Source: an uncultured Christensenella sp. (lineage in GTDB: Bacteria > Bacillota > Clostridia > Christensenellales > UBA1750). From it: DNA of 52,208 nucleotides. Position numbers and translations under genes: made by a program. The notes under the pieces were generated by a model. The model searched no databases, was not told the DNA's origin, and worked only from the letters and a program-made list of their open reading frames with translations. This document shows positions 1-52,208 of the stretch, piece by piece (position 1 is the stretch's first letter; each line of letters opens with the position of its first letter). The DNA lies in assembly GCA_948468595.1 (NCBI GenBank), contig CAOKIU010000008.1, positions 1 to 52,208 on the forward strand, written 5' to 3'.

Positions 1-592
1 GCTGCGGATAAGGGTGGCCGTCGTTGAGTCCATAGCGCATCTCCAGCACGACGCGCTCCCGCGCGTTGAGCGCCGTGCCGATGAGGCGCCGCACCTTGAC
101 CGCGCTCATGCGGCGCTCCACTTCGTCCTCCACCTCTTCGCCGTCCGTGCCCAGGATGTCGATGAGGGAGATCTCGTTTCCCTCCTTGTCGGTGCCCACC
201 GGTTCCTGTAGCGAAACCTCGCGCCGCTGTTTTTTCCCCGCGCGGATGACCATCAAAATCTCGTTTTCAATACAGCGGGCGGCATAGGTCGCCAGCGACG
301 TGCCGCTCTCATAAGAAAAGGTCTTCACCGCCTTAATCAGCCCGATGGTGCCGATGGAGATCAGGTCGTCGCTCTCCATTCCCGTGTTTTGATATTTCTT
401 GGCCACGTGCGCCACCAGGCGCAGATTGTGTTCAATCAGCTCGGTACGGGCATCCTCGTCCCCGGCGTTCATGCGCGCGAAGCACGCGCGCTCCTCCTCC
501 GGGGACAGCTTTTGCGGGAAGGCGTTGCGCCCCGCCATGTAGGAGAGAAAGAAATAGCACTCCGACAGTGCAATCAACAGCATTTCCAGCAT
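1..592 (-). CDS. sigK: RNA polymerase sporulation sigma factor SigK, 3' end cut by window edge
   Basis: Sigma-70 family factor that directs late mother-cell transcription during sporulation. About 197 residues are visible. An N-terminal hydrophobic stretch (LLIALSECYFFLSY) is followed by NAFPQKLSPEEE, then the region 2 core with NLRLVAHVAKKYQNTG and DLISIGTIGLIKAV, and ATYAARCIENEILM. The order FLSY-NAFPQ-LS matches SigK rather than SigE, whose N terminus differs. Region 4 has begun (MRYGLNDG) when the window ends. The start is ATG at 592 with GGAGG nine bases upstream. No sign of a sigK intervening element is seen in the visible part, but the 3' part is missing. It is divergent from the GNAT gene at 677. 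Confidence 0.88.
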   Translation of the reverse strand, partial: MLEMLLIALSECYFFLSYMAGRNAFPQKLSPEEERACFARMNAGDEDARTELIEHNLRLVAHVAKKYQNTGMESDDLISIGTIGLIKAVKTFSYESGTSLATYAARCIENEILMVIRAGKKQRREVSLQEPVGTDKEGNEISLIDILGTDGEEVEDEVERRMSAVKVRRLIGTALNARERVVLEMRYGLNDGHPYPQ

Positions 593-607
593 TTTCCCAT
601 TCCTCCA

Positions 608-636
608 TTGCATTTTTTACTACTATATGCTATGCT
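608..636 (+). promoter_or_regulatory. Sigma-A-type promoter for the GNAT gene at 677
   Basis: TTGCAT at 608-613, a 17-base spacer and TATGCT at 631-636 lie 41 bases before the start codon, in the 84-base divergent gap with sigK. Inferred from sequence alone. Confidence 0.45.
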
Positions 637-676
637 GATGCTCCTTAAAATCCGCACTAAAGGGAGGAAAACCGCC

Positions 677-1210
677 ATGCGAATCGAGACCGAACGGCTG
701 ATCCTGCGCGAAATGACGAAAGAGGACTACCCCGACCTTGCCCAGATCCTTCAGGACGAGGAGACGATGACCGCCTACGAAGGCGCCTTTTCCGACGAGG
801 AGACCTTTGCCTGGCTGGAAAACCAATTCCGCCGTTATAGGGAGACCGGCCTGGGGCTGTGGGCGGTGGTGAGCAAGGAAACGGGGGAAATGCTGGGGCA
901 ATGCGGACTCACCTATCAGGACGCCGGGTTGGAAAAGCCGGTGCTGGAGGTCGGCTACCTGTTCAAGCGCAAGCACTGGCATCACGGCTATGCGACGGAG
1001 GCGGCCCGCGCCTGCCGCGACTATGCGTTCCAAACCCTGGGCGCGCCGCGCGTCTATTCCATCATCCGCGATACCAACACCGCCTCCCAAAACGTCGCCC
1101 GCCGCAACGGCATGACGCAGACCGGCGCGCTGATCAAGTTCTATCGTGGCGTGACCATGCCGCATTTGCTCTTTTCCGTGGAGAACCCTTCGCCCAAAGC
1201 GGACTCTTAA
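677..1210 (+). CDS. GNAT-family N-acetyltransferase (RimJ/RimL-like)
   Basis: A 177-residue acetyl-CoA-dependent N-acyltransferase of the RimJ/RimL branch. The N terminus has the typical IETERLILREMTKEDYPD strand-helix. The acetyl-CoA loop region reads KRKHWHHGYATEAARACRDYAF (residues about 98-119), followed by the motif B region SIIRDTNTASQNVARRNGM that is usual for RimL-type enzymes. The substrate may be a ribosomal protein N terminus or a small amine and cannot be told from sequence. ATG at 677 is chosen because AAAGGGAGG sits about ten bases upstream; the longer reading frame starting at 389 would overlap sigK on the other strand. It is one of four plus-strand genes here. Confidence 0.85.
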   Translation: MRIETERLILREMTKEDYPDLAQILQDEETMTAYEGAFSDEETFAWLENQFRRYRETGLGLWAVVSKETGEMLGQCGLTYQDAGLEKPVLEVGYLFKRKHWHHGYATEAARACRDYAFQTLGAPRVYSIIRDTNTASQNVARRNGMTQTGALIKFYRGVTMPHLLFSVENPSPKADS

Positions 1211-1225
1211 CAGCTTTTTCAATGG

Positions 1226-1267
1226 AAAGCGGCGTCCACCCTCTCTTGCCGGGCGGACGCCGCTTTT
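1226..1267. terminator. Convergent intrinsic terminator between GNAT and the U32 gene
   Basis: A perfect 12-bp stem (AAAGCGGCGTCC at 1226-1237 with GGACGCCGCTTT at 1255-1266) encloses a 17-base loop. The T-run is short on the plus strand and weak on the minus strand. It lies between two convergent stop codons. Confidence 0.7.
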
Positions 1268-1268
1268 A

Positions 1269-2483
1269 CTATCGCTGCGTCAATTGCCTGCGGATGAAGT
1301 CTCCCGCCTCAACGCCTGCGGGCATCCTCAGCATAACGCGCTGTTTGGGATGCGGCGCACAGTCGATGGGCGCGCCTTCCTCATCGGTCATTTCTTCGGC
1401 CACAAAGTCCACAATCCCTTGGGGCGACATCCATTGCAGCGTCTCCCCGCGCGTGAACTTGTTCTTCTGCTCCACCAGCGCCAGGCCCTGGCCGTCTACC
1501 TTAAGCACCTTGGCGATGTAGTCGGCGTTGCGCTCATATTCCACGCTTCCCGGCGGGTCCGTGGGCCTGCGGGTGAAGTAAAACCCCGTGCCGAACTTGC
1601 GATGGCTGGCGTTGCCCACCTCCTGTAGCAGCCGCTCGTCAAAGGGCGCGTCCGGCCGCTCCAGCATGTCGTCAATGGCGCGGCGATAGGCCGCCACCAC
1701 GGTGGCCACGTAGTAATCCGTCTTCATGCGGCCCTCGATCTTAAAGGAGCATACGCCCGCCTGCCTCAGCTCCCTCAGGTGCGCGATCATGCAAAGGTCG
1801 TTTGCAGAGTAAAAGTAGGTGCCGCGCGCGTCCTCAAACACGGGCAAGTATTCGCCCGGGCGCTTCTCCTCGACCAGCGCGTACTTCCAGCGGCAGGTCT
1901 GCGCGCACTGGCCCTGGTTGGCGTCCCGCCCCGTCAGGTAGTTGGAGAGCACGCACCTTCCCGAATAGGACGCGCACACCGCCCCGTGCACAAACGCCTC
2001 GATTTCCAGGGTGTCCGGGGTGTTCTCCCGAATGCCGCGCACATCCTCCATCGTCAGCTCTCGCGCCAGAACCACGCGCGAGATCCCCTGCCGGTGCCAA
2101 AATGCCGCCGCGCGCCAGTTCAGGGTATTGGCCTGCGTGGATAGGTGCAGCTTGAGCTCCGGCGCGACCTGACGGCAAATCTCAACGGCCGCAGGGTCGG
2201 CCACAATGGCCGCGTCCACCTGCGCCTCTGCCAGGGCGCGCGCCGCCTGCTCCACGCCCTCCAAATCGCCGTTGTAAAGATAGGCGTTGAGGGTCACGTA
2301 GATCTTCTTTCCATTTTTATGCACGTACTGCGCCGCGCGCCGCAGCGCGGCGTCGTCAAAATTGCCCGCATAGGCCCTGAGGCCGAACCTCTTGCCACCC
2401 ATATACACCGCGTCGGCGCCAAAGCGAATGGCGGCCTCCAGCTGGCTTTCCCCGCCCACCGGGGCGAGCAGTTCGCATTCCAT
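1269..2483 (-). CDS. Peptidase U32 family protein, TrhP/YrrO-like tRNA hydroxylation enzyme
   Basis: A 404-residue U32-family protein. The N terminus MECELLAPVGGESQLEAAIR and GADAVYMGGKRFGLRAYAGN are family signatures. The central block FVHGAVCASYSGRCVLSNYL and the cysteines in GQCAQTCRWKYAL fit the iron-sulfur cluster type. KIEGRMKTDYYVATVVAAYR is also conserved in the group. Despite the family name, characterised relatives (TrhP, YrrN/YrrO) act in prephenate-dependent 5-hydroxyuridine formation in tRNA; RlhA acts on 23S rRNA. Its position just downstream of mltG parallels yrrL-yrrN-yrrO in Bacillus, which favours the tRNA role. The companion trhP1 and the methyltransferase trmR are not seen beside it. 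ATG at 2483 follows a GGGGGAAGG ribosome-binding site. Confidence 0.85.
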   Translation of the reverse strand: MECELLAPVGGESQLEAAIRFGADAVYMGGKRFGLRAYAGNFDDAALRRAAQYVHKNGKKIYVTLNAYLYNGDLEGVEQAARALAEAQVDAAIVADPAAVEICRQVAPELKLHLSTQANTLNWRAAAFWHRQGISRVVLARELTMEDVRGIRENTPDTLEIEAFVHGAVCASYSGRCVLSNYLTGRDANQGQCAQTCRWKYALVEEKRPGEYLPVFEDARGTYFYSANDLCMIAHLRELRQAGVCSFKIEGRMKTDYYVATVVAAYRRAIDDMLERPDAPFDERLLQEVGNASHRKFGTGFYFTRRPTDPPGSVEYERNADYIAKVLKVDGQGLALVEQKNKFTRGETLQWMSPQGIVDFVAEEMTDEEGAPIDCAPHPKQRVMLRMPAGVEAGDFIRRQLTQR

Positions 2484-2534
2484 GTTCCTTCCCCCCTCGC
2501 CGGAAAAAGAAGGGCGCGTCCCCGCGCCCTCTCC

Positions 2535-3680
2535 TCATCCCGGCTGTTGTGTTTTCCGGTCGTATGCCTCCCAAAGCGGACGATAGGTTTCCACCGCCGC
2601 ATTGTGCTCCTCCAAGGTTTTGGAGAAGATCAATTCCCCCGTCTCCGGGTCGGCCAGGGTAAAATAGAGGTATCCATCCTCCAAGGTCTCCGCATCCGGA
2701 TAGAGGGCCGCCTCAATGGCGCCGTTGCCGGGGTTGCAGATGGCGCCCACCGGCAGTCCCTTGTTGAGGTAGGTATTGTACTTGCTCTCCACATTCAGCT
2801 CGTCCTTGGTCAGCACCAGGCGCTTGATGCCCAGCGCGTATTGCACCGTCACGTCGGAGCCCAGCGCCATGTTCTCCTTCAGGCGGTTGTGAAACACCGC
2901 GGAGACCTTGGCAAACGTTGCGGGCTTGCCCTCCTTTTCGATGATGGAGGCCAGGGTGAGCACCTCGTCCATGTCCAGGTTCAGCTCCAGGGCGCGGTCG
3001 CGGTAGGTCACGCCGTAGATGACGTTCATGCGGTCGAGCATCTTGCCGATGACCGTCTCCTCAGAGGAGCCGACATAGATCTCATAGGTATCGGGATAGA
3101 GGTATCCCTCCAGCGCGTAGACGCGGCCCTCGTCGTTCGCCTCCGCCACGTCTTTGATAAAATCGTACTTCTCCGTCAGCCCTTCCCCGGTCTTGCAGAG
3201 CTCCAAAAACCGGTCGGGCGAGGAAAAGACCTTCTGCTCCACAAGGGACTTTGCGATGCTCTCCACCGATAGGCCCTCCACAACGGTGAAGGTCATGACG
3301 TCCGTTCCACCGTCGCCCGCCGAGAGAATGTCGATGATCTCGGTCAGCGTCATGCTGCGCGAGAGGGTGTAGGTGCCCGCCTTGAGCTGATGCCCCTTGC
3401 CGATGAACTCGCTTAAGTACTGAAAGACGCCCTTGTTGCGCACAAGGTCCGCCTCCTTGAGCTGCCTTGCGATGGAGGACACCGAGGAGCCGCGCTTGAT
3501 TACGAACTCCACCTCCGTCGCATCCGTGGGGTCCGGCGGCATGATGTAGTGCTCAAAGGCATACTTCCAGGCCGTGGCCAAAATGCCGGCCGCCAGCACA
3601 CAGGCGCAAAGGAAGATCGAGAAGGGCCGCACTATCTGCCAGGCGATGTTCCATCCCCTGCCTCTGTTGGGTTCCGTCAC
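2535..3680 (-). CDS. mltG: Endolytic murein transglycosylase MltG (YceG-like)
   Basis: A 381-residue membrane-anchored lytic transglycosylase that cleaves nascent glycan strands and is thought to end their elongation. One N-terminal membrane segment (about residues 15-42, rich in ILVA) is followed by a LysM-like region (VEFVIKRGSSVSSIARQLKE) and the YceG fold. Signatures are YALEGYLYPDTYEI and LTLASIIEKEG, whose Glu is the expected catalytic residue, and GLPVGAICNPGNGAIEAALYP near the C terminus. The start is taken as GTG at 3680 because GGGAGG lies eight bases upstream; a TTG at 3698 would add six residues and has a poorer site. It is 51 bases upstream of the U32 gene, probably in the same operon. 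Confidence 0.93.
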   Translation of the reverse strand: MTEPNRGRGWNIAWQIVRPFSIFLCACVLAAGILATAWKYAFEHYIMPPDPTDATEVEFVIKRGSSVSSIARQLKEADLVRNKGVFQYLSEFIGKGHQLKAGTYTLSRSMTLTEIIDILSAGDGGTDVMTFTVVEGLSVESIAKSLVEQKVFSSPDRFLELCKTGEGLTEKYDFIKDVAEANDEGRVYALEGYLYPDTYEIYVGSSEETVIGKMLDRMNVIYGVTYRDRALELNLDMDEVLTLASIIEKEGKPATFAKVSAVFHNRLKENMALGSDVTVQYALGIKRLVLTKDELNVESKYNTYLNKGLPVGAICNPGNGAIEAALYPDAETLEDGYLYFTLADPETGELIFSKTLEEHNAAVETYRPLWEAYDRKTQQPG

Positions 3681-3748
3681 CGCTTTGTCCTCCCGCAAAA
3701 TAATTCCTTACCTGGTTAAACGACGCGCGCCGTGCCCGCGTTCCACCC

Positions 3749-4096
3749 TCAACCCTTGAGCATATCCATGTCGATGCCCGCCGCGTCTCCCAGGATCTTG
3801 TAGATGTCGGCCAGCATCTTTTGAAAGCGGAATTCCGCCATGAGGTAGTTTGATGCCTCCGCGCTCAGCTGCAACACGCCGGCGATCTTTTGCAGGCGCT
3901 CCATCTCCGCGGGATCGGGCTTGCCGCCGCCGGCCATGGCCACCTGCAATTGAAATTGCAGCCGCTTGTACTCCTCAATGAGCGCCCTTTGCGTGTCGTT
4001 TTCCATGGCGATGTCCTTGAGCCGCTGGTACTCCACATACTCCGGACAGGTCTTCAGCTCCTGCGCCAGCTCGTGCGCGCGATCGTAGATGTTCAT
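3749..4096 (-). CDS. YlbF/YmcA family protein (RicA/RicF-like)
   Basis: A 115-residue helical protein of the YlbF family (formerly DUF964). The pattern YDRAHELAQELKTCPEYVEYQ, then ALIEEYKRLQFQLQ and a C-terminal LMAEFRFQKMLADIYKIL is typical. In Bacillus, YlbF, YmcA and YaaT form a complex that affects sporulation, competence and mRNA maturation by RNase Y. Here the gene directly follows RNase J with 12 bases between them, a neighbourhood consistent with a role in RNA processing, though that is inference. No Cys residues are visible beyond one near residue 18, so iron-sulfur ligation as in the Bacillus complex is not evident. ATG at 4096 follows GGAG. Confidence 0.8.
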   Translation of the reverse strand: MNIYDRAHELAQELKTCPEYVEYQRLKDIAMENDTQRALIEEYKRLQFQLQVAMAGGGKPDPAEMERLQKIAGVLQLSAEASNYLMAEFRFQKMLADIYKILGDAAGIDMDMLKG

Positions 4097-4108
4097 GCTA
4101 CAGCTCCT

Positions 4109-5782
4109 TTATACTTCCATGATGATGGGCAGGATCATGGGACTGCGCTTGGTCTTTTGATACAGGAACTCGCGCAAGTCGTCGCGGATGCGGCCCTTGA
4201 TGGTGCCCCAATCGGGCGTGCGGCTCTCCTTGAGGCAGGATTCCACGCACTTTTTCACCACCTCGCGCGCCTGCACCATCAGCTCCTCGTTCTCGCGCAC
4301 GTAGACGAAGCCGCGGGTGACGATATCCGGCCCGGAAACCATCTTGGCCTCTCCCTTGGCAAGGCCCACCACCACCGTCATCAGGCCGTCCTGGGATAGA
4401 TGCCTGCGGTCGCGCAGCACCACGTTGCCCACATCGCCAATGCCCAAGCCATCCACCAGCACCGCGCCGGCGGGCACCGCGCCGGCCACCTTGGCCGAAT
4501 TGCGGCTGATTTCAATGACATCGCCCAGGCGCGGGATAATGACGTGGTCCTCCGGCATGCCCATGGTCATGGCCAGCTTTTTGTGGATGGAGAGCATGCG
4601 GTATTCGCCATGCACGGGGATGAAGAACTTCGGCTTGATCAGCGCGTGCATGAGCTTGAGCTCCTCTTTGCAGGCGTGGCCGGAGACATGCACCTCAGCC
4701 AACGATTCGTAGATCACGTCCGCGCCCTTGCGCAGCAGCTGGTCGATGACGCGCGAGACGGAAAGCTCGTTGCCCGGAATGGGGTTGGCGGATATCACCA
4801 CCATGTCCGAGGACTTGATGTCCAGCTTGCGGTGCTCGGAAAACGCCATGCGCGTAAGGCCCGACATCTGCTCGCCCTGGGAGCCCGTGGTAATGACCAC
4901 AACCTTGTCGTCAGGGTAGCGGTCCAAATCGTCGATGGAGATCATCACGTCGTCCGGGATGTGCAGCTCGCCCAGCTGCATCGCCACGGTGGAGACGTTG
5001 ATCATGCTCCGGCCCGTGAGGCAGACCTTGCGGCCGTATCTCTGGGCGGATTCCGCCACCTGCTGCACGCGGTGTACGTTGGAGGCGAACATGGCGATGA
5101 TGATGCGCCCCTCCGCGCGGGTAAAGAGGGAGTTAAAGGTCTCCCCCACCTTTTTTTCGGACATGGTGTAGCCGTTGCGCTCGACGTTGGTGGAGTCCAT
5201 CAGCAGGGCGAGCACGCCCTTTTTGCCCAACTCCGCCAGCTTTTGGAAGTCCATCAGCTCGCCGTCGACCGGGGTGTAATCCACCTTGAAATCCCCTGTG
5301 ACCACCACCGTGCCCACCGGGCATTTGATGGCCATGGCAACGGCGCCGGCGATGGAGTGGCTCATCTTGATAAAGTCCACGTCAAAGGAGCCCACCTTGA
5401 CGCTCTGGCCGGGCGCGATGGTGTGCAGGGCGACGTTGGGCATGGCGCGATGCTCCTTGAGCTTGAGCTCAATCAGCGCCAGCGTCAGCCGCGTGCCGTA
5501 GATGGGCACAACGCCCCCCAGCTGCTTGACCACGTAGGGCACGGCGCCGATGTGGTCCTCATGGCCGTGCGTGATCAGGATGCCGCGGATGCGCTCGCGG
5601 TTGCGCTGCAAATACGTCACATCCGGGATGACCAGGTCAATGCCCAGCATATCCTCCTTGGGGAAAATGGAGCCGCAGTCCACCACGATGATGTCCTCGC
5701 CATACTCCAATACATAGATGTTTTTGCCGATTTCCTCTACCCCGCCCAGCGGGATGATCTTTAACTTTCCTTTTGCCGACAC
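4109..5782 (-). CDS. rnj: Ribonuclease J
   Basis: A 557-residue metallo-beta-lactamase/beta-CASP nuclease with 5'-to-3' exonuclease and endonuclease activity on mRNA and pre-rRNA. The N terminus KLKIIPLGGVEEIGKN is standard. The zinc motif THGHEDHIGA is at residues 71-80, MSHSIAGAVAMAI follows, and GDFKVDYTPVDG carries the metal Asp. The beta-CASP part contains VITTGSQGEQMSGLTRMA. The tail from VHVSGHACKEELKLMHALIKPKFFIPVHGEYRML to the C terminus is complete, with a final RSPMILPIIMEV. The start codon is GTG at 5782, eleven bases after GGAGG. A roughly 265-base leader precedes it. Confidence 0.96.
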   Translation of the reverse strand: MSAKGKLKIIPLGGVEEIGKNIYVLEYGEDIIVVDCGSIFPKEDMLGIDLVIPDVTYLQRNRERIRGILITHGHEDHIGAVPYVVKQLGGVVPIYGTRLTLALIELKLKEHRAMPNVALHTIAPGQSVKVGSFDVDFIKMSHSIAGAVAMAIKCPVGTVVVTGDFKVDYTPVDGELMDFQKLAELGKKGVLALLMDSTNVERNGYTMSEKKVGETFNSLFTRAEGRIIIAMFASNVHRVQQVAESAQRYGRKVCLTGRSMINVSTVAMQLGELHIPDDVMISIDDLDRYPDDKVVVITTGSQGEQMSGLTRMAFSEHRKLDIKSSDMVVISANPIPGNELSVSRVIDQLLRKGADVIYESLAEVHVSGHACKEELKLMHALIKPKFFIPVHGEYRMLSIHKKLAMTMGMPEDHVIIPRLGDVIEISRNSAKVAGAVPAGAVLVDGLGIGDVGNVVLRDRRHLSQDGLMTVVVGLAKGEAKMVSGPDIVTRGFVYVRENEELMVQAREVVKKCVESCLKESRTPDWGTIKGRIRDDLREFLYQKTKRSPMILPIIMEV

Positions 5783-6083
5783 GTAAACTCTTTCCTCCTT
5801 TTCAAAAGCACGCGAATTAAGGCAGACCTTCCCTCATTGGCAAGTCTGTTTTACGTCTAATTATCCAGTGCAAAATACCGCCCGGAGCGACGCTATTCGA
5901 TTTTATCCCGGACTTGCGTAGCCATAACGCGCATCGCGCCCGAGGTTTCCGCGCATGGTCCACGTCAACCCGCTCTTGACGCAGAAGCCGCATGCGTTTC
6001 TCCCCCGCGCGCGTCCGATGCACGGCGCGCCGCAAGCAGAAATCCATCCCTATTATTATACCCGTTTTTCTCGCAATACGCAA
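5783..6083 (-). promoter_or_regulatory. rnj promoter and long structured 5' leader
   Basis: There is no gene between 5783 and 6198. On the minus strand, TTGCGT (6078-6083), a 17-base spacer and TATAAT (6055-6060) form a good sigma-A promoter, with the expected start near 6048. The resulting leader of about 265 bases is rich in local inverted repeats. CGTCAA/TTGACG forms a small hairpin, and GGAC...GTCC encloses a CCATGCGC/GCGCGTTATGG stem. CAGACTT/AGGTCTG makes another stem near 5821-5847. I do not recognise a known riboswitch, 6S, SRP, tmRNA or RNase P consensus. It could be a cis-regulatory leader or a separate small RNA. Confidence 0.5.
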
Positions 6084-6145
6084 GTTAATGATTCGGCAAT
6101 GCGCGTGAGCGAAAAGCGCGTTTTTTTGCATCGCGCCATCGGCAA

Positions 6146-6178
6146 GCAAAAGCCCCCTTTTCCTGCGAAAAGGAGGCT
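6146..6178 (-). terminator. Terminator downstream of hslU
   Basis: A 12-position stem with one mismatch (AGCCCCCTTTTC at 6151-6162 with GAAAAGGAGGCT at 6167-6178) is followed on the minus strand by TTTGCTT. It lies about 20 bases past the hslU stop codon. Confidence 0.7.
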
Positions 6179-6198
6179 CCAAAGGGCAAAAGCGAAGG

Positions 6199-7566
6199 CT
6201 ATATGATGTGGCGGGCCACGTCGAACTGCTTGACGGTTTCGGACAGGTGCTCGCGCACGTAGGCGCCGTCAATTGCGATGTTCTCCGGTCCGTTCTCCCC
6301 GCCGGAGAAGGCCACCTCATCCAGCAGCTCCTCAATGAGGGTGTGCAGCCGGCGCGCGCCGATGTTCTCGCGGCTGTCGTTCATTTCCACGGCAATCTTG
6401 GCCATTTCACAAATCGCGTCCTCGGTAAAGGACAGCTCCACCCCGTCCACGCGCATCAGCGCCTGATACTGCTTGATGAGGGCGTTTTCCGGCTGGGTGA
6501 GGATGCTGCGGAAGTCCTCCTCCGTCAGCGGCTTGAGTTCGACCTGCACCGGGAAGCGGCCCTGCAATTCGGGGATCAGTTCTGTGACCTTGGCCACGTG
6601 AAAGGCGCCCGCGGCAATGAAGAGCATGTGGTCGGTCCTGACGGGGCCGTACTTGGTGTTGACGGTGCAACCCTCGACAATGGGCAGGATGTCGCGCTGC
6701 ACGCCCTCGCGGGAGACGTCGGGGCTGCCCGACTGCGAGCGGCCCGCCACCTTGTCGATCTCGTCGATAAAGACGATGCCGTCCTCTTCCGCCTTGTAGA
6801 CCGCCTCGCTCGTGGCCTTATCCATGTCGATGAGCTTGCCGATCTCCTCCTGCTTTAGAATCTTTCGCGCCTCAATGACGGAGACCTTGCGCACCTTCTT
6901 CTTCTTGGGCATCAGTCCCCCCAGCATATCGTTGAGGGAGACGTCGGTGCCGGGCAGCGTGTCGGCGCTGGCCGTATCCTCCACCTCAATTTCGATGATC
7001 TCCCCCTCCAGCGATCCGCACAGCAGCTCCATTTGCAGGCGCTCGCGGCGCTTTTTGCGGCTCTCGCGCTCCTCCGGCGGCTCCTCGGGCTTGCGCACGG
7101 GGCCCAGCAGCGCCTCAATGGGGTTGACATCCGCCTTTTTGATGCCCTTTTCCTTGGCCACCAGCGCGTCCAGAATGCGCTCCTGTGCGTTGCTCTCGGC
7201 GGCAATCTCCACTTCCTTGCCCATGCGCTCCTTGACCAGGCGCAGTGACGTCTCCACAAGGTCGCGCACCATGGAATCCACATCGCGGCCCACGTAGCCC
7301 ACCTCGGTGAACTTGGTGGCCTCCACCTTCACCAGCGGCGCGTCCACGAGCTTGGCCAACCGCCTTGCGATTTCCGTCTTGCCCACGCCCGTGGGGCCCA
7401 CCATCAGGATGTTCTTGGGCGTGATGTCCTCGCGGATCTCCGGGTCCAAGCGGGACCGCCGGTAGCGGTTCCGCAGCGCAATGGCGACCGCGCGCTTGGC
7501 ATCATGCTGCCCGATGATGTATTTATCCAACTCCGCGACAATTTCTCTTGGCGTCAACTGATTCAT
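6199..7566 (-). CDS. hslU: ATP-dependent protease ATPase subunit HslU (ClpY)
   Basis: A 455-residue AAA+ unfoldase that feeds substrates to HslV. Opening residues LTPREIVAELDKYIIGQHDA are typical; Walker A GPTGVGKT is at 57-64 and VGYVGRDVDSMVRDL follows. The intermediate domain (about residues 110-240) is highly charged. Walker B is DGIVFIDEIDKVAGR, and sensor 2 is in DSRENIGARRLHTLIEEL. The C-terminal tail ends in hydrophobic residues (VARHII), as needed to dock into HslV. ATG at 7566 follows AGGAG and lies nine bases after hslV, so the two are co-transcribed. Unlike in Bacillus, codY does not follow. Confidence 0.97.
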   Translation of the reverse strand: MNQLTPREIVAELDKYIIGQHDAKRAVAIALRNRYRRSRLDPEIREDITPKNILMVGPTGVGKTEIARRLAKLVDAPLVKVEATKFTEVGYVGRDVDSMVRDLVETSLRLVKERMGKEVEIAAESNAQERILDALVAKEKGIKKADVNPIEALLGPVRKPEEPPEERESRKKRRERLQMELLCGSLEGEIIEIEVEDTASADTLPGTDVSLNDMLGGLMPKKKKVRKVSVIEARKILKQEEIGKLIDMDKATSEAVYKAEEDGIVFIDEIDKVAGRSQSGSPDVSREGVQRDILPIVEGCTVNTKYGPVRTDHMLFIAAGAFHVAKVTELIPELQGRFPVQVELKPLTEEDFRSILTQPENALIKQYQALMRVDGVELSFTEDAICEMAKIAVEMNDSRENIGARRLHTLIEELLDEVAFSGGENGPENIAIDGAYVREHLSETVKQFDVARHII

Positions 7567-7575
7567 AGTTACTCC

Positions 7576-8124
7576 TTACACTTCTTCAACGGTGATGTGG
7601 TCATTGGTGTAAACGCAGATGTCCGAGGCGATTTCCATGGCCTTGCGCACGATCTCCTTGGGCGCAAGGTCGGTGTTGCGCTTCAGGGCGCGCGCCGCGG
7701 CCAGCGCGTAGTTGCCGCCCGAGCCGATGGCCAGCACCCCGTCGTCCGGCGCGATGACCTCGCCCGTACCCGAGATGAGCAGGAGGTTTTCCTGGTCCGC
7801 GGCCAGCAGCATGGCCTCCAATTGGCGCATCGCCTTATCCATGCGCCAATTCTGCGCCAATTCCACCGCGGCCCTTGGCAGATTTCCGGCAAATTGCTCC
7901 AAACACGCCTCAAACTTCTCGCACAGGGAAAAGGCGTCGGCCACCGAGCCCGCAAAGCCCACCACAACCTTGCCGCCGTAGAGCCTGCGCACCTTCTTGG
8001 CTCCGTGCTTCATAATCGTGGTCTCGCCCATGGTCACCTGGCCGTCGCCCGCGACCGCGGTCTTTCCGTCTTTTTGTACCGCGACAATGGTTGTGCCGCG
8101 AAATAAACTCTTTTTTTCTTCCAT
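7576..8124 (-). CDS. hslV: ATP-dependent protease peptidase subunit HslV (ClpQ)
   Basis: A 182-residue Ntn-hydrolase of the proteasome beta-subunit type that forms the proteolytic core of HslUV. The catalytic core [11 protein letters not shown] is followed by AGDGQVTMG, the lysine-containing [40 protein letters not shown], and a C-terminal [17 protein letters not shown] at 8124 is chosen because GGAGG lies about ten bases upstream. This places the probable catalytic Thr at residue 11, after [10 protein letters not shown], so a ten-residue propeptide must be removed between Gly10 and Thr11. Longer reading upstream to 8232 lacks a ribosome-binding site and homology. Confidence 0.95.
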
Positions 8125-8211
8125 GCAGGTGTTTCCTCCGTAAACAATTACTGTCTTCATGCTATCACAATTCAGACGAGGGGAAAAGCGCAAAGTTTCC
8201 CACTTATGCGG

Positions 8212-8256
8212 ATTGCCGCTCAAAAACCCCATAATTACGGGTTTCTAAGCGGCAAT
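8212..8256 (-). terminator. 18-bp hairpin just after trmFO
   Basis: Arms at 8212-8229 and 8239-8256 pair over 18 positions (two G-U wobbles on the minus transcript) around a nine-base loop. It begins four bases after the trmFO stop codon. No T-run follows the full stem, but the inner AAACCC/GGGTTTTT part could act as a terminator. Its function is uncertain. Confidence 0.5.
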
Positions 8257-8259
8257 TCT

Positions 8260-9552
8260 TTACAGTTCGTTCACAATATCCCCAATTTTCGCAAGCGCCC
8301 TTTGGGCGATGAGCTGGTAGCGCTCCTTCTTGGCGCGCACCCGCTTTCCCTCCAGCGGCTTTAGGATGCCAAAGGTCGCGTTCATGGGTTGAAAATTGCG
8401 GTTGGGCGTGGAGACATAGCGCCCCAGCGCGCCCAACACGGTCTCATCCGTCCAGTCGGTGCGCGCGCGGCCCGCCAGCTCCTGCGCCATGGCGATGCCC
8501 GCCACCATTCCGGAGGCGGCGGATTCCACATAGCCCTCCACGCCCGTCATCTGTCCGGCAAAGTACAGTCCGTCGCGCAGCTTATAGTGATCGTCCAGCA
8601 GCTGGGGCGAATTGAGGAAGGTATTGCGGTGCATCACGCCATAGCGCGCGTATTGTGCGTGCTCAAGGCCGGGAATCATGCCGAAAACGCGCTTTTGCTC
8701 CGGAAACTTGAGCCGCGTTTGAAAGCCCACCAGGTTGTACAGCGTGCCCGCCGCGTCGTCCTGCCGCAATTGCAGCACCGCATAGGGCATTTTGCCGGTC
8801 CTGGGGTCCACAAGGCCCACGGGCTTTAGGGGGCCAAAGGCCAGCGTCTGCCGCCCGCGCGCCGCCATGACCTCCACCGGCATGCAGCCCTCGAACACCT
8901 TTCCCTGTTCAAAGCCGTGCACCGGCGCGGTCTCCGCCGCAATCAGCGCATCGTAGAAGGCGTCGTACTCCTCCCGGGTCATGGGGCAGTTGATGTAATC
9001 ATCCTCCCCGCGCCCGTATCGGCTGGCCCGGAACGCCCTGTCCATGTCGATGGAATCCATAAGGACGATGGGCGCCGCGGCGTCATAGAAGGAGAGCCCC
9101 TCCCGCCCGGTGATGCGGCAGATCTCCTGGGCAAAGGCGTCGCTGGTGAGCGGACCGGTGGCAATGATCGTGGGCCCTTCGGGCAGAGCCGTCACCTCGC
9201 CCGGCACAACCGTGAGCCGGGGATGCCCGCGCAGCGCGTCCGTCACGCCCGCGCTAAAGCGCTCGCGGTCCACCGCCATCGCGCCGCCCGCGGGCACGCG
9301 CGCCTGCTCCGCGCTGTCCATAATCACCGAGCCCACGCGCCGCATCTCCTCCTTGAGCAGGCCGACCGCGTTCTCCAGCCGGTCGCTGCGCAGGGAGTTG
9401 GAGCACACCAATTCCGCAAATCCCGGCATGTGGTGCGCCGGCGTGTACTTTTCGGGCTTCATCTCGTACAGCGCCACCTCGTATCCGCGCCTGAGCAGCT
9501 GCCAGGCGGCTTCGCTGCCCGCCAACCCTGCGCCGATGACGTTGACTTTCAT
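8260..9552 (-). CDS. trmFO: Folate/FAD-dependent tRNA (uracil-54-C5)-methyltransferase TrmFO
   Basis: A 430-residue flavoprotein that makes ribothymidine (m5U54) in the tRNA T-loop, using methylenetetrahydrofolate. The FAD-binding Rossmann motif [13 protein letters not shown] is at residues 4-16. [18 protein letters not shown], the conserved [17 protein letters not shown], and [24 protein letters not shown] regions follow. [18 protein letters not shown] and [17 protein letters not shown] lie near the C terminus. ATG at 9552 follows a purine-rich AAGGGGGAG site; the frame extends upstream to 9597 without support. In Bacillus this gene sits between topA and xerC-clpQ-clpY; here xerC is missing. 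Confidence 0.96.
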
Positions 9553-9585
9553 GCATGCTCCCCCTTTTTCTCTGTCCGCGCCAAA

Positions 9586-9607
9586 GGGGCATGACAAGTC
9601 ATGCCCC
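9586..9607 (-). terminator. Perfect inverted repeat after topA
   Basis: GGGGCATGAC and GTCATGCCCC are separated by two bases, nine bases past the topA stop codon. The T-run on the minus strand is only three bases, so termination may be partial. Confidence 0.45.
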
Positions 9608-9615
9608 CCAGCCTT

Positions 9616-11739
9616 TTAATCCGCGTCCTCCGCCTCGGCGGCGGGGTTTTCCACTTCCACCCGGCGCTTGCACTTTTCGTTGGTGCACAGGTGCCAGGTG
9701 ACATCCTTTTTGCGGTCGCGCTTGACCACCATGGGGCTGCCGCAGTCCGGGCAGCGGTCGTCCACCGGCATATCCCAGGAGGTATAGTCGCACTCCGGAT
9801 ACCTTTCACAGCCGTAAAACACCCGGCCGCGCTTGGTGTTGCGCACCAGGATTGCGCCGCCGCACTTGGGGCAGTGCGCGTCGATGGCGCGCACAATGGG
9901 CATGGTGTTGCGGCATTCCGGGAAGTTGGGGCAGGCCAGGAACCGGCCGAAGCGCCCCATCTTATAGACCATCATCGCGCCGCACTTGTCGCACTTGACG
10001 TCGGAAACCTCGTCCTTGACCTCCACCTTTTCGATGTTCTTCTCCGCCTCGGCCAATTGCAGGGAGAAGGGGTCGTAGAACTTTTCAATCACCTCGTGCC
10101 AGTCCTTGCCCGCTTCCTCGACGGTGTCCAGCTCCTCCTCCATGTCGGCGGTAAACTGCACGTCCACAATGGAGTTAAAGTTCTCCGTCATCATTTCCGT
10201 CACCAGCGCGCCAAGCTCGGTGGGCACCAGGGCCTTGTTCTCCCTGGCGATATATCCCCTTGCCAGGATGGTGGTGATGGTGGGCGCGTAAGTGGAGGGG
10301 CGGCCGATGCCCTTCTCCTCCATCGCGCGCACGAGCGAGGCTTCCGTATAGCGGGGCGGCGGCTGGGTGAAGTGCTGCTCGGGCAGCAGGTTCTTCATCG
10401 TCACCTCGTCCCCCACCTTGACGTTGGGCAGGGCGGACTCTTTTTCCGCGGGCTCGTCCATGCCCTCCTCATAGAGCACGGTAAAGCCTGCGAACTTCTT
10501 TTTCGTGCCGCCGAAGCGGAATTGCGCGCCGCCGCCCGCCAGCTCCACCGCCATCGTCTCGTAGACGGCCGGCGTCATCTGCGAGGCGAGATAGCGGTCG
10601 TAGATGAGCTTATAGAGGCGGTACTGGTCGCGCGTCAAGGACGCCTTCACCTTCTCCGGCGAAAAGAGGGCGTGCGTGGGGCGAATGGCCTCGTGCGCGT
10701 CCTGCGCGTTCTTACGGCCCTTGTAGATATTGGGCTCCTCGGGCAGGAACTCCTTGGCATAATTCTGGGCGATGTAATCCCTGGCGGCGCTGAGGGCTTC
10801 GTCGGAAAGCCTTGTGGAGTCGGTGCGGATGTAGGAGATGAGACCCACCGTTCCCTCGCCCTCAATGTCAACGCCTTCGTAGAGCATCTGCGCCACCTGC
10901 ATGGTCTTCTTCGTGGTGAAGGAGAGCTTGCGCACCGCCTCCTGCTGCAAATTGGAGGTGGTAAACGGCGGCGGCGGGTTCTTGCGCCGCTCGCCAGAGC
11001 GGACGGAGGCGACCTTGTAGCTCTGCTTGAGCAGGTATTCCTGGGCCTCCTTGGCCTGGCGCTCGGAATTGATTTCGATTTTTTCCTCGCCGCGGCCGAA
11101 ATACTTGGCGGTAAACTTTTGATTTCCGTCGGTGAATTCCGCGCTCAGCGTCCAGTACTCCTTGGGGATGAAGGCGTCAATCTCCGCCTCCCGGTCCACA
11201 ATCATGCGCGTGGCGACCGACTGAACGCGCCCGGCGGAGAGCCCCTTGCGCACTTTGGCCCAGAGCAGGGGGCTGATCTTGTAACCCACAAGCCGGTCCA
11301 GCACGCGGCGCGCCTGCTGCGCGTCCACCAGCTTTAAGTTGATGGGCCGCGGCTTTTTCATCGCCGCCTTGACCGCCTGGGAGGTGATCTCATTAAACTC
11401 CACGCGGCAGTTGGATGCCGGGTCTATCTTCAAAATATTGGAAAGATGCCAGGAGATGGCCTCCCCCTCGCGGTCAGGGTCGGTAGCCAGGATGACCTTG
11501 GAAGCGCCGCGCGCCTCCTTGCGGATCTTGTCCAGGATCTCGCCCCGGCCGCGGATGGTGATGTAGCGCGGCTCAAAATTCCGCTCCACATCCACGCCGA
11601 TCTGGCTCTTGGGCAGGTCGCGCACATGGCCGTTGCAGGCCTCCACCTTGTACCCCCTGCCCAGGAACTTTCCAATGGTCTTGGCCTTCGCGGGAGACTC
11701 CACGATGACCAATTTATATTTGCTGCTGGCTGCTGCCAT
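9616..11739 (-). CDS. topA: DNA topoisomerase I (type IA)
   Basis: A 707-residue topoisomerase that relaxes negative supercoils. The TOPRIM domain opens with KLVIVESPAKAKTIGKFLG and carries ATDPDREGEAISWHL, with the metal-binding DPDRE near residues 87-91. The active-site tyrosine is Tyr303 in GLISYIRTDSTRLS. GRVQSVATRMIVDREAEI and ERRKNPPPPFTTSNLQQEA are typical of the gate region. The C terminus holds three Cys4 zinc ribbons (CDKCG...CPNFPEC, CPKCG...CERYPEC, CPDCG...CTNEKC). Its tail is acidic. ATG at 11739 is 12 bases downstream of dprA, in the same operon. Confidence 0.97.
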   Translation of the reverse strand: MAAASSKYKLVIVESPAKAKTIGKFLGRGYKVEACNGHVRDLPKSQIGVDVERNFEPRYITIRGRGEILDKIRKEARGASKVILATDPDREGEAISWHLSNILKIDPASNCRVEFNEITSQAVKAAMKKPRPINLKLVDAQQARRVLDRLVGYKISPLLWAKVRKGLSAGRVQSVATRMIVDREAEIDAFIPKEYWTLSAEFTDGNQKFTAKYFGRGEEKIEINSERQAKEAQEYLLKQSYKVASVRSGERRKNPPPPFTTSNLQQEAVRKLSFTTKKTMQVAQMLYEGVDIEGEGTVGLISYIRTDSTRLSDEALSAARDYIAQNYAKEFLPEEPNIYKGRKNAQDAHEAIRPTHALFSPEKVKASLTRDQYRLYKLIYDRYLASQMTPAVYETMAVELAGGGAQFRFGGTKKKFAGFTVLYEEGMDEPAEKESALPNVKVGDEVTMKNLLPEQHFTQPPPRYTEASLVRAMEEKGIGRPSTYAPTITTILARGYIARENKALVPTELGALVTEMMTENFNSIVDVQFTADMEEELDTVEEAGKDWHEVIEKFYDPFSLQLAEAEKNIEKVEVKDEVSDVKCDKCGAMMVYKMGRFGRFLACPNFPECRNTMPIVRAIDAHCPKCGGAILVRNTKRGRVFYGCERYPECDYTSWDMPVDDRCPDCGSPMVVKRDRKKDVTWHLCTNEKCKRRVEVENPAAEAEDAD

Positions 11740-11751
11740 AGTATACCCCCG

Positions 11752-12852
11752 TCAATCTCTCGTCCGCAATGAGGTTTTCGCCGCGTAGACGCGGCCTGCC
11801 GACTGGTCTATTATTCCCTTCAATTGCAGCATTGTCAAGAGCGAATTTAATTTTGAGGCCGAAAACCCCGTCAGCTCGATCAGTTGATCGAAGGACTGAG
11901 GCTCCTGCCGGATGCGCTCCACCAGCGCCGCCTCCTCCGCGTTTAGGGTCGCGGGCGCTTCCTCTTCCCGCGCCACGAGTGGCGCTTTGACGCCCAGCAC
12001 CTGCAAGATATCCGCGCTTTCCAGCACAATCTCCGCACTGGTGCGCATCAACAGGTTGGTGGCGACGCTTGCCGGTGAGTCGATATTTCCCGGTACGGTG
12101 AATAACTCCCGACCGTACTCCACCGCAAGGCCCGCCGTGATCAGCGCGCCGGATTTTTCGCCCGCCTCCGTCACCAGCGTGCCCCGCGCACATCCCGCCA
12201 AAATGCGGTTGCGCGCCGGGAAGGTGGCTTTGCTGGGCCGCGTTCCCGGTCCGTACTCGCTCAGCAGCAGTCCTTTGTGCGCGATCTCCTCCTGCAAACC
12301 GGCGTGCATGCTGGGATAGCACACGTCAAGGCCGTTGCCCAGCACGGCGATGGTGTTGCCGCCCGCATCCAAAGCGGCGCGGTGCGCAACGCCGTCCAAT
12401 CCCTCGGCCAGGCCCGAAACGATGGTCAGCCCCGCGCTGGCCAACTCTCCGGCAAGGAGCCTGGTCACCTTTTCGCCGTAGCGCGTGTGCCGCCGCGTGC
12501 CCACCACCGTCAGGCAATCGGTTTTGAGCAGCGCGAGGTTGCCGCGCGCATAGAGCGCGCAGGGCGGGTCGTAAATTCCCTTTAGCAGCGGCGGATATTC
12601 CGGACTGCTTGGGGTGATCAGGGTCATGCCCATCGCGCGGCAGCGGCGCACATGCGCGTTGATGCGCTCCGGGTCGCGGGCCCGCAAGAGCCGCGCGGCA
12701 AGATCCCTGCCCACGGCGCGCTCCAGCGCATCCGGCCCAGCGTTCCACGCGGCCGCCTCTCCGCCAAGATGCTCCACCAGTTCCCTGGCCTTACCCGCGC
12801 TCAGCCCTGGAGTCATGGCCAGCCAAAGCCACACGCCGTCCTCTCTCGTCAT
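11752..12852 (-). CDS. dprA: DNA-processing protein DprA (Smf)
   Basis: A 366-residue protein that binds incoming single-stranded DNA in natural transformation and loads RecA. An N-terminal helical part (MTPGLSAGKARELVEHLGG) is followed by the Rossmann-like DprA core: YPPLLKGIYDPPCALYARG, VVGTRRHTRYGEKVTRLLA, SGLAEGLDGVAHRAAL, TIAVLGNGLDVCYPS, LLLSEYGPGTRPSKATFPARNRI and VTEAGEKSGALITAGLA. The C-terminal winged-helix domain (about residues 300-360) begins around LNAEEAALVERI and ends in GIIDQSAGRVYAA. It sits next to comM/yifB, another transformation-linked gene, as in many clostridia. Whether the organism is transformable is not shown here. Confidence 0.95.
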   Translation of the reverse strand: MTREDGVWLWLAMTPGLSAGKARELVEHLGGEAAAWNAGPDALERAVGRDLAARLLRARDPERINAHVRRCRAMGMTLITPSSPEYPPLLKGIYDPPCALYARGNLALLKTDCLTVVGTRRHTRYGEKVTRLLAGELASAGLTIVSGLAEGLDGVAHRAALDAGGNTIAVLGNGLDVCYPSMHAGLQEEIAHKGLLLSEYGPGTRPSKATFPARNRILAGCARGTLVTEAGEKSGALITAGLAVEYGRELFTVPGNIDSPASVATNLLMRTSAEIVLESADILQVLGVKAPLVAREEEAPATLNAEEAALVERIRQEPQSFDQLIELTGFSASKLNSLLTMLQLKGIIDQSAGRVYAAKTSLRTRD

Positions 12853-12886
12853 GCGCGACCCCGCCTTTCCCTCGCCTTATATTGCT

Positions 12887-14416
12887 CTATTTCCAATACT
12901 TTTCGTTGGCGCCCCGGTAGGAGGCGGCCTCCGCGATGTGCTCGCCCTCGATGATGTCCTTGCCCTCCATGTCTGCCAGCGTCCTGGAGATGCGCATGAC
13001 GCGCGTGTACGCCCGCATGGACAAGTGCAGATTCTTCATGCACAGGGCGAGCAGCTCCCGCGCCTCCTGCGTCATGGGGCACATCTCCTCCAAGCGCTTG
13101 GCCGGGATGCGCGCGTTGCAGTAAAAGCCCATGCCCCGATAGCGCGCGTTTTGCACGGCGCGGGCCGCCTCCACGCGAGCGCGCACCGTCCGGCTGCTCT
13201 CCTGCGCTCCGCCGCCGGAAAAGACCTCCTCCGGCGGCACGGCATCCATCTCCACCACCATGTCGATGCGGTCCAGCAGCGGCCCGGAGATGCGGCCTAA
13301 GTACCGCTGCACCTCGTGCGGCGCACAGCGGCAGGCCTGCGTGCGCGATCCATAGTTGCCGCAGGGGCAAGGGTTCATCGCGCAGACGAGCTGAAAATTC
13401 GCCGGATAGACGCAGCGGGCGTTGGCCCGGGCAACCGTCACCACGCCGTCCTCCAAGGGTTGGCGCAGGGCTTCGAGCACGGAGCGGGGATATTCGGGCA
13501 GCTCATCCAGGAAGAGCACGCCGTTGTGCGCCTTGGTCACCTCCCCCGGCATCGCGCCCCGGCCGCCGCCAATCAGCGCCGCGGCCGAGGCCGTGTGATG
13601 CGGCGCGGAAAAGGGCCGCTGCGCCATCAATCCGCCGCGAAAGCCGTCTGTCACGGAGTGAATGACCGTGGTCTCCATCGCCTCTTCCTCGGTCATGCGG
13701 GGCAGGATGCCCGGCAGACAGCGCGCCAGCATGGTCTTGCCCGAGCCCGCCGTGCCGATGAGGAGCAGATTGTGCCCGCCGCTGGCGGCGATCTCCAACG
13801 CGCGCCGGGCCGCGTACTGCCCGCGCACATTGGCCAGGTCCACGGTGGGCTCCTCCTCCGGCGCGCCCTCAGACGGCGCCGGCTGCACGGCGCATTCCAG
13901 CTGCTTTTCACCGCGCAAAAAACCCACCGCCTCCGCTAGGTTTGCGATGGGATAGAGGGCGACGCCGCCCAAGCAGGCGCACTCGCGCGCGTTTTCGGCG
14001 GGCAGCAGCGCGCGCTTTACCCCCTGCCGGCGCGCGGCCAGCAGCATGGGCATGGCGCCCGTGACCGCGCCCACGCTGCCGTCCAGCGATAGCGCGCCCA
14101 GCACCAGCGCGTCCGTTAGGCTCTCCATGGGCAGCTGCTTGGAGGCCGCAAGGATCCCCAGGGCGATGGGCAAATCGTACCACGGCCCCTCCTTCTTGAT
14201 GTCTGCGGGGGCGAGATTGACCGTGATCTGCGATACGGGGAAGACGTATCCGCTGTTCTTCATCGCGGTGCGCACGCGCTCGCGCGATTCGCGCACGGCG
14301 GCATCGGGCAGGCCCACCACGTCCATCATGGGCAGTCCTTCGCGCACGTCCACCTCCACGCGCATGAGGTACCCCTCAATCCCCAGGCGGCCGCAGCTGA
14401 TGACCTTGGACAGCAT
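12887..14416 (-). CDS. comM: Mg-chelatase-like AAA+ ATPase ComM/YifB
   Basis: A 509-residue AAA+ protein; ComM in proteobacteria is a hexameric helicase that promotes branch migration in transformation. An N-terminal Lon-protease-like domain starts MLSKVISCGRLGIEGYL and includes FPVSQITVNLAPADIKKEG and LDGSVGAVTGAMPML. The ATPase part has Walker A LLIGTAGSGKTMLA and Walker B GVLFLDELPEYPR, plus RPFSAPHHTASAAALIGG, NFQLVCAMNPCPCG and ISGPLLDRIDM. The C-terminal helical lid ends with YRGANEKYWK. ATG at 14416 is preferred because family members begin ML(S/A)KV; GTG at 14425 would add three residues. The gene is 15 bases downstream of gtrA. Confidence 0.93.
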   Translation of the reverse strand: MLSKVISCGRLGIEGYLMRVEVDVREGLPMMDVVGLPDAAVRESRERVRTAMKNSGYVFPVSQITVNLAPADIKKEGPWYDLPIALGILAASKQLPMESLTDALVLGALSLDGSVGAVTGAMPMLLAARRQGVKRALLPAENARECACLGGVALYPIANLAEAVGFLRGEKQLECAVQPAPSEGAPEEEPTVDLANVRGQYAARRALEIAASGGHNLLLIGTAGSGKTMLARCLPGILPRMTEEEAMETTVIHSVTDGFRGGLMAQRPFSAPHHTASAAALIGGGRGAMPGEVTKAHNGVLFLDELPEYPRSVLEALRQPLEDGVVTVARANARCVYPANFQLVCAMNPCPCGNYGSRTQACRCAPHEVQRYLGRISGPLLDRIDMVVEMDAVPPEEVFSGGGAQESSRTVRARVEAARAVQNARYRGMGFYCNARIPAKRLEEMCPMTQEARELLALCMKNLHLSMRAYTRVMRISRTLADMEGKDIIEGEHIAEAASYRGANEKYWK

Positions 14417-14431
14417 CTTCCCCACCCCTTT

Positions 14432-14830
14432 TTACTTCTTAAATACGAACAGTTTGTTGCCCGTAAAGTTCACGCCCAGCGAGCAGACAACGGCAATTGC
14501 CTTGCCCACGAACCGGCCCAGGCCCAGCCGTTCCTGGGTCAGCACCAGCACGCCGGTTGAGACCAGCAGCGCCGCCAGGTTGATCAGTAGGAAGAAGGCG
14601 AGCTGCTTTTTGCTCATGGGCTCCCTTTGGGCAAAGGTCCACCGCTTGTTCATCACCAGGCTGTTGGTCACGCCCGCGCAGTAGCCCAACACCTGCGCAA
14701 CCACGTAATACCGCCGAAAAAGAGGGACGAGCATCAGCAGTGCGTACACGCCCATGTCCACCAGCGTATTGACCACGCCAACCAGGCCGAATTTCACGGC
14801 CTGGGCGGCGAGCTTTTTTAGTTGTTCCAT
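14432..14830 (-). CDS. GtrA-family membrane protein
   Basis: A 132-residue protein with four predicted membrane segments: about residues 12-33, 42-60, 76-97 and 104-124. The family motif FGLVGVVNTLVDMGVYALL at the N terminus and NKRWTFAQ after helix 2 identify GtrA, as does a C-terminal NFTGNKLFVFKK. Family members are proposed to flip or support polyprenyl-phosphate-linked sugars across the membrane. It lies nine bases downstream of a giant GT-C glycosyltransferase that would need such a donor on the outer face. The two therefore probably form one glycosylation unit, an inference from family and adjacency. ATG at 14830 follows GGAGG. Confidence 0.9.
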   Translation of the reverse strand: MEQLKKLAAQAVKFGLVGVVNTLVDMGVYALLMLVPLFRRYYVVAQVLGYCAGVTNSLVMNKRWTFAQREPMSKKQLAFFLLINLAALLVSTGVLVLTQERLGLGRFVGKAIAVVCSLGVNFTGNKLFVFKK

Positions 14831-14839
14831 TCGAGCCTC

Positions 14840-17800
14840 CTAAAACAGCACCCAGGAAGGCAGCCACCTGAGCAGGGATGCGTGGAAGTCCGTCATGGGG
14901 ACGCCGGTAAGCGCCGGATAAAACAGCAGGAACAGCGCCACCGTCACGCCCATCAAGGCGTAGATCACCGGCCTTGCCCACTTCTTCTTGTCGTAAAGGT
15001 CCTCAAAGAAGAGCACCGTTGCCAGGATGATGAAGGGCACCGAGGCAAAGTAGTGGTAGACGAACGTCACCCTCGGCACCAACACCCAGGGCAGATAGTT
15101 CGCCCCAAACCCGATCAGCACCCACCACAGGCGCGGATCGCGCTTGCCATAGCCCTTGGCCACGCGAACGGCCACCCAAATCAGGCAGACAAGCCCCGTC
15201 CACCACACCGCGGGGTTGCCCAGCGCGGAAATGGAGGACACCCAGCCCTCGGGCATGGAGTCGGAGACGTAGTACCAGATGTTGCGGATGTCCAGCGGCC
15301 ATTGCCACCACGAGGATTCGAACGGATGACTGTCAAAGACGCCCTTGTGGTAGTTGAACATGTGCAGCTGATAATTCCACACCTCTTTGAGCCCGTGGCG
15401 CGGCGCATCAATGCGCAGGAACTGGTAATAGGAGCCAATGTAGATGGCCAGGGGAATGATGATGAAGAACACAACGCAGGCCAGCAGCGTCAGCATCGCC
15501 TTCTTGGGGAACTTCTCCACGACGTTTAGACACTGCTCCTCTCGCTGGGCGGAGAGCTCCCCCGCGGCAAGATCGCGCTTGGCCCACCGGTATTCCTTCA
15601 CGCGCGCGCCAAAGATGCTGAAGAAGAGCACCGCCAGCCCCACCGCCGCGTATACGCCAATCCATTTGCTCGCCATGCCCAGGCCCATGAACAGCCCCGA
15701 GAGCAGCAGCGGCACAAACGTCTTCCACAGCTTGTCGTGGTAAAAGCTCATATAGGCGTAGCGGAGCATGAAGTAAAAGCCCAGAATGATGAAGAGCACC
15801 GGGTAGGAATCGATGGTGCCCAGCCGCGTCTGCGCCAGGTGCATAAAGTCAAACGTCATCAGGCACGTGCCCAGCAGCGCAAAGAGCGGCTTGCGGAAGA
15901 GCAGCTTGCACAGCAGGTACATCGCGGGCACCATCAAAACCCCCGCCAGCGTCCCGGCAAAGCGCCAGGCAAACGGCGTCATGCCAAAGGCCGCGATGCT
16001 CCAGGAGATAAAGACCTTGCCCAGCGGCGGATGGGTGTTTTCATACCACTCCATGTTGTTGAGCTGCTCATAGGCCGTGCGGCCGTGATACACCTCGTCA
16101 AAGTACATGCCGTTCATGTAGGAGGTTTGGGCGGGCACAATGTCCTGCTCGTCCACAAGCGCCGTGGCGTCGCACTGCGCGACCTCCATCAGCGCTCCAT
16201 CCTGGCCGAAGACTCCCACCTCAAAGAGCTTGATTTCGCCGTTGGTCACCTCCAAGCGCACGTAGCGCGCATCCATTTGCAGCGCCACTTTGTGCCACTT
16301 GAACATATCGTGTACGCCCACGGTCTGGGAGATGGGGTCGGTCCACTCCTGCCCGTCCTGGCTAAAGGAGATCGCAAAATCCCCGTAGGGGATCTCGCCA
16401 TAATAGCGGAATTCGCCAATGCCGCGCGTTTGACCGAGGTCCAAAGTGGCCTGTGTGCCCGTCTTGCCCTCCCACAGCGTTTGGGGAGCGGTAAAATCCC
16501 CCAGCCGGTAGAAGGCCAAACAGCCGTAGATCAGCGTCAGCGCCGCCATGATCAGGTAGTCTGCGCGCGTCATGCGGAAGGAGGCGCGGTCTCCGCTCGC
16601 CTCCATGTCGGGTAGGCGCGCGCCCAGCACCTGGCGCTTGAGCGGCGGCCGGTGCTCCGGCTCCACGCTCTGCACCGACTTTTTCAGGCAAAGGTCCACG
16701 CACACTTCCACCAAATAAAACAGCATCAGCAGGTTGAACGTGGCCACGGCAATGCCCAGCAGTCGGTTTTCCTCCAACACATGCTGGTTTTGCAACACGA
16801 TGTAGATATTGACCGCGTTGGTCACCGAAAATCCCCCAAAGGCCTGCCACAGCCGCTTATCGCCATAGAGGACCGCCGAGAGCAACAGCAGCAGCAGCGC
16901 GGGGAACATGTAACGCTCGTGCATCCGCACGCCCAGGCAGAACACGCCCGCCAGCATCAGCGCCGTGGTCAGGGGAATGGCGCGCCTTTCCCTGCTTGCA
17001 AAGCAGAAAAACAGCGAAAGGCCCACGCTGACCACCATGCCCACCGTGCCCCAAGCGGCATATGTCAGGCCCAGCAGGGCCGTATCCTGGCTCACCCAAT
17101 TGCCCCCGAGAATGTAGAAGAGGTTGAGGGCGTTGACGGTGGCATAAGGATAGGACGCGAGCGTGGAGAAGTACTTTTCAAAGATATAGGCGGGCGGCTG
17201 CCGGATGAGGAACGGCACGGCAATCACCGCCATGACGCCCACGCAGGAGAGCACGCCCAGCAGCAGCGCGCGGAATCCCTTGCGCCGGTCTTCCACAATC
17301 TCCATGACATATCCGCACAGCGGAATGACCCCCAGCATCAGCGCCTGCGGCTTGACCATCACCGCCACGCCGTACACCAGCGCGGCGCGCAGCGTCTTTC
17401 GCTGTAGGAAGGCGTCCACCACCACGAGGATCAACAGCACCAGCACGCTATCCATCTGGCCCCACATGGCGCTATCGAGGATGGCGACAGGCATAAAGGC
17501 ATAGGTCACCGCGGCCAACAGCGCCCAGGTGGGCTTTCCGTGCCGCGCGGCAATGCGGTAAAGCAGGTAGGCCGCCGCCAGGTCGCACAGGATGGGCGGC
17601 AGCTTGAGCAGCAGTAGGTACGGCGCCGTGCCGGAGCTGATGCCCATTAGGTTGCAAAGCCCCGCCTGCAAGCCCAGCACATAGAGGTATCCCGGGGGAT
17701 AATCGCAAAAGTCCTGCGCGTAGAAATCCGCGGGGCCGACGTTAGCTACCATCTGGCCCCAGGCCGTGAAGCAATTGATGTCCACTTCATAGCCGGTGCT

Positions 17801-18580
17801 CTTCACCGCCAGGAACAGCCGCAACGCCGCCGCCGCCCACAGCGCGACGATCAAGGCGATTTTGGCCTTTCTTTCCTCAATCTGTACGCCGTACAGGCGC
17901 CAAAGCGCCGTCAGCAGCAGGATGACGAACATGGCGGCCACAAAAGCCTGCATGGGAATCCAGTCCGCGCCCTCCTTTTCCTCGTTGGAGGCGGCGCTCA
18001 CGGGCGCCTCTTTTAGGCTCTGAACCTCAAAGCCCGTGGGGACCTTGTCGACTTTCTCCACCACAACATCGTCAAACCACGCCGAACCTATGTTCTCCTC
18101 GCCGTAAAAGCCCACGCGCAGCGCCACGACCATGCTGTTTTGAAACCAACCCGTCTTGCCGTAGAGCTCAACGGTCACCCACTCTCCGGCGGTATCCGTC
18201 CAATCGCCGGAGATGGCGAAGGTATCCGCCACCGATAGGTTTGCGCCGATGCGCGCGGGATCGCCGCCCTCGGCCTTCATGCGCGCGCGGATGTGGTAGA
18301 GGGTGTTGCCGCGCACGGCTACCTCCTGCTCCAAGCGCGCGTCGTTATCCGAGAAATTTTGCAGCCGGACGCACGCGCCGCCGCCCTCCTCCTCCGTCCA
18401 ATATGAGGAAACCGCGTCGTCCTGCGTCCAGGCCGTGTAGGTCCATCCCACCGGCAGGCCGCTCTCATCCAACTGCGCAAAGTCGCCGTTGGCGATGAGG
18501 TTTTCCCCCGCCGCCACCGCCTGCGGCAGCAACAGCGCCAACAGCAGAACAAGGCAGAGCCATCTAAACTTCTTTCTCAT
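14840..18580 (-). CDS. Double GT-C glycosyltransferase: PMT-type fused to a second membrane transferase, with carbohydrate-binding-like domains
   Basis: A 1246-residue secreted/membrane protein. A signal peptide (about residues 1-24, ending VAAGEN) leads into an extracellular beta domain (25-180; NLIANGDFAQLDESGLPVGW) resembling a carbohydrate-binding module. The first multi-membrane GT-C module (about 207-635) has the periplasmic-loop acidic motif EVDINCFTAWGQ and DYPPGYLYVLG. A second soluble domain (about 700-795) resembles F5/8 type C (LDLGQTRGIGEFRYYGE, ARYVRLEV). The final module (815-1246) is of the PMT/GT39 family, with FDEVYHGRTAYE (Asp-Glu pair at 828-829), NTHPPLGK and ASKWIGVYAA. 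It probably uses polyprenyl-phosphate sugar donors; acceptors are unknown. ATG at 18580 is chosen for the GAGGA site and signal peptide. Confidence 0.85.
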   Translation of the reverse strand: MRKKFRWLCLVLLLALLLPQAVAAGENLIANGDFAQLDESGLPVGWTYTAWTQDDAVSSYWTEEEGGGACVRLQNFSDNDARLEQEVAVRGNTLYHIRARMKAEGGDPARIGANLSVADTFAISGDWTDTAGEWVTVELYGKTGWFQNSMVVALRVGFYGEENIGSAWFDDVVVEKVDKVPTGFEVQSLKEAPVSAASNEEKEGADWIPMQAFVAAMFVILLLTALWRLYGVQIEERKAKIALIVALWAAAALRLFLAVKSTGYEVDINCFTAWGQMVANVGPADFYAQDFCDYPPGYLYVLGLQAGLCNLMGISSGTAPYLLLLKLPPILCDLAAAYLLYRIAARHGKPTWALLAAVTYAFMPVAILDSAMWGQMDSVLVLLILVVVDAFLQRKTLRAALVYGVAVMVKPQALMLGVIPLCGYVMEIVEDRRKGFRALLLGVLSCVGVMAVIAVPFLIRQPPAYIFEKYFSTLASYPYATVNALNLFYILGGNWVSQDTALLGLTYAAWGTVGMVVSVGLSLFFCFASRERRAIPLTTALMLAGVFCLGVRMHERYMFPALLLLLLSAVLYGDKRLWQAFGGFSVTNAVNIYIVLQNQHVLEENRLLGIAVATFNLLMLFYLVEVCVDLCLKKSVQSVEPEHRPPLKRQVLGARLPDMEASGDRASFRMTRADYLIMAALTLIYGCLAFYRLGDFTAPQTLWEGKTGTQATLDLGQTRGIGEFRYYGEIPYGDFAISFSQDGQEWTDPISQTVGVHDMFKWHKVALQMDARYVRLEVTNGEIKLFEVGVFGQDGALMEVAQCDATALVDEQDIVPAQTSYMNGMYFDEVYHGRTAYEQLNNMEWYENTHPPLGKVFISWSIAAFGMTPFAWRFAGTLAGVLMVPAMYLLCKLLFRKPLFALLGTCLMTFDFMHLAQTRLGTIDSYPVLFIILGFYFMLRYAYMSFYHDKLWKTFVPLLLSGLFMGLGMASKWIGVYAAVGLAVLFFSIFGARVKEYRWAKRDLAAGELSAQREEQCLNVVEKFPKKAMLTLLACVVFFIIIPLAIYIGSYYQFLRIDAPRHGLKEVWNYQLHMFNYHKGVFDSHPFESSWWQWPLDIRNIWYYVSDSMPEGWVSSISALGNPAVWWTGLVCLIWVAVRVAKGYGKRDPRLWWVLIGFGANYLPWVLVPRVTFVYHYFASVPFIILATVLFFEDLYDKKKWARPVIYALMGVTVALFLLFYPALTGVPMTDFHASLLRWLPSWVLF

Positions 18581-18593
18581 TGTTTCGTCCTCA

Positions 18594-18968
18594 TTATACA
18601 AAATATCGCCCGTGCGAGAGCGGAAAGGCGTCTTTGACGTGATGGATCTCCATTTGCGCGCCGTCGTAGCAGACCTCGGCCACGTCAAAGCGCGCGGCGC
18701 GCTCCAACCCGCCGTTTTTCGCAAGGTAACCCACCGCCGCGCGGGAAAGGCGCCTGCGCTTTCCCTCATCCACCGCCTCTAACCCCTTTAGATCCTCGGA
18801 GCGCAGCTTGACCTCCACAAAGACCAGCGCGCGCCCGTCCCGCATGATCAAGTCGATCTCGTCATGCCCCACGCGCACGTTGCCGGCCACAAAGACATAG
18901 CCCTTGGCCTCCAAGTACATGCGCACGGCCGCTTCCCCCACGCATCCCTTGTCCCTCGGGGCGCTCAT
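18594..18968 (-). CDS. YraN/UPF0102 family endonuclease-like protein
   Basis: A 124-residue protein of the UPF0102 family with a restriction-endonuclease-like fold. The order GCVGEAAVRMYLEAKGY, HDEIDLIMRD and LVFVEVKLRS matches the E...D-EVK catalytic pattern of such nucleases. RRRLSRAAVGYL follows, as expected. The biological role of the family is not settled. ATG at 18968 overlaps the rnhB stop codon by four bases (ATGA), and the rnhB-yraN pairing is common in Clostridia. The gene ends 13 bases before the large glycosyltransferase. Confidence 0.9.
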   Translation of the reverse strand: MSAPRDKGCVGEAAVRMYLEAKGYVFVAGNVRVGHDEIDLIMRDGRALVFVEVKLRSEDLKGLEAVDEGKRRRLSRAAVGYLAKNGGLERAARFDVAEVCYDGAQMEIHHVKDAFPLSHGRYFV

Positions 18969-19591
18969 CTTTTCTCAAACGCGGAGCGGATGAACAGCTT
19001 GCGGTGCGCGGGGCAGGGGCCGTGCTGGCGCAGCGCTTCGTAATGCGCCTGGGTGCCGTAGCCCTTGTGCTGCGCAAAGCCATAGAGCGGGTATTGCGCG
19101 TCCAATTCCCGCATCATGCGGTCCCGCGTCACCTTTGCGACGATGGACGCCGCCGCCACGCTGTAGCTCACCGCGTCGCCATGCACTATGGCTTGCTGGG
19201 GCATGTCCACATCTAGGTCCCGTTCCGCATCCACAAAGATGCGCGGCGGCTTTGCCTGCTCGATGGCGCGCTTCATGGCCAAGCGCGCGGCGGCCTTGAT
19301 GTTGAGCGTCTCGATCTCCTCAACCGTTGCCACGCCCACGCCTACCGCCTTAGCGATGCGCAAAATCTCGTCATACAGAACATCGCGCTTTTTCTCCGGC
19401 ACCTTTTTGCTGTCGTTGATCTCCGGCAGGAGCGGCGCTTCCGGCATCACCACGCACGCGGCGACCACCGGCCCGGCCAGCGGGCCCCGTCCCGCCTCGT
19501 CCACGCCGCCCACCCAGGCGCCTTTATCCCACAGGGGCCTCTCCAGCGCCGTCATGCGCTGGATGCGCTCCTCCTTCGTCTCTCTGGCCAT
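18965..19591 (-). CDS. rnhB: Ribonuclease HII
   Basis: A 208-residue nuclease that removes RNA from RNA-DNA hybrids and misincorporated ribonucleotides. The catalytic motif VGGVDEAGRGPLAGPVV carries the first Asp-Glu pair. INDSKKVPEKKRD follows, then IFVDAERDLD with the third carboxylate and AVSYSVAAASIVAKVTRDR. The C-terminal YGFAQHKGYGTQAHYEAL and GPCPAHRKLFIRSAF are standard. The length is normal for the family. ATG at 19591 is next to GGAGGAAGAGG. It is 11 bases downstream of rbgA. Confidence 0.96.
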   Translation of the reverse strand: MARETKEERIQRMTALERPLWDKGAWVGGVDEAGRGPLAGPVVAACVVMPEAPLLPEINDSKKVPEKKRDVLYDEILRIAKAVGVGVATVEEIETLNIKAAARLAMKRAIEQAKPPRIFVDAERDLDVDMPQQAIVHGDAVSYSVAAASIVAKVTRDRMMRELDAQYPLYGFAQHKGYGTQAHYEALRQHGPCPAHRKLFIRSAFEKR

Positions 19592-19602
19592 CCTCTTCCT
19601 CC

Positions 19603-20463
19603 TTACGCCTCTTCCCGGACCGGCGGCGCCTCCAGCGTAATGCGGCCCATCTTGCCGCCCCGGAATTCATCCAGGATCAGCGAGGCGGCGCGCTCAGTGT
19701 CCGGCCTGGCGCCGGAGAGGAGCCACCCGCGCTTGCGGCAGGCGATCTCCATCATCTCCGCGCCCGTCATGCCCTCCTCCGGCTTGAACTTGAGCCGCGT
19801 TTCCAGCGCCGCGGGCATGGCGCTGGCCAGCGCCTCCATCAGCTGCATGGCCAGGGCCTCATTGTCCATGATCTCCCCGCGGATGGAACCCAAAAAGGCG
19901 AGGCGAAGGGCCGCGTCCTTGTCCTCAAACTTGGGCCAGAGCATGCCGGGCGTATCCAGAAATTCCAGGTAGGGATTGACGATGATCCATTGCTTGCCGC
20001 GGGTGACGCCGGGCCGATCCCCCGCCTTTGCCACCGCCGTGCCGCGCAGGCGGTTGATGAAGGTCGATTTTCCCACGTTGGGGATGCCCACGATCATGGC
20101 GCGGACCGTCTTGTTTACGCCCTTGGCCTTCATGCGCTCCACTACCGGCCGCACGGCGCGCTCCACCAAAGAGATGGCCGCCTTGACGCCCTTGCCCGCG
20201 TTAGCGGAAAAGGAAATGGCGTCCCAGCCCATGCTTTGATAGTGCTGGATCCATCGATTCGTCGCGGCGGGGTCCGCAAGGTCCGCCTTGTTGAGCACCA
20301 TCACGCGGGGCTTCGCGCTGAAAAGGGCGTCAAAGTCCGGATTGCGTGAGGAGGCGGGCGCGCGCGCGTCCACCATTTCAATGACCACATCGACCAATTT
20401 CAGGCTCTCCTCCAGCATGCGCCGCGCCTTGGCCATGTGGCCCGGATACCATTGTATGTTCAA
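19603..20463 (-). CDS. rbgA: Ribosome biogenesis GTPase RbgA (YlqF)
   Basis: A 286-residue circularly permuted GTPase needed for late assembly of the 50S subunit. The G4 motif NKAD (58-61) comes before G1 GIPNVGKST and G3 DTPG, which is the permuted order. The N terminus IQWYPGHMAKARR is diagnostic. A C-terminal helical RNA-binding domain (about 185-275) is present. The start codon is TTG at 20463, supported by GGGAGG nine bases upstream and by the position of IQW(F/Y)PGHM in relatives. It has its own promoter within the 185-base gap after rplS and leads the rnhB-yraN-glycosyltransferase series. Confidence 0.95.
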   Translation of the reverse strand: MNIQWYPGHMAKARRMLEESLKLVDVVIEMVDARAPASSRNPDFDALFSAKPRVMVLNKADLADPAATNRWIQHYQSMGWDAISFSANAGKGVKAAISLVERAVRPVVERMKAKGVNKTVRAMIVGIPNVGKSTFINRLRGTAVAKAGDRPGVTRGKQWIIVNPYLEFLDTPGMLWPKFEDKDAALRLAFLGSIRGEIMDNEALAMQLMEALASAMPAALETRLKFKPEEGMTGAEMMEIACRKRGWLLSGARPDTERAASLILDEFRGGKMGRITLEAPPVREEA

Positions 20464-20495
20464 TCTGCGGGTCCTCCCAATTTGTTTTCCTTACT

Positions 20496-20525
20496 AATAT
20501 AACACTCTTTTTCCTATTTTAGCAA
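20496..20525 (-). promoter_or_regulatory. Promoter of rbgA
   Basis: On the minus strand TTGCTA (20520-20525), an 18-base spacer and TATATT (20496-20501) lie 33 bases before the TTG start codon of rbgA. Confidence 0.55.
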
Positions 20526-20527
20526 GC

Positions 20528-20567
20528 ATCGCACGAAAAAAGGCCCCGGTCCTGAGGTCCGTGCGAT
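20528..20567 (-). terminator. Nested terminator-like element after rplS
   Basis: ATCGCACG (20528-20535) and CGTGCGAT (20560-20567) form an 8-bp outer stem. Inside it the minus strand reads a G+C-rich segment ending GGGGCC followed by six T (complement of 20536-20541). The layout, a terminator-like core and T-run enclosed by an outer stem, is unusual. A further imperfect 11-bp hairpin (CAAAGATCGCA/TGCGGTCTTTG) lies between this element and the rplS stop codon. Confidence 0.45.
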
Positions 20568-20648
20568 CCAACGCGCGGATAAGCCCCATAACGCACAAAG
20601 ACCGCACCCCGCAAAGGAATGCGATCTTTGTTACCCAAATTCCCCGAA

Positions 20649-20996
20649 TTACTTGTTGTAGTCCTTGACCTTGGCGGCCTTGCCGACGCGGTCGCGCAGG
20701 TAATAGAGCTTGGCGCGGCGAACCTTACCGCGGCGAACGACGGTGATGCTGTCCACGCGCGGGCTGTGGATGGGGAACGTGCGCTCCACGCCGATGCCGT
20801 AGGAAACGCGGCGGACGGTGAACGTCTCGCGGCAGGAGCCGTTGCGGCGAGCGATGACAGTGCCCTCAAACGCCTGCAAGCGCTCGCGGCTGCCTTCCAC
20901 GACCTTGACCTGTACGCGGACGGTGTCGCCGATGGCAAACTTGGGGATGTCGGTACGGAGCTGCTCCATCTCAATGGCGCGAATGATCTCGTTCAT
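20649..20996 (-). CDS. rplS: Large ribosomal subunit protein bL19
   Basis: A 115-residue protein at the 30S-50S interface. [40 protein letters not shown], the [20 protein letters not shown] block and the basic [20 protein letters not shown] tail are all canonical. The length is normal. ATG at 20996 follows AAGGAG with ten bases between. It has its own promoter and a structured leader of about 100 bases rather than depending only on trmD read-through. Confidence 0.98.
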
Positions 20997-21133
20997 AGTG
21001 TAAAATCTCCTTCCCTATGCAGACGTTCATGCTCTTGCCACAGGCGCCCTCAGGCCCCGGGTCGAAACAGCAGCGGACCGTCCCTTCATGAGTCAACGTG
21101 AGATAGTATACCATTGCTCCCCCAAAAAATCAA
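20997..21133 (-). promoter_or_regulatory. rplS promoter and L19-type leader
   Basis: TTGATT (21128-21133), a 17-base spacer and TATACT (21105-21110) form a promoter on the minus strand. The leader that follows contains ACGTT near its 5' end, complementary to AACGT in the segment GAGCATGAACGTCTGC near its 3' end. Between them are CCGCTGCTGTTTCGACC and GCGCCTGTGGCAAGAG. The position and the closing stem fit the autoregulatory L19 leader known in Firmicutes, but I could not run a covariance model. Confidence 0.5.
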
Positions 21134-21171
21134 TAAAATTCCGGGTCTTTTCGGGAAATTTACCGAAGGGC

Positions 21172-21933
21172 TCACGCTTTGGTTTCCTTTGTTCGCCGCC
21201 TTCGCTTGGGCTTGGGCGCCTCCCAGCCCAGGTATATTCGGTCCTCTTGGGAGAGCGGCGCCGTTTCCAGCAGCTCGGGCCGGCGCTCGCGCGTGATGTC
21301 CAGGCTGCGCTCTCGCCGCCACTTCCGAATGTTCGCATCGTGGCCGGAGCGCAGCACCTCCGGCACCTCCATCCCCTCGTAGACGGCCGGGCGCGTGTAG
21401 TGCGGGTATTCCAGCAGACCGTCGGAGAAGCTCTCCTCTCCGGCGGACTCACCGCTGCCCAGCACGCCCGGGATGTGCCGGATCAGGCAGTCGATGACCA
21501 CCATGGCCGCAAGCTCCCCGCCGGTGAGCACGTAGTCGCCGATGGATATCTCCTCGTCGATGTAGGCGTCGATCACCCTTTGGTCCACGCCCTCGTAGTG
21601 TCCGCACAGGAAGAGGAGGTTTTCCTCCTTGGCCAGCTCCCGCGCGCGCTGCTGCGTCAGCGTGGCGCCGCGTGGCGAAAGCAGGATGCGCCGCGCCGGA
21701 AATCCCTGCGTCTGCGCGCGCAAACAGTCGATGAGCGGCTGCGGCGTCATCACCATGCCCGCGCCGCCGCCATAGGGCGTGTCGTCGCACCTGCGGTGCT
21801 TGTCCAAGGTATAATCCCGGATGTTGACCGGCTCAATGGCCAAAATCCCGTTTTCAATCGCTCTGCCGGCGATGCTGGCGCCCAGCACGGGCATGAACAT
21901 ATCCGGAAAGAGCGTCAGAATCTTAATCTTCAT
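21172..21933 (-). CDS. trmD: tRNA (guanine-37-N1)-methyltransferase TrmD
   Basis: A 253-residue SPOUT methyltransferase that makes m1G37 and prevents frameshifting. MKIKILTLFPDMF opens the protein, followed by DDTPYGGGAGMVM, RRILLSPRGATL, LLFLCGHYEGVDQRV, the knot segment EEISIGDYVLTGGELAAMVVID, and the C-terminal RPAVYEGMEVPEVLRSGHDANI and WRRERSL. A Lys/Arg-rich tail ends the protein. ATG at 21933 overlaps the end of rimM by 11 bases, so translation is probably coupled; no strong ribosome-binding site is visible. The frame can be read up to 21996 without supporting homology. Confidence 0.97.
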   Translation of the reverse strand: MKIKILTLFPDMFMPVLGASIAGRAIENGILAIEPVNIRDYTLDKHRRCDDTPYGGGAGMVMTPQPLIDCLRAQTQGFPARRILLSPRGATLTQQRARELAKEENLLFLCGHYEGVDQRVIDAYIDEEISIGDYVLTGGELAAMVVIDCLIRHIPGVLGSGESAGEESFSDGLLEYPHYTRPAVYEGMEVPEVLRSGHDANIRKWRRERSLDITRERRPELLETAPLSQEDRIYLGWEAPKPKRRRRTKETKA

Positions 21934-22444
21934 CGTCGTATACCGCGATTTCCCGGAGCGCGGCGCTGTCCAGCACCATTTTTTCGCCCTCCACATCCAC
22001 CTTTTTCAGCGCGCGGGCAAGCGCCGGGAAGCGGAATGCGCGCGCGCCCTTGACCTCGTAGACGTCGTTGCCACCCGCCTGCGTCACCTCGGTCAGCGTT
22101 CCCAGTTTCTCGCCCCGCTCGTCATAGACCTCCATGCCGATCAGATCGGCGATGTAATAGCGCCCCTCGGGCAGCGGCGCGGCGTTCTTGCGGTCCACGT
22201 AGAGGCCGCAGCCGCGCAGGCGCTCTGCCGCGTTGCGGTCCTCAACGCCCGCAAGCGCCACATAGGCAAAGCCCGCCTGCACGCGCGCGCCCTTCACCTC
22301 GCACTCCCGCTCCCCACGCTCATCCAAAAACACGCTTTTTAGGTCCATGAACCGCATGGGATCATCCGTCAGCGGCAGCACCTTGATCTCGCCCCGAATG
22401 CCCTGGGGCTTTACGGCCTGCCCGATCATCAGATATGGCTTCAT
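21923..22444 (-). CDS. rimM: Ribosome maturation factor RimM
   Basis: A 173-residue 30S assembly factor that binds S19 and helps mature the 16S 3' domain. The N-terminal beta-barrel carries MIGQAVKPQGIRGEIKVLPL. The PRC-barrel domain follows: YYIADLIGMEVYDERGEKLGTLTEV, NDVYEVK and a C-terminal EGEKMVLDSAALREIAVYDDED. ATG at 22444 follows AGAGGGGGAAGG; the longer frame from TTG at 22462 is not needed. It overlaps trmD. Confidence 0.95.
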   Translation of the reverse strand: MKPYLMIGQAVKPQGIRGEIKVLPLTDDPMRFMDLKSVFLDERGERECEVKGARVQAGFAYVALAGVEDRNAAERLRGCGLYVDRKNAAPLPEGRYYIADLIGMEVYDERGEKLGTLTEVTQAGGNDVYEVKGARAFRFPALARALKKVDVEGEKMVLDSAALREIAVYDDED

Positions 22445-22468
22445 TTCCTTCCCCCTCTGCAAAGAAAG

Positions 22469-22508
22469 GCAAAGGGAGCATCCGTCAAAGGCGAATGCTC
22501 CCTTTTGC
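22469..22508 (-). terminator. Hairpin between khpA and rimM
   Basis: GCAAAGGGAGCAT (22469-22481) pairs with ATGCTCCCTTTTGC (22495-22508) over 13 bp with one bulge. On the minus strand the stem is followed by CTTTCTTTG. It may attenuate transcription between ffh-rpsP-khpA and rimM-trmD. Confidence 0.55.
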
Positions 22509-22511
22509 GCT

Positions 22512-22739
22512 TTACACGATTTCCACCATGACGTTTTCGCCCGTCTTCAGGCTCGCCGCCTTGACGACGGAGCGGATCGCCTTGGCGATGCGGCCCTGCT
22601 TGCCGATGACCTTGCCCATGTCCTCCGGGGCCACATGCAGCTCCAGGATGAGCGCCTGCTCGCCCTGAACCTCCTTGACCTCCACCTGGTCGGGATGGTC
22701 CACCAAGCTTAATGCGATGTACTTGACCAATTCTGCCAT
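22512..22739 (-). CDS. khpA: KH-domain RNA-binding protein KhpA (YlqC)
   Basis: A 75-residue single KH-domain protein. The GxxG loop lies in DMGKVIGKQGRIAKAIRSVV, and the N terminus MAELVKYIALSLVDHPDQV is family-specific. KhpA pairs with KhpB (EloR/Jag) in Gram-positives and binds many RNAs, affecting cell elongation and translation. It lies between rpsP and rimM, the usual position in Firmicutes. ATG at 22739 follows GGAGG. Confidence 0.95.
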   Translation of the reverse strand: MAELVKYIALSLVDHPDQVEVKEVQGEQALILELHVAPEDMGKVIGKQGRIAKAIRSVVKAASLKTGENVMVEIV

Positions 22740-22778
22740 GTTGATCCCTCCTTGATGCGGAGATGTTTGGGCAGCGAT

Positions 22779-23024
22779 TTAGTCGATCGCGCCGCCCTTT
22801 TTGAGAACGGTCTTGACCGTCTGGGTGGGCTGAGCGCCCACGGAGAGCCAGTACTTGGCGCGCTCAACGTCCAGGGTGATGGCCTTGTCGTCCTTGACGG
22901 GGTTGTAGGTGCCGATTTCCTCGACGAAACGACCGTCGCGGGGGGTGCGGCTATCCGCCACAACAATGCGATAGAAGGGCTCGCCCTTCATGCCCATGCG
23001 CTTTAAACGAATCTTGACTGCCAT
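22779..23024 (-). CDS. rpsP: Small ribosomal subunit protein bS16
   Basis: An 81-residue 30S protein. [40 protein letters not shown] and the helix [20 protein letters not shown] are canonical. The length is normal. ATG at 23024 follows GAGGAGG. A promoter with a palindrome in its spacer lies between it and ffh. Confidence 0.98.
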
Positions 23025-23054
23025 AGTAAGTGTACCTCCTCATAATCTGTAAAG

Positions 23055-23083
23055 TATATATCATTCCAAAGGCTTGGAATCAA
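23055..23083 (-). promoter_or_regulatory. rpsP promoter with inverted repeat in the spacer
   Basis: On the minus strand TTGATT (23078-23083), a 17-base spacer and TATATA (23055-23060) form a promoter. ATTCCAA (23063-23069) and TTGGAAT (23074-23080) form a 7-bp palindrome between and overlapping the -35 element, an operator-like placement. Confidence 0.5.
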
Positions 23084-23093
23084 TATCGCCCGC

Positions 23094-24431
23094 TCAGAAC
23101 TTAAAGGGCATTCTGCGGCCCTTTTTGCCCATTTTCCCCATCCTGCCGAATTGCTTCATCATCGACTGGGTCTGCTCAAATTGCTTGAGCAGTTGGTTGA
23201 TCTGCTGCACCGTGGTGCCCGAACCCGCCGCGACGCGCCGCTTGCGCGAGGCGTTGAGCAGGGAGGGATTGCGCCGCTCCTTGGGGGTCATGGACAGGAT
23301 GATGGCTTCGGTCCTGGCCATGTTGCGGTTGAGCTCGTCCTCGTCCACCTCCTGGGCGATCTTGCTGCCGCCGGGGAGCATGGCGAGCATGTCGTTCATG
23401 CCGCCCATCTTGCGCATCTGCTGGAACTGGTCCAGAAAATCCTCCAGCGTGAACTGGTTTTTGCGTAATTTCTGCTCCAGGTCGGCGGCGCGCTTCTCAT
23501 CGACCAGGGCGCTTGCCTTGTCAATGAGGGTGAGCACATCGCCCATGCCCAAAATCCTGGAGGCCATGCGGTCGGGGTAGAAGGGCTCGATCTGATCCAG
23601 CTTTTCCCCGATGGAGGAGAACTTGATGGGCTTGCCCGTCACCGCCTTGATGGAGAGCGCCGCGCCGCCGCGCGTATCGCCGTCCAGCTTGGTCAGCACG
23701 ACGCCGGTCACGCCCAGCTTTTCGTCAAAGGTCTTGGCCACGTTGACGGCCTCTTGGCCGGTCATGGCATCCACCACGAGCAGGATCTCCTGCGGGCGGA
23801 GCTCGGCCTTGATCTGCTCCAGCTCGCGCATCAAATTGTCGTCGATCTGCAAGCGGCCCGCGGTGTCCACGATCATGACGTCCTTGATGGTGCGGATCGC
23901 CTCGCGCTTGCCCTCGCGGACGATGTTTACGGGATCGCCCTGGCCCATCTCAAAGACGGGAACCCCCACTTGGCCGCCCACCACCTGTAGCTGCTTTACC
24001 GCCGCCGGGCGGTAGACGTCCGCCGCCACCAGCATGGGCCTCTTTCCCTGTTTTTGCAGCATGCCGGCCAGCTTGCCGGCCAGCGTGGTCTTGCCCGCGC
24101 CTTGCAGGCCGATGAGCATGATCACGGTGGGCGGGTTGCCGGTGAACTCCAGCTTTGCCTGGGAGCCGCCCATCAGGGCGGTCATCTCCTCGCGCACGAT
24201 CTTGATGACCGTCTGCCCGGCGTTTAGGGTGGAGAAGATCTCCTCGCCCACGGCGCGATCGGTGACGCGCTTTACAAAGTCCTTGACCACAAGGTAATTG
24301 ACGTCGGCTTCCAGCAGCGCCATGCGCACCTCGCGCATGGCGTCCTTGACGTCCTTTTCGGTGAGCTTGCCGCGGCTGCTCAGTTTTTTAAACGCCGCTT
24401 GCAGTTTATCCGCGAGTCCTTCAAACGCCAT
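23094..24431 (-). CDS. ffh: Signal recognition particle protein Ffh (SRP54)
   Basis: A 445-residue SRP GTPase that recognises signal sequences on nascent chains. The N domain (LADKLQAAFKKLSSRGKLTE) is followed by the G domain with G1 IGLQGAGKTTLAGKLA, DVYRPAAVKQL, G3 DTAGR and G4 TKLDGDTRGG. The methionine-rich M domain (about residues 300-445) includes QMRKMGGMNDML, the RNA-binding IILSMTPKERRNPSLLNASRKRRVAAGSG helix region and a final GRMGKMGKKGRRMPFKF. ATG at 24431 lies inside the end of ylxM with GGAGG upstream. Confidence 0.98.
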   Translation of the reverse strand: MAFEGLADKLQAAFKKLSSRGKLTEKDVKDAMREVRMALLEADVNYLVVKDFVKRVTDRAVGEEIFSTLNAGQTVIKIVREEMTALMGGSQAKLEFTGNPPTVIMLIGLQGAGKTTLAGKLAGMLQKQGKRPMLVAADVYRPAAVKQLQVVGGQVGVPVFEMGQGDPVNIVREGKREAIRTIKDVMIVDTAGRLQIDDNLMRELEQIKAELRPQEILLVVDAMTGQEAVNVAKTFDEKLGVTGVVLTKLDGDTRGGAALSIKAVTGKPIKFSSIGEKLDQIEPFYPDRMASRILGMGDVLTLIDKASALVDEKRAADLEQKLRKNQFTLEDFLDQFQQMRKMGGMNDMLAMLPGGSKIAQEVDEDELNRNMARTEAIILSMTPKERRNPSLLNASRKRRVAAGSGTTVQQINQLLKQFEQTQSMMKQFGRMGKMGKKGRRMPFKF

Positions 24432-24762
24432 AAACGCCCTCCTTGTGCATGCCTTCGAGTATGCGCCGTGCCAAGAGCGTGTCCCCCCTGTCCAGCGCTT
24501 CCATCGCGCGCCCGGTCTGGGCGTGAATACTTCTGTATTTTTTGACGAGATGGAGCTTTTCCTCCATATCGGTGAGCGTCTTTTCCGCCTTGCGCAGCGC
24601 GTCGTTGACGGCCTGGCGGGAAACGGAGCAGGTCTGGGCGATCTCGGCGAGGGAAAAATCCTCCTCCACGCGCAGGCGCATCATCTCCAACTGCCGCTCT
24701 GTCAGCAGCGCGCCGTAGAAGTCCATCAGTATCGCCAGCTCCACACTGTGCGCAGGTTCCAT
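24421..24762 (-). CDS. ylxM: YlxM/UPF0122 family DNA-binding-like protein
   Basis: A 113-residue protein with a sigma-70 region 4-like helix-turn-helix: LTERQLEMMRLRVEEDFSLA then IAQTCSVSRQAVNDALRKAEKTL. YlxM is the usual partner of ffh and was proposed to act in the SRP pathway; streptococcal relatives bind SRP components and RNA. ATG at 24762 follows GGGAGG with seven bases between; the open frame up to 24852 includes the promoter and cannot be coding. The gene overlaps ffh by 11 bases, indicating translational coupling. Confidence 0.92.
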   Translation of the reverse strand: MEPAHSVELAILMDFYGALLTERQLEMMRLRVEEDFSLAEIAQTCSVSRQAVNDALRKAEKTLTDMEEKLHLVKKYRSIHAQTGRAMEALDRGDTLLARRILEGMHKEGVYGV

Positions 24763-24798
24763 GCGCCCGCCTCCCCTTTGCCCCGTGCGTCCGCAAAC

Positions 24799-24855
24799 AA
24801 AGTGCTTGACACCTTGGGCATTATACACGCTTCCGCCCCAACTGTCAAGCACTTT
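24799..24855 (-). promoter_or_regulatory. Consensus promoter of ylxM-ffh flanked by a perfect 13-bp inverted repeat
   Basis: On the minus strand a perfect TTGACA (24843-24848), 17-base spacer and TATAAT (24820-24825) precede ylxM. AAAGTGCTTGACA occurs at 24799-24811 and its exact complement TGTCAAGCACTTT at 24843-24855. One arm therefore contains the -35 box and the other lies just after the start site. The 31-base spacing would place both arms on about the same DNA face. It could be an operator for a dimeric regulator, or a 57-base hairpin in DNA. Confidence 0.75.
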
Positions 24856-24905
24856 TGCTTTACATTTCTTTTTTAGCCTTTACCCCTGCCCTTTGCGCGC
24901 TTTCC

Positions 24906-25367
24906 TCATTCCAAGGGCAGGCGCATGTACCCCTTCGCCTCCACAAAGCCCAGCTTGCGGTACAGCGGCGCGCCCTCGCGCGTGGCTTCCAGCAGAATGC
25001 TCCCCACGCCCCGCGCTTTTGCGTCCTCAATCAGGCTCTGCACAATGCGCGCGGCGATGCCCTTGCGCCGGTGCGCCGGCGCGGTGTAAATGTTCATCAA
25101 AAACGCGCATTTGCCGGTGGGATTTGCGCAGGTGGGCATCTCGGTGTGATAATCCGCCGAACCCACGCCCACCACCTCGTCGCCGCAAAGCGCCAGAAAG
25201 GTCGCGTGCTTGGTCTCATCGGAAAAATAGGCCGCCAGCGCCTCGTCCATGCCGCTCAAGTCCGCGCCGCGCGGCAGCTTGTTGGCGTCGATGAGCACGG
25301 TTTTGCGCAGCTCTACCAGCAGGGCGACATCTCCCGCGCCCGCCCTGCGCAGCTCCATTGCCTCCAT
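24906..25367 (-). CDS. GNAT-family N-acetyltransferase
   Basis: A 153-residue acetyltransferase. The core is FLALCGDEVVGVGSADYHTE, then the strand CAFLMNIYTAPAHRRKGIAA with the R-R-x-G-I-A acetyl-CoA loop, ILLEATREGAPLYRKLGFVE and the end YMRLPLE. The substrate is unknown. ATG at 25367 begins one base after the ftsY stop codon and is preferred for that coupling; ATG at 25358 (three codons in) has GGAGG too close. It is the last gene of the rnc-smc-ftsY run. An 8-bp repeat (CTGCCCTT/AAGGGCAG) spans its stop codon. Confidence 0.85.
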   Translation of the reverse strand: MEAMELRRAGAGDVALLVELRKTVLIDANKLPRGADLSGMDEALAAYFSDETKHATFLALCGDEVVGVGSADYHTEMPTCANPTGKCAFLMNIYTAPAHRRKGIAARIVQSLIEDAKARGVGSILLEATREGAPLYRKLGFVEAKGYMRLPLE

Positions 25368-25368
25368 A

Positions 25369-26286
25369 TTAAAAGATCGCCTCCGCATAGTCGTGTGCGT
25401 TAAATACCTGCAAGTCGTCCTTTTGCTCGCCCACGCCCACAAAGTAGACGGGCAGCTGCAATTCCTCCTTGATGGAGATCACCACGCCGCCCTTGGAGGT
25501 GCCGTCCAGCTTGGTCAGGATGATGCCCGACAGGTCCACCGCGTCGCGGAAAACCCTGGCCTGCGTCACGCCGTTCTGTCCCGTAGCCCCGTCCAGCACC
25601 AGCAGCACGTGGACCTGCGCCTGGGGAAAGTCGCGGTCGATGACGCGGCGGATCTTCTTGAGTTCCTCCATCAGATGCGCCTTGTTGTGCAGCCGCCCCG
25701 CCGTGTCCACGATGAGCAGATCGGCCTTTTTCGCCTTCATCGAGGCCACCGCGTCAAAGACCACGGCCGCCGGGTCCGCGCCCTCGCCATGAGCCACGAT
25801 GGGCACGTCCGCGCGCTGCGCCCAGATGGTCAGCTGTTCGGTGGCCGCCGCGCGGAAGGTATCCGCCGCCGCCAGAATCACCGACTTGCCCATCTCCTTA
25901 AAATGGCAGCCGAGCTTGCCGATGGTGGTGGTCTTGCCCACGCCGTTTACGCCCACCACCAGGATGACCGCGGGGCTGGCGGGCGCAAAGGGCTCCGCCT
26001 CCATCATGCCGGCCACAATCTCCCGAAGGATGCCGCGCACCGCATCGGGATTGCCCTCCCTGCGGCGGCGCACCTCCTCCTTCAGGCGCGCAATGATCTC
26101 CTCGGTGGTCTTGACGCCCACATCCGCGCCGATGAGCACGGCCTCCAAGTCGTCGTAAAAGTCGTCGTCCAGCTCCTTGTAAACGCCCACGAGTTGATCG
26201 ATGGCATGGGTGATGGACTCGCGCGTCTTGGTCATGCCCTCTTTCAGCCGGGCGAACAGGCCCTTCTTTTCCTTCTTCTCACTCAT
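25369..26286 (-). CDS. ftsY: Signal recognition particle receptor FtsY
   Basis: A 305-residue SRP-receptor GTPase that docks ribosome-SRP complexes at the membrane. A short basic N terminus (MSEKKEKKGLFARLKEGMTK) replaces the long acidic A domain of Escherichia coli. The NG domain has G1 VVGVNGVGKTTTIGKL, DTFRAAATEQLTIWAQRADV, G3 DTAGRLHNKAHLMEELKKI and G4 TKLDGTSKGG, ending YFVGVGEQKDDLQVFNAHDYAEAIF. ATG at 26286 overlaps the end of smc by eight bases, so the two are translationally coupled. Confidence 0.97.
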   Translation of the reverse strand: MSEKKEKKGLFARLKEGMTKTRESITHAIDQLVGVYKELDDDFYDDLEAVLIGADVGVKTTEEIIARLKEEVRRRREGNPDAVRGILREIVAGMMEAEPFAPASPAVILVVGVNGVGKTTTIGKLGCHFKEMGKSVILAAADTFRAAATEQLTIWAQRADVPIVAHGEGADPAAVVFDAVASMKAKKADLLIVDTAGRLHNKAHLMEELKKIRRVIDRDFPQAQVHVLLVLDGATGQNGVTQARVFRDAVDLSGIILTKLDGTSKGGVVISIKEELQLPVYFVGVGEQKDDLQVFNAHDYAEAIF

Positions 26287-29200
26287 TGCTCTCTTCCTCC
26301 AATTGCTTTTCCATGTCGCTGAGCTGCACCGACACCATGCGGGAGACGCCCTTTTCCTCCATCGCCACGCCGTAGAGCGCGTCGCACCGCTCCATGGTGC
26401 CCTTGCGATGGGTCACGACGATGAACTGCGTCTTTGCGCTGTACTGCTTTAAGTAGTCCGCGAAGTTGTCGACGTTGGCTTCGTCCAGCGCCGCCTCGAT
26501 CTCGTCCAGGATGCAAAAGGGCGAGGGCCGGATGTCCAGCATCGCAAACAAAATGGCGATCGCCGTCAGCGCCCGCTCTCCGCCCGAGAGCAGGGAGAGC
26601 AGTTGCAGCTTTTTCCCCGGCGGCTGGGCCACAATGTCGATGCCGCAGGAGAGCGCGTTGTGCTCGTCCTGCAATTGCAGCTTTGCGGTGCCCCCGCCAA
26701 ACAGCTTTGTAAAGGTCAAAGAGAAGTGCTCGTTGAGCGCCTGGAACTGTTCCAGGAACTGCCGCTCCATCCTGCGCTGCAAGCTCAGGATGATCTCCTC
26801 CAGGTCCTTTTGCGCCTTGCGCAGATCCCCGCGCTGGCGGTCCAACTCCTCATATCTTGCGCGCGTCTCCTCGTATTCCTCCAGCGCGCCCACGTTGACG
26901 GCGCCCAGGCCCCTTATGCCCTTGCGCAGCTCCTCAATGCGCCCGCGCGAGGTTTCCTCATCGTATTGGACGTCCGCAAGCGGCCGCGCCGTTTCCAGCG
27001 TCAGCTCATACCGCTCCCAGATGCGGTCCTGCAATTGCTTGAGCTCCGCCGTCCAGCGCCCCCGCATCAGCTCCAACCGGTGCAGCGATTCCTGCGCGGC
27101 CCCTGCGCGGGTGCGCGCTTCCTCCATTCGCCCGGCAAGGTCCATCAGGCGGCCGCGCGCCTCCTCGCGGCTGCGCGTCTCCGCCTGTAGGCGCTCGTTA
27201 TCGCGCTCAAGCGCCTTGCGCAGGGCTTCCAGCTGCGCCTGCTTGGACGATCGCCTTTCCTCGTCCGCCGCCACGCGCTGCTCCAGCGCCGCCCGCGACC
27301 GCTCCCGAATCCTATCCGCCGACTCCATCTCCCGCCGGTTGCCGCTGATGCGGATCTCGTCGCGGCGGGCCATCTCCATCTCCGCTTCCAGGCCCGCCTC
27401 CGCCGCGCGGCGCTCGGCAATTTCCCCGCGCAGGGCCTCCAGGGCCGCGCGCCTTTCCGAGAGCTCCGCCGTCAGGCGCGCAATATCGCCCTGGGTTGTG
27501 GCCGATACCTCTTCCGCCTGCCCGGTTCTACGGTCGATGTTCGCCAGCTCCTCGTCAATCTGGCTCACGCTTTCCAAGAGCTGCTCGCGCTCCAACGCCG
27601 CCTGCTGCGCGCGCTCCTGCGCGGCCCTGAGCGCATCGCTCGCGCGCCGCTGCCCCTCCTGCTCGCGCGTCAGGGCGATTTCCTGTTGATGCGCGCGTTC
27701 ACTCGCCTGACTCATCGCCTGCTGCGCGCGCTTTAGCTCCTCCTGGACGCTGCCCGCGCGCGCGTTGAGCGCGCTCATGCGCATTTCCAAGGTCCTGACC
27801 GCCTGGCGATGCTCGTCAATCTCCCGCTGCCTGGACAGGATGGAGGTGGACCTGGCGCTGACCGAGCCGCCCGTCATCGATCCGCCGGAGTGCATCACAT
27901 CGCCCTCCAGCGTCACCAGCCGGAAGGCGTGGCGCCCGGCGCGCATGATGACGATGCCCGCGTCGAGGTCCCGGGCCACCACCGTCCTGCCCAGCAGATT
28001 CTCCACAATGGGGCGGAATTTCTCGTCATACCGCACCAATTCCGAGGCCGCGCCCAGGCATCCTTCCATGTCGAGCACCCGCCGCTCCTGCGCGTTGAGC
28101 ACCCGCCCGCGCACCGAGCTGAGCGGCAGGAACGTCGCCCGGCCCATGCGTCCCGCGCGCAGGTAATCGATCATCTCCTTGGCGTCCTCTTCCCTTTGGC
28201 AGACGATGTTCTGCATCGCGCCGCCCAGCGCCATTTCCAGCGCCCGCTCAATCTCCTTGGGCACGCCCAGGATGTCCGCCACCACGCCGTAGAGCCCCTC
28301 CTTGCCGCTGAAGCGCCGCAGCACCTCCCGCACGGAGTTCTGGTATCCCTCGTAGTCTCTGCGCATCTGCTCGAGCATTTTCAGCCGCGACTGCGCCTCC
28401 CGCAGCGCGCCGGCGGAGCGCTGCATGCCCGCCGAAATCTGCTGGCTCTCCACCTGCAAGGCGGCCTGGCGGTCAACGGCGGATTGGCGCTCCTTTTGAA
28501 GGCTGTCCAACTCCTCGCGCGCCTGCGCAAGCGCCCCGGCCGCCGTCGCTTCCCGCTCCCGCGCGGCGTTCAGCGCGCGCTCCCCCTCGCCCGCGCCCTC
28601 TTTAAGCGCGCCGATGCGCGCCATCAATCCTTCGCGGGTGGCGTTCAGGCGCGCCTGTGTGGATTTTACGTCGGTCAGCGCGTTAAAGGAGCGGATCATC
28701 GCCTCCTTGCCGCGCTCAATCGTCTCTTCCCGGGCGGTCACGTCCTGCGCGGCCTCCTCCGCCTCCTTTTCCAGGCCCGCGATGCGGCCGCGCACCTCTT
28801 GCAGCGCCTTTTCCATGCGCGCTTGCTTGTCGGCACTCTGCGCCTGCTGGCGGGTCAGCGCATCGCCCTGCTCCTGGGCCTTGACGTGCTCCCCTTCCAG
28901 GCGCTCCATGTCCTTCTTGGCCGAGGCAATGCGCTCGCGCAGCACGGCCTCGTCCCCTTCCAGCGTCTGCGCGCCGCGCGTTCCGTCCAATATGCGGTCG
29001 TGGAGCGCGGCGATGCGCGCATCCGCCTCCGCAGCGCTTTGCTCTCCCTCGCGGCTCTCCTGGCGCAGCGCTTCCTCCTGCGCGCGCGCGCCATCGCTCT
29101 CCTGCGCCAGGGCGCGCATCTGCTCGGCGCTCTGCTCCAACTGCGCGGTCAATCGGTCGTGATTGCGCGCAAAGGAGCTGATCTCCAGCCTCCGCAGCTC

Positions 29201-29860
29201 GTCGGTCAGCGTCAGGTACCGGCGCGCGTCGGCGGCCTGCCGCTCCAAGTCGGGCAGCTTCATCCCCACCTCGTTGAGAATGTCCTCCACGCGCTCCAGG
29301 TTTTGGTTGGTGTTCTCCATGCGCCGCTCGGCCTCCGCCTTGCGCGCCTTGAACTTGGTGATGCCCGCGGCCTCCTCAAAGACGAGGCGGCGGTCCTCGC
29401 TCTTGACCGAGAGGATCTCGTCGATGCGCCCCTGGCCAATTAGGGAATACCCTTCCTTGCCAATGCCCGTATCCCGGAGCAAATCAATGATGTCGCGCAG
29501 GCGGCAAGGGCTCTTGTTGAGCGTATACTCGCTGTCGCCGTTGCGATAGACGCGGCGGGTGATCATCACCTCGCTAAAGGCCACCGGCAGCGCGCCGTCC
29601 TGGTTGTCAAAGACCAAGCTGACCTCGCAGTAGGCCTGCGCCTTGCGCTGGAGCGTGCCGCCGAAGATGACGTCCTCCATCCTGGCGCCGCGCAGCGTCT
29701 TGGCGCTCTGCTCGCCCAGCACCCAGCGCACCGCGTCGCCGATGTTGCTCTTGCCGCTGCCATTGGGGCCCACAACGCCCGTAATGCCGTCGTCAAAGAC
29801 CATCTCCACGCGGTCGGCAAAGGACTTAAACCCATATATTTCCAGTCTCTTCAGTCGCAA
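26279..29860 (-). CDS. smc: Chromosome partition protein SMC
   Basis: An 1193-residue condensin ATPase. The head begins RLKRLEIYGFKSFAD with Walker A GPNGSGKSN, followed by KSPCRLRDIIDLLRDTGIGKEGYSLIGQGRIDEILS. Two long coiled coils rich in Glu, Arg, Ala and Gln flank a hinge (roughly residues 510-660; GLYGVVADILGVPKEIERALEMALGGAMQNIV). The C-terminal head has the signature LSGGERALTAIAILFAML and Walker B FCILDEIEAALDEANV. The start codon is TTG at 29860: the family start RLK(R/K)LEI(Y/F)GFKSF aligns there, and GGAG lies eight bases upstream. The gene lies between rnc and ftsY, as in Bacillus. scpA and scpB are not in this window. Confidence 0.97.
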   Translation of the reverse strand: MRLKRLEIYGFKSFADRVEMVFDDGITGVVGPNGSGKSNIGDAVRWVLGEQSAKTLRGARMEDVIFGGTLQRKAQAYCEVSLVFDNQDGALPVAFSEVMITRRVYRNGDSEYTLNKSPCRLRDIIDLLRDTGIGKEGYSLIGQGRIDEILSVKSEDRRLVFEEAAGITKFKARKAEAERRMENTNQNLERVEDILNEVGMKLPDLERQAADARRYLTLTDELRRLEISSFARNHDRLTAQLEQSAEQMRALAQESDGARAQEEALRQESREGEQSAAEADARIAALHDRILDGTRGAQTLEGDEAVLRERIASAKKDMERLEGEHVKAQEQGDALTRQQAQSADKQARMEKALQEVRGRIAGLEKEAEEAAQDVTAREETIERGKEAMIRSFNALTDVKSTQARLNATREGLMARIGALKEGAGEGERALNAAREREATAAGALAQAREELDSLQKERQSAVDRQAALQVESQQISAGMQRSAGALREAQSRLKMLEQMRRDYEGYQNSVREVLRRFSGKEGLYGVVADILGVPKEIERALEMALGGAMQNIVCQREEDAKEMIDYLRAGRMGRATFLPLSSVRGRVLNAQERRVLDMEGCLGAASELVRYDEKFRPIVENLLGRTVVARDLDAGIVIMRAGRHAFRLVTLEGDVMHSGGSMTGGSVSARSTSILSRQREIDEHRQAVRTLEMRMSALNARAGSVQEELKRAQQAMSQASERAHQQEIALTREQEGQRRASDALRAAQERAQQAALEREQLLESVSQIDEELANIDRRTGQAEEVSATTQGDIARLTAELSERRAALEALRGEIAERRAAEAGLEAEMEMARRDEIRISGNRREMESADRIRERSRAALEQRVAADEERRSSKQAQLEALRKALERDNERLQAETRSREEARGRLMDLAGRMEEARTRAGAAQESLHRLELMRGRWTAELKQLQDRIWERYELTLETARPLADVQYDEETSRGRIEELRKGIRGLGAVNVGALEEYEETRARYEELDRQRGDLRKAQKDLEEIILSLQRRMERQFLEQFQALNEHFSLTFTKLFGGGTAKLQLQDEHNALSCGIDIVAQPPGKKLQLLSLLSGGERALTAIAILFAMLDIRPSPFCILDEIEAALDEANVDNFADYLKQYSAKTQFIVVTHRKGTMERCDALYGVAMEEKGVSRMVSVQLSDMEKQLEEESNE

Positions 29861-29876
29861 TGTGGTACTCCTCGGC

Positions 29877-30533
29877 CTACAGGCCCTGTTGTTTGAGCGC
29901 GTCGCGGGCGGCCTGCTGTTCGGCATGCTTTTTGCTGTTGCCCGCCCCCGCGCCGGTCACCCTTCCGCCGAGCGTGACCTCCGCGTGGAAGGTGCGCATG
30001 TGCGGGGGCCCTTCTTCGCTCACGATGCGGTAGAGCGGGGCCTCCCCCACCACGCGCTGGGCGAGCTCCTGGTACTCCGTCTTGTAGTCGTGCACCTTGG
30101 GCATATCGGCGATGGGGATCACTTCCTCAATCAAACGCCGCGCGTCCTCCATGCCGCCATCCAGGTACATCGCGCCCAGCAGCGCCTCCATGGCGTCCGC
30201 CAGGATCGAGGGCTTCTCGCGCCCGCCGCCGTGCTCCTCTCCGTAACCCATCAGCAGGTATTTGCCCAGGTTGAGCCGCCTTGCGGCCACTTCCAGCGCG
30301 CCTTCCTGCACGCACCGGGCGCGCAGGCGGGAGAGCTTGCCCTCGGGCAAGTCGGGATACTGGTGGTATAGCCTTACACTGGTGCAAAGCTGCAACACCG
30401 CGTCGCCCAAAAACTCCAGCCTTTGGTTGTGTATATGCGTCTCCCCCGCGTAGGAAGGATGCGTCATCGCCAGTTTCAGCAACGATGCGTCGCGGAAATG
30501 ATAGCCAATGTCCTTTTCCAACTTTTCAAACAT
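29877..30533 (-). CDS. rnc: Ribonuclease III
   Basis: A 218-residue double-strand-specific endoribonuclease for rRNA and mRNA processing. The catalytic signature HNQRLEFLGDAVLQL is at about residues 35-49, with the second acidic site in LADAMEALLGAMYLDGG. The double-stranded RNA-binding domain occupies about residues 145-216 (DYKTEYQELAQ, GAGNSKKHAEQQAARDAL). ATG at 30533 is preferred because GAGG lies six bases upstream; an upstream start at 30566 would add eleven residues. A strong hairpin lies in the leader at 30606-30641. Confidence 0.97.
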   Translation of the reverse strand: MFEKLEKDIGYHFRDASLLKLAMTHPSYAGETHIHNQRLEFLGDAVLQLCTSVRLYHQYPDLPEGKLSRLRARCVQEGALEVAARRLNLGKYLLMGYGEEHGGGREKPSILADAMEALLGAMYLDGGMEDARRLIEEVIPIADMPKVHDYKTEYQELAQRVVGEAPLYRIVSEEGPPHMRTFHAEVTLGGRVTGAGAGNSKKHAEQQAARDALKQQGL

Positions 30534-30605
30534 AAGCGACCTCGTTTTTCGCAATTCGTCCGGCATAAATCAGCCAGATTTTTCCTCATTTGGCTCATTT
30601 ATGCC

Positions 30606-30641
30606 TACGCACCGAGGGGAATTGCCTTCCCCCGGTGCGTA
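30606..30641 (-). terminator. Strong hairpin between acpP and rnc
   Basis: TACGCACCG...GGGG pairs with CCCC...CGGTGCGTA over about 14 positions with one mismatch and a short loop. On the minus strand no T-run follows, so classical termination is doubtful. It could be an RNase III processing site in the rnc leader. Confidence 0.5.
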
Positions 30642-30661
30642 AGCGCGGCTCTTTTCGTCCT

Positions 30662-30898
30662 TTACTTTTGCAGCTCCTCGATGTACTTCACCGCGTCGGC
30701 CACGGTCTTGAGCTTGAGCAGGTCCTCGTCGGGAATCTCAACGCCGTATTGCGATTCCATTTCCATCACCAGCGCCACCACGTCCAGCGAGTCCGCCTTC
30801 AGGTCCTCCTCCAGCCGGGACTCGGGCTTGATTTCGCTGACATCAATGCCGAGCTGATCGGCGATCATTTCTGCAATCTTTTCAAACACTTTTCTCAT
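30662..30898 (-). CDS. acpP: Acyl carrier protein
   Basis: A 78-residue acidic four-helix carrier of fatty-acid intermediates. The phosphopantetheine attachment serine is in EEDLKADSLDVVALVMEME. The opening MRKVFEKIAEMIADQLGIDV and ending TVADAVKYIEELQK are typical. It lies eight bases downstream of plsX, the usual plsX-acpP pairing, with rnc following. ATG at 30898 follows GGAGG. Confidence 0.97.
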   Translation of the reverse strand: MRKVFEKIAEMIADQLGIDVSEIKPESRLEEDLKADSLDVVALVMEMESQYGVEIPDEDLLKLKTVADAVKYIEELQK

Positions 30899-30906
30899 CC
30901 TCCTCG

Positions 30907-31920
30907 TTATTTTTCGGCAGCCGTCTCGCTCAGTTGCTGGGCGATGATGTCGACCACCTTGCCCTCTACCATGGTGCGCGCCTGCCTAATCGCACAGGCA
31001 TAGGCATGGCCCTTGGACGAGCCGTGCGCCTTGACCACCGCGCCGGACACGCCCAGCAGCGCGGCGCCGCCGTACTGCTCGTAATCCAATTCATCTTTGA
31101 CCGTTTTGAGCGCGGGTTTGACCATCGCCGCGCCCAGCTTCGAGCGCACGCTGCTCATCAGCGCCCCCTTGAGCTTGCCGAAGATCAGAGCGGCCGCGCC
31201 CTCGGTGGATTTGAGCAGAATGTTGCCGGAGAACCCGTCGCACACCACGACCTGAACCCCGCCCGCCAGCACGTCGCGCGCCTCCACATTTCCAAAGAAA
31301 TGAATGCCGCGATGCGCCTTGAGGAGCGGGAAAGCCGCCTTGGCGAGCTCGTTGCCCTTCTCATCCTCGGCGCCGATGTTGAGCAAGCCCACCTTGGGCT
31401 CCTCCACGCCCATCACGCCCTTCATGTACGCCTGCCCCATCAGCGCAAACTGCACCAAATATTCGGGCTTGCAGTCCGCGTTCGCGCCACAGTCGATGAG
31501 CATGACCGGGTGCTTTCCGCTGGTGGGCAGGATGGGCGCCAGCGCCGGCCGGTCAATGCCGCGGATGCGCCCCACGCGGAAGATGCCCCCCGCCAGCGCC
31601 GCGCCCGTGGACCCCGCCGTAACCACGGCCTCGGCCTCGCCCTTTTTCACCAGGTCCATGGCCTGAACCATGGAGGAATTGACCTTGCGGCGGATGGCGA
31701 GCGTGGGGCTGTCATGATTGGTTATGACATCGGGCGCGTCCTGAATGGAAACCCTGCTCGGGTCATAGGTCCTCAAGGACAGGAGCTGCTCAACCTTTTC
31801 CTTGGCGCCGCAAAAAACAATGTGAATATCCTTCATCGCCTCCATCGCCTCCACCGCGCCGTCGATGACGCAGTCGGGCGCGTGGTCGCCGCCATAGACG
31901 TCCACCGCGATTCTGATCAT
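30907..31920 (-). CDS. plsX: Phosphate acyltransferase PlsX
   Basis: A 337-residue enzyme that converts acyl-ACP to acyl-phosphate, the first step of phospholipid synthesis in Firmicutes. MIRIAVDVYGGDHAPDCVIDGA opens it, followed by TNHDSPTLAIRRKVNSSMVQA, AVVTAGSTGAALAGG, the KPEYLVQFALMGQAYM region, LLNIGAEDEKGNELAKAAF, VVVCDGFSGNILLKSTEGAA and YGGAALLGVSGAVVKAHGSS. ATG at 31920 follows GGGGAGG. No FapR-type palindrome is evident in its promoter, and fapR is not upstream; a HAD phosphatase gene is. Confidence 0.97.
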   Translation of the reverse strand: MIRIAVDVYGGDHAPDCVIDGAVEAMEAMKDIHIVFCGAKEKVEQLLSLRTYDPSRVSIQDAPDVITNHDSPTLAIRRKVNSSMVQAMDLVKKGEAEAVVTAGSTGAALAGGIFRVGRIRGIDRPALAPILPTSGKHPVMLIDCGANADCKPEYLVQFALMGQAYMKGVMGVEEPKVGLLNIGAEDEKGNELAKAAFPLLKAHRGIHFFGNVEARDVLAGGVQVVVCDGFSGNILLKSTEGAAALIFGKLKGALMSSVRSKLGAAMVKPALKTVKDELDYEQYGGAALLGVSGAVVKAHGSSKGHAYACAIRQARTMVEGKVVDIIAQQLSETAAEK

Positions 31921-31955
31921 GCATGACCCTCCCCTGCACACAAAATTCCCAATTT

Positions 31956-31984
31956 ATGATACCAAAGTGGGCGGAAAATTGCAA
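31956..31984 (-). promoter_or_regulatory. Promoter of plsX-acpP
   Basis: On the minus strand TTGCAA (31979-31984), a 17-base spacer and TATCAT (31956-31961) lie 36 bases before the plsX start. Confidence 0.6.
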
Positions 31985-31994
31985 GTTTCCCCGA

Positions 31995-32825
31995 TCAACC
32001 GCGCTCCAGCAGGAAGCGGGGCACGCCCATTTCGGTGTTGGCGCCGATGACGCCGGTCGCAATGCGCTTGAGCTCTTCCTTGGCGTTGCCCACCGCGTAG
32101 CACTCCTGCGCCACTTCAAACATGGGCAGGTCGTTTAGGTTGTCCCCAAAGCAGACGATGCGTTCAATGCCCGTCAGCTGCCGCAGCTTTTGAACGCCCA
32201 TGGCCTTGGTCGCGTCGCGGCGGGAGATCTCCAGCCAGTAAAGATCGTGATGATAGGCGTCGTTGGTGAAGCTGACGCTTACAAAGTCCAGCGCGCGCAC
32301 CTCCGCCTCCAGCGGTTCCAGCATCTGACGGCTTGCCAGCATGGAAAGGTAAAACAAATCGCCGCGGTACAGCGACTCAACGCTCTCCACCGGGTTCAGG
32401 CGCGGGTCCCCCGCCCGGTCCCTGACATAGCGCCGGGTGCCATCGTGTTCCAATTCCCTGAGCCACGAGACCTTCTCCTGGCCGTCGATGTGCGCGTAGA
32501 CCATGGGCGAGATCCCCTTATCCAGGAAGATGCCGGCGATTTGCTCCATTTGCTGCCGGTCCAACAGGCACCGGTCCACGGCCGCGCCGGTCTGCGGCTG
32601 CACGATAAACGCGCCGTTGTGCACAACGATGGGGAGCTTCAGCCGCAGCGTCTTGATGATGGGCCCCGCCGAAGCCCAGGACCTTGCCGTAGCCACGGTG
32701 AAGGGCAGTCCCGCATCCAGCATCTCGTTGAGCATCTCCACCGCCTCGTCCGGCACGCGGGCGTCCGGACCCAGCAAGGTGCCGTCCAAATCGGTGACAT
32801 AAAGGGTATCCTGTGCAAAACGCAT
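31995..32825 (-). CDS. HAD-superfamily phosphatase (Cof-like, type IIB)
   Basis: A 276-residue phosphatase of the Cof/YidA group. HAD motif 1 is LYVTDLDGTLLG near the N terminus, motif 2 is the Thr in FTVATARSW, and motifs 3-4 are the Lys in ATKAMGVQKL and IVCFGDNLNDLPMFEVA. The cap lies between (about residues 85-190). Such enzymes act on sugar phosphates, flavin mononucleotide or similar small substrates; the exact one cannot be told. ATG at 32825 follows AGGAGG. The gene is separated from rpmF by a terminator and from plsX by a promoter. Confidence 0.88.
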   Translation of the reverse strand: MRFAQDTLYVTDLDGTLLGPDARVPDEAVEMLNEMLDAGLPFTVATARSWASAGPIIKTLRLKLPIVVHNGAFIVQPQTGAAVDRCLLDRQQMEQIAGIFLDKGISPMVYAHIDGQEKVSWLRELEHDGTRRYVRDRAGDPRLNPVESVESLYRGDLFYLSMLASRQMLEPLEAEVRALDFVSVSFTNDAYHHDLYWLEISRRDATKAMGVQKLRQLTGIERIVCFGDNLNDLPMFEVAQECYAVGNAKEELKRIATGVIGANTEMGVPRFLLERG

Positions 32826-32891
32826 CGCTTTCCCGCCTCCTTTTCTTTCTCGACGCGCCCCTTCGCCAGGGGGCGTCCGCCCATAAACGGC

Positions 32892-32919
32892 AAAAGCCCG
32901 ACGAAACACGTCGGGCTTT
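32892..32919 (-). terminator. Intrinsic terminator after rpmF
   Basis: A perfect stem AAGCCCGACG/CGTCGGGCTT with a five-base loop is followed by a T-run on the minus strand, 13 bases past the rpmF stop codon. Confidence 0.85.
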
Positions 32920-32931
32920 GTTGATCCAAGC

Positions 32932-33123
32932 TTACGCCTGCTTTTCTTCCGCGATCTTGACGACCTGCTTGCCGTCATAGTAGCCGCACTTCTTGCAAAC
33001 GCGGTGGGACAGCTTCATCGTCTTGCACTGAGGGCACTCGACGATGCCGGGCAAGGACAGCTTCCAATTGGCTCTGCGGGCATTCTTGCGGGCCTTGGAG
33101 ATTTTTCCCTTAGGGCATGCCAT
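32932..33123 (-). CDS. rpmF: Large ribosomal subunit protein bL32, zinc-binding form
   Basis: A 63-residue ribosomal protein. [20 protein letters not shown] is canonical. Two Cys pairs (CPQC and CKKC) separated by about ten residues show this is the zinc-containing C+ form. It lies five bases downstream of yceD, the conserved yceD-rpmF pair. ATG at 33123 follows AAGGAGG. Confidence 0.97.
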
Positions 33124-33128
33124 GGCTT

Positions 33129-33644
33129 TTACACCTCCTTGTCATCTTTCACATCAAGCAGCGCTTTCAGCGCGGAAAACGCCGACCGCTCCAGCGCGGG
33201 GTCGCACCCGCAGGAGCCTTGGTTCAAGTTCTGACCGCAAATGGGACACAGACCCTTGCAGTCTTGGCTGCAAAGAAACTGCATCGGCAGATTCATGGCG
33301 ATGTTGGCCACGATCATGTCGGTCAGATCGACCTGATCCCCTTCGAAAAGGTAAGCGTCGGGATGATCCGCATCAGGCTGCCTGACAAAGATCTCGTCAA
33401 AGGGCACCCTCATGTCGAGCCTGGATTCCTCCAGGCATCGCGCACAGGGGGATACCAACTGCGCGGTCAGTTCCCCGTTCAGCGCGACAGAGTCGCCGAT
33501 GCCGGTCATGAATCCGTGCAGGGCGATCTCGCCGTCAAATCCGATTTGATCGCCTTGAAATTCCGCGCGTGGGGCAGGGGCCGTGACGTCAAACGCCAGG
33601 CGCTCCCCCTGGAGCTTCAAAGCCTTCTCAACGGACAGCATCAT
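33129..33644 (-). CDS. yceD: YceD/DUF177 family protein, partner of bL32
   Basis: A 171-residue protein of the DUF177 family, found upstream of rpmF in most bacteria. In plants and bacteria it is linked to 23S rRNA maturation or ribosome assembly. The cysteine pattern is visible: SPCARCLEE in the first half and [17 protein letters not shown] in the second, with CGCDPA near the end. These fit a zinc-binding fold. ATG at 33644 (directly followed by a second ATG) is preceded by GAGGTGA. The gene has its own consensus promoter. Confidence 0.9.
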
Positions 33645-33675
33645 ACGCGATCACCTCACACACAACCATTTTCTA

Positions 33676-33704
33676 ATTATAAAGAGAGCCGTTCTGTTTG
33701 TCAA
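33676..33704 (-). promoter_or_regulatory. Consensus promoter of yceD-rpmF
   Basis: On the minus strand perfect TTGACA (33699-33704), 17 bases, and perfect TATAAT (33676-33681) lie 32 bases before the yceD start. Confidence 0.8.
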
Positions 33705-33759
33705 TGAATTTTTCCCATATAACACAAATTTATTCTAAATATGCGTCCTTTAGGGAGCC

Positions 33760-34956
33760 TCACTTGCCGCACAGCTCCAGCGTGTCTCTTGCGATGGCCA
33801 GCTCCTCGTTGGTCTTGACCACCATGATCTTGACCTTGGAGTCCTCCGCCTGGATGAAGCCGTCGGTGCGCGTGACCGCGTTCTTCTCCGCATCCATCTT
33901 CACGCCCATGTATTCCAGGCCCTCCACAGCCGCGGCGCGGATGTGACCGACGTTCTCCCCGATGCCGCCGGTAAAGACGATGGCGTCCACCCCGCCCATG
34001 GCCGCCGCGTAGGCGCCAATGTACTTCTTGAGGCGGTAGGTCAGCATCTTGATGGCCAGAACCGCGCGCTCGTTGCCTTCCTCCATGGCGGCCGTCAGAT
34101 CGCGCATGTCGGAGGAGACGCCGGAAACGCCCAGCAAACCGGACTTCTTGTTGAGGATATTGGTCATTTCCTCAATGTCGATGCCGTCGCGCTTCATGAT
34201 GTACTGCAAGGTGGCGGGGTCCATGTCGCCCGAGCGGGTGCCCATGACCATGCCCTCCAGCGGGGTGATGCCCATGGAGGTATCCTGGCACTTGCCGTCC
34301 ACAACCGCCGACAGGGAGGAGCCGTTGCCCAGGTGGCAGATGATGAGCTTGAGTCCCTTGCCGTCGGCAGAGCCCAGCATCTGGGCCGCGCGCTTGGAGA
34401 CAAAGCGGTGGGAGGTGCCGTGGAAGCCGTACTTGCGCACCTTGAGCCGCGTGTAATAATCGTAGGGAACGGCGTACATGAAGGCGTAATCGGGCATGGT
34501 CTGGTGGAAGGCCGTGTCAAACACCGCCACGTTGGGGGTATCCGGCATCATCTTCTGGCAGGCTTCAATGCCCTGGATGTTGGCGGGGTTGTGCAGCGGC
34601 CCCAGGATGATGTTGTCGTAGATGGCCTCCATGACCTTGGGCGTTACAATCTGCGACTGGGTGAAGGACGCGCCGCCGTGCAGCACGCGGTGACCCACCG
34701 CGTCGATCTCCTTCATGTCCGCAATGACGCCCTTTTCCTTGTCGGTGAGCGCCTTGACGATGTAGGCCATGGCGTCGGAATGGTTGGAAAGCGGCTCGTT
34801 GAAGACGATTTCGCCCTTGGCGGAGGACTGCTTGACGTTGCTGCCCTCAATGCCGATGCGCTCGGCCTGGCCCTTGGCAATAACGCTCTCGTCATCCATG
34901 TTGATGAGCTGATACTTGATGGAGGAGGAGCCGGCGTTGATGATGAGAATATTCAT
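33760..34956 (-). CDS. ackA: Acetate kinase
   Basis: A 398-residue enzyme that makes ATP and acetate from acetyl phosphate. MNILIINAGSSSIKYQLINM starts the ASKHA fold. GHRVLHGGASF, FDTAFHQTMPDYAFMYAVP, YGFHGTSHRFVSKRAA, ICHLGNGSSLSAVVDGKCQDTSMGITPLEGMVMGTRSGDMDP and FTGGIGENVGHIR are all present. The length is standard. It lies 69 bases downstream of pta; the gap holds a GGGCGG/CCGCCC hairpin, so transcription probably continues from pta with some attenuation. No clear terminator follows before yceD. Confidence 0.98.
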   Translation of the reverse strand: MNILIINAGSSSIKYQLINMDDESVIAKGQAERIGIEGSNVKQSSAKGEIVFNEPLSNHSDAMAYIVKALTDKEKGVIADMKEIDAVGHRVLHGGASFTQSQIVTPKVMEAIYDNIILGPLHNPANIQGIEACQKMMPDTPNVAVFDTAFHQTMPDYAFMYAVPYDYYTRLKVRKYGFHGTSHRFVSKRAAQMLGSADGKGLKLIICHLGNGSSLSAVVDGKCQDTSMGITPLEGMVMGTRSGDMDPATLQYIMKRDGIDIEEMTNILNKKSGLLGVSGVSSDMRDLTAAMEEGNERAVLAIKMLTYRLKKYIGAYAAAMGGVDAIVFTGGIGENVGHIRAAAVEGLEYMGVKMDAEKNAVTRTDGFIQAEDSKVKIMVVKTNEELAIARDTLELCGK

Positions 34957-35025
34957 GATCTAACCCCTTTTGTCATGGGGCGGAAAGGCGCGCTCTCCGC
35001 CCTCTTTATTATTTTGGGAACGCTT

Positions 35026-36015
35026 TTACTTTTGCTGGGCCTGCACGGCGGTCAGCGCGCAGAGGGAGACGATGTCCTCCACCGAGCAGCCGCGGGACAG
35101 GTCGTTGACCGGGCGCGCCAGGCCCTGCATCACCGGGCCGATGGCCTCGGCGCCCGCCAGGCGCTGCACCAGCTTGTAGCCGATGTTGCCCGCCTCCAGG
35201 GAGGGGAACACCAGAACGTTGGCATGGCCCGCCACCTTGGACCCGGGAGACTTGAGCTGGCCTACCTTCTCCACCAGCGCGGCGTCGGCCTGCAATTCGC
35301 CGTCCACCTGAAGCTCGGGGGCCAGTTCCTTGACCAGCGCCGTGGCGGCGGCGACCTTTTCCACCATCTCGCCCTTGCCGCTGCCCTTGGTGGAGAAGGA
35401 GAGCATCGCAACCTTGGGCTCGGCGATCTCCGCAATCTCCTTGGCGGTCTGGGCCGAGGCGATGGCGATGGCGGCCAGCTGCTGCGCGTCGGGCGTGATG
35501 TTGACGGCGCAGTCCGCAAAGATCATCACGCCGTCCTGGCCGTATGCCTTGTTGGGGATCTCCATGACAAAGCAGGAGGATGCCGTGGTCACGCCGGGCT
35601 TGGTCTTGATGATCTGCAAGGCGGGGCGCAGGGTGTCGGCGGTGGAGTGAATCGCGCCGGAAACCATGCCGTCTGCGGCGTTCTTCTTCATCATCATCGT
35701 GCCAAAGAAGGTCTCGTCCTTCATGGTCTCCAACGCCTTTTCCGGCGTCATTCCCTTGGCCTTGCGCAGCTGGTAGAGCGCGTCGGCGTATTCCTCCAGG
35801 CAGTCCGCCTTGGCGGGGTTGATGATGGTTGCGCCGGTCAGGTCTTCGCCGTAGGCGCGGATCTTCTCCTCGTCGCCCAGCAGGATGACATCGCAGATGC
35901 CCTCTTTGAGCAGGATGGCCGCCGCCTTGACCGTGCGCTCCTCCGCGCCTTCGGGCAGCACGATGCGCTTTTTGTCGGCCTTGGCCTTTGCCTTAATGCG
36001 ATCCATCAAAGACAT
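35026..36015 (-). CDS. pta: Phosphate acetyltransferase
   Basis: A 329-residue short-form (class I) Pta that interconverts acetyl-CoA and acetyl phosphate. DRIKAKAKADKKRIVLPEG opens it, then ERTVKAAAILLKEG, DALYQLRKAKGMTPEKA, FFGTMMMKKNAADGMVSGA, VMIFADCAVNITPDAQQLA, VAMLSFSTKGSGKGEMV, and AGHANVLVFPSLEAGNIGYKLVQRLAGAEAIGPVMQGLARPVNDLSRGC. ATG at 36015 follows GGAGG; the frame to 36081 runs through the leader hairpin. With ackA it gives substrate-level ATP formation from acetyl-CoA. Confidence 0.97.
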   Translation of the reverse strand: MSLMDRIKAKAKADKKRIVLPEGAEERTVKAAAILLKEGICDVILLGDEEKIRAYGEDLTGATIINPAKADCLEEYADALYQLRKAKGMTPEKALETMKDETFFGTMMMKKNAADGMVSGAIHSTADTLRPALQIIKTKPGVTTASSCFVMEIPNKAYGQDGVMIFADCAVNITPDAQQLAAIAIASAQTAKEIAEIAEPKVAMLSFSTKGSGKGEMVEKVAAATALVKELAPELQVDGELQADAALVEKVGQLKSPGSKVAGHANVLVFPSLEAGNIGYKLVQRLAGAEAIGPVMQGLARPVNDLSRGCSVEDIVSLCALTAVQAQQK

Positions 36016-36052
36016 TTTACATTTCCTCCTTGACTGTGTTAACATGTATTGT

Positions 36053-36079
36053 GCCCACCGGGCGCGCGCCCGGCTGGGC
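36053..36079 (-). promoter_or_regulatory. G+C-rich hairpin in the pta leader
   Basis: GCCCACCGGGC and GCCCGGCTGGGC pair around GCGC, with one mismatch. On the minus strand this lies between a TATAAT box (36097-36102; -35 TTTTCA 17 bases upstream) and the pta start, without a following T-run. It may stabilise or regulate the mRNA. Confidence 0.4.
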
Positions 36080-36139
36080 AAAAAGCATCAATTGTTATTA
36101 TAGCGCGTTTTTCCGCGTTTGAAAAGGAGATATTTCGAC

Positions 36140-37282
36140 ATGAGGGTTTGCGGCGTCATCTGTGAGTATAATCCCTTCCACAACGGCCACGCCCACCATC
36201 TCGCCGCTGCCCGGCGCCTCAGCGGCGCGGATTACGTCGTCTGCGCGATGTCCGGCCCGTTTGTGCAGCGGGGCGGCCCGGCCATTGCCGATAAGTGGAC
36301 GCGCGCGCATGCGGCGCTTTCCTGCGGCGCGGATTTGGTGTTGGAGCTGCCGGCGCTCTTTGCGGTCCGCGCCGCGCCGGACTTTGCCCGCGCCGGGGTG
36401 GCGCTCCTCGACGGCCTTTCGGTGGTGACTCACCTCTCCTTCGGCGCGGAAAACGCGGACCTTGACGCGCTTTACCGCCTTGCCGCGCCCGAGAGCGCCC
36501 AGCAGTCCGCCGCCCTGCGCGCCGCCCTGGCCAAGGGGCTATCCCATCCCGCGGCCAGAGCGATGGCCATGGGAGAGGATATGCCCCCCAACGTCACCCT
36601 TGCGGTGGAATACCTGCGCGCGCTCCGCGCGGCCGGCAGCGCCATGCAGCCGGTGCCCGTTGCGCGCCTTGCGGGTCATCACGACGCGCGCCTTACGGCC
36701 ATGCCCTCCGCCACGGCCGTTCGCCTGGCCCTTGCCAAGGGCGACGTCGGCTTAACCCATTGCATGCCCCCCGAGGCGCTGCGCTTGCTCCTTGCCGCCC
36801 TGCCGCGCCCGTTGCCGGACCTGGCGGGCTATTCCTCGGTTCTCCTCTATCTCCTGCGCACCACGCCCCCCGACGCCTTGCGCCAGGCTTACGCCATCGC
36901 CGAGGGCCTGGAGAACCGCCTGTGCCGCGAGGCCTTTCAGGCGCCGGACCTGACGGCCCTGCTCGAGCGCGTCAAATGCCGCCGCTATCCCATGGCGCGC
37001 ATTCGGCGGCTGCTGACGTGCATCCTGCTGGGCTTTACGAGCGAACGCACGCAAAAGCACCCGGCGCCGGAATACGCGCGGGTGCTGGCATTTCGCAAAT
37101 CCGCCGCGCCGCTGATGCGCCGCATCCAGCAGGAGGGGCGCCTGCCGCTCTTGGTCAAGGCGGCGGACGCTCCCAGGGGCGAACTTCTCGGGCTGGATAT
37201 GGCGGCGCAGGATGTCTGGGACCTGCTCTCCGGCCGCCCCGCCCACCGCGACCTGACCGAGCCCTTGCGCATCCTCCCCTAG
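36140..37282 (+). CDS. tmcAL: tRNA(Met) cytidine acetate ligase TmcAL (YlbM)
   Basis: A 380-residue nucleotidyltransferase-fold enzyme that uses ATP and acetate to make N4-acetylcytidine at the wobble base of elongator tRNA(Met). MRVCGVICEYNPFHNGHAHHL contains the H-x-G-H nucleotide-binding motif. VVCAMSGPFVQRGGPAIADKWTRAHAAL and LVLELPALFAVRAAPDFARAGVALLD are diagnostic. NVTLAVEYL and the C-terminal CRRYPMARIRRLLTCILLG region complete it. ATG at 36140 follows GGAG; TTG at 36119 would add seven residues. It is divergent from pta-ackA, whose product acetate is its substrate. Confidence 0.94.
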   Translation: MRVCGVICEYNPFHNGHAHHLAAARRLSGADYVVCAMSGPFVQRGGPAIADKWTRAHAALSCGADLVLELPALFAVRAAPDFARAGVALLDGLSVVTHLSFGAENADLDALYRLAAPESAQQSAALRAALAKGLSHPAARAMAMGEDMPPNVTLAVEYLRALRAAGSAMQPVPVARLAGHHDARLTAMPSATAVRLALAKGDVGLTHCMPPEALRLLLAALPRPLPDLAGYSSVLLYLLRTTPPDALRQAYAIAEGLENRLCREAFQAPDLTALLERVKCRRYPMARIRRLLTCILLGFTSERTQKHPAPEYARVLAFRKSAAPLMRRIQQEGRLPLLVKAADAPRGELLGLDMAAQDVWDLLSGRPAHRDLTEPLRILP

Positions 37283-37361
37283 CGCCGCGCTTCTTATCGC
37301 CGGGTGTCGCCTGGCCATGCGCCCAAAGTCAAACCAATATACGCAAGGAGGAAAACATCGG

Positions 37362-37820
37362 ATGGAAATCATAGCCTATGAAATGCAATATGCAAAAGAT
37401 TCTATCGAAAAAAGCAATATCGTGTGCATTCCCTTTGAGCAGAAGTATTTTCAGCAATACATGAAAATCTATAATGACTGCTTTTATGAAATGCGCAAAT
37501 CCCTTGCGATTGAACCCTATAATTTTTTAGGCGATTATGAACAGATACGAGAAAAAAGCAAGGATATTTTCTTGCTTGTAAGCGAAGGAGAAATGATCGG
37601 TTCCGTCGCGTGTTACGGAAGTGAGATCGATGATTTGATCGTCAGCAAAAAACAGCAAGGCAAGGGATATGGAAAACAGCTTTTATTATGGGCAATGAAC
37701 TACATACGCCAAAGAAGTCCTGCGCCGATTTCGTTACACGTTGCAAAATGGAACGAAAGGGCTCTAATGCTATACAAAAAAGTGGGGTTTGAGATCGCCC
37801 ATATCGAGAGGGTGCGTTGA
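37362..37820 (+). CDS. GNAT-family N-acetyltransferase, A+T-rich and probably acquired
   Basis: A 152-residue acetyltransferase. The core includes IFLLVSEGEMIGSVACYG, then EIDDLIVSKKQQGKGYGKQL with the Q-x-x-G-x-G acetyl-CoA loop, and ISLHVAKWNERALMLYKKVGF. The substrate is unknown. Its codon use is markedly richer in A and T than every neighbour (many AAA, AAT, GAA, TTT and TAT codons), suggesting recent transfer. ATG at 37362 follows GGAGG with ten bases between. It stands alone between tmcAL and the convergent ylbK gene. Confidence 0.85.
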   Translation: MEIIAYEMQYAKDSIEKSNIVCIPFEQKYFQQYMKIYNDCFYEMRKSLAIEPYNFLGDYEQIREKSKDIFLLVSEGEMIGSVACYGSEIDDLIVSKKQQGKGYGKQLLLWAMNYIRQRSPAPISLHVAKWNERALMLYKKVGFEIAHIERVR

Positions 37821-37876
37821 ATTTCGGACCGCCCTGACGGCGCTTTTCCTCAAACGAACATCGAAAGCTACCCAGT

Positions 37877-37918
37877 GTTAAAAAGAGCAGGGCAGACCAC
37901 ATTGGTCTGTCTTGCTCT
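37877..37918 (-). terminator. Intrinsic terminator after ylbK
   Basis: A 16-bp stem with two G-U pairs (37884-37899 with 37903-37918) and a three-base loop is followed on the minus strand by TTTTTAACAC. It may also stop the convergent GNAT transcript. Confidence 0.75.
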
Positions 37919-37988
37919 GAACTTATTTATGGGATTAAGCCGCTTTGCCAGGGCTTTTTCGCGGATACCGCGCAAGGACCGGCTCCGC

Positions 37989-38795
37989 TCACGGCTCGTC
38001 CGCCAGGGCCTGCTGTTTTTTTCTCGTGATGGTCTCTTGGAGCTCGGGCATCCGGCGCTCCATCTCCTCGCGGCCGATGCGGATGCATTCCTCCGCCTGC
38101 GAAATCGTGGCGGGGTTGATGTGCGCCAGCGCGGGCACGAGGTTGAAATCCGCGGTGTTGACGGTGTGCTGCATGATCTGCCACTCCATCACCTCCAGCG
38201 AGTGCAGGATCACCTTGATGATTCCCTCGCAGGGGACGGGCCCGCCGTGGTAGCCCACGTCCACGCCGATGACGAAATCCGCGCCCATCTCCCTTGCGGT
38301 GGTGATGGGCACGCGGTCCACCACGCCGCCGTCGACGTAGGTGCGGCCCGCGAGCTTATAGGGCCTGAAAATCGCGGGAATGGAGATGGAGGCTCGGATC
38401 GCCTGGTAGATCCATCCCTCGCGCAGCACCGCGCGCTCGCCCAGTTCCAAATCCGTGGCCACGGCGGCAAAGGGGAGATTCGCCTGCTCAAAGGTCTTGT
38501 TGCCCGTCAGCGTGCGGAGCAGCACCTCGATGCGGTTGCCCACAATCAACCCCTCCCGGGGGTGGCCCACATCCACCAGGTCTTTTTCGCTGATGGAATA
38601 GCAGAACCGCTCCATCAGCCGAAGGTCCATGCCGCAGGCGTAAACGCCGCCGACGAGCGCGCCCATGCTGGTGCCGGTCACAATGTCCGGTTTTAAACCG
38701 TATTTTTCCAGCGTTTGCAGCACACCGATGTGTGCCAGTCCGCGGAACGCCCCTCCGCCCAACGCCACGCCGATTTTAAAATGCTCATCCTGCAT
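37989..38795 (-). CDS. ylbK: Patatin-like phospholipase family protein (YlbK/RssA-like)
   Basis: A 268-residue serine lipase-fold protein. The oxyanion motif GVALGGGAFRGLAHIGVL is near the N terminus, the nucleophile is in IVTGTSMGALVGG (G-x-S-x-G), and the catalytic Asp is in YVDGGVVDRVP (D-G-G). FAAVATDLELGE and ASISIPAIFRPYKLAGR are typical. It is expected to hydrolyse acyl esters of lipids. It is divergent from ylbJ and corresponds to ylbK in the Bacillus ylbJ-ylbK-ylbM cluster. ATG at 38795. Confidence 0.92.
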   Translation of the reverse strand: MQDEHFKIGVALGGGAFRGLAHIGVLQTLEKYGLKPDIVTGTSMGALVGGVYACGMDLRLMERFCYSISEKDLVDVGHPREGLIVGNRIEVLLRTLTGNKTFEQANLPFAAVATDLELGERAVLREGWIYQAIRASISIPAIFRPYKLAGRTYVDGGVVDRVPITTAREMGADFVIGVDVGYHGGPVPCEGIIKVILHSLEVMEWQIMQHTVNTADFNLVPALAHINPATISQAEECIRIGREEMERRMPELQETITRKKQQALADEP

Positions 38796-38821
38796 AAAGG
38801 TTCATCCTTCTTTCATAAATT
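38792..38821 (+). promoter_or_regulatory. Candidate sigma-E promoter of ylbJ
   Basis: GCATAAA (38792-38798), 15 bases and CATAAATT (38814-38821) resemble the sigma-E consensus (ATA at -35, CATACAAT at -10) and lie 32 bases before the ylbJ start. In Bacillus ylbJ belongs to the sigma-E regulon. A motif match only. Confidence 0.4.
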
Positions 38822-38852
38822 GCATTGGAAGATAAAGGGGGTGGGCTAGTCT

Positions 38853-39956
38853 ATGCCCGAATCGCTTAAAAAAGCATGCAACGCCTTGATCCTTGGCGGA
38901 CTCATGGCGCTGTTGTTCATGATGCCCGGCGCGGCCATGCAGGGCGTGCGCGACGGGCTTTCCCTGTGGGCGGACGCGGTGCTGCCCGCGCTCCTGCCGT
39001 TCTTTGTGGTGACCTCGCTTCTTCAGGAGAGCGGAGCGCTCGCCTCCCTCTCGCCGCTGCTGCGGCCCCTTTGCCGCCTCTATCGCCTGCCCGACGCTCT
39101 GGGCGGCGAGCTATTGGCGGGCTGGCTTTCGGGCGCGCCCAACGGCGCGCGGCTGATCTCCCCGCTCGTGGCGGAGGGGATGCTGAGCCCTGCCGAGGCT
39201 ACGCGGTTTTTATCCGCGGCCACCGTCACCAGCCCGCTGTTTCTCATTGGAACGGTGGGCCTTTACCTGGGCAGTCCCACGCTTGGCGCGCTGGTCTACG
39301 GCGTTCACTTGGCCTGCGCGGCCCTTAACGGCGTGCTTTGGCGGGGATATGGCGGCAAAGAAGCTCTTTCCCGCGCGTCAAGACCGCGCGCCGGTCTCTC
39401 TCCGTCGCTGTTCTTGACGCTGCCGGCGGTGCTGCGCTCCAGCTGTCTGTCCGTCCTCTTCATCGGCGGCGCGATCGCGGTCTTCTCCGCCCTGACCTCG
39501 GTGCTCACCTGCATGGGCGTTGTCGATTCCCTGGAAAAGACGCTGCTCTTTCTGCTGCCGCCGCAGGCGGTTGCGGCCTTGGTCGCAGGCTTTTTCGAGG
39601 TCAGCAACGGCTGCCGCCTCGCGGCCCTGAGCAGCCTCTCCCTGCCGCCCCGCATGGCCATGCTCTGCGCCTTTGCGGCCTTTGGCGGCCTGTCGGTGCT
39701 CTGCCAGGCGCAGGTCTTCCTCAACGGCACGGTCAAGGTCGCTGTCTACTTTGCGCAGCGGCTGACGCACGCGGCGCTCTCCTTTGCCGCCTGCCGGGCG
39801 CTGTTCTTGCTCTTCGGCCGCTCGCTGCCCGTGTTTGCCGTCGTCGCGCCGGTTTATTTTCCGGCAGACCTGCACCCCTATGCCCTGCCGGTGCTGGCGC
39901 TTTGCCTCGCGTTCTCCCTGGCGCCCTGGCGCCGCCTCTTTCACCGCTCGGCCTGA
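38853..39956 (+). CDS. ylbJ: Sporulation integral membrane protein YlbJ
   Basis: A 367-residue polytopic membrane protein with about eight hydrophobic segments and two nucleoside-transporter Gate-like halves. WADAVLPALLPFFVVTSLL, the conserved AGWLSGAPNGARLISPLV, and SGLL-type repeats such as GFFEVSNGCRLAAL in the second half match the family. YlbJ is made under sigma-E in the mother cell and is required for spore cortex/heat-resistant spores in Bacillus; its transported substrate is unknown. ATG at 38853 follows GGGGGTGG. It is one of four plus-strand genes here. Confidence 0.9.
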   Translation: MPESLKKACNALILGGLMALLFMMPGAAMQGVRDGLSLWADAVLPALLPFFVVTSLLQESGALASLSPLLRPLCRLYRLPDALGGELLAGWLSGAPNGARLISPLVAEGMLSPAEATRFLSAATVTSPLFLIGTVGLYLGSPTLGALVYGVHLACAALNGVLWRGYGGKEALSRASRPRAGLSPSLFLTLPAVLRSSCLSVLFIGGAIAVFSALTSVLTCMGVVDSLEKTLLFLLPPQAVAALVAGFFEVSNGCRLAALSSLSLPPRMAMLCAFAAFGGLSVLCQAQVFLNGTVKVAVYFAQRLTHAALSFAACRALFLLFGRSLPVFAVVAPVYFPADLHPYALPVLALCLAFSLAPWRRLFHRSA

Positions 39957-40017
39957 TGCTCTGCGCGGCCGCCATAAAACGATTCAGGGCGGGTGCCGCG
40001 CACCCGCCCTGCCCTCT

Positions 40018-40479
40018 TTAGCGGCCGTTTCCGCCCGCGCTGTTGTTTACATCGATGCGGTTCTGATGTACGTCGTCCAGCACGCGCTTGAGGTGCTGTT
40101 CAACGCTGCCCAGCACGTCGTTTAGATACGCCGTGCAGCTATCGGCCTCCTCGTCGGCCTTATGCGCCGCCTCCTTGATGATCGCGTTTGCGCGGCGCTG
40201 CGCTTCCTGCACGATGGCGTGGCTGCTGACCATCTGCTCGAACTGGTGCTGGGCGTCAGCCACGATCTGCTCGGCCTGGTGCTGAGCGTCGGCCAGAATC
40301 TGCTCGCGGTCGCGCACAATCACCTCCGCGTCCTTCACATCGTCGGGCAGCGTTACGCGCAGCTCGCTGACAATGTCCAGACACTTTTCCACGTCCACTA
40401 ACCGCTTGCCCGTCAGCGGCACGGAGGCGGACTTGCTCAGCTCCTCATCCAAATATTCCAAAAGCGCCATTACGTTCAT
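40018..40479 (-). CDS. Coiled-coil protein downstream of coaD, function unknown
   Basis: A 153-residue soluble protein. Residues 1-45 resemble a short N-terminal helical domain (MNVMALLEYLDEELSKSASV), and most of the rest is helical coiled coil. An 11-residue unit is repeated: ILADAQHQAEQ then IVADAQHQFEQ. The tail is Asn/Gly-rich. Clostridial homologues are often annotated as ATPase or ATP-synthase-b-like on the coiled coil alone, and a DivIVA-like scaffold is another possibility; I make no functional call. ATG at 40479 follows GGAGA and overlaps the coaD stop codon by four bases. Confidence 0.75.
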   Translation of the reverse strand: MNVMALLEYLDEELSKSASVPLTGKRLVDVEKCLDIVSELRVTLPDDVKDAEVIVRDREQILADAQHQAEQIVADAQHQFEQMVSSHAIVQEAQRRANAIIKEAAHKADEEADSCTAYLNDVLGSVEQHLKRVLDDVHQNRIDVNNSAGGNGR

Positions 40480-40973
40480 GTTTCCCTCTCCTTTCGAGCG
40501 TTTTTCTCCGCTAGCGAGGACAGCACCGGCGCGGGGACGAGCTTGCTCACGTCGCCGCCCAGCGCGTGAATTTCGCGCACGAGAGAAGAACTGATGCATC
40601 CATGCTCCGGCCTGGCGGGCATGAAAACCGTTTCAATCTCCGGGGCCATATAATAGTATCCTGCCGCAATGGAGGTTTCGTATTCAAAATCCGTGACCGA
40701 ACGCAAGCCGCGAATCACGACTTGCGCGCCCACGCGCTTGGCCAGGTCCGTCGCGGCGCCCTCGTCCTGGATGACCCTGACGTTTTGCAGGGCCGACACC
40801 GCGCCGGCGATGCCCGCCACGCGCGCGCCGGCAGGGAGATAGGGTTGCTTTCGAGGGTTGACCAGCACCGCCACAACCACCTCGTCATAGAGGCGGGAGA
40901 GCCTTTGAACAATGTCCAAATGCCCGAGGGTAAACGGGTCAAAGGAGCCGGGATATAGCGCGATACGCTTCAT
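40476..40973 (-). CDS. coaD: Pantetheine-phosphate adenylyltransferase
   Basis: A 165-residue enzyme of coenzyme A synthesis that adenylates 4'-phosphopantetheine. MKRIALYPGSFDPFTLGHLDIV carries the T-x-G-H nucleotide motif. VVVAVLVNPRKQP, VVIRGLRSVTDFEYE and FMPARPEHGCISSSLVREI (with the I-S-S-S loop) are canonical. The length is normal. It lies three bases downstream of rsmD, the conserved rsmD-coaD pairing. Confidence 0.97.
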   Translation of the reverse strand: MKRIALYPGSFDPFTLGHLDIVQRLSRLYDEVVVAVLVNPRKQPYLPAGARVAGIAGAVSALQNVRVIQDEGAATDLAKRVGAQVVIRGLRSVTDFEYETSIAAGYYYMAPEIETVFMPARPEHGCISSSLVREIHALGGDVSKLVPAPVLSSLAEKNARKERET

Positions 40974-40976
40974 TCC

Positions 40977-41519
40977 TTACGCCCTTTCTATAAAGTGCAG
41001 GCAGGACTTCCCATATTTCCGCCTATCGGTCTGGGCAAGCCCGCAGGGTATTTCAAATTCCTCATCCTGCGCCGTTTCCGCCACAATCAGCGCGCCGCGG
41101 GCCAACAAATCGCCTTCCACAAGACCCGCAAGCACTGGCCCGATCAATCCCTTTTTATAGGGCGGGTCCAGAAAAATCAGATCGAATTGCTCCGTGCGCA
41201 GCTGCTTGAGCGCTGATAGCGCATCGCACCGAAGAAGGCGCGTGCGCTTCCCGCACCGCACCGCATCGATGTTCTTTTGAATCACCGCGCAGGCTTCCGG
41301 GGAAACGTCGCATAACACCGCGTCCAGCGCCCCGCGCGAGAGCGCTTCCAGCGCCAGCGCGCCGGAGCCCGCAAACAGGTCCAGCACCCGCGCCTCCAGC
41401 ACTCGCCCTTGCAGGATGTTAAACAGCGCCTCCCGCGTCCGGTCCAGCGTCGGACGGGTGTTTTCGCCTTCCAGCGTCACGAGCTTTCTGCCTCTGGCCT
41501 GGCCGGAAATGATTCGCAT
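40977..41519 (-). CDS. rsmD: 16S rRNA (guanine-966-N2)-methyltransferase RsmD
   Basis: A 180-residue AdoMet-dependent methyltransferase. MRIISGQARGRKLVTLEGENTRPTLDRTREALFNIL is the conserved N terminus. The AdoMet motif is VLDLFAGSGALALEALSRGA and the catalytic motif is LIFLDPPYKKGL. ATG at 41519 is chosen because GGAGG lies seven bases upstream; the ATG at 41525 is only one base from it. A promoter candidate (TTGTGG, 17 bases, TATGAT) lies upstream on the minus strand. Confidence 0.95.
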   Translation of the reverse strand: MRIISGQARGRKLVTLEGENTRPTLDRTREALFNILQGRVLEARVLDLFAGSGALALEALSRGALDAVLCDVSPEACAVIQKNIDAVRCGKRTRLLRCDALSALKQLRTEQFDLIFLDPPYKKGLIGPVLAGLVEGDLLARGALIVAETAQDEEFEIPCGLAQTDRRKYGKSCLHFIERA

Positions 41520-41716
41520 TCTCATCCCTCCGAATCAAACCTTTGGTTTTATCATCATACCACAAACGCGCTCATCCCACAATAAAAAATACAACGAAGC
41601 GCAAATTTTCATGTATATTCCGCGCGCGACGGGTCAAACTATTCTTGCCGAAAGCGATTCGGCAGTATCGTTGGTCACTCCTCCTACTCTACTCTAGAGG
41701 CTCACGGCCTCTTTTT
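41520..41716. other. Gap between rsmD and the deoxyribosyltransferase-like gene
   Basis: About 200 bases without a supported gene and noticeably A+T-richer than the surroundings. It holds the rsmD promoter candidate on the minus strand, a GCCGAA/TTCGGC hairpin near 41647-41662, and the plus-strand terminator at 41696-41718. No plus-strand gene ends here. Confidence 0.5.
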
Positions 41717-41718
41717 TT
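41696..41718 (+). terminator. Orphan plus-strand intrinsic terminator
   Basis: AGAGGC (41696-41701) and GCCTCT (41707-41712) form a stem with a five-base loop followed by a run of seven T in total. It is oriented for plus-strand transcripts, but genes on both sides are on the minus strand. Confidence 0.7.
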
Positions 41719-42112
41719 ATTCCCCGGCGACGAGCTTCCTTGCAATTTCTTGCGCGTTTCCGGAAAGATGCCCAATGCTATCAAGGCAATAGAACGCCGG
41801 GACGTTTTCTTCTTGGCGAAAAAGCGCATCGTCCCGGTGGCAGAGGACGATGCGCTTTTTTAGCGCGATCGCCATGCCCAGCTGCGTATGCGCGCCCCGG
41901 CCCAGCGGCGGCAAGAGGATGAAGGCGTCGCAGCGGGCGATTCCCTCCACCTCCTTTTCGGCGATGGATTTAAGCGTCTCCCGATCCAGCTTCCCAGGCG
42001 GACAATGCGCCGTCCAGTCATACGTATGCTCCCACCCAGCGTCTTTCAAAAGGCCCGCAAGCTCGCGCACTTGTTCATAGTTCTTTAGACTTGAGGCAAC
42101 GTAAAACTTCAT
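41717..42112 (-). CDS. Nucleoside 2-deoxyribosyltransferase-like protein
   Basis: A 131-residue Rossmann-like protein. MKFYVASSLKNYEQVRELAGLL at the N terminus and the block GIARCDAFILLPPLGRGAHTQLGMAIALKKRIVL match the nucleoside 2-deoxyribosyltransferase superfamily. In catalytically active members the residue after H-T (H-x-E-L-G) is the nucleophilic Glu; here it is Gln (HTQLG). The protein may therefore be inactive or bind nucleotides without catalysis. ATG at 42112 follows GGAGG with five bases between. It is transcribed in the same direction as its neighbours but has no obvious functional partner. Confidence 0.7.
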   Translation of the reverse strand: MKFYVASSLKNYEQVRELAGLLKDAGWEHTYDWTAHCPPGKLDRETLKSIAEKEVEGIARCDAFILLPPLGRGAHTQLGMAIALKKRIVLCHRDDALFRQEENVPAFYCLDSIGHLSGNAQEIARKLVAGE

Positions 42113-42135
42113 AGCTTCCTCCGCTTCAACGATAA

Positions 42136-42168
42136 ATCGCGCGCGCCGGGAAATTCGGCGCGCACGAT
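42136..42168 (-). terminator. Hairpin after the membrane protein gene
   Basis: GCGCGCCG (42141-42148) and CGGCGCGC (42156-42163) form a perfect 8-bp stem, extended by ATCG/CGAT outside one mismatch. The minus strand continues TTTATCGTT, a weak T-run. Confidence 0.5.
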
Positions 42169-42190
42169 CCTTGTTTGTTCTTGATCGCCG

Positions 42191-42793
42191 TCAGGCGGTC
42201 TTCTTCGCCTTCTTTTTGCGGTTGACGCGGCGGCGCTTGGCCTTTTTCGCCTTTTCCATCAGCCGGCGCTGCCGCTCCCACATCTTGGGGCCCATCAGGT
42301 AGCCCACCCCCACGCACAGCGGGTAGAGCAGCGCAACGGGCAGGTAAAGCCACGGCAGCAGCGCGTCCACATACTGGAACACGCCCAGAAACGCGCCCAG
42401 CGTCACGCGGGTGACGAGCGTCACCCAAAGATGATCGGTATCCGCAAGGAACAGGGCGAGAATCGCCATGATCACCGCGGGAGAGGCCGCCAGCAGGCCC
42501 GCCAGGAACCCCTTCATCGGCTGGAACATGCGGTCGCGCTCGGCCTTTGTGATCTCGTGCCCGCGCTCCTGCGCCTGCCGGTCCATCAGCTGCGAGAATT
42601 TGCAATCCTGCGTGCCCCGCTGTATCCCGTCCCACAGCGCCGCCGCGATCACCGCCAGAGAATAGACGACGGTGATCGTCATGTTGAGCCATTCGTAGTC
42701 CCCCATAAAGGATTGGATGAACACCATGCCCACCAGCGTCAGCGTCACCAGCATCATAAGCGTCGTGCCCGTAAACTTTAAGATGTCTTTCAT
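42191..42793 (-). CDS. Membrane protein of unknown function
   Basis: A 200-residue protein I do not recognise. Hydrophobic segments are visible at about residues 6-27, 34-54, 95-118, 122-142 and 145-163, suggesting four to five membrane spans. A charged cytosolic loop (DGIQRGTQDCKFSQLMDRQ) separates the second and third. The C-terminal 35 residues are strongly basic (KAKKAKRRRVNRKKKAKK). ATG at 42793 follows GGAGG and overlaps the end of the 5-formyl-THF cyclo-ligase gene by four bases, so it is the last gene of the alr operon. Confidence 0.75.
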   Translation of the reverse strand: MKDILKFTGTTLMMLVTLTLVGMVFIQSFMGDYEWLNMTITVVYSLAVIAAALWDGIQRGTQDCKFSQLMDRQAQERGHEITKAERDRMFQPMKGFLAGLLAASPAVIMAILALFLADTDHLWVTLVTRVTLGAFLGVFQYVDALLPWLYLPVALLYPLCVGVGYLMGPKMWERQRRLMEKAKKAKRRRVNRKKKAKKTA

Positions 42794-43344
42794 GCTCTTC
42801 CTCCGATGCGTAAAATACCCTGTTCGCTCACGAGCGCCCGCATGGGCACGTCGTGCGCGGAAGCGGGCACATTCTCCACCATGCACGCGCTGAAGCATAT
42901 TCCCGCGAAAAATGCGCGCGTCTTGGGCAAAAACCGGTCGTAATACCCTCTGCCGTAGCCCAGGCGCCGCCCCCGCGCGTCAAAGGCCAGGCCGGGGCAA
43001 AGGACCAGATCGATCTCCCCAGGGTCCGCGGCCTTGCCCACAGGCTCCAAAATTCCGAAAGCGCCCTTGCGAAAATTTCCCGCCGGACGCGCCTCCACGG
43101 CGATCATGTCCCCGTTGTCCGCGCATACGGGCGCCAGCACGCGCTTGCCCTGCCGCACTGCCGCCTCCATCGCTAAGGAGAGGTCCGCCTCGCTGCCAAT
43201 TGCCATGTAAAACAGCACGCACTTGCTCTCCAAGTATTCGGGCATTTCCAGGATATGGCGGCAAATGCGCGCGCTTTTTTCCTGGCGGTCCAGTATTTTC
43301 CCGCGCGCGCGGCGCATCGCGGCGCGCATTTCTCCCTTATCCAT
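42790..43344 (-). CDS. 5-formyltetrahydrofolate cyclo-ligase
   Basis: A 184-residue enzyme (YgfA/MTHFS family) that converts 5-formyl-THF to 5,10-methenyl-THF using ATP. MRAAMRRARGKILD lies near the N terminus, VLFYMAIGSEADL follows, and the diagnostic LCPGLAFDARGRRLGYGRGYYDRFL provides the phosphate-binding loop. The length is normal. It overlaps alr by eight bases upstream and the membrane protein gene by four bases downstream, so the three are co-translated. Confidence 0.93.
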   Translation of the reverse strand: MDKGEMRAAMRRARGKILDRQEKSARICRHILEMPEYLESKCVLFYMAIGSEADLSLAMEAAVRQGKRVLAPVCADNGDMIAVEARPAGNFRKGAFGILEPVGKAADPGEIDLVLCPGLAFDARGRRLGYGRGYYDRFLPKTRAFFAGICFSACMVENVPASAHDVPMRALVSEQGILRIGGRA

Positions 43345-44443
43345 GGCAATAGACCCTGGGCACGCGCGAAGAGATGCCCGTCATGATCTCATAGGGGATG
43401 GTGCCGGCCAGCTCCGCCAGTTCCTGGCAGCGAATCTCCTCGTCCCCCTGGCGGCCCATGAGCACCACCTCATCCCCCACTTCAACGCCCATGCCCGTGA
43501 CGTCCAGCATCACCTGGTCCATGCACACCGTGCCCGCAACCGGGGCGCGCCTGCCGCGCACCAGGGCGCACGCACGCCCGGAAAAGGCGCGGCAGTAGCC
43601 GTCCGCATAGCCGACGGGCAGGGTGGCGATCTCCGTCTCGCCCTGGGCGGTGAAGCGCCGGCCATAGCTGACGGTCTCTCCCGCATGGATGGTCTTGACG
43701 TGAACCACCTGCGTCGTCCAGCGCATGGCGGGCCGCACCGGCAGCCGGTCGAGCGGGTCCGCGCCATACATCGAGATGCCCGCGCGAACCATGTCGTAGC
43801 GCGCCTGGGGATACCGCTCCGCCGCAGCTGAGGCCGCCGCATGCCGCGTCACCTTTAAACCGTAGGCGCTCAGCACGGCCAGCATGGCCTCATAGCGCTC
43901 CAACTGCTCCCGGGCAAAATCGCTGCCCGGCACATCCGCCGTGGCAAAGTGCGTCATCGCGCCGCAAAGGCTCACATGCGGGCACTCCCGCGCAGCCTCC
44001 AGCAATTCCTTTAGCTCCTCCGGCGTCCGCACGCCGATGCGGTTCATGCCGGTATCCAGCTTCAAATGCGCCTGCGCGCGCACGCCCAGGGACTTTGCCG
44101 CGCCCTCCAGGGCAAAGAGGGTGTCGCGCGTAAAGAGCGCCTGCGCAATGCCGTACTCCACCGCGGCAAAGGCCGCCTGTCCGCCGCTCTGTCCCAGCAT
44201 GAGGATGGGCGCGCTGATGCCCGCGTCGCGCAGTTCGATCCCCTCCTCGATCAGCGCCACGGCCAGCATCACCGCGCCCGCCCCCAGGGCGGCGCGCGCC
44301 GTTTCCACCGCGCCATGACCGTATCCGTTGGCCTTGACCACCGCGCAGACCTTCGCCGGCTCCGCCATGTCCCGAATGCAGCGGACGTTGCCGGCAAGCG
44401 CGTCCAGATCGATCTCCAGCCGCGTCGGACGAATAGACCTCAT
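43337..44443 (-). CDS. alr: Alanine racemase
   Basis: A 368-residue PLP-dependent racemase supplying D-alanine for peptidoglycan. The PLP lysine is Lys37 in CAVVKANGYGHGAVETA. LKLDTGMNRIGVR, VRAGISMYGADPL, the catalytic Tyr in HAGETVSYGRRFTA, PVGYADGYCRAFSG and VCMDQVMLDVTG are all present. The length is standard. In sporulating Bacillus one Alr also acts in spores as a germination suppressor; which type this is cannot be told. ATG at 44443 follows GGAGG. Confidence 0.97.
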   Translation of the reverse strand: MRSIRPTRLEIDLDALAGNVRCIRDMAEPAKVCAVVKANGYGHGAVETARAALGAGAVMLAVALIEEGIELRDAGISAPILMLGQSGGQAAFAAVEYGIAQALFTRDTLFALEGAAKSLGVRAQAHLKLDTGMNRIGVRTPEELKELLEAARECPHVSLCGAMTHFATADVPGSDFAREQLERYEAMLAVLSAYGLKVTRHAAASAAAERYPQARYDMVRAGISMYGADPLDRLPVRPAMRWTTQVVHVKTIHAGETVSYGRRFTAQGETEIATLPVGYADGYCRAFSGRACALVRGRRAPVAGTVCMDQVMLDVTGMGVEVGDEVVLMGRQGDEEIRCQELAELAGTIPYEIMTGISSRVPRVYCHG

Positions 44444-44483
44444 CTCTCTTCCTCCACCTTTAAACCAAAATCGCGCGCGTCCT

Positions 44484-44510
44484 GGCGGGGGCGCGCATAG
44501 CGCCCCCGCC
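44484..44510. terminator. Perfect G+C-rich hairpin between the carboxylesterase and alr genes
   Basis: GGCGGGGGCGC and GCGCCCCCGCC pair perfectly over 11 bp around a five-base loop. It lies 42 bases past the carboxylesterase stop codon. No T-run follows on either strand. Confidence 0.55.
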
Positions 44511-44551
44511 GCAAAACCCTCGGCTTTCCCCGGCGCGACGGTTGCGTTGCG

Positions 44552-46051
44552 TTACAGAATGCCTTCCCGGATGCACTTTTCCATGAAGTCCACCTGCTCC
44601 CCGCGCGGCACGCCGGCCATTCCGGCATTGGCGCACAGGTGCATGCAGCGGCCGTCGCCCACGGCGTGCTTCTCCCAAACGGGCAATCCTTCGCCGTTGG
44701 GATCGCCGGTGCTGACAAAGTTGGCCCAGTAGCGCATCATCAGCTCCGATGCGGCCAGGTCCTCCTCCCGCCACGGCCGCCAGCCGGTGTAAAGGGTGCC
44801 AAACTGATAGACCAATTCCGCGGAGTGGAAGGGCCGCAGCGTCGAACCGTCCGGGCAGGGCAGGTTCTGCGTGAAGGAATACAGATAGGCGTCGCAGCCC
44901 TGGGCCATCTGGAACTGCGCCGTCATGCGCATTCCGGCAAAGGTCCTGGCCGTGCGCACCCAGCTTACGGCGCGGCCCGCCTCCTCGTTGTTGGCAGCGG
45001 GGAACACGCGCTTAAACTCCTCCTCATACTTGCCGAAATTCTTCGCCTCGGCAAGGTAGTTGGCGTAGTCGTCCTCCTGCGTCTGATGCAAGGCGTCCTC
45101 ATCGCTGGTCGCGCCCATGATGACGGATACATGGCTCTGCGCGCCGGAGGCAAACCGCGAAAGGTAATCCTCGCTGATGACCTTGCCATCGACGATCGGC
45201 CGGAACCACAGGCCGTGTTCATCGGTGGCGTCCATGATCTCCTGCGGCGTGCGCTCCCGCAGCTGCGCCAGGTTCTTGCATCCCAGCGCCTCTTGCAGCT
45301 TTAGGCCCATCTCCTCGGCGTCGGCAAGCGTCGCGTTGGCCATCTGCCGTCCAAAGGCGGCGGCGCTCTGGCCAATGGCGCCGCGGAACAGGCCCTTGGC
45401 TTGCTCGGCAGCCATCATCGCCGAAACCGACATGGAGCCCGCGCTCTGGCCGTCGATGGTGACCTTCGCAGGGTCGCCGCCAAAGTCCGCGATGTTGTCA
45501 TGCACCCATTGCAGGGCCGCGATCTGGTCCATAAAGGCGTAGTTGCCCGATGCGCCGCCGCCCTCGCGCGTAAGCTCCGGATGGGCCATGAAGCCCAGCG
45601 CGCCCATGCGGTAGTTGATGGTGACCACGACAATGCCCTTGGCCGCCAGCGTCTCCCCGATGAATTGCAGCGCGCCGCCCGATCCCTCGCGGAACGCGCC
45701 GCCGTGAATCCAGACCAGCACCGGCAGCGCTTCGCCCGCCTTTGCCGGGGTCCAGACGTTGAGCGCCAGGCTCCCCGCCTCGTTCATCACCTTTTCATTG
45801 GGATAGAATTCCACTTGGTAGAACGAGCCCTTGGGCAGCGTCACCTGCGGGCAGTCGGGCGCGTAATGGGTCGCGTCCCGAACGCCGTCCCAGGGCTTGA
45901 CGGGCTGCGGCGCGCGCCAGCGGTTTTCCCCCACCGGGTCGTCCGCATAGGGGATGCCCAAGAACGCCCAGACAGAGGGATTGCGCGTGCACTTCAATCC
46001 CTGTAGTTTGCCATCTTTGATCTTGGCAATGCCGTTTGTCTTTTCAAACAT
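44552..46051 (-). CDS. Type B carboxylesterase
   Basis: A 499-residue alpha/beta-hydrolase that cleaves carboxylic esters. The oxyanion region LPVLVWIHGGAFREGSGGA is followed by the nucleophile Ser in VTIDGQSAGSMSV. The acidic residue is in IMGATSDEDALH and the His in PFHSAELVYQFG. IPYADDPVGENRWRAPQPVKPW near the N terminus is family-typical. No signal peptide is seen, so it is probably cytosolic. The natural substrate is unknown; p-nitrobenzyl-esterase-like enzymes are the nearest class. It has its own promoter and is flanked by terminators, so it is monocistronic. Confidence 0.92.
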   Translation of the reverse strand: MFEKTNGIAKIKDGKLQGLKCTRNPSVWAFLGIPYADDPVGENRWRAPQPVKPWDGVRDATHYAPDCPQVTLPKGSFYQVEFYPNEKVMNEAGSLALNVWTPAKAGEALPVLVWIHGGAFREGSGGALQFIGETLAAKGIVVVTINYRMGALGFMAHPELTREGGGASGNYAFMDQIAALQWVHDNIADFGGDPAKVTIDGQSAGSMSVSAMMAAEQAKGLFRGAIGQSAAAFGRQMANATLADAEEMGLKLQEALGCKNLAQLRERTPQEIMDATDEHGLWFRPIVDGKVISEDYLSRFASGAQSHVSVIMGATSDEDALHQTQEDDYANYLAEAKNFGKYEEEFKRVFPAANNEEAGRAVSWVRTARTFAGMRMTAQFQMAQGCDAYLYSFTQNLPCPDGSTLRPFHSAELVYQFGTLYTGWRPWREEDLAASELMMRYWANFVSTGDPNGEGLPVWEKHAVGDGRCMHLCANAGMAGVPRGEQVDFMEKCIREGIL

Positions 46052-46086
46052 GTTTTCTCCCCTCCGACTTCTATATTCTGTCTGTA

Positions 46087-46115
46087 ATTCTATTCTCTAA
46101 GGCCCGATTCGTCAA
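46087..46115 (-). promoter_or_regulatory. Promoter of the carboxylesterase gene
   Basis: On the minus strand TTGACG (46110-46115), a 17-base spacer and TAGAAT (46087-46092) lie 35 bases before the start codon. Confidence 0.65.
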
Positions 46116-46120
46116 GGAAT

Positions 46121-46143
46121 AAAAATGCAGGCGGAGAGCCGCC
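46121..46143 (-). terminator. Second terminator-like hairpin in the atpC-carboxylesterase gap
   Basis: GGCGG (46130-46134) and CCGCC (46139-46143) form a short stem, and the minus strand reads TGCATTTTTATT after it. It lies more than 130 bases beyond the main atp terminator, just before the carboxylesterase promoter. Confidence 0.5.
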
Positions 46144-46275
46144 CCCTGAAGGGCGCAGCGGGAAGAGCGGGGAAGCGAGAGCCATTTAACAGGGCGAAAC
46201 CAATGCGCGGGATCGCGCCTTCAGCGCCCTTACAGGCGGACCTTCCGAGATTTTTCCGCGCTTGGCTTTGTCGAT

Positions 46276-46312
46276 AAAAGCCGCCCCGGGGACGGCAAAT
46301 CCCCGGGGCGGC
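46276..46312 (-). terminator. Terminator of the ATP synthase operon
   Basis: A perfect 12-bp stem (GCCGCCCCGGGG at 46280-46291 with its complement at 46301-46312) and a nine-base loop are followed by TTTT on the minus strand, 17 bases past the atpC stop codon. Confidence 0.85.
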
Positions 46313-46328
46313 GCGAAACCGGTTCCCC

Positions 46329-46745
46329 TCATTCGTTGTTGATGCTGCGGTGGGACAGCGCGCGCAGGCGCGCCATGGCGTGGGCGAGGTTCGCCTTGGT
46401 GACGACGAACTCGCGCTTGCTCTGCGCCTGGCGCAGTTTTTCCTTTTCGCGCTGTTCTTCCTCGCGGGTGAGGCGCTCGTTGATCTCCTCGGGCCATTCG
46501 GCCAATTGGCACAGCAGCAGCACGCGCTTGCGGTCCACCATCGCGTAGCCGTCGGCGGTGACGCATTCGCGCCACTGCCCGTTCTGCTTGATGCGCACCG
46601 AGCCGCTCTTGAGCACCAGCACCAGCGGCGCGTGGCCGGCCAGCACGCCCAGCTCTCCGTTTTCGCCGGGGAGCACGACCATCTGCACCGATTCCTTGAA
46701 AAACGCGCGCTCGGGCGTGGTGATTTCCAATTCAAACTCCGCCAT
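46329..46745 (-). CDS. atpC: ATP synthase F1 subunit epsilon
   Basis: A 138-residue central-stalk subunit. FELEITTPERAFFKESVQMVVLPGENGELGVLAGHAPLVLVLKSG is the N-terminal beta-sandwich. The C-terminal helical hairpin (about residues 88-135; NERLTREEEQREKEKLRQAQ) is present, so regulation by the extended conformation is possible. The length is normal. It is the last gene of the operon, seven bases after atpD, and is followed by a strong terminator. Confidence 0.95.
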   Translation of the reverse strand: MAEFELEITTPERAFFKESVQMVVLPGENGELGVLAGHAPLVLVLKSGSVRIKQNGQWRECVTADGYAMVDRKRVLLLCQLAEWPEEINERLTREEEQREKEKLRQAQSKREFVVTKANLAHAMARLRALSHRSINNE

Positions 46746-46751
46746 TGTTCC

Positions 46752-48158
<1,407 letters not shown>

Positions 48159-49034
48159 CTACCCTTCCAGCGCGTCCGCGCCCGCAATTATCTCGGCCAA
48201 TTCGTTGGTGATGGCGCCCTGGCGCGCGCGGTTCATCTCGCTTGTGAGCTTTGCGATCATTTCGTTTGCGTTGCGCGTTGCCGAGTCCATCGCGTTCATG
48301 CGGGCGCACTGCTCGCTGGCAAAGGACTGGACCAGCACGCTGTAGATCATTCCAATCAGGTACTGCGGAATGAGCAGGTCCATCAGCTTGGTAATGGAGG
48401 GCTCGTAGATGATCTGGTCGTGGTCCTCGTCCCCTGTCACCGTCGCCTCCACATCGTCAAAGTCCTCCACGCGCACCGGCAGCAGGCGCAGCACCTCCGG
48501 CCTCTGCACCAGGGTGGATACCCTGCGGGTGTAGACGACGTAGACCGTGTCCAGCATCCTCTGGTCGTACAGCTCGATGATGGTTTCGGCGATCTGCCGC
48601 GCGTGGTAGAGGGTGGGGTCCTGGATGACGTGGGCAAACTCGATGTCGATCAAATACCCGCGCCGCTCCAGATAGTCCCTGGCCATCTGCCCGATGCAGA
48701 AGATGTTGCTCTCCTCAAAGCCCTTCATGTGTTCCACGGCAAGGTTCATCACGTTGGAACTATACCCGCCGGCAAGGCCCTTATCCGCGGCGATGATGAT
48801 GTGCGCGGCGCGGTTTCCCTGCGGCGGGTTGAGGTAGGGATGTCCCTGCCCCTCGGTGTGCATCAGCACATCCTTGATGCTCTGCCGCACCTCTTTTAGG
48901 TAGACCGCGTTGGCCTCGTAGCGCGCCAGACCCTTTTTCATCTTGGAGGTGGAGATCATGTGCATCGCCCTGGTGATCTGCCGCGTCTGCGAGACCACGC
49001 GCATGTGATGTCGAATATCGGCTATGCTCGCCAT
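48159..49034 (-). CDS. atpG: ATP synthase F1 subunit gamma
   Basis: A 291-residue rotor shaft. The N-terminal helix MASIADIRHHMRVVSQTRQITRAMHMISTSKMKK and C-terminal helix SEQCARMNAMDSATRNANEMIAKL form the antiparallel coiled coil. The Rossmann-like middle (IIIAADKGLAGGYSSNVM) is present. The family motif normally begins (A/P)..K.RI.SV; here it is IADIRHHMRVVSQT, slightly divergent. It lies four bases after the delta/alpha fusion. Confidence 0.96.
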   Translation of the reverse strand: MASIADIRHHMRVVSQTRQITRAMHMISTSKMKKGLARYEANAVYLKEVRQSIKDVLMHTEGQGHPYLNPPQGNRAAHIIIAADKGLAGGYSSNVMNLAVEHMKGFEESNIFCIGQMARDYLERRGYLIDIEFAHVIQDPTLYHARQIAETIIELYDQRMLDTVYVVYTRRVSTLVQRPEVLRLLPVRVEDFDDVEATVTGDEDHDQIIYEPSITKLMDLLIPQYLIGMIYSVLVQSFASEQCARMNAMDSATRNANEMIAKLTSEMNRARQGAITNELAEIIAGADALEG

Positions 49035-49038
49035 GCTC

Positions 49039-50895
49039 TCATCCCTTCTTAAAGTATTCCTCTACCGCGCTCAAAAGGCTATCCTCCGTCTCTTGATCGA
49101 TCTCGTGGCTCTGCTCGATGCGCAGGGGGATTTGCGGATAGCGGTTGTTGACAAAGGCGATGAAATCCTCCTTAAAGGCGCGGATCTCCCTTACGCCCAC
49201 CTGCGTGGCCAGCCCGCGCGTCATCACGTAGAGCAGCACCACCTGCTCGGTCATGGACATGGGCGAATACTGGTCCTGCTTGAGCAGCTCCGTCAGCTTC
49301 TCCCCCTGGGCGAGCAGATCGCGCGTCGCGGTATCCAGATCGGAGCCAAACTGCGCAAAGACCGCCAGCTCCCGGTACTGCGCCAGGTCCAGCCTGAGCT
49401 GGCCGGAGACCTTGCGCATGGCCTTGGTCTGCGCGTTGCCGCCCACGCGGGAGACCGATAGGCCGCCGTTGACCGCCGGCCGCACGCCCGCGTTGAACAG
49501 CTCGCTCTCCAAGAAGATCTGGCCGTCGGTAATGGAGATGACGTTAGTGGGAATGTAGGCCGAAATATCCCCCGCCATGGTCTCGATGATGGGCAGGGCG
49601 GTCATCGACCCGCCCCCCAGCTTCTGCGAGAGCTTCGCCGCGCGCTCCAGCAGGCGGGAGTGCAGATAGAAGACGTCGCCGGGGTACGCCTCTCTGCCCG
49701 GCGGCCGGCGCAGCAGCAGCGATATGGCGCGATAGGCCACCGCGTGCTTGGAAAGATCGTCGTAGATGATCAAGGCGTCCTTGCCGCCGTACATGAACTC
49801 CTCCGCCATGGCGCAGCCGGCGTAGGGGGCGATGTACTGCATGGGTGCGGAGTCCGACGCCGTGGCCGCCACGATTGTGGTGTAGCCCATGGCGCCGTTT
49901 TCCTCCAGGGTCTTTTGAACCGAGGCGATGGTGGAGGCCTTCTGGCCGATCGCCACGTAGATGCACACGACGCCCGTTTCCTTCTGGTTGATGATGGTGT
50001 CAATGGCGATGGCGGTCTTGCCCGTCTGCCGGTCGCCGATGATGAGCTCGCGCTGCCCCCGGCCGATGGGCACCATGGCGTCGATGGCCAAATATCCCGT
50101 CTGCAAGGGCGTTTTGACCGGTCCGCGCTCGATGATGGGCGGGGCTTCGGTTTCAATCGGCCGGTAGTTCTTGACGCGGATGGGCTCCTTGCCATCGATG
50201 GGGCGGCCCAGCGGGTCCACCACGCGGCCCAGCATGCCTTCGCCCACCGGCACCGAAACCACGCGGCCGGTGCCCTCCACCTTGCTGCCCTGCTCGATAT
50301 CCTGAGACCTATCCAACAGGATCACGCCCACGTTGTCGCGCTCCAGGTTAAAGGCAATGCCGAACTTATCGCCGTCAAAGCGCAGCAGCTCGTTGTTGCG
50401 ACAGCCGTTCAGGCCCGAAACGTGCGCGATGCCGTCGCCCACGGACAAAACGTAGCCCACCGGCAGCACTTCCTGCCGGGTGCGAAAGCCGCTCATGCGG
50501 CGCACGCGCTTTTCCAACTCCTCCATATCCACGGGGGAGAGCTTGCTCCTGCGCTTCTTTCTGGGCCTGCCGTCGCTATCCAGCATCACGCGCCCGGCTT
50601 CGTCGCGCTCGTCTTCGACGGTCGCCAAGGTGTTTAAGCCTTCCAGCCAGTCAAAGTTTGCTTCGTCGGTCTCAAAGCCGGCCTCACCGGCGTCATCCTT
50701 GATGGTCAGCCTCTTTTTGATGGTGCCGTCGTACACGCGCCCGTCGATTTCCACGCGAATGCCGCCGATGAGCGACGCATCCACCTGCGCAACGAGCTGC
50801 ACCTCGTCTTCAAGGCTCTCGGAGAATTTCCTCTCCACCTGGTGAATCTGCTCCGGGGTCAGCTTCACCGGAGCGTACACAAAGCCCTTTAGCAT
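49039..50895 (-). CDS. atpA: Fusion of the ATP synthase delta C-terminal domain with the complete alpha subunit
   Basis: A 618-residue protein; ordinary alpha is about 500-510. Residues 1-66 match the C-terminal domain of delta/[19 protein letters not shown], then [19 protein letters not shown] and [13 protein letters not shown]. Residues 67-118 are a linker, acidic then basic (PRKKRRSK). From about 119 the protein is a full alpha: [25 protein letters not shown], Walker A GDRQTGKT (287-294), [13 protein letters not shown] and the C-terminal helical domain. The delta N-terminal domain is absent. The start is ATG at 50895, with GAGGTGA inside the end of atpF and one base after its stop codon. 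The frame is unbroken, so the fusion looks genuine. Confidence 0.93.
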
Positions 50896-50896
50896 A

Positions 50897-51388
50897 TCAC
50901 TTCACCTCGGACAGGAATTCCTCCATCAGCTTCTGATGGTCTTCCGGCTTGATCTCGCGCTCAAGGATGCGGCTGGCCAGCGCCACGGAAAGCTCCATGA
51001 CCTGATCGTGCATGGAGTCCATCAGCCGCCGCTTCTCCTCCTTGGCGGACTGTTTCGCCGTCTCGATAATGACCTCCGCCTGTCTTGACGCCTCCTCGCG
51101 GATGGACTGCGCGTCCTTGTCCGCCTGCGCCATGATTTGGGCCACCTGCCCCTCCGCATCTAAGCGCGCCTGGCGCACGATGTCGTCGCTCTTTGCCTTG
51201 ATCGCGTCAACCTCTGCCCGGTCCGCGTCAATCGCTTGGCGCTCTTGCTCGAACCGTTCCTGCCTGGCCCGCATGAACTTGGACAGCGGCTTATACAGGA
51301 AGAACTTAAACACAATGTAGAGGATGATCAGATTGACCAAGTGAAGAAACAGCGACAGCGGATTGACGATTTCAAATAATCCACTCAT
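50897..51388 (-). CDS. atpF: ATP synthase Fo subunit b
   Basis: A 163-residue peripheral-stalk subunit. One N-terminal membrane segment (about residues 8-32; [20 protein letters not shown]) is followed by a long charged coiled coil and the end [13 protein letters not shown]. The length is normal, so the missing delta N-terminal domain has not been moved onto b (unlike the b-delta fusion of mycobacteria). A second b-type gene is not seen in the window, so b is probably a homodimer. Its 3' end carries the ribosome-binding site for the fusion gene. Confidence 0.95.
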
Positions 51389-51412
51389 CTTTTTGCCTCT
51401 CCTTGATCGAAC

Positions 51413-51637
51413 TTACAACAGGAACATGATCATCAGCGCGATGACAAAGCCGTAAATGGCGGTGGACTCGGCCAGAACCAAGCCCAGCATCATGGTCGAG
51501 CGGATGGACCCAGCGGCCTCGGGCTGGCGCGCGACCGCCTCGACCGATTTGCCGGTGGCAATGCCCATGGAAATACCGGCGCCAATGCCGGTGAGAACCG
51601 CGATACCTGCGCCAATGGCGAGCAATCCGTTACCCAT
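51413..51637 (-). CDS. atpE: ATP synthase Fo subunit c
   Basis: A 74-residue two-helix rotor-ring subunit. Helix 1 is Gly-rich (IGAGIAVLTGIGAGISMGIA), the loop is ARQPEA, and helix 2 carries the ion-binding carboxylate Glu57 in LAESTAIYGF. Ser58, Thr59 and Tyr62 match the Na+-binding set of Ilyobacter-type rings, but the helix 1 Gln is Met24 and the Val is Leu55. The coupling ion is therefore uncertain. ATG at 51637 follows GGAGG. Confidence 0.96.
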   Translation of the reverse strand: MGNGLLAIGAGIAVLTGIGAGISMGIATGKSVEAVARQPEAAGSIRSTMMLGLVLAESTAIYGFVIALMIMFLL

Positions 51638-51664
51638 ATCAAATACCTCCGAACATGATTTGTG

Positions 51665-52208
51665 TTATTCAACCGCTTCCGAAACGTAGGAAAGCGTCAG
51701 GGTGACAAAGATGTAGGCCTGAATGGCCGAATCAAAGAAGTTAAAGTAGAGCGATAGCGCCGCCGGAACGCCCACGGCCACGTATTTGAGCGCGCCGTAA
51801 ATGAGGTCCATGACGATCATGCCAGCCAGCAGGTTGCCGTAAAGGCGGCAAGCCATGGAGATGGGGATGGCAACATCCGTAAGCAGCGGAATGACGGGCA
51901 CGGGCTTTACATAGTGCTTCAGCCTTCCCAGCAGCCCCTTTTGCTTGACGCCCATGTAGTTGATCCAAAAAAAGGTGCCCAGGCCCATGGCCAGCGTCAT
52001 GGCAAGGTCGGTCGTGGGCGCGCGAATGCCCAGGAGTTCAATCATGCAGCACCCGAAGATATACAGGCCGATGGTCGCGCAATAGGGGGCGATGTCCTCC
52101 CAAACGTGACCCACCTCCGTCTTGGAGTACTTTTGAATCGTCTCTACGCCGAATTCCAGCAGGTTCTGCAATCCCCTTGGAACCTCCGTAAAGTTTTTGG
52201 ACTTGATC
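51665..52208 (-). CDS. atpB: ATP synthase Fo subunit a, 5' end cut by window edge
   Basis: About 180 C-terminal residues of the membrane subunit that carries the ion half-channels. The window begins inside the gene (FTEVPRGLQNLLEFGVE), so the start codon is not visible. The essential Arg lies in PISMACRLYGNLLAGMIV. The C-terminal helix reads IQAYIFVTLTLSYVSEAVE, ending with the usual acidic tail. Several hydrophobic segments are evident. Subunit c follows after 27 bases. Confidence 0.95.
   Translation of the reverse strand, partial: IKSKNFTEVPRGLQNLLEFGVETIQKYSKTEVGHVWEDIAPYCATIGLYIFGCCMIELLGIRAPTTDLAMTLAMGLGTFFWINYMGVKQKGLLGRLKHYVKPVPVIPLLTDVAIPISMACRLYGNLLAGMIVMDLIYGALKYVAVGVPAALSLYFNFFDSAIQAYIFVTLTLSYVSEAVE

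Follow-up and report, generated by a model that had tools for sequence, protein, structure and literature searches.

The operon discussed here lies on the minus strand of a 52,208-nt stretch of DNA from an uncultured Christensenella sp., referred to below as the window. Its first gene, ylxM (24421-24762, minus strand), encodes a 113-amino-acid protein of the UPF0122 family (PF04297, 2.6e-23; 82.6 bits against a curated cut-off of 22.7) with a helix-turn-helix (HTH) like that of sigma-70 region 4, and is the proposed regulator in what follows. With an 11-bp overlap it runs into ffh, encoding the SRP54 GTPase of the signal recognition particle (SRP) (23094-24431, minus strand; PF00448, 1e-73), and downstream of ffh lies an rpsP (S16) homologue (22779-23024, minus strand), an open reading frame named by eye. 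A GNAT acetyltransferase gene (24906-25367, minus strand) is situated between ftsY and ylxM. The HTH of the window's YlxM matches both profiles for sigma-70 region 4, PF08281 (6.7e-07) and PF04545 (1.6e-06). The AF2 model of the protein has a mean pLDDT of 90.8; its nearest folds in a Foldseek search are the solved UPF0122 proteins 1XSV and 1S7O, and the next neighbours are region-4 domains that bind the -35 element (E 0.08 and higher).

The promoter in front of ylxM matches the consensus at 12 of 12 positions, with TTGACA at 24848-24843 and TATAAT at 24825-24820 (both minus strand) separated by a 17-bp spacer. As the original prediction had it, this promoter is bracketed by a perfect 13-bp inverted repeat, AAAGTGCTTGACA at 24799-24811 (plus strand) and its exact complement at 24843-24855 (minus strand), which agree without a single mismatch. 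The opinion that such a match would hardly arise by chance is also borne out: among 20,000 dinucleotide shuffles of the 200 bp around the site, 2 contain a mismatch-free 13-bp inverted repeat whose arms stand 20-45 bp apart, and no other inverted repeat of at least 11 bp with that range of spacers is found elsewhere in the whole window. The pair of 13-mers, for which a genome search had been proposed, has a single occurrence in the 2.48-Mb genome. A bidirectional promoter was considered and rejected, there being no -10 hexamer 17 bp from the plus-strand TTGACA.

The conserved unit at this promoter is a 22-bp dyad, TGTMAAG-N8-CTTKACA, which was recognised in the ylxM upstream regions of 29 loci, and the window contains two such dyads rather than one palindrome. 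O1 (24843-24864, minus strand; TGTAAAGC-AAAAGT-GCTTGACA, full 22-mer TGTAAAGCAAAAGTGCTTGACA) is a perfect dyad whose right half contains the -35 hexamer, while its partner half-site TGTAAAGC (24864-24857) lies further upstream, outside the segment that the original prediction had covered. It is the sole zero-mismatch match to TGTMAAGC-N6-GCTTKACA in the window's genome, where 22 dyad-like sites occur at up to 3 mismatches vs. 2 for the reversed pattern. O2 (24790-24811, minus strand) extends from about +1, with the start of transcription placed from the -10 hexamer; its left half TGTCAAGC is intact and its right half degenerate, with 5 mismatches in all. Each arm of the 13-bp repeat is thus half of a dyad with a few spacer bases attached, so that the repeat amounts to the right half of O1 (upstream arm, 24843-24855, minus strand) facing the left half of O2 (downstream arm, 24799-24811, plus strand). 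The earlier placement of one arm over the -35 box and the other just past the start site agrees with these positions. The half-sites, CTTGACA and CTTTACA, themselves resemble -35 elements, and a half-site reads as the -35 both at O1 and in the rpsP promoters of Bacilli (below).

Conservation of the upstream arm in close relatives, the point on which the original prediction was said to stand or fall, is found in four of four congeners (L003-L006): O1, its left half included, is within 0-1 mismatch of the dyad in each, and O2 within 1-2 mismatches. The right half of O2 is decayed in the window and nearly intact in these four congeners. The 13-bp repeat as a conserved unit was rejected on the same comparison, since the inner perfect repeat of the congeners varies from 8 to 14 bp while their dyads keep to 0-2 mismatches. 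What survives of the proposed operator is therefore its operator-like nature and the conservation of both arms; the conserved unit is something other than a 13-bp repeat with a gap of 31 bp.

Far from being peculiar to the window's genome, as the surprise originally expressed at such an operator on an SRP operon would imply, the dyad, with at most 2 mismatches in the 14 specified positions, precedes ylxM by no more than 250 bp in 197 of 200 genomes; the reversed pattern does so in 0 of the 200, and shuffles give the dyad in 3 of 1000 cases. The dyad is found upstream of ylxM in 93 of 95 families, with 162 genera sampled. The 200 upstream regions comprise 70 from the window's order, out of 92 genomes with a YlxM match, and 130 from the phylum, the best of 367 genomes by score, so that the sample leans toward high-scoring YlxM proteins; places omitted by hand, with their sequence unseen, include a second copy (G071:C11) and a gene with an internal stop (G074). 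The three exceptions (L017, L047 and L050) all carry YlxM, and by eye L017 has a dyad whose spacer is shorter by one base. Relative to the last base of the -10 hexamer, O1 starts at -45 to -43 and O2 mostly at +6 to +9. Once the 3 of 200 loci that have no promoter call are left out, 120 of the remaining 197 have O2 only, 39 both sites, 25 O1 only and 13 neither at these offsets. Among named loci, mostly from Bacilli, a slightly relaxed pattern at up to 2 mismatches finds the dyad in 62 of 79 (reversed pattern, 1 of 79; L326, with 4 bp of upstream sequence, is omitted from the count). The 17 named loci that have no dyad at ylxM include 14 from enterococci, Weissella or lactobacilli. The dyad is in all probability a phylum-wide operator of the SRP operon, of which the window has one full and one half-decayed site.

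Genomes that have no ylxM bear directly on the identity of the protein involved. A YlxM match is missing from 29 genomes, 9 by search with the window protein and 20 by PF04297, and these yielded 20 ffh loci, of which 17 are readable (the partial loci L262, L264 and L265 were left out). In 16 of the 17, nothing resembling ylxM precedes ffh within 600 bp, and in all 16 of these the 400 bp upstream of ffh contain no dyad at up to 2 mismatches, the best dyad-like match having 3 to 6. Several of these upstream regions contain, by eye, what looks like a promoter. Genome-wide, the strict dyad is found in none of the 20 listed genomes that have no YlxM match, vs. 116 of 279 other genomes, a few of which may also lack ylxM (11 genomes lie outside the listing). 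The putative operator is thus absent where the putative regulator is absent, at the 16 ffh loci as well as across the 20 listed genomes. The remaining readable locus, L254, was scored as having no YlxM and is set apart: upstream of its ffh lies a stretch resembling YlxM, truncated and diverged, that retains an SRQAVHD helix, and no dyad is found within 1 kb.

Where the dyad does occur, it keeps largely to a few places. The labels Bacillus-like, Streptococcus-like and Bacillota are given to genomes on the basis of their sequence. The relaxed pattern has just two kinds of place in the 31 Bacillus-like genomes, an rpsP-type site (31 of 31) and a ylxM-type site (15 of 31), the latter 1.74-1.75 kb upstream of the former, and rpsP is seen adjoining the rpsP-type site in 22 of 30 fetched loci. 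The places of the two sites match those of the B. subtilis promoters that the ylxM passages of PMC10100781 describe as P1 (ylxM) and P2 (just upstream of rpsP). All 14 named Lactobacillales have the dyad, 9 of them, including 7 enterococci, directly upstream of rpsP; the enterococci have a site there in 7 of 8 cases. At L217, L219, L405-L410, L412, L415 and L416 the dyad is directly upstream of rpsP and its right half can be read as the -35. The rpsP dyad is also present in genomes whose ylxM promoter carries none. In the window, no dyad is found near rpsP at up to 3 mismatches; it is in Bacilli that the rpsP promoter carries one. Streptococcus-like genomes share an identical 22-mer, TGTCAAGTAACTTTACTTTACA (L218:1501-1522), spacer included, in 39 of 40 cases; it precedes rpmF-rpmG in the example read, and rpmF, by a strict motif, in 22 of 30 loci. 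This identity of the spacer exceeds what an operator alone would need. Both the enterococci and the Streptococcus-like genomes have YlxM and, in the loci read, no dyad at ylxM. With dyads at rpsP, rpmF or elsewhere in genomes that bear YlxM, strict autoregulation fails there. The reversed control pattern is found in 14 of 299 genomes overall, and in 1 of the 40 Streptococcus-like, 4 of the 31 Bacillus-like and 3 of the 14 named Lactobacillales genomes.

A large regulon was entertained and then rejected once the perfect sites had been placed. Among the matches listed there are 75 perfect sites, 40 in genomes with a known place for ylxM and 35 that cannot be placed in this way; 30 of the 40 lie within 250 bp upstream of ylxM and 10 elsewhere. 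In the 29 loci L217-L245, 19 adjoin ylxM (L233, whose locus is clipped, by its position on the contig) and 10 do not, of which 2 precede rpsP and 1 rpmF. The remaining ones look like chance occurrences: to judge from genes named by eye, their places include an Obg-like gene, truA and mobile-element genes, with the site inside the gene or close to it. Five exact dyads occur in G370, whose class is that of the window, and the one inspected (L226) is inside the Obg-like gene. L220 and L228, from different families, have TGTCAAGTTCCTTACCTTGACA in common downstream of a gene for a Cro/C1-type regulator, followed in L228 by open reading frames resembling tyrosine recombinases; this is probably an unrelated element.

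In the pooled analysis, covariation between YlxM and the half-sites points to the part of the protein that would be expected to read them. The set comprises 486 pooled half-sites from 237 genomes, those of 280 loci with a dyad at up to 1 mismatch, and right arms lying over a -35 were left out; column 1 of YlxM is residue 4 of the window protein, so that the residue number is the column plus 3. Of the 89 columns, column 50 ranks first in covariation with half-site position 4 and column 55 in covariation with position 8; both fall within the recognition helix, SRQAV-50-DALR-55. In contrasts between nearest relatives, Y50 goes with T at position 4 in 69 cases vs. 5, the strongest of 1344 tests, and the recognition helix accounts for 7 of the top 20 tests while holding 10% of them; high scores are likewise obtained for columns 63, 61 and 10, which lie outside the helix. 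The first analysis, confined to left arms, gave column 8 as the best partner of position 4 and did not have column 50 among its top 12. On the YlxM tree there are 3, 2 and 11 independent pairs on supported branches, numbers too few for significance.

Three lines, namely the loss of the dyad together with ylxM, its near confinement to a single locus and the pooled covariation with the recognition helix, argue for YlxM as the regulator. We think it quite probable, judging from these sequence comparisons, that YlxM is a DNA-binding repressor of its own ylxM-ffh operon and the dyad its candidate operator. A YlxM dimer would sit on the 22-bp dyad, each of its sigma-region-4-like HTHs reading one of the -35-like half-sites. 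At O1 it would cover the -35 hexamer needed by sigma-A and presumably exclude the latter, and at O2 it would cover the start site; occupancy of either site would then repress ylxM-ffh and, in Bacilli, the rpsP promoter as well. Repression is the suggested sign of regulation because the sites lie over the -35 and the start site. The ylxM passages of PMC8546722 cite YlxM of S. mutans as an accessory protein of SRP, one reported to bind both Ffh and the SRP RNA, and because of this reported binding, free YlxM may report the amount of unassembled SRP and so close a feedback loop on ylxM-ffh. The fuller proposal, which we hold tentatively and with slightly more doubt than belief, is that YlxM has two jobs throughout the phylum, as a subunit of SRP and as a repressor competing with sigma-A for -35 hexamers embedded in its operators, with free YlxM reporting unassembled SRP and adjusting the synthesis of Ffh and, in Bacilli, of S16 and L32.

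The dyad might instead be the operator of another conserved transcription factor for SRP and ribosomal-protein promoters, with YlxM merely encoded downstream. The Streptococcus-like genomes, with their nearly invariant 22-mer placed before rpmF-rpmG in the example, lend themselves to such an explanation, as do L047, where there is no dyad at ylxM, the rpsP sites of the enterococci, and the description of YlxM in print as an SRP component; yet another factor would not explain why the dyad is missing where ylxM is missing, why the top covarying columns of YlxM in the pooled analysis are in its recognition helix, or why the Bacillus-like sites are confined to the ylxM-ffh-rpsP locus, and we regard it as unlikely. 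That YlxM binds the dyad and activates or only tunes the promoter appears distinctly improbable. Activators normally bind upstream of the -35, while repressor sites overlap the -35 and the start site, and these are the positions occupied here. An activating or tuning role would fit the ylxM passages of PMC7042180, where P-ylxM of B. subtilis is one of a set of relatively strong sigma-A promoters from which those with a DBTBS-annotated factor had first been removed.

With its mostly complementary arms and its place at about +1 to +22, O2 could also form a hairpin where the ylxM mRNA begins, acting in stability or attenuation. O2 alone is the commonest form of the site, and its variable positions 4-19 and 8-15 can pair in 62% and 58% of cases, above all 500 shuffles of each, but a symmetric protein site or shared ancestry would give the same excess. 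Moreover, the consensus is shared by O1, which lies over the -35 and outside the transcript made from this promoter; O1 is present in 64 of the 197 loci, 25 of them having no O2; 38% of 158 O2 sites are unpaired at 4-19 (A/A, C/T or A/G), with most arms still within the half-site consensus. We regard a hairpin as highly improbable as an explanation. Finally, the repeat might be no operator at all, only the constraint on a consensus promoter combined with a chance repeat, given that TTGACA itself makes up most of the right half of O1. This we find scarcely credible: neither O2 nor the left half of O1 overlaps the promoter hexamers, the exact spacing of the dyad is kept in 197 of 200 genomes, and the repeat is very rare among the shuffles.

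The papers found leave the control of SRP level in these bacteria unexplained. The ylxM passages of PMC8546722, PMC5344976, PMC4993169, PMC8637298, PMC10100781, PMC7042180 and PMC3814617 name no DNA target of YlxM, and the literature searched for ylxM and, among the matches listed, for the motif halves, a scope beyond which most subscription papers lie, contains no such operator. An operator linked to YlxM across the phylum would give the HTH fold a job, name its target promoters and point to two residues for specificity; if the fuller proposal is true, the targeting of membrane proteins would be linked to the supply of ribosomes.

In comparison with known systems, the window protein is a member of UPF0122 (PF04297), with its gene directly upstream of ffh, and the difference is one of function: the family is known for an SRP accessory protein, and here it is proposed to act as a DNA-binding regulator. 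The likeness to sigma-70 region 4 is evident in the profile matches of the HTH, in the Foldseek neighbours and in the -35-like half-sites. However, YlxM is a stand-alone protein, and its proposed inverted pair of -35-like half-sites would work against sigma rather than recruit polymerase. Among classical autorepressors, those of the KorA and LexA types have operators that cover the -35 and +1, and KorA chains are among the Foldseek neighbours of the YlxM model (E about 0.3). The present system resembles theirs in having dyadic sites that overlap promoter elements of the regulator's own operon; it differs in its co-regulated product, the SRP GTPase, and in having a putative regulator that is itself a reported component of SRP.
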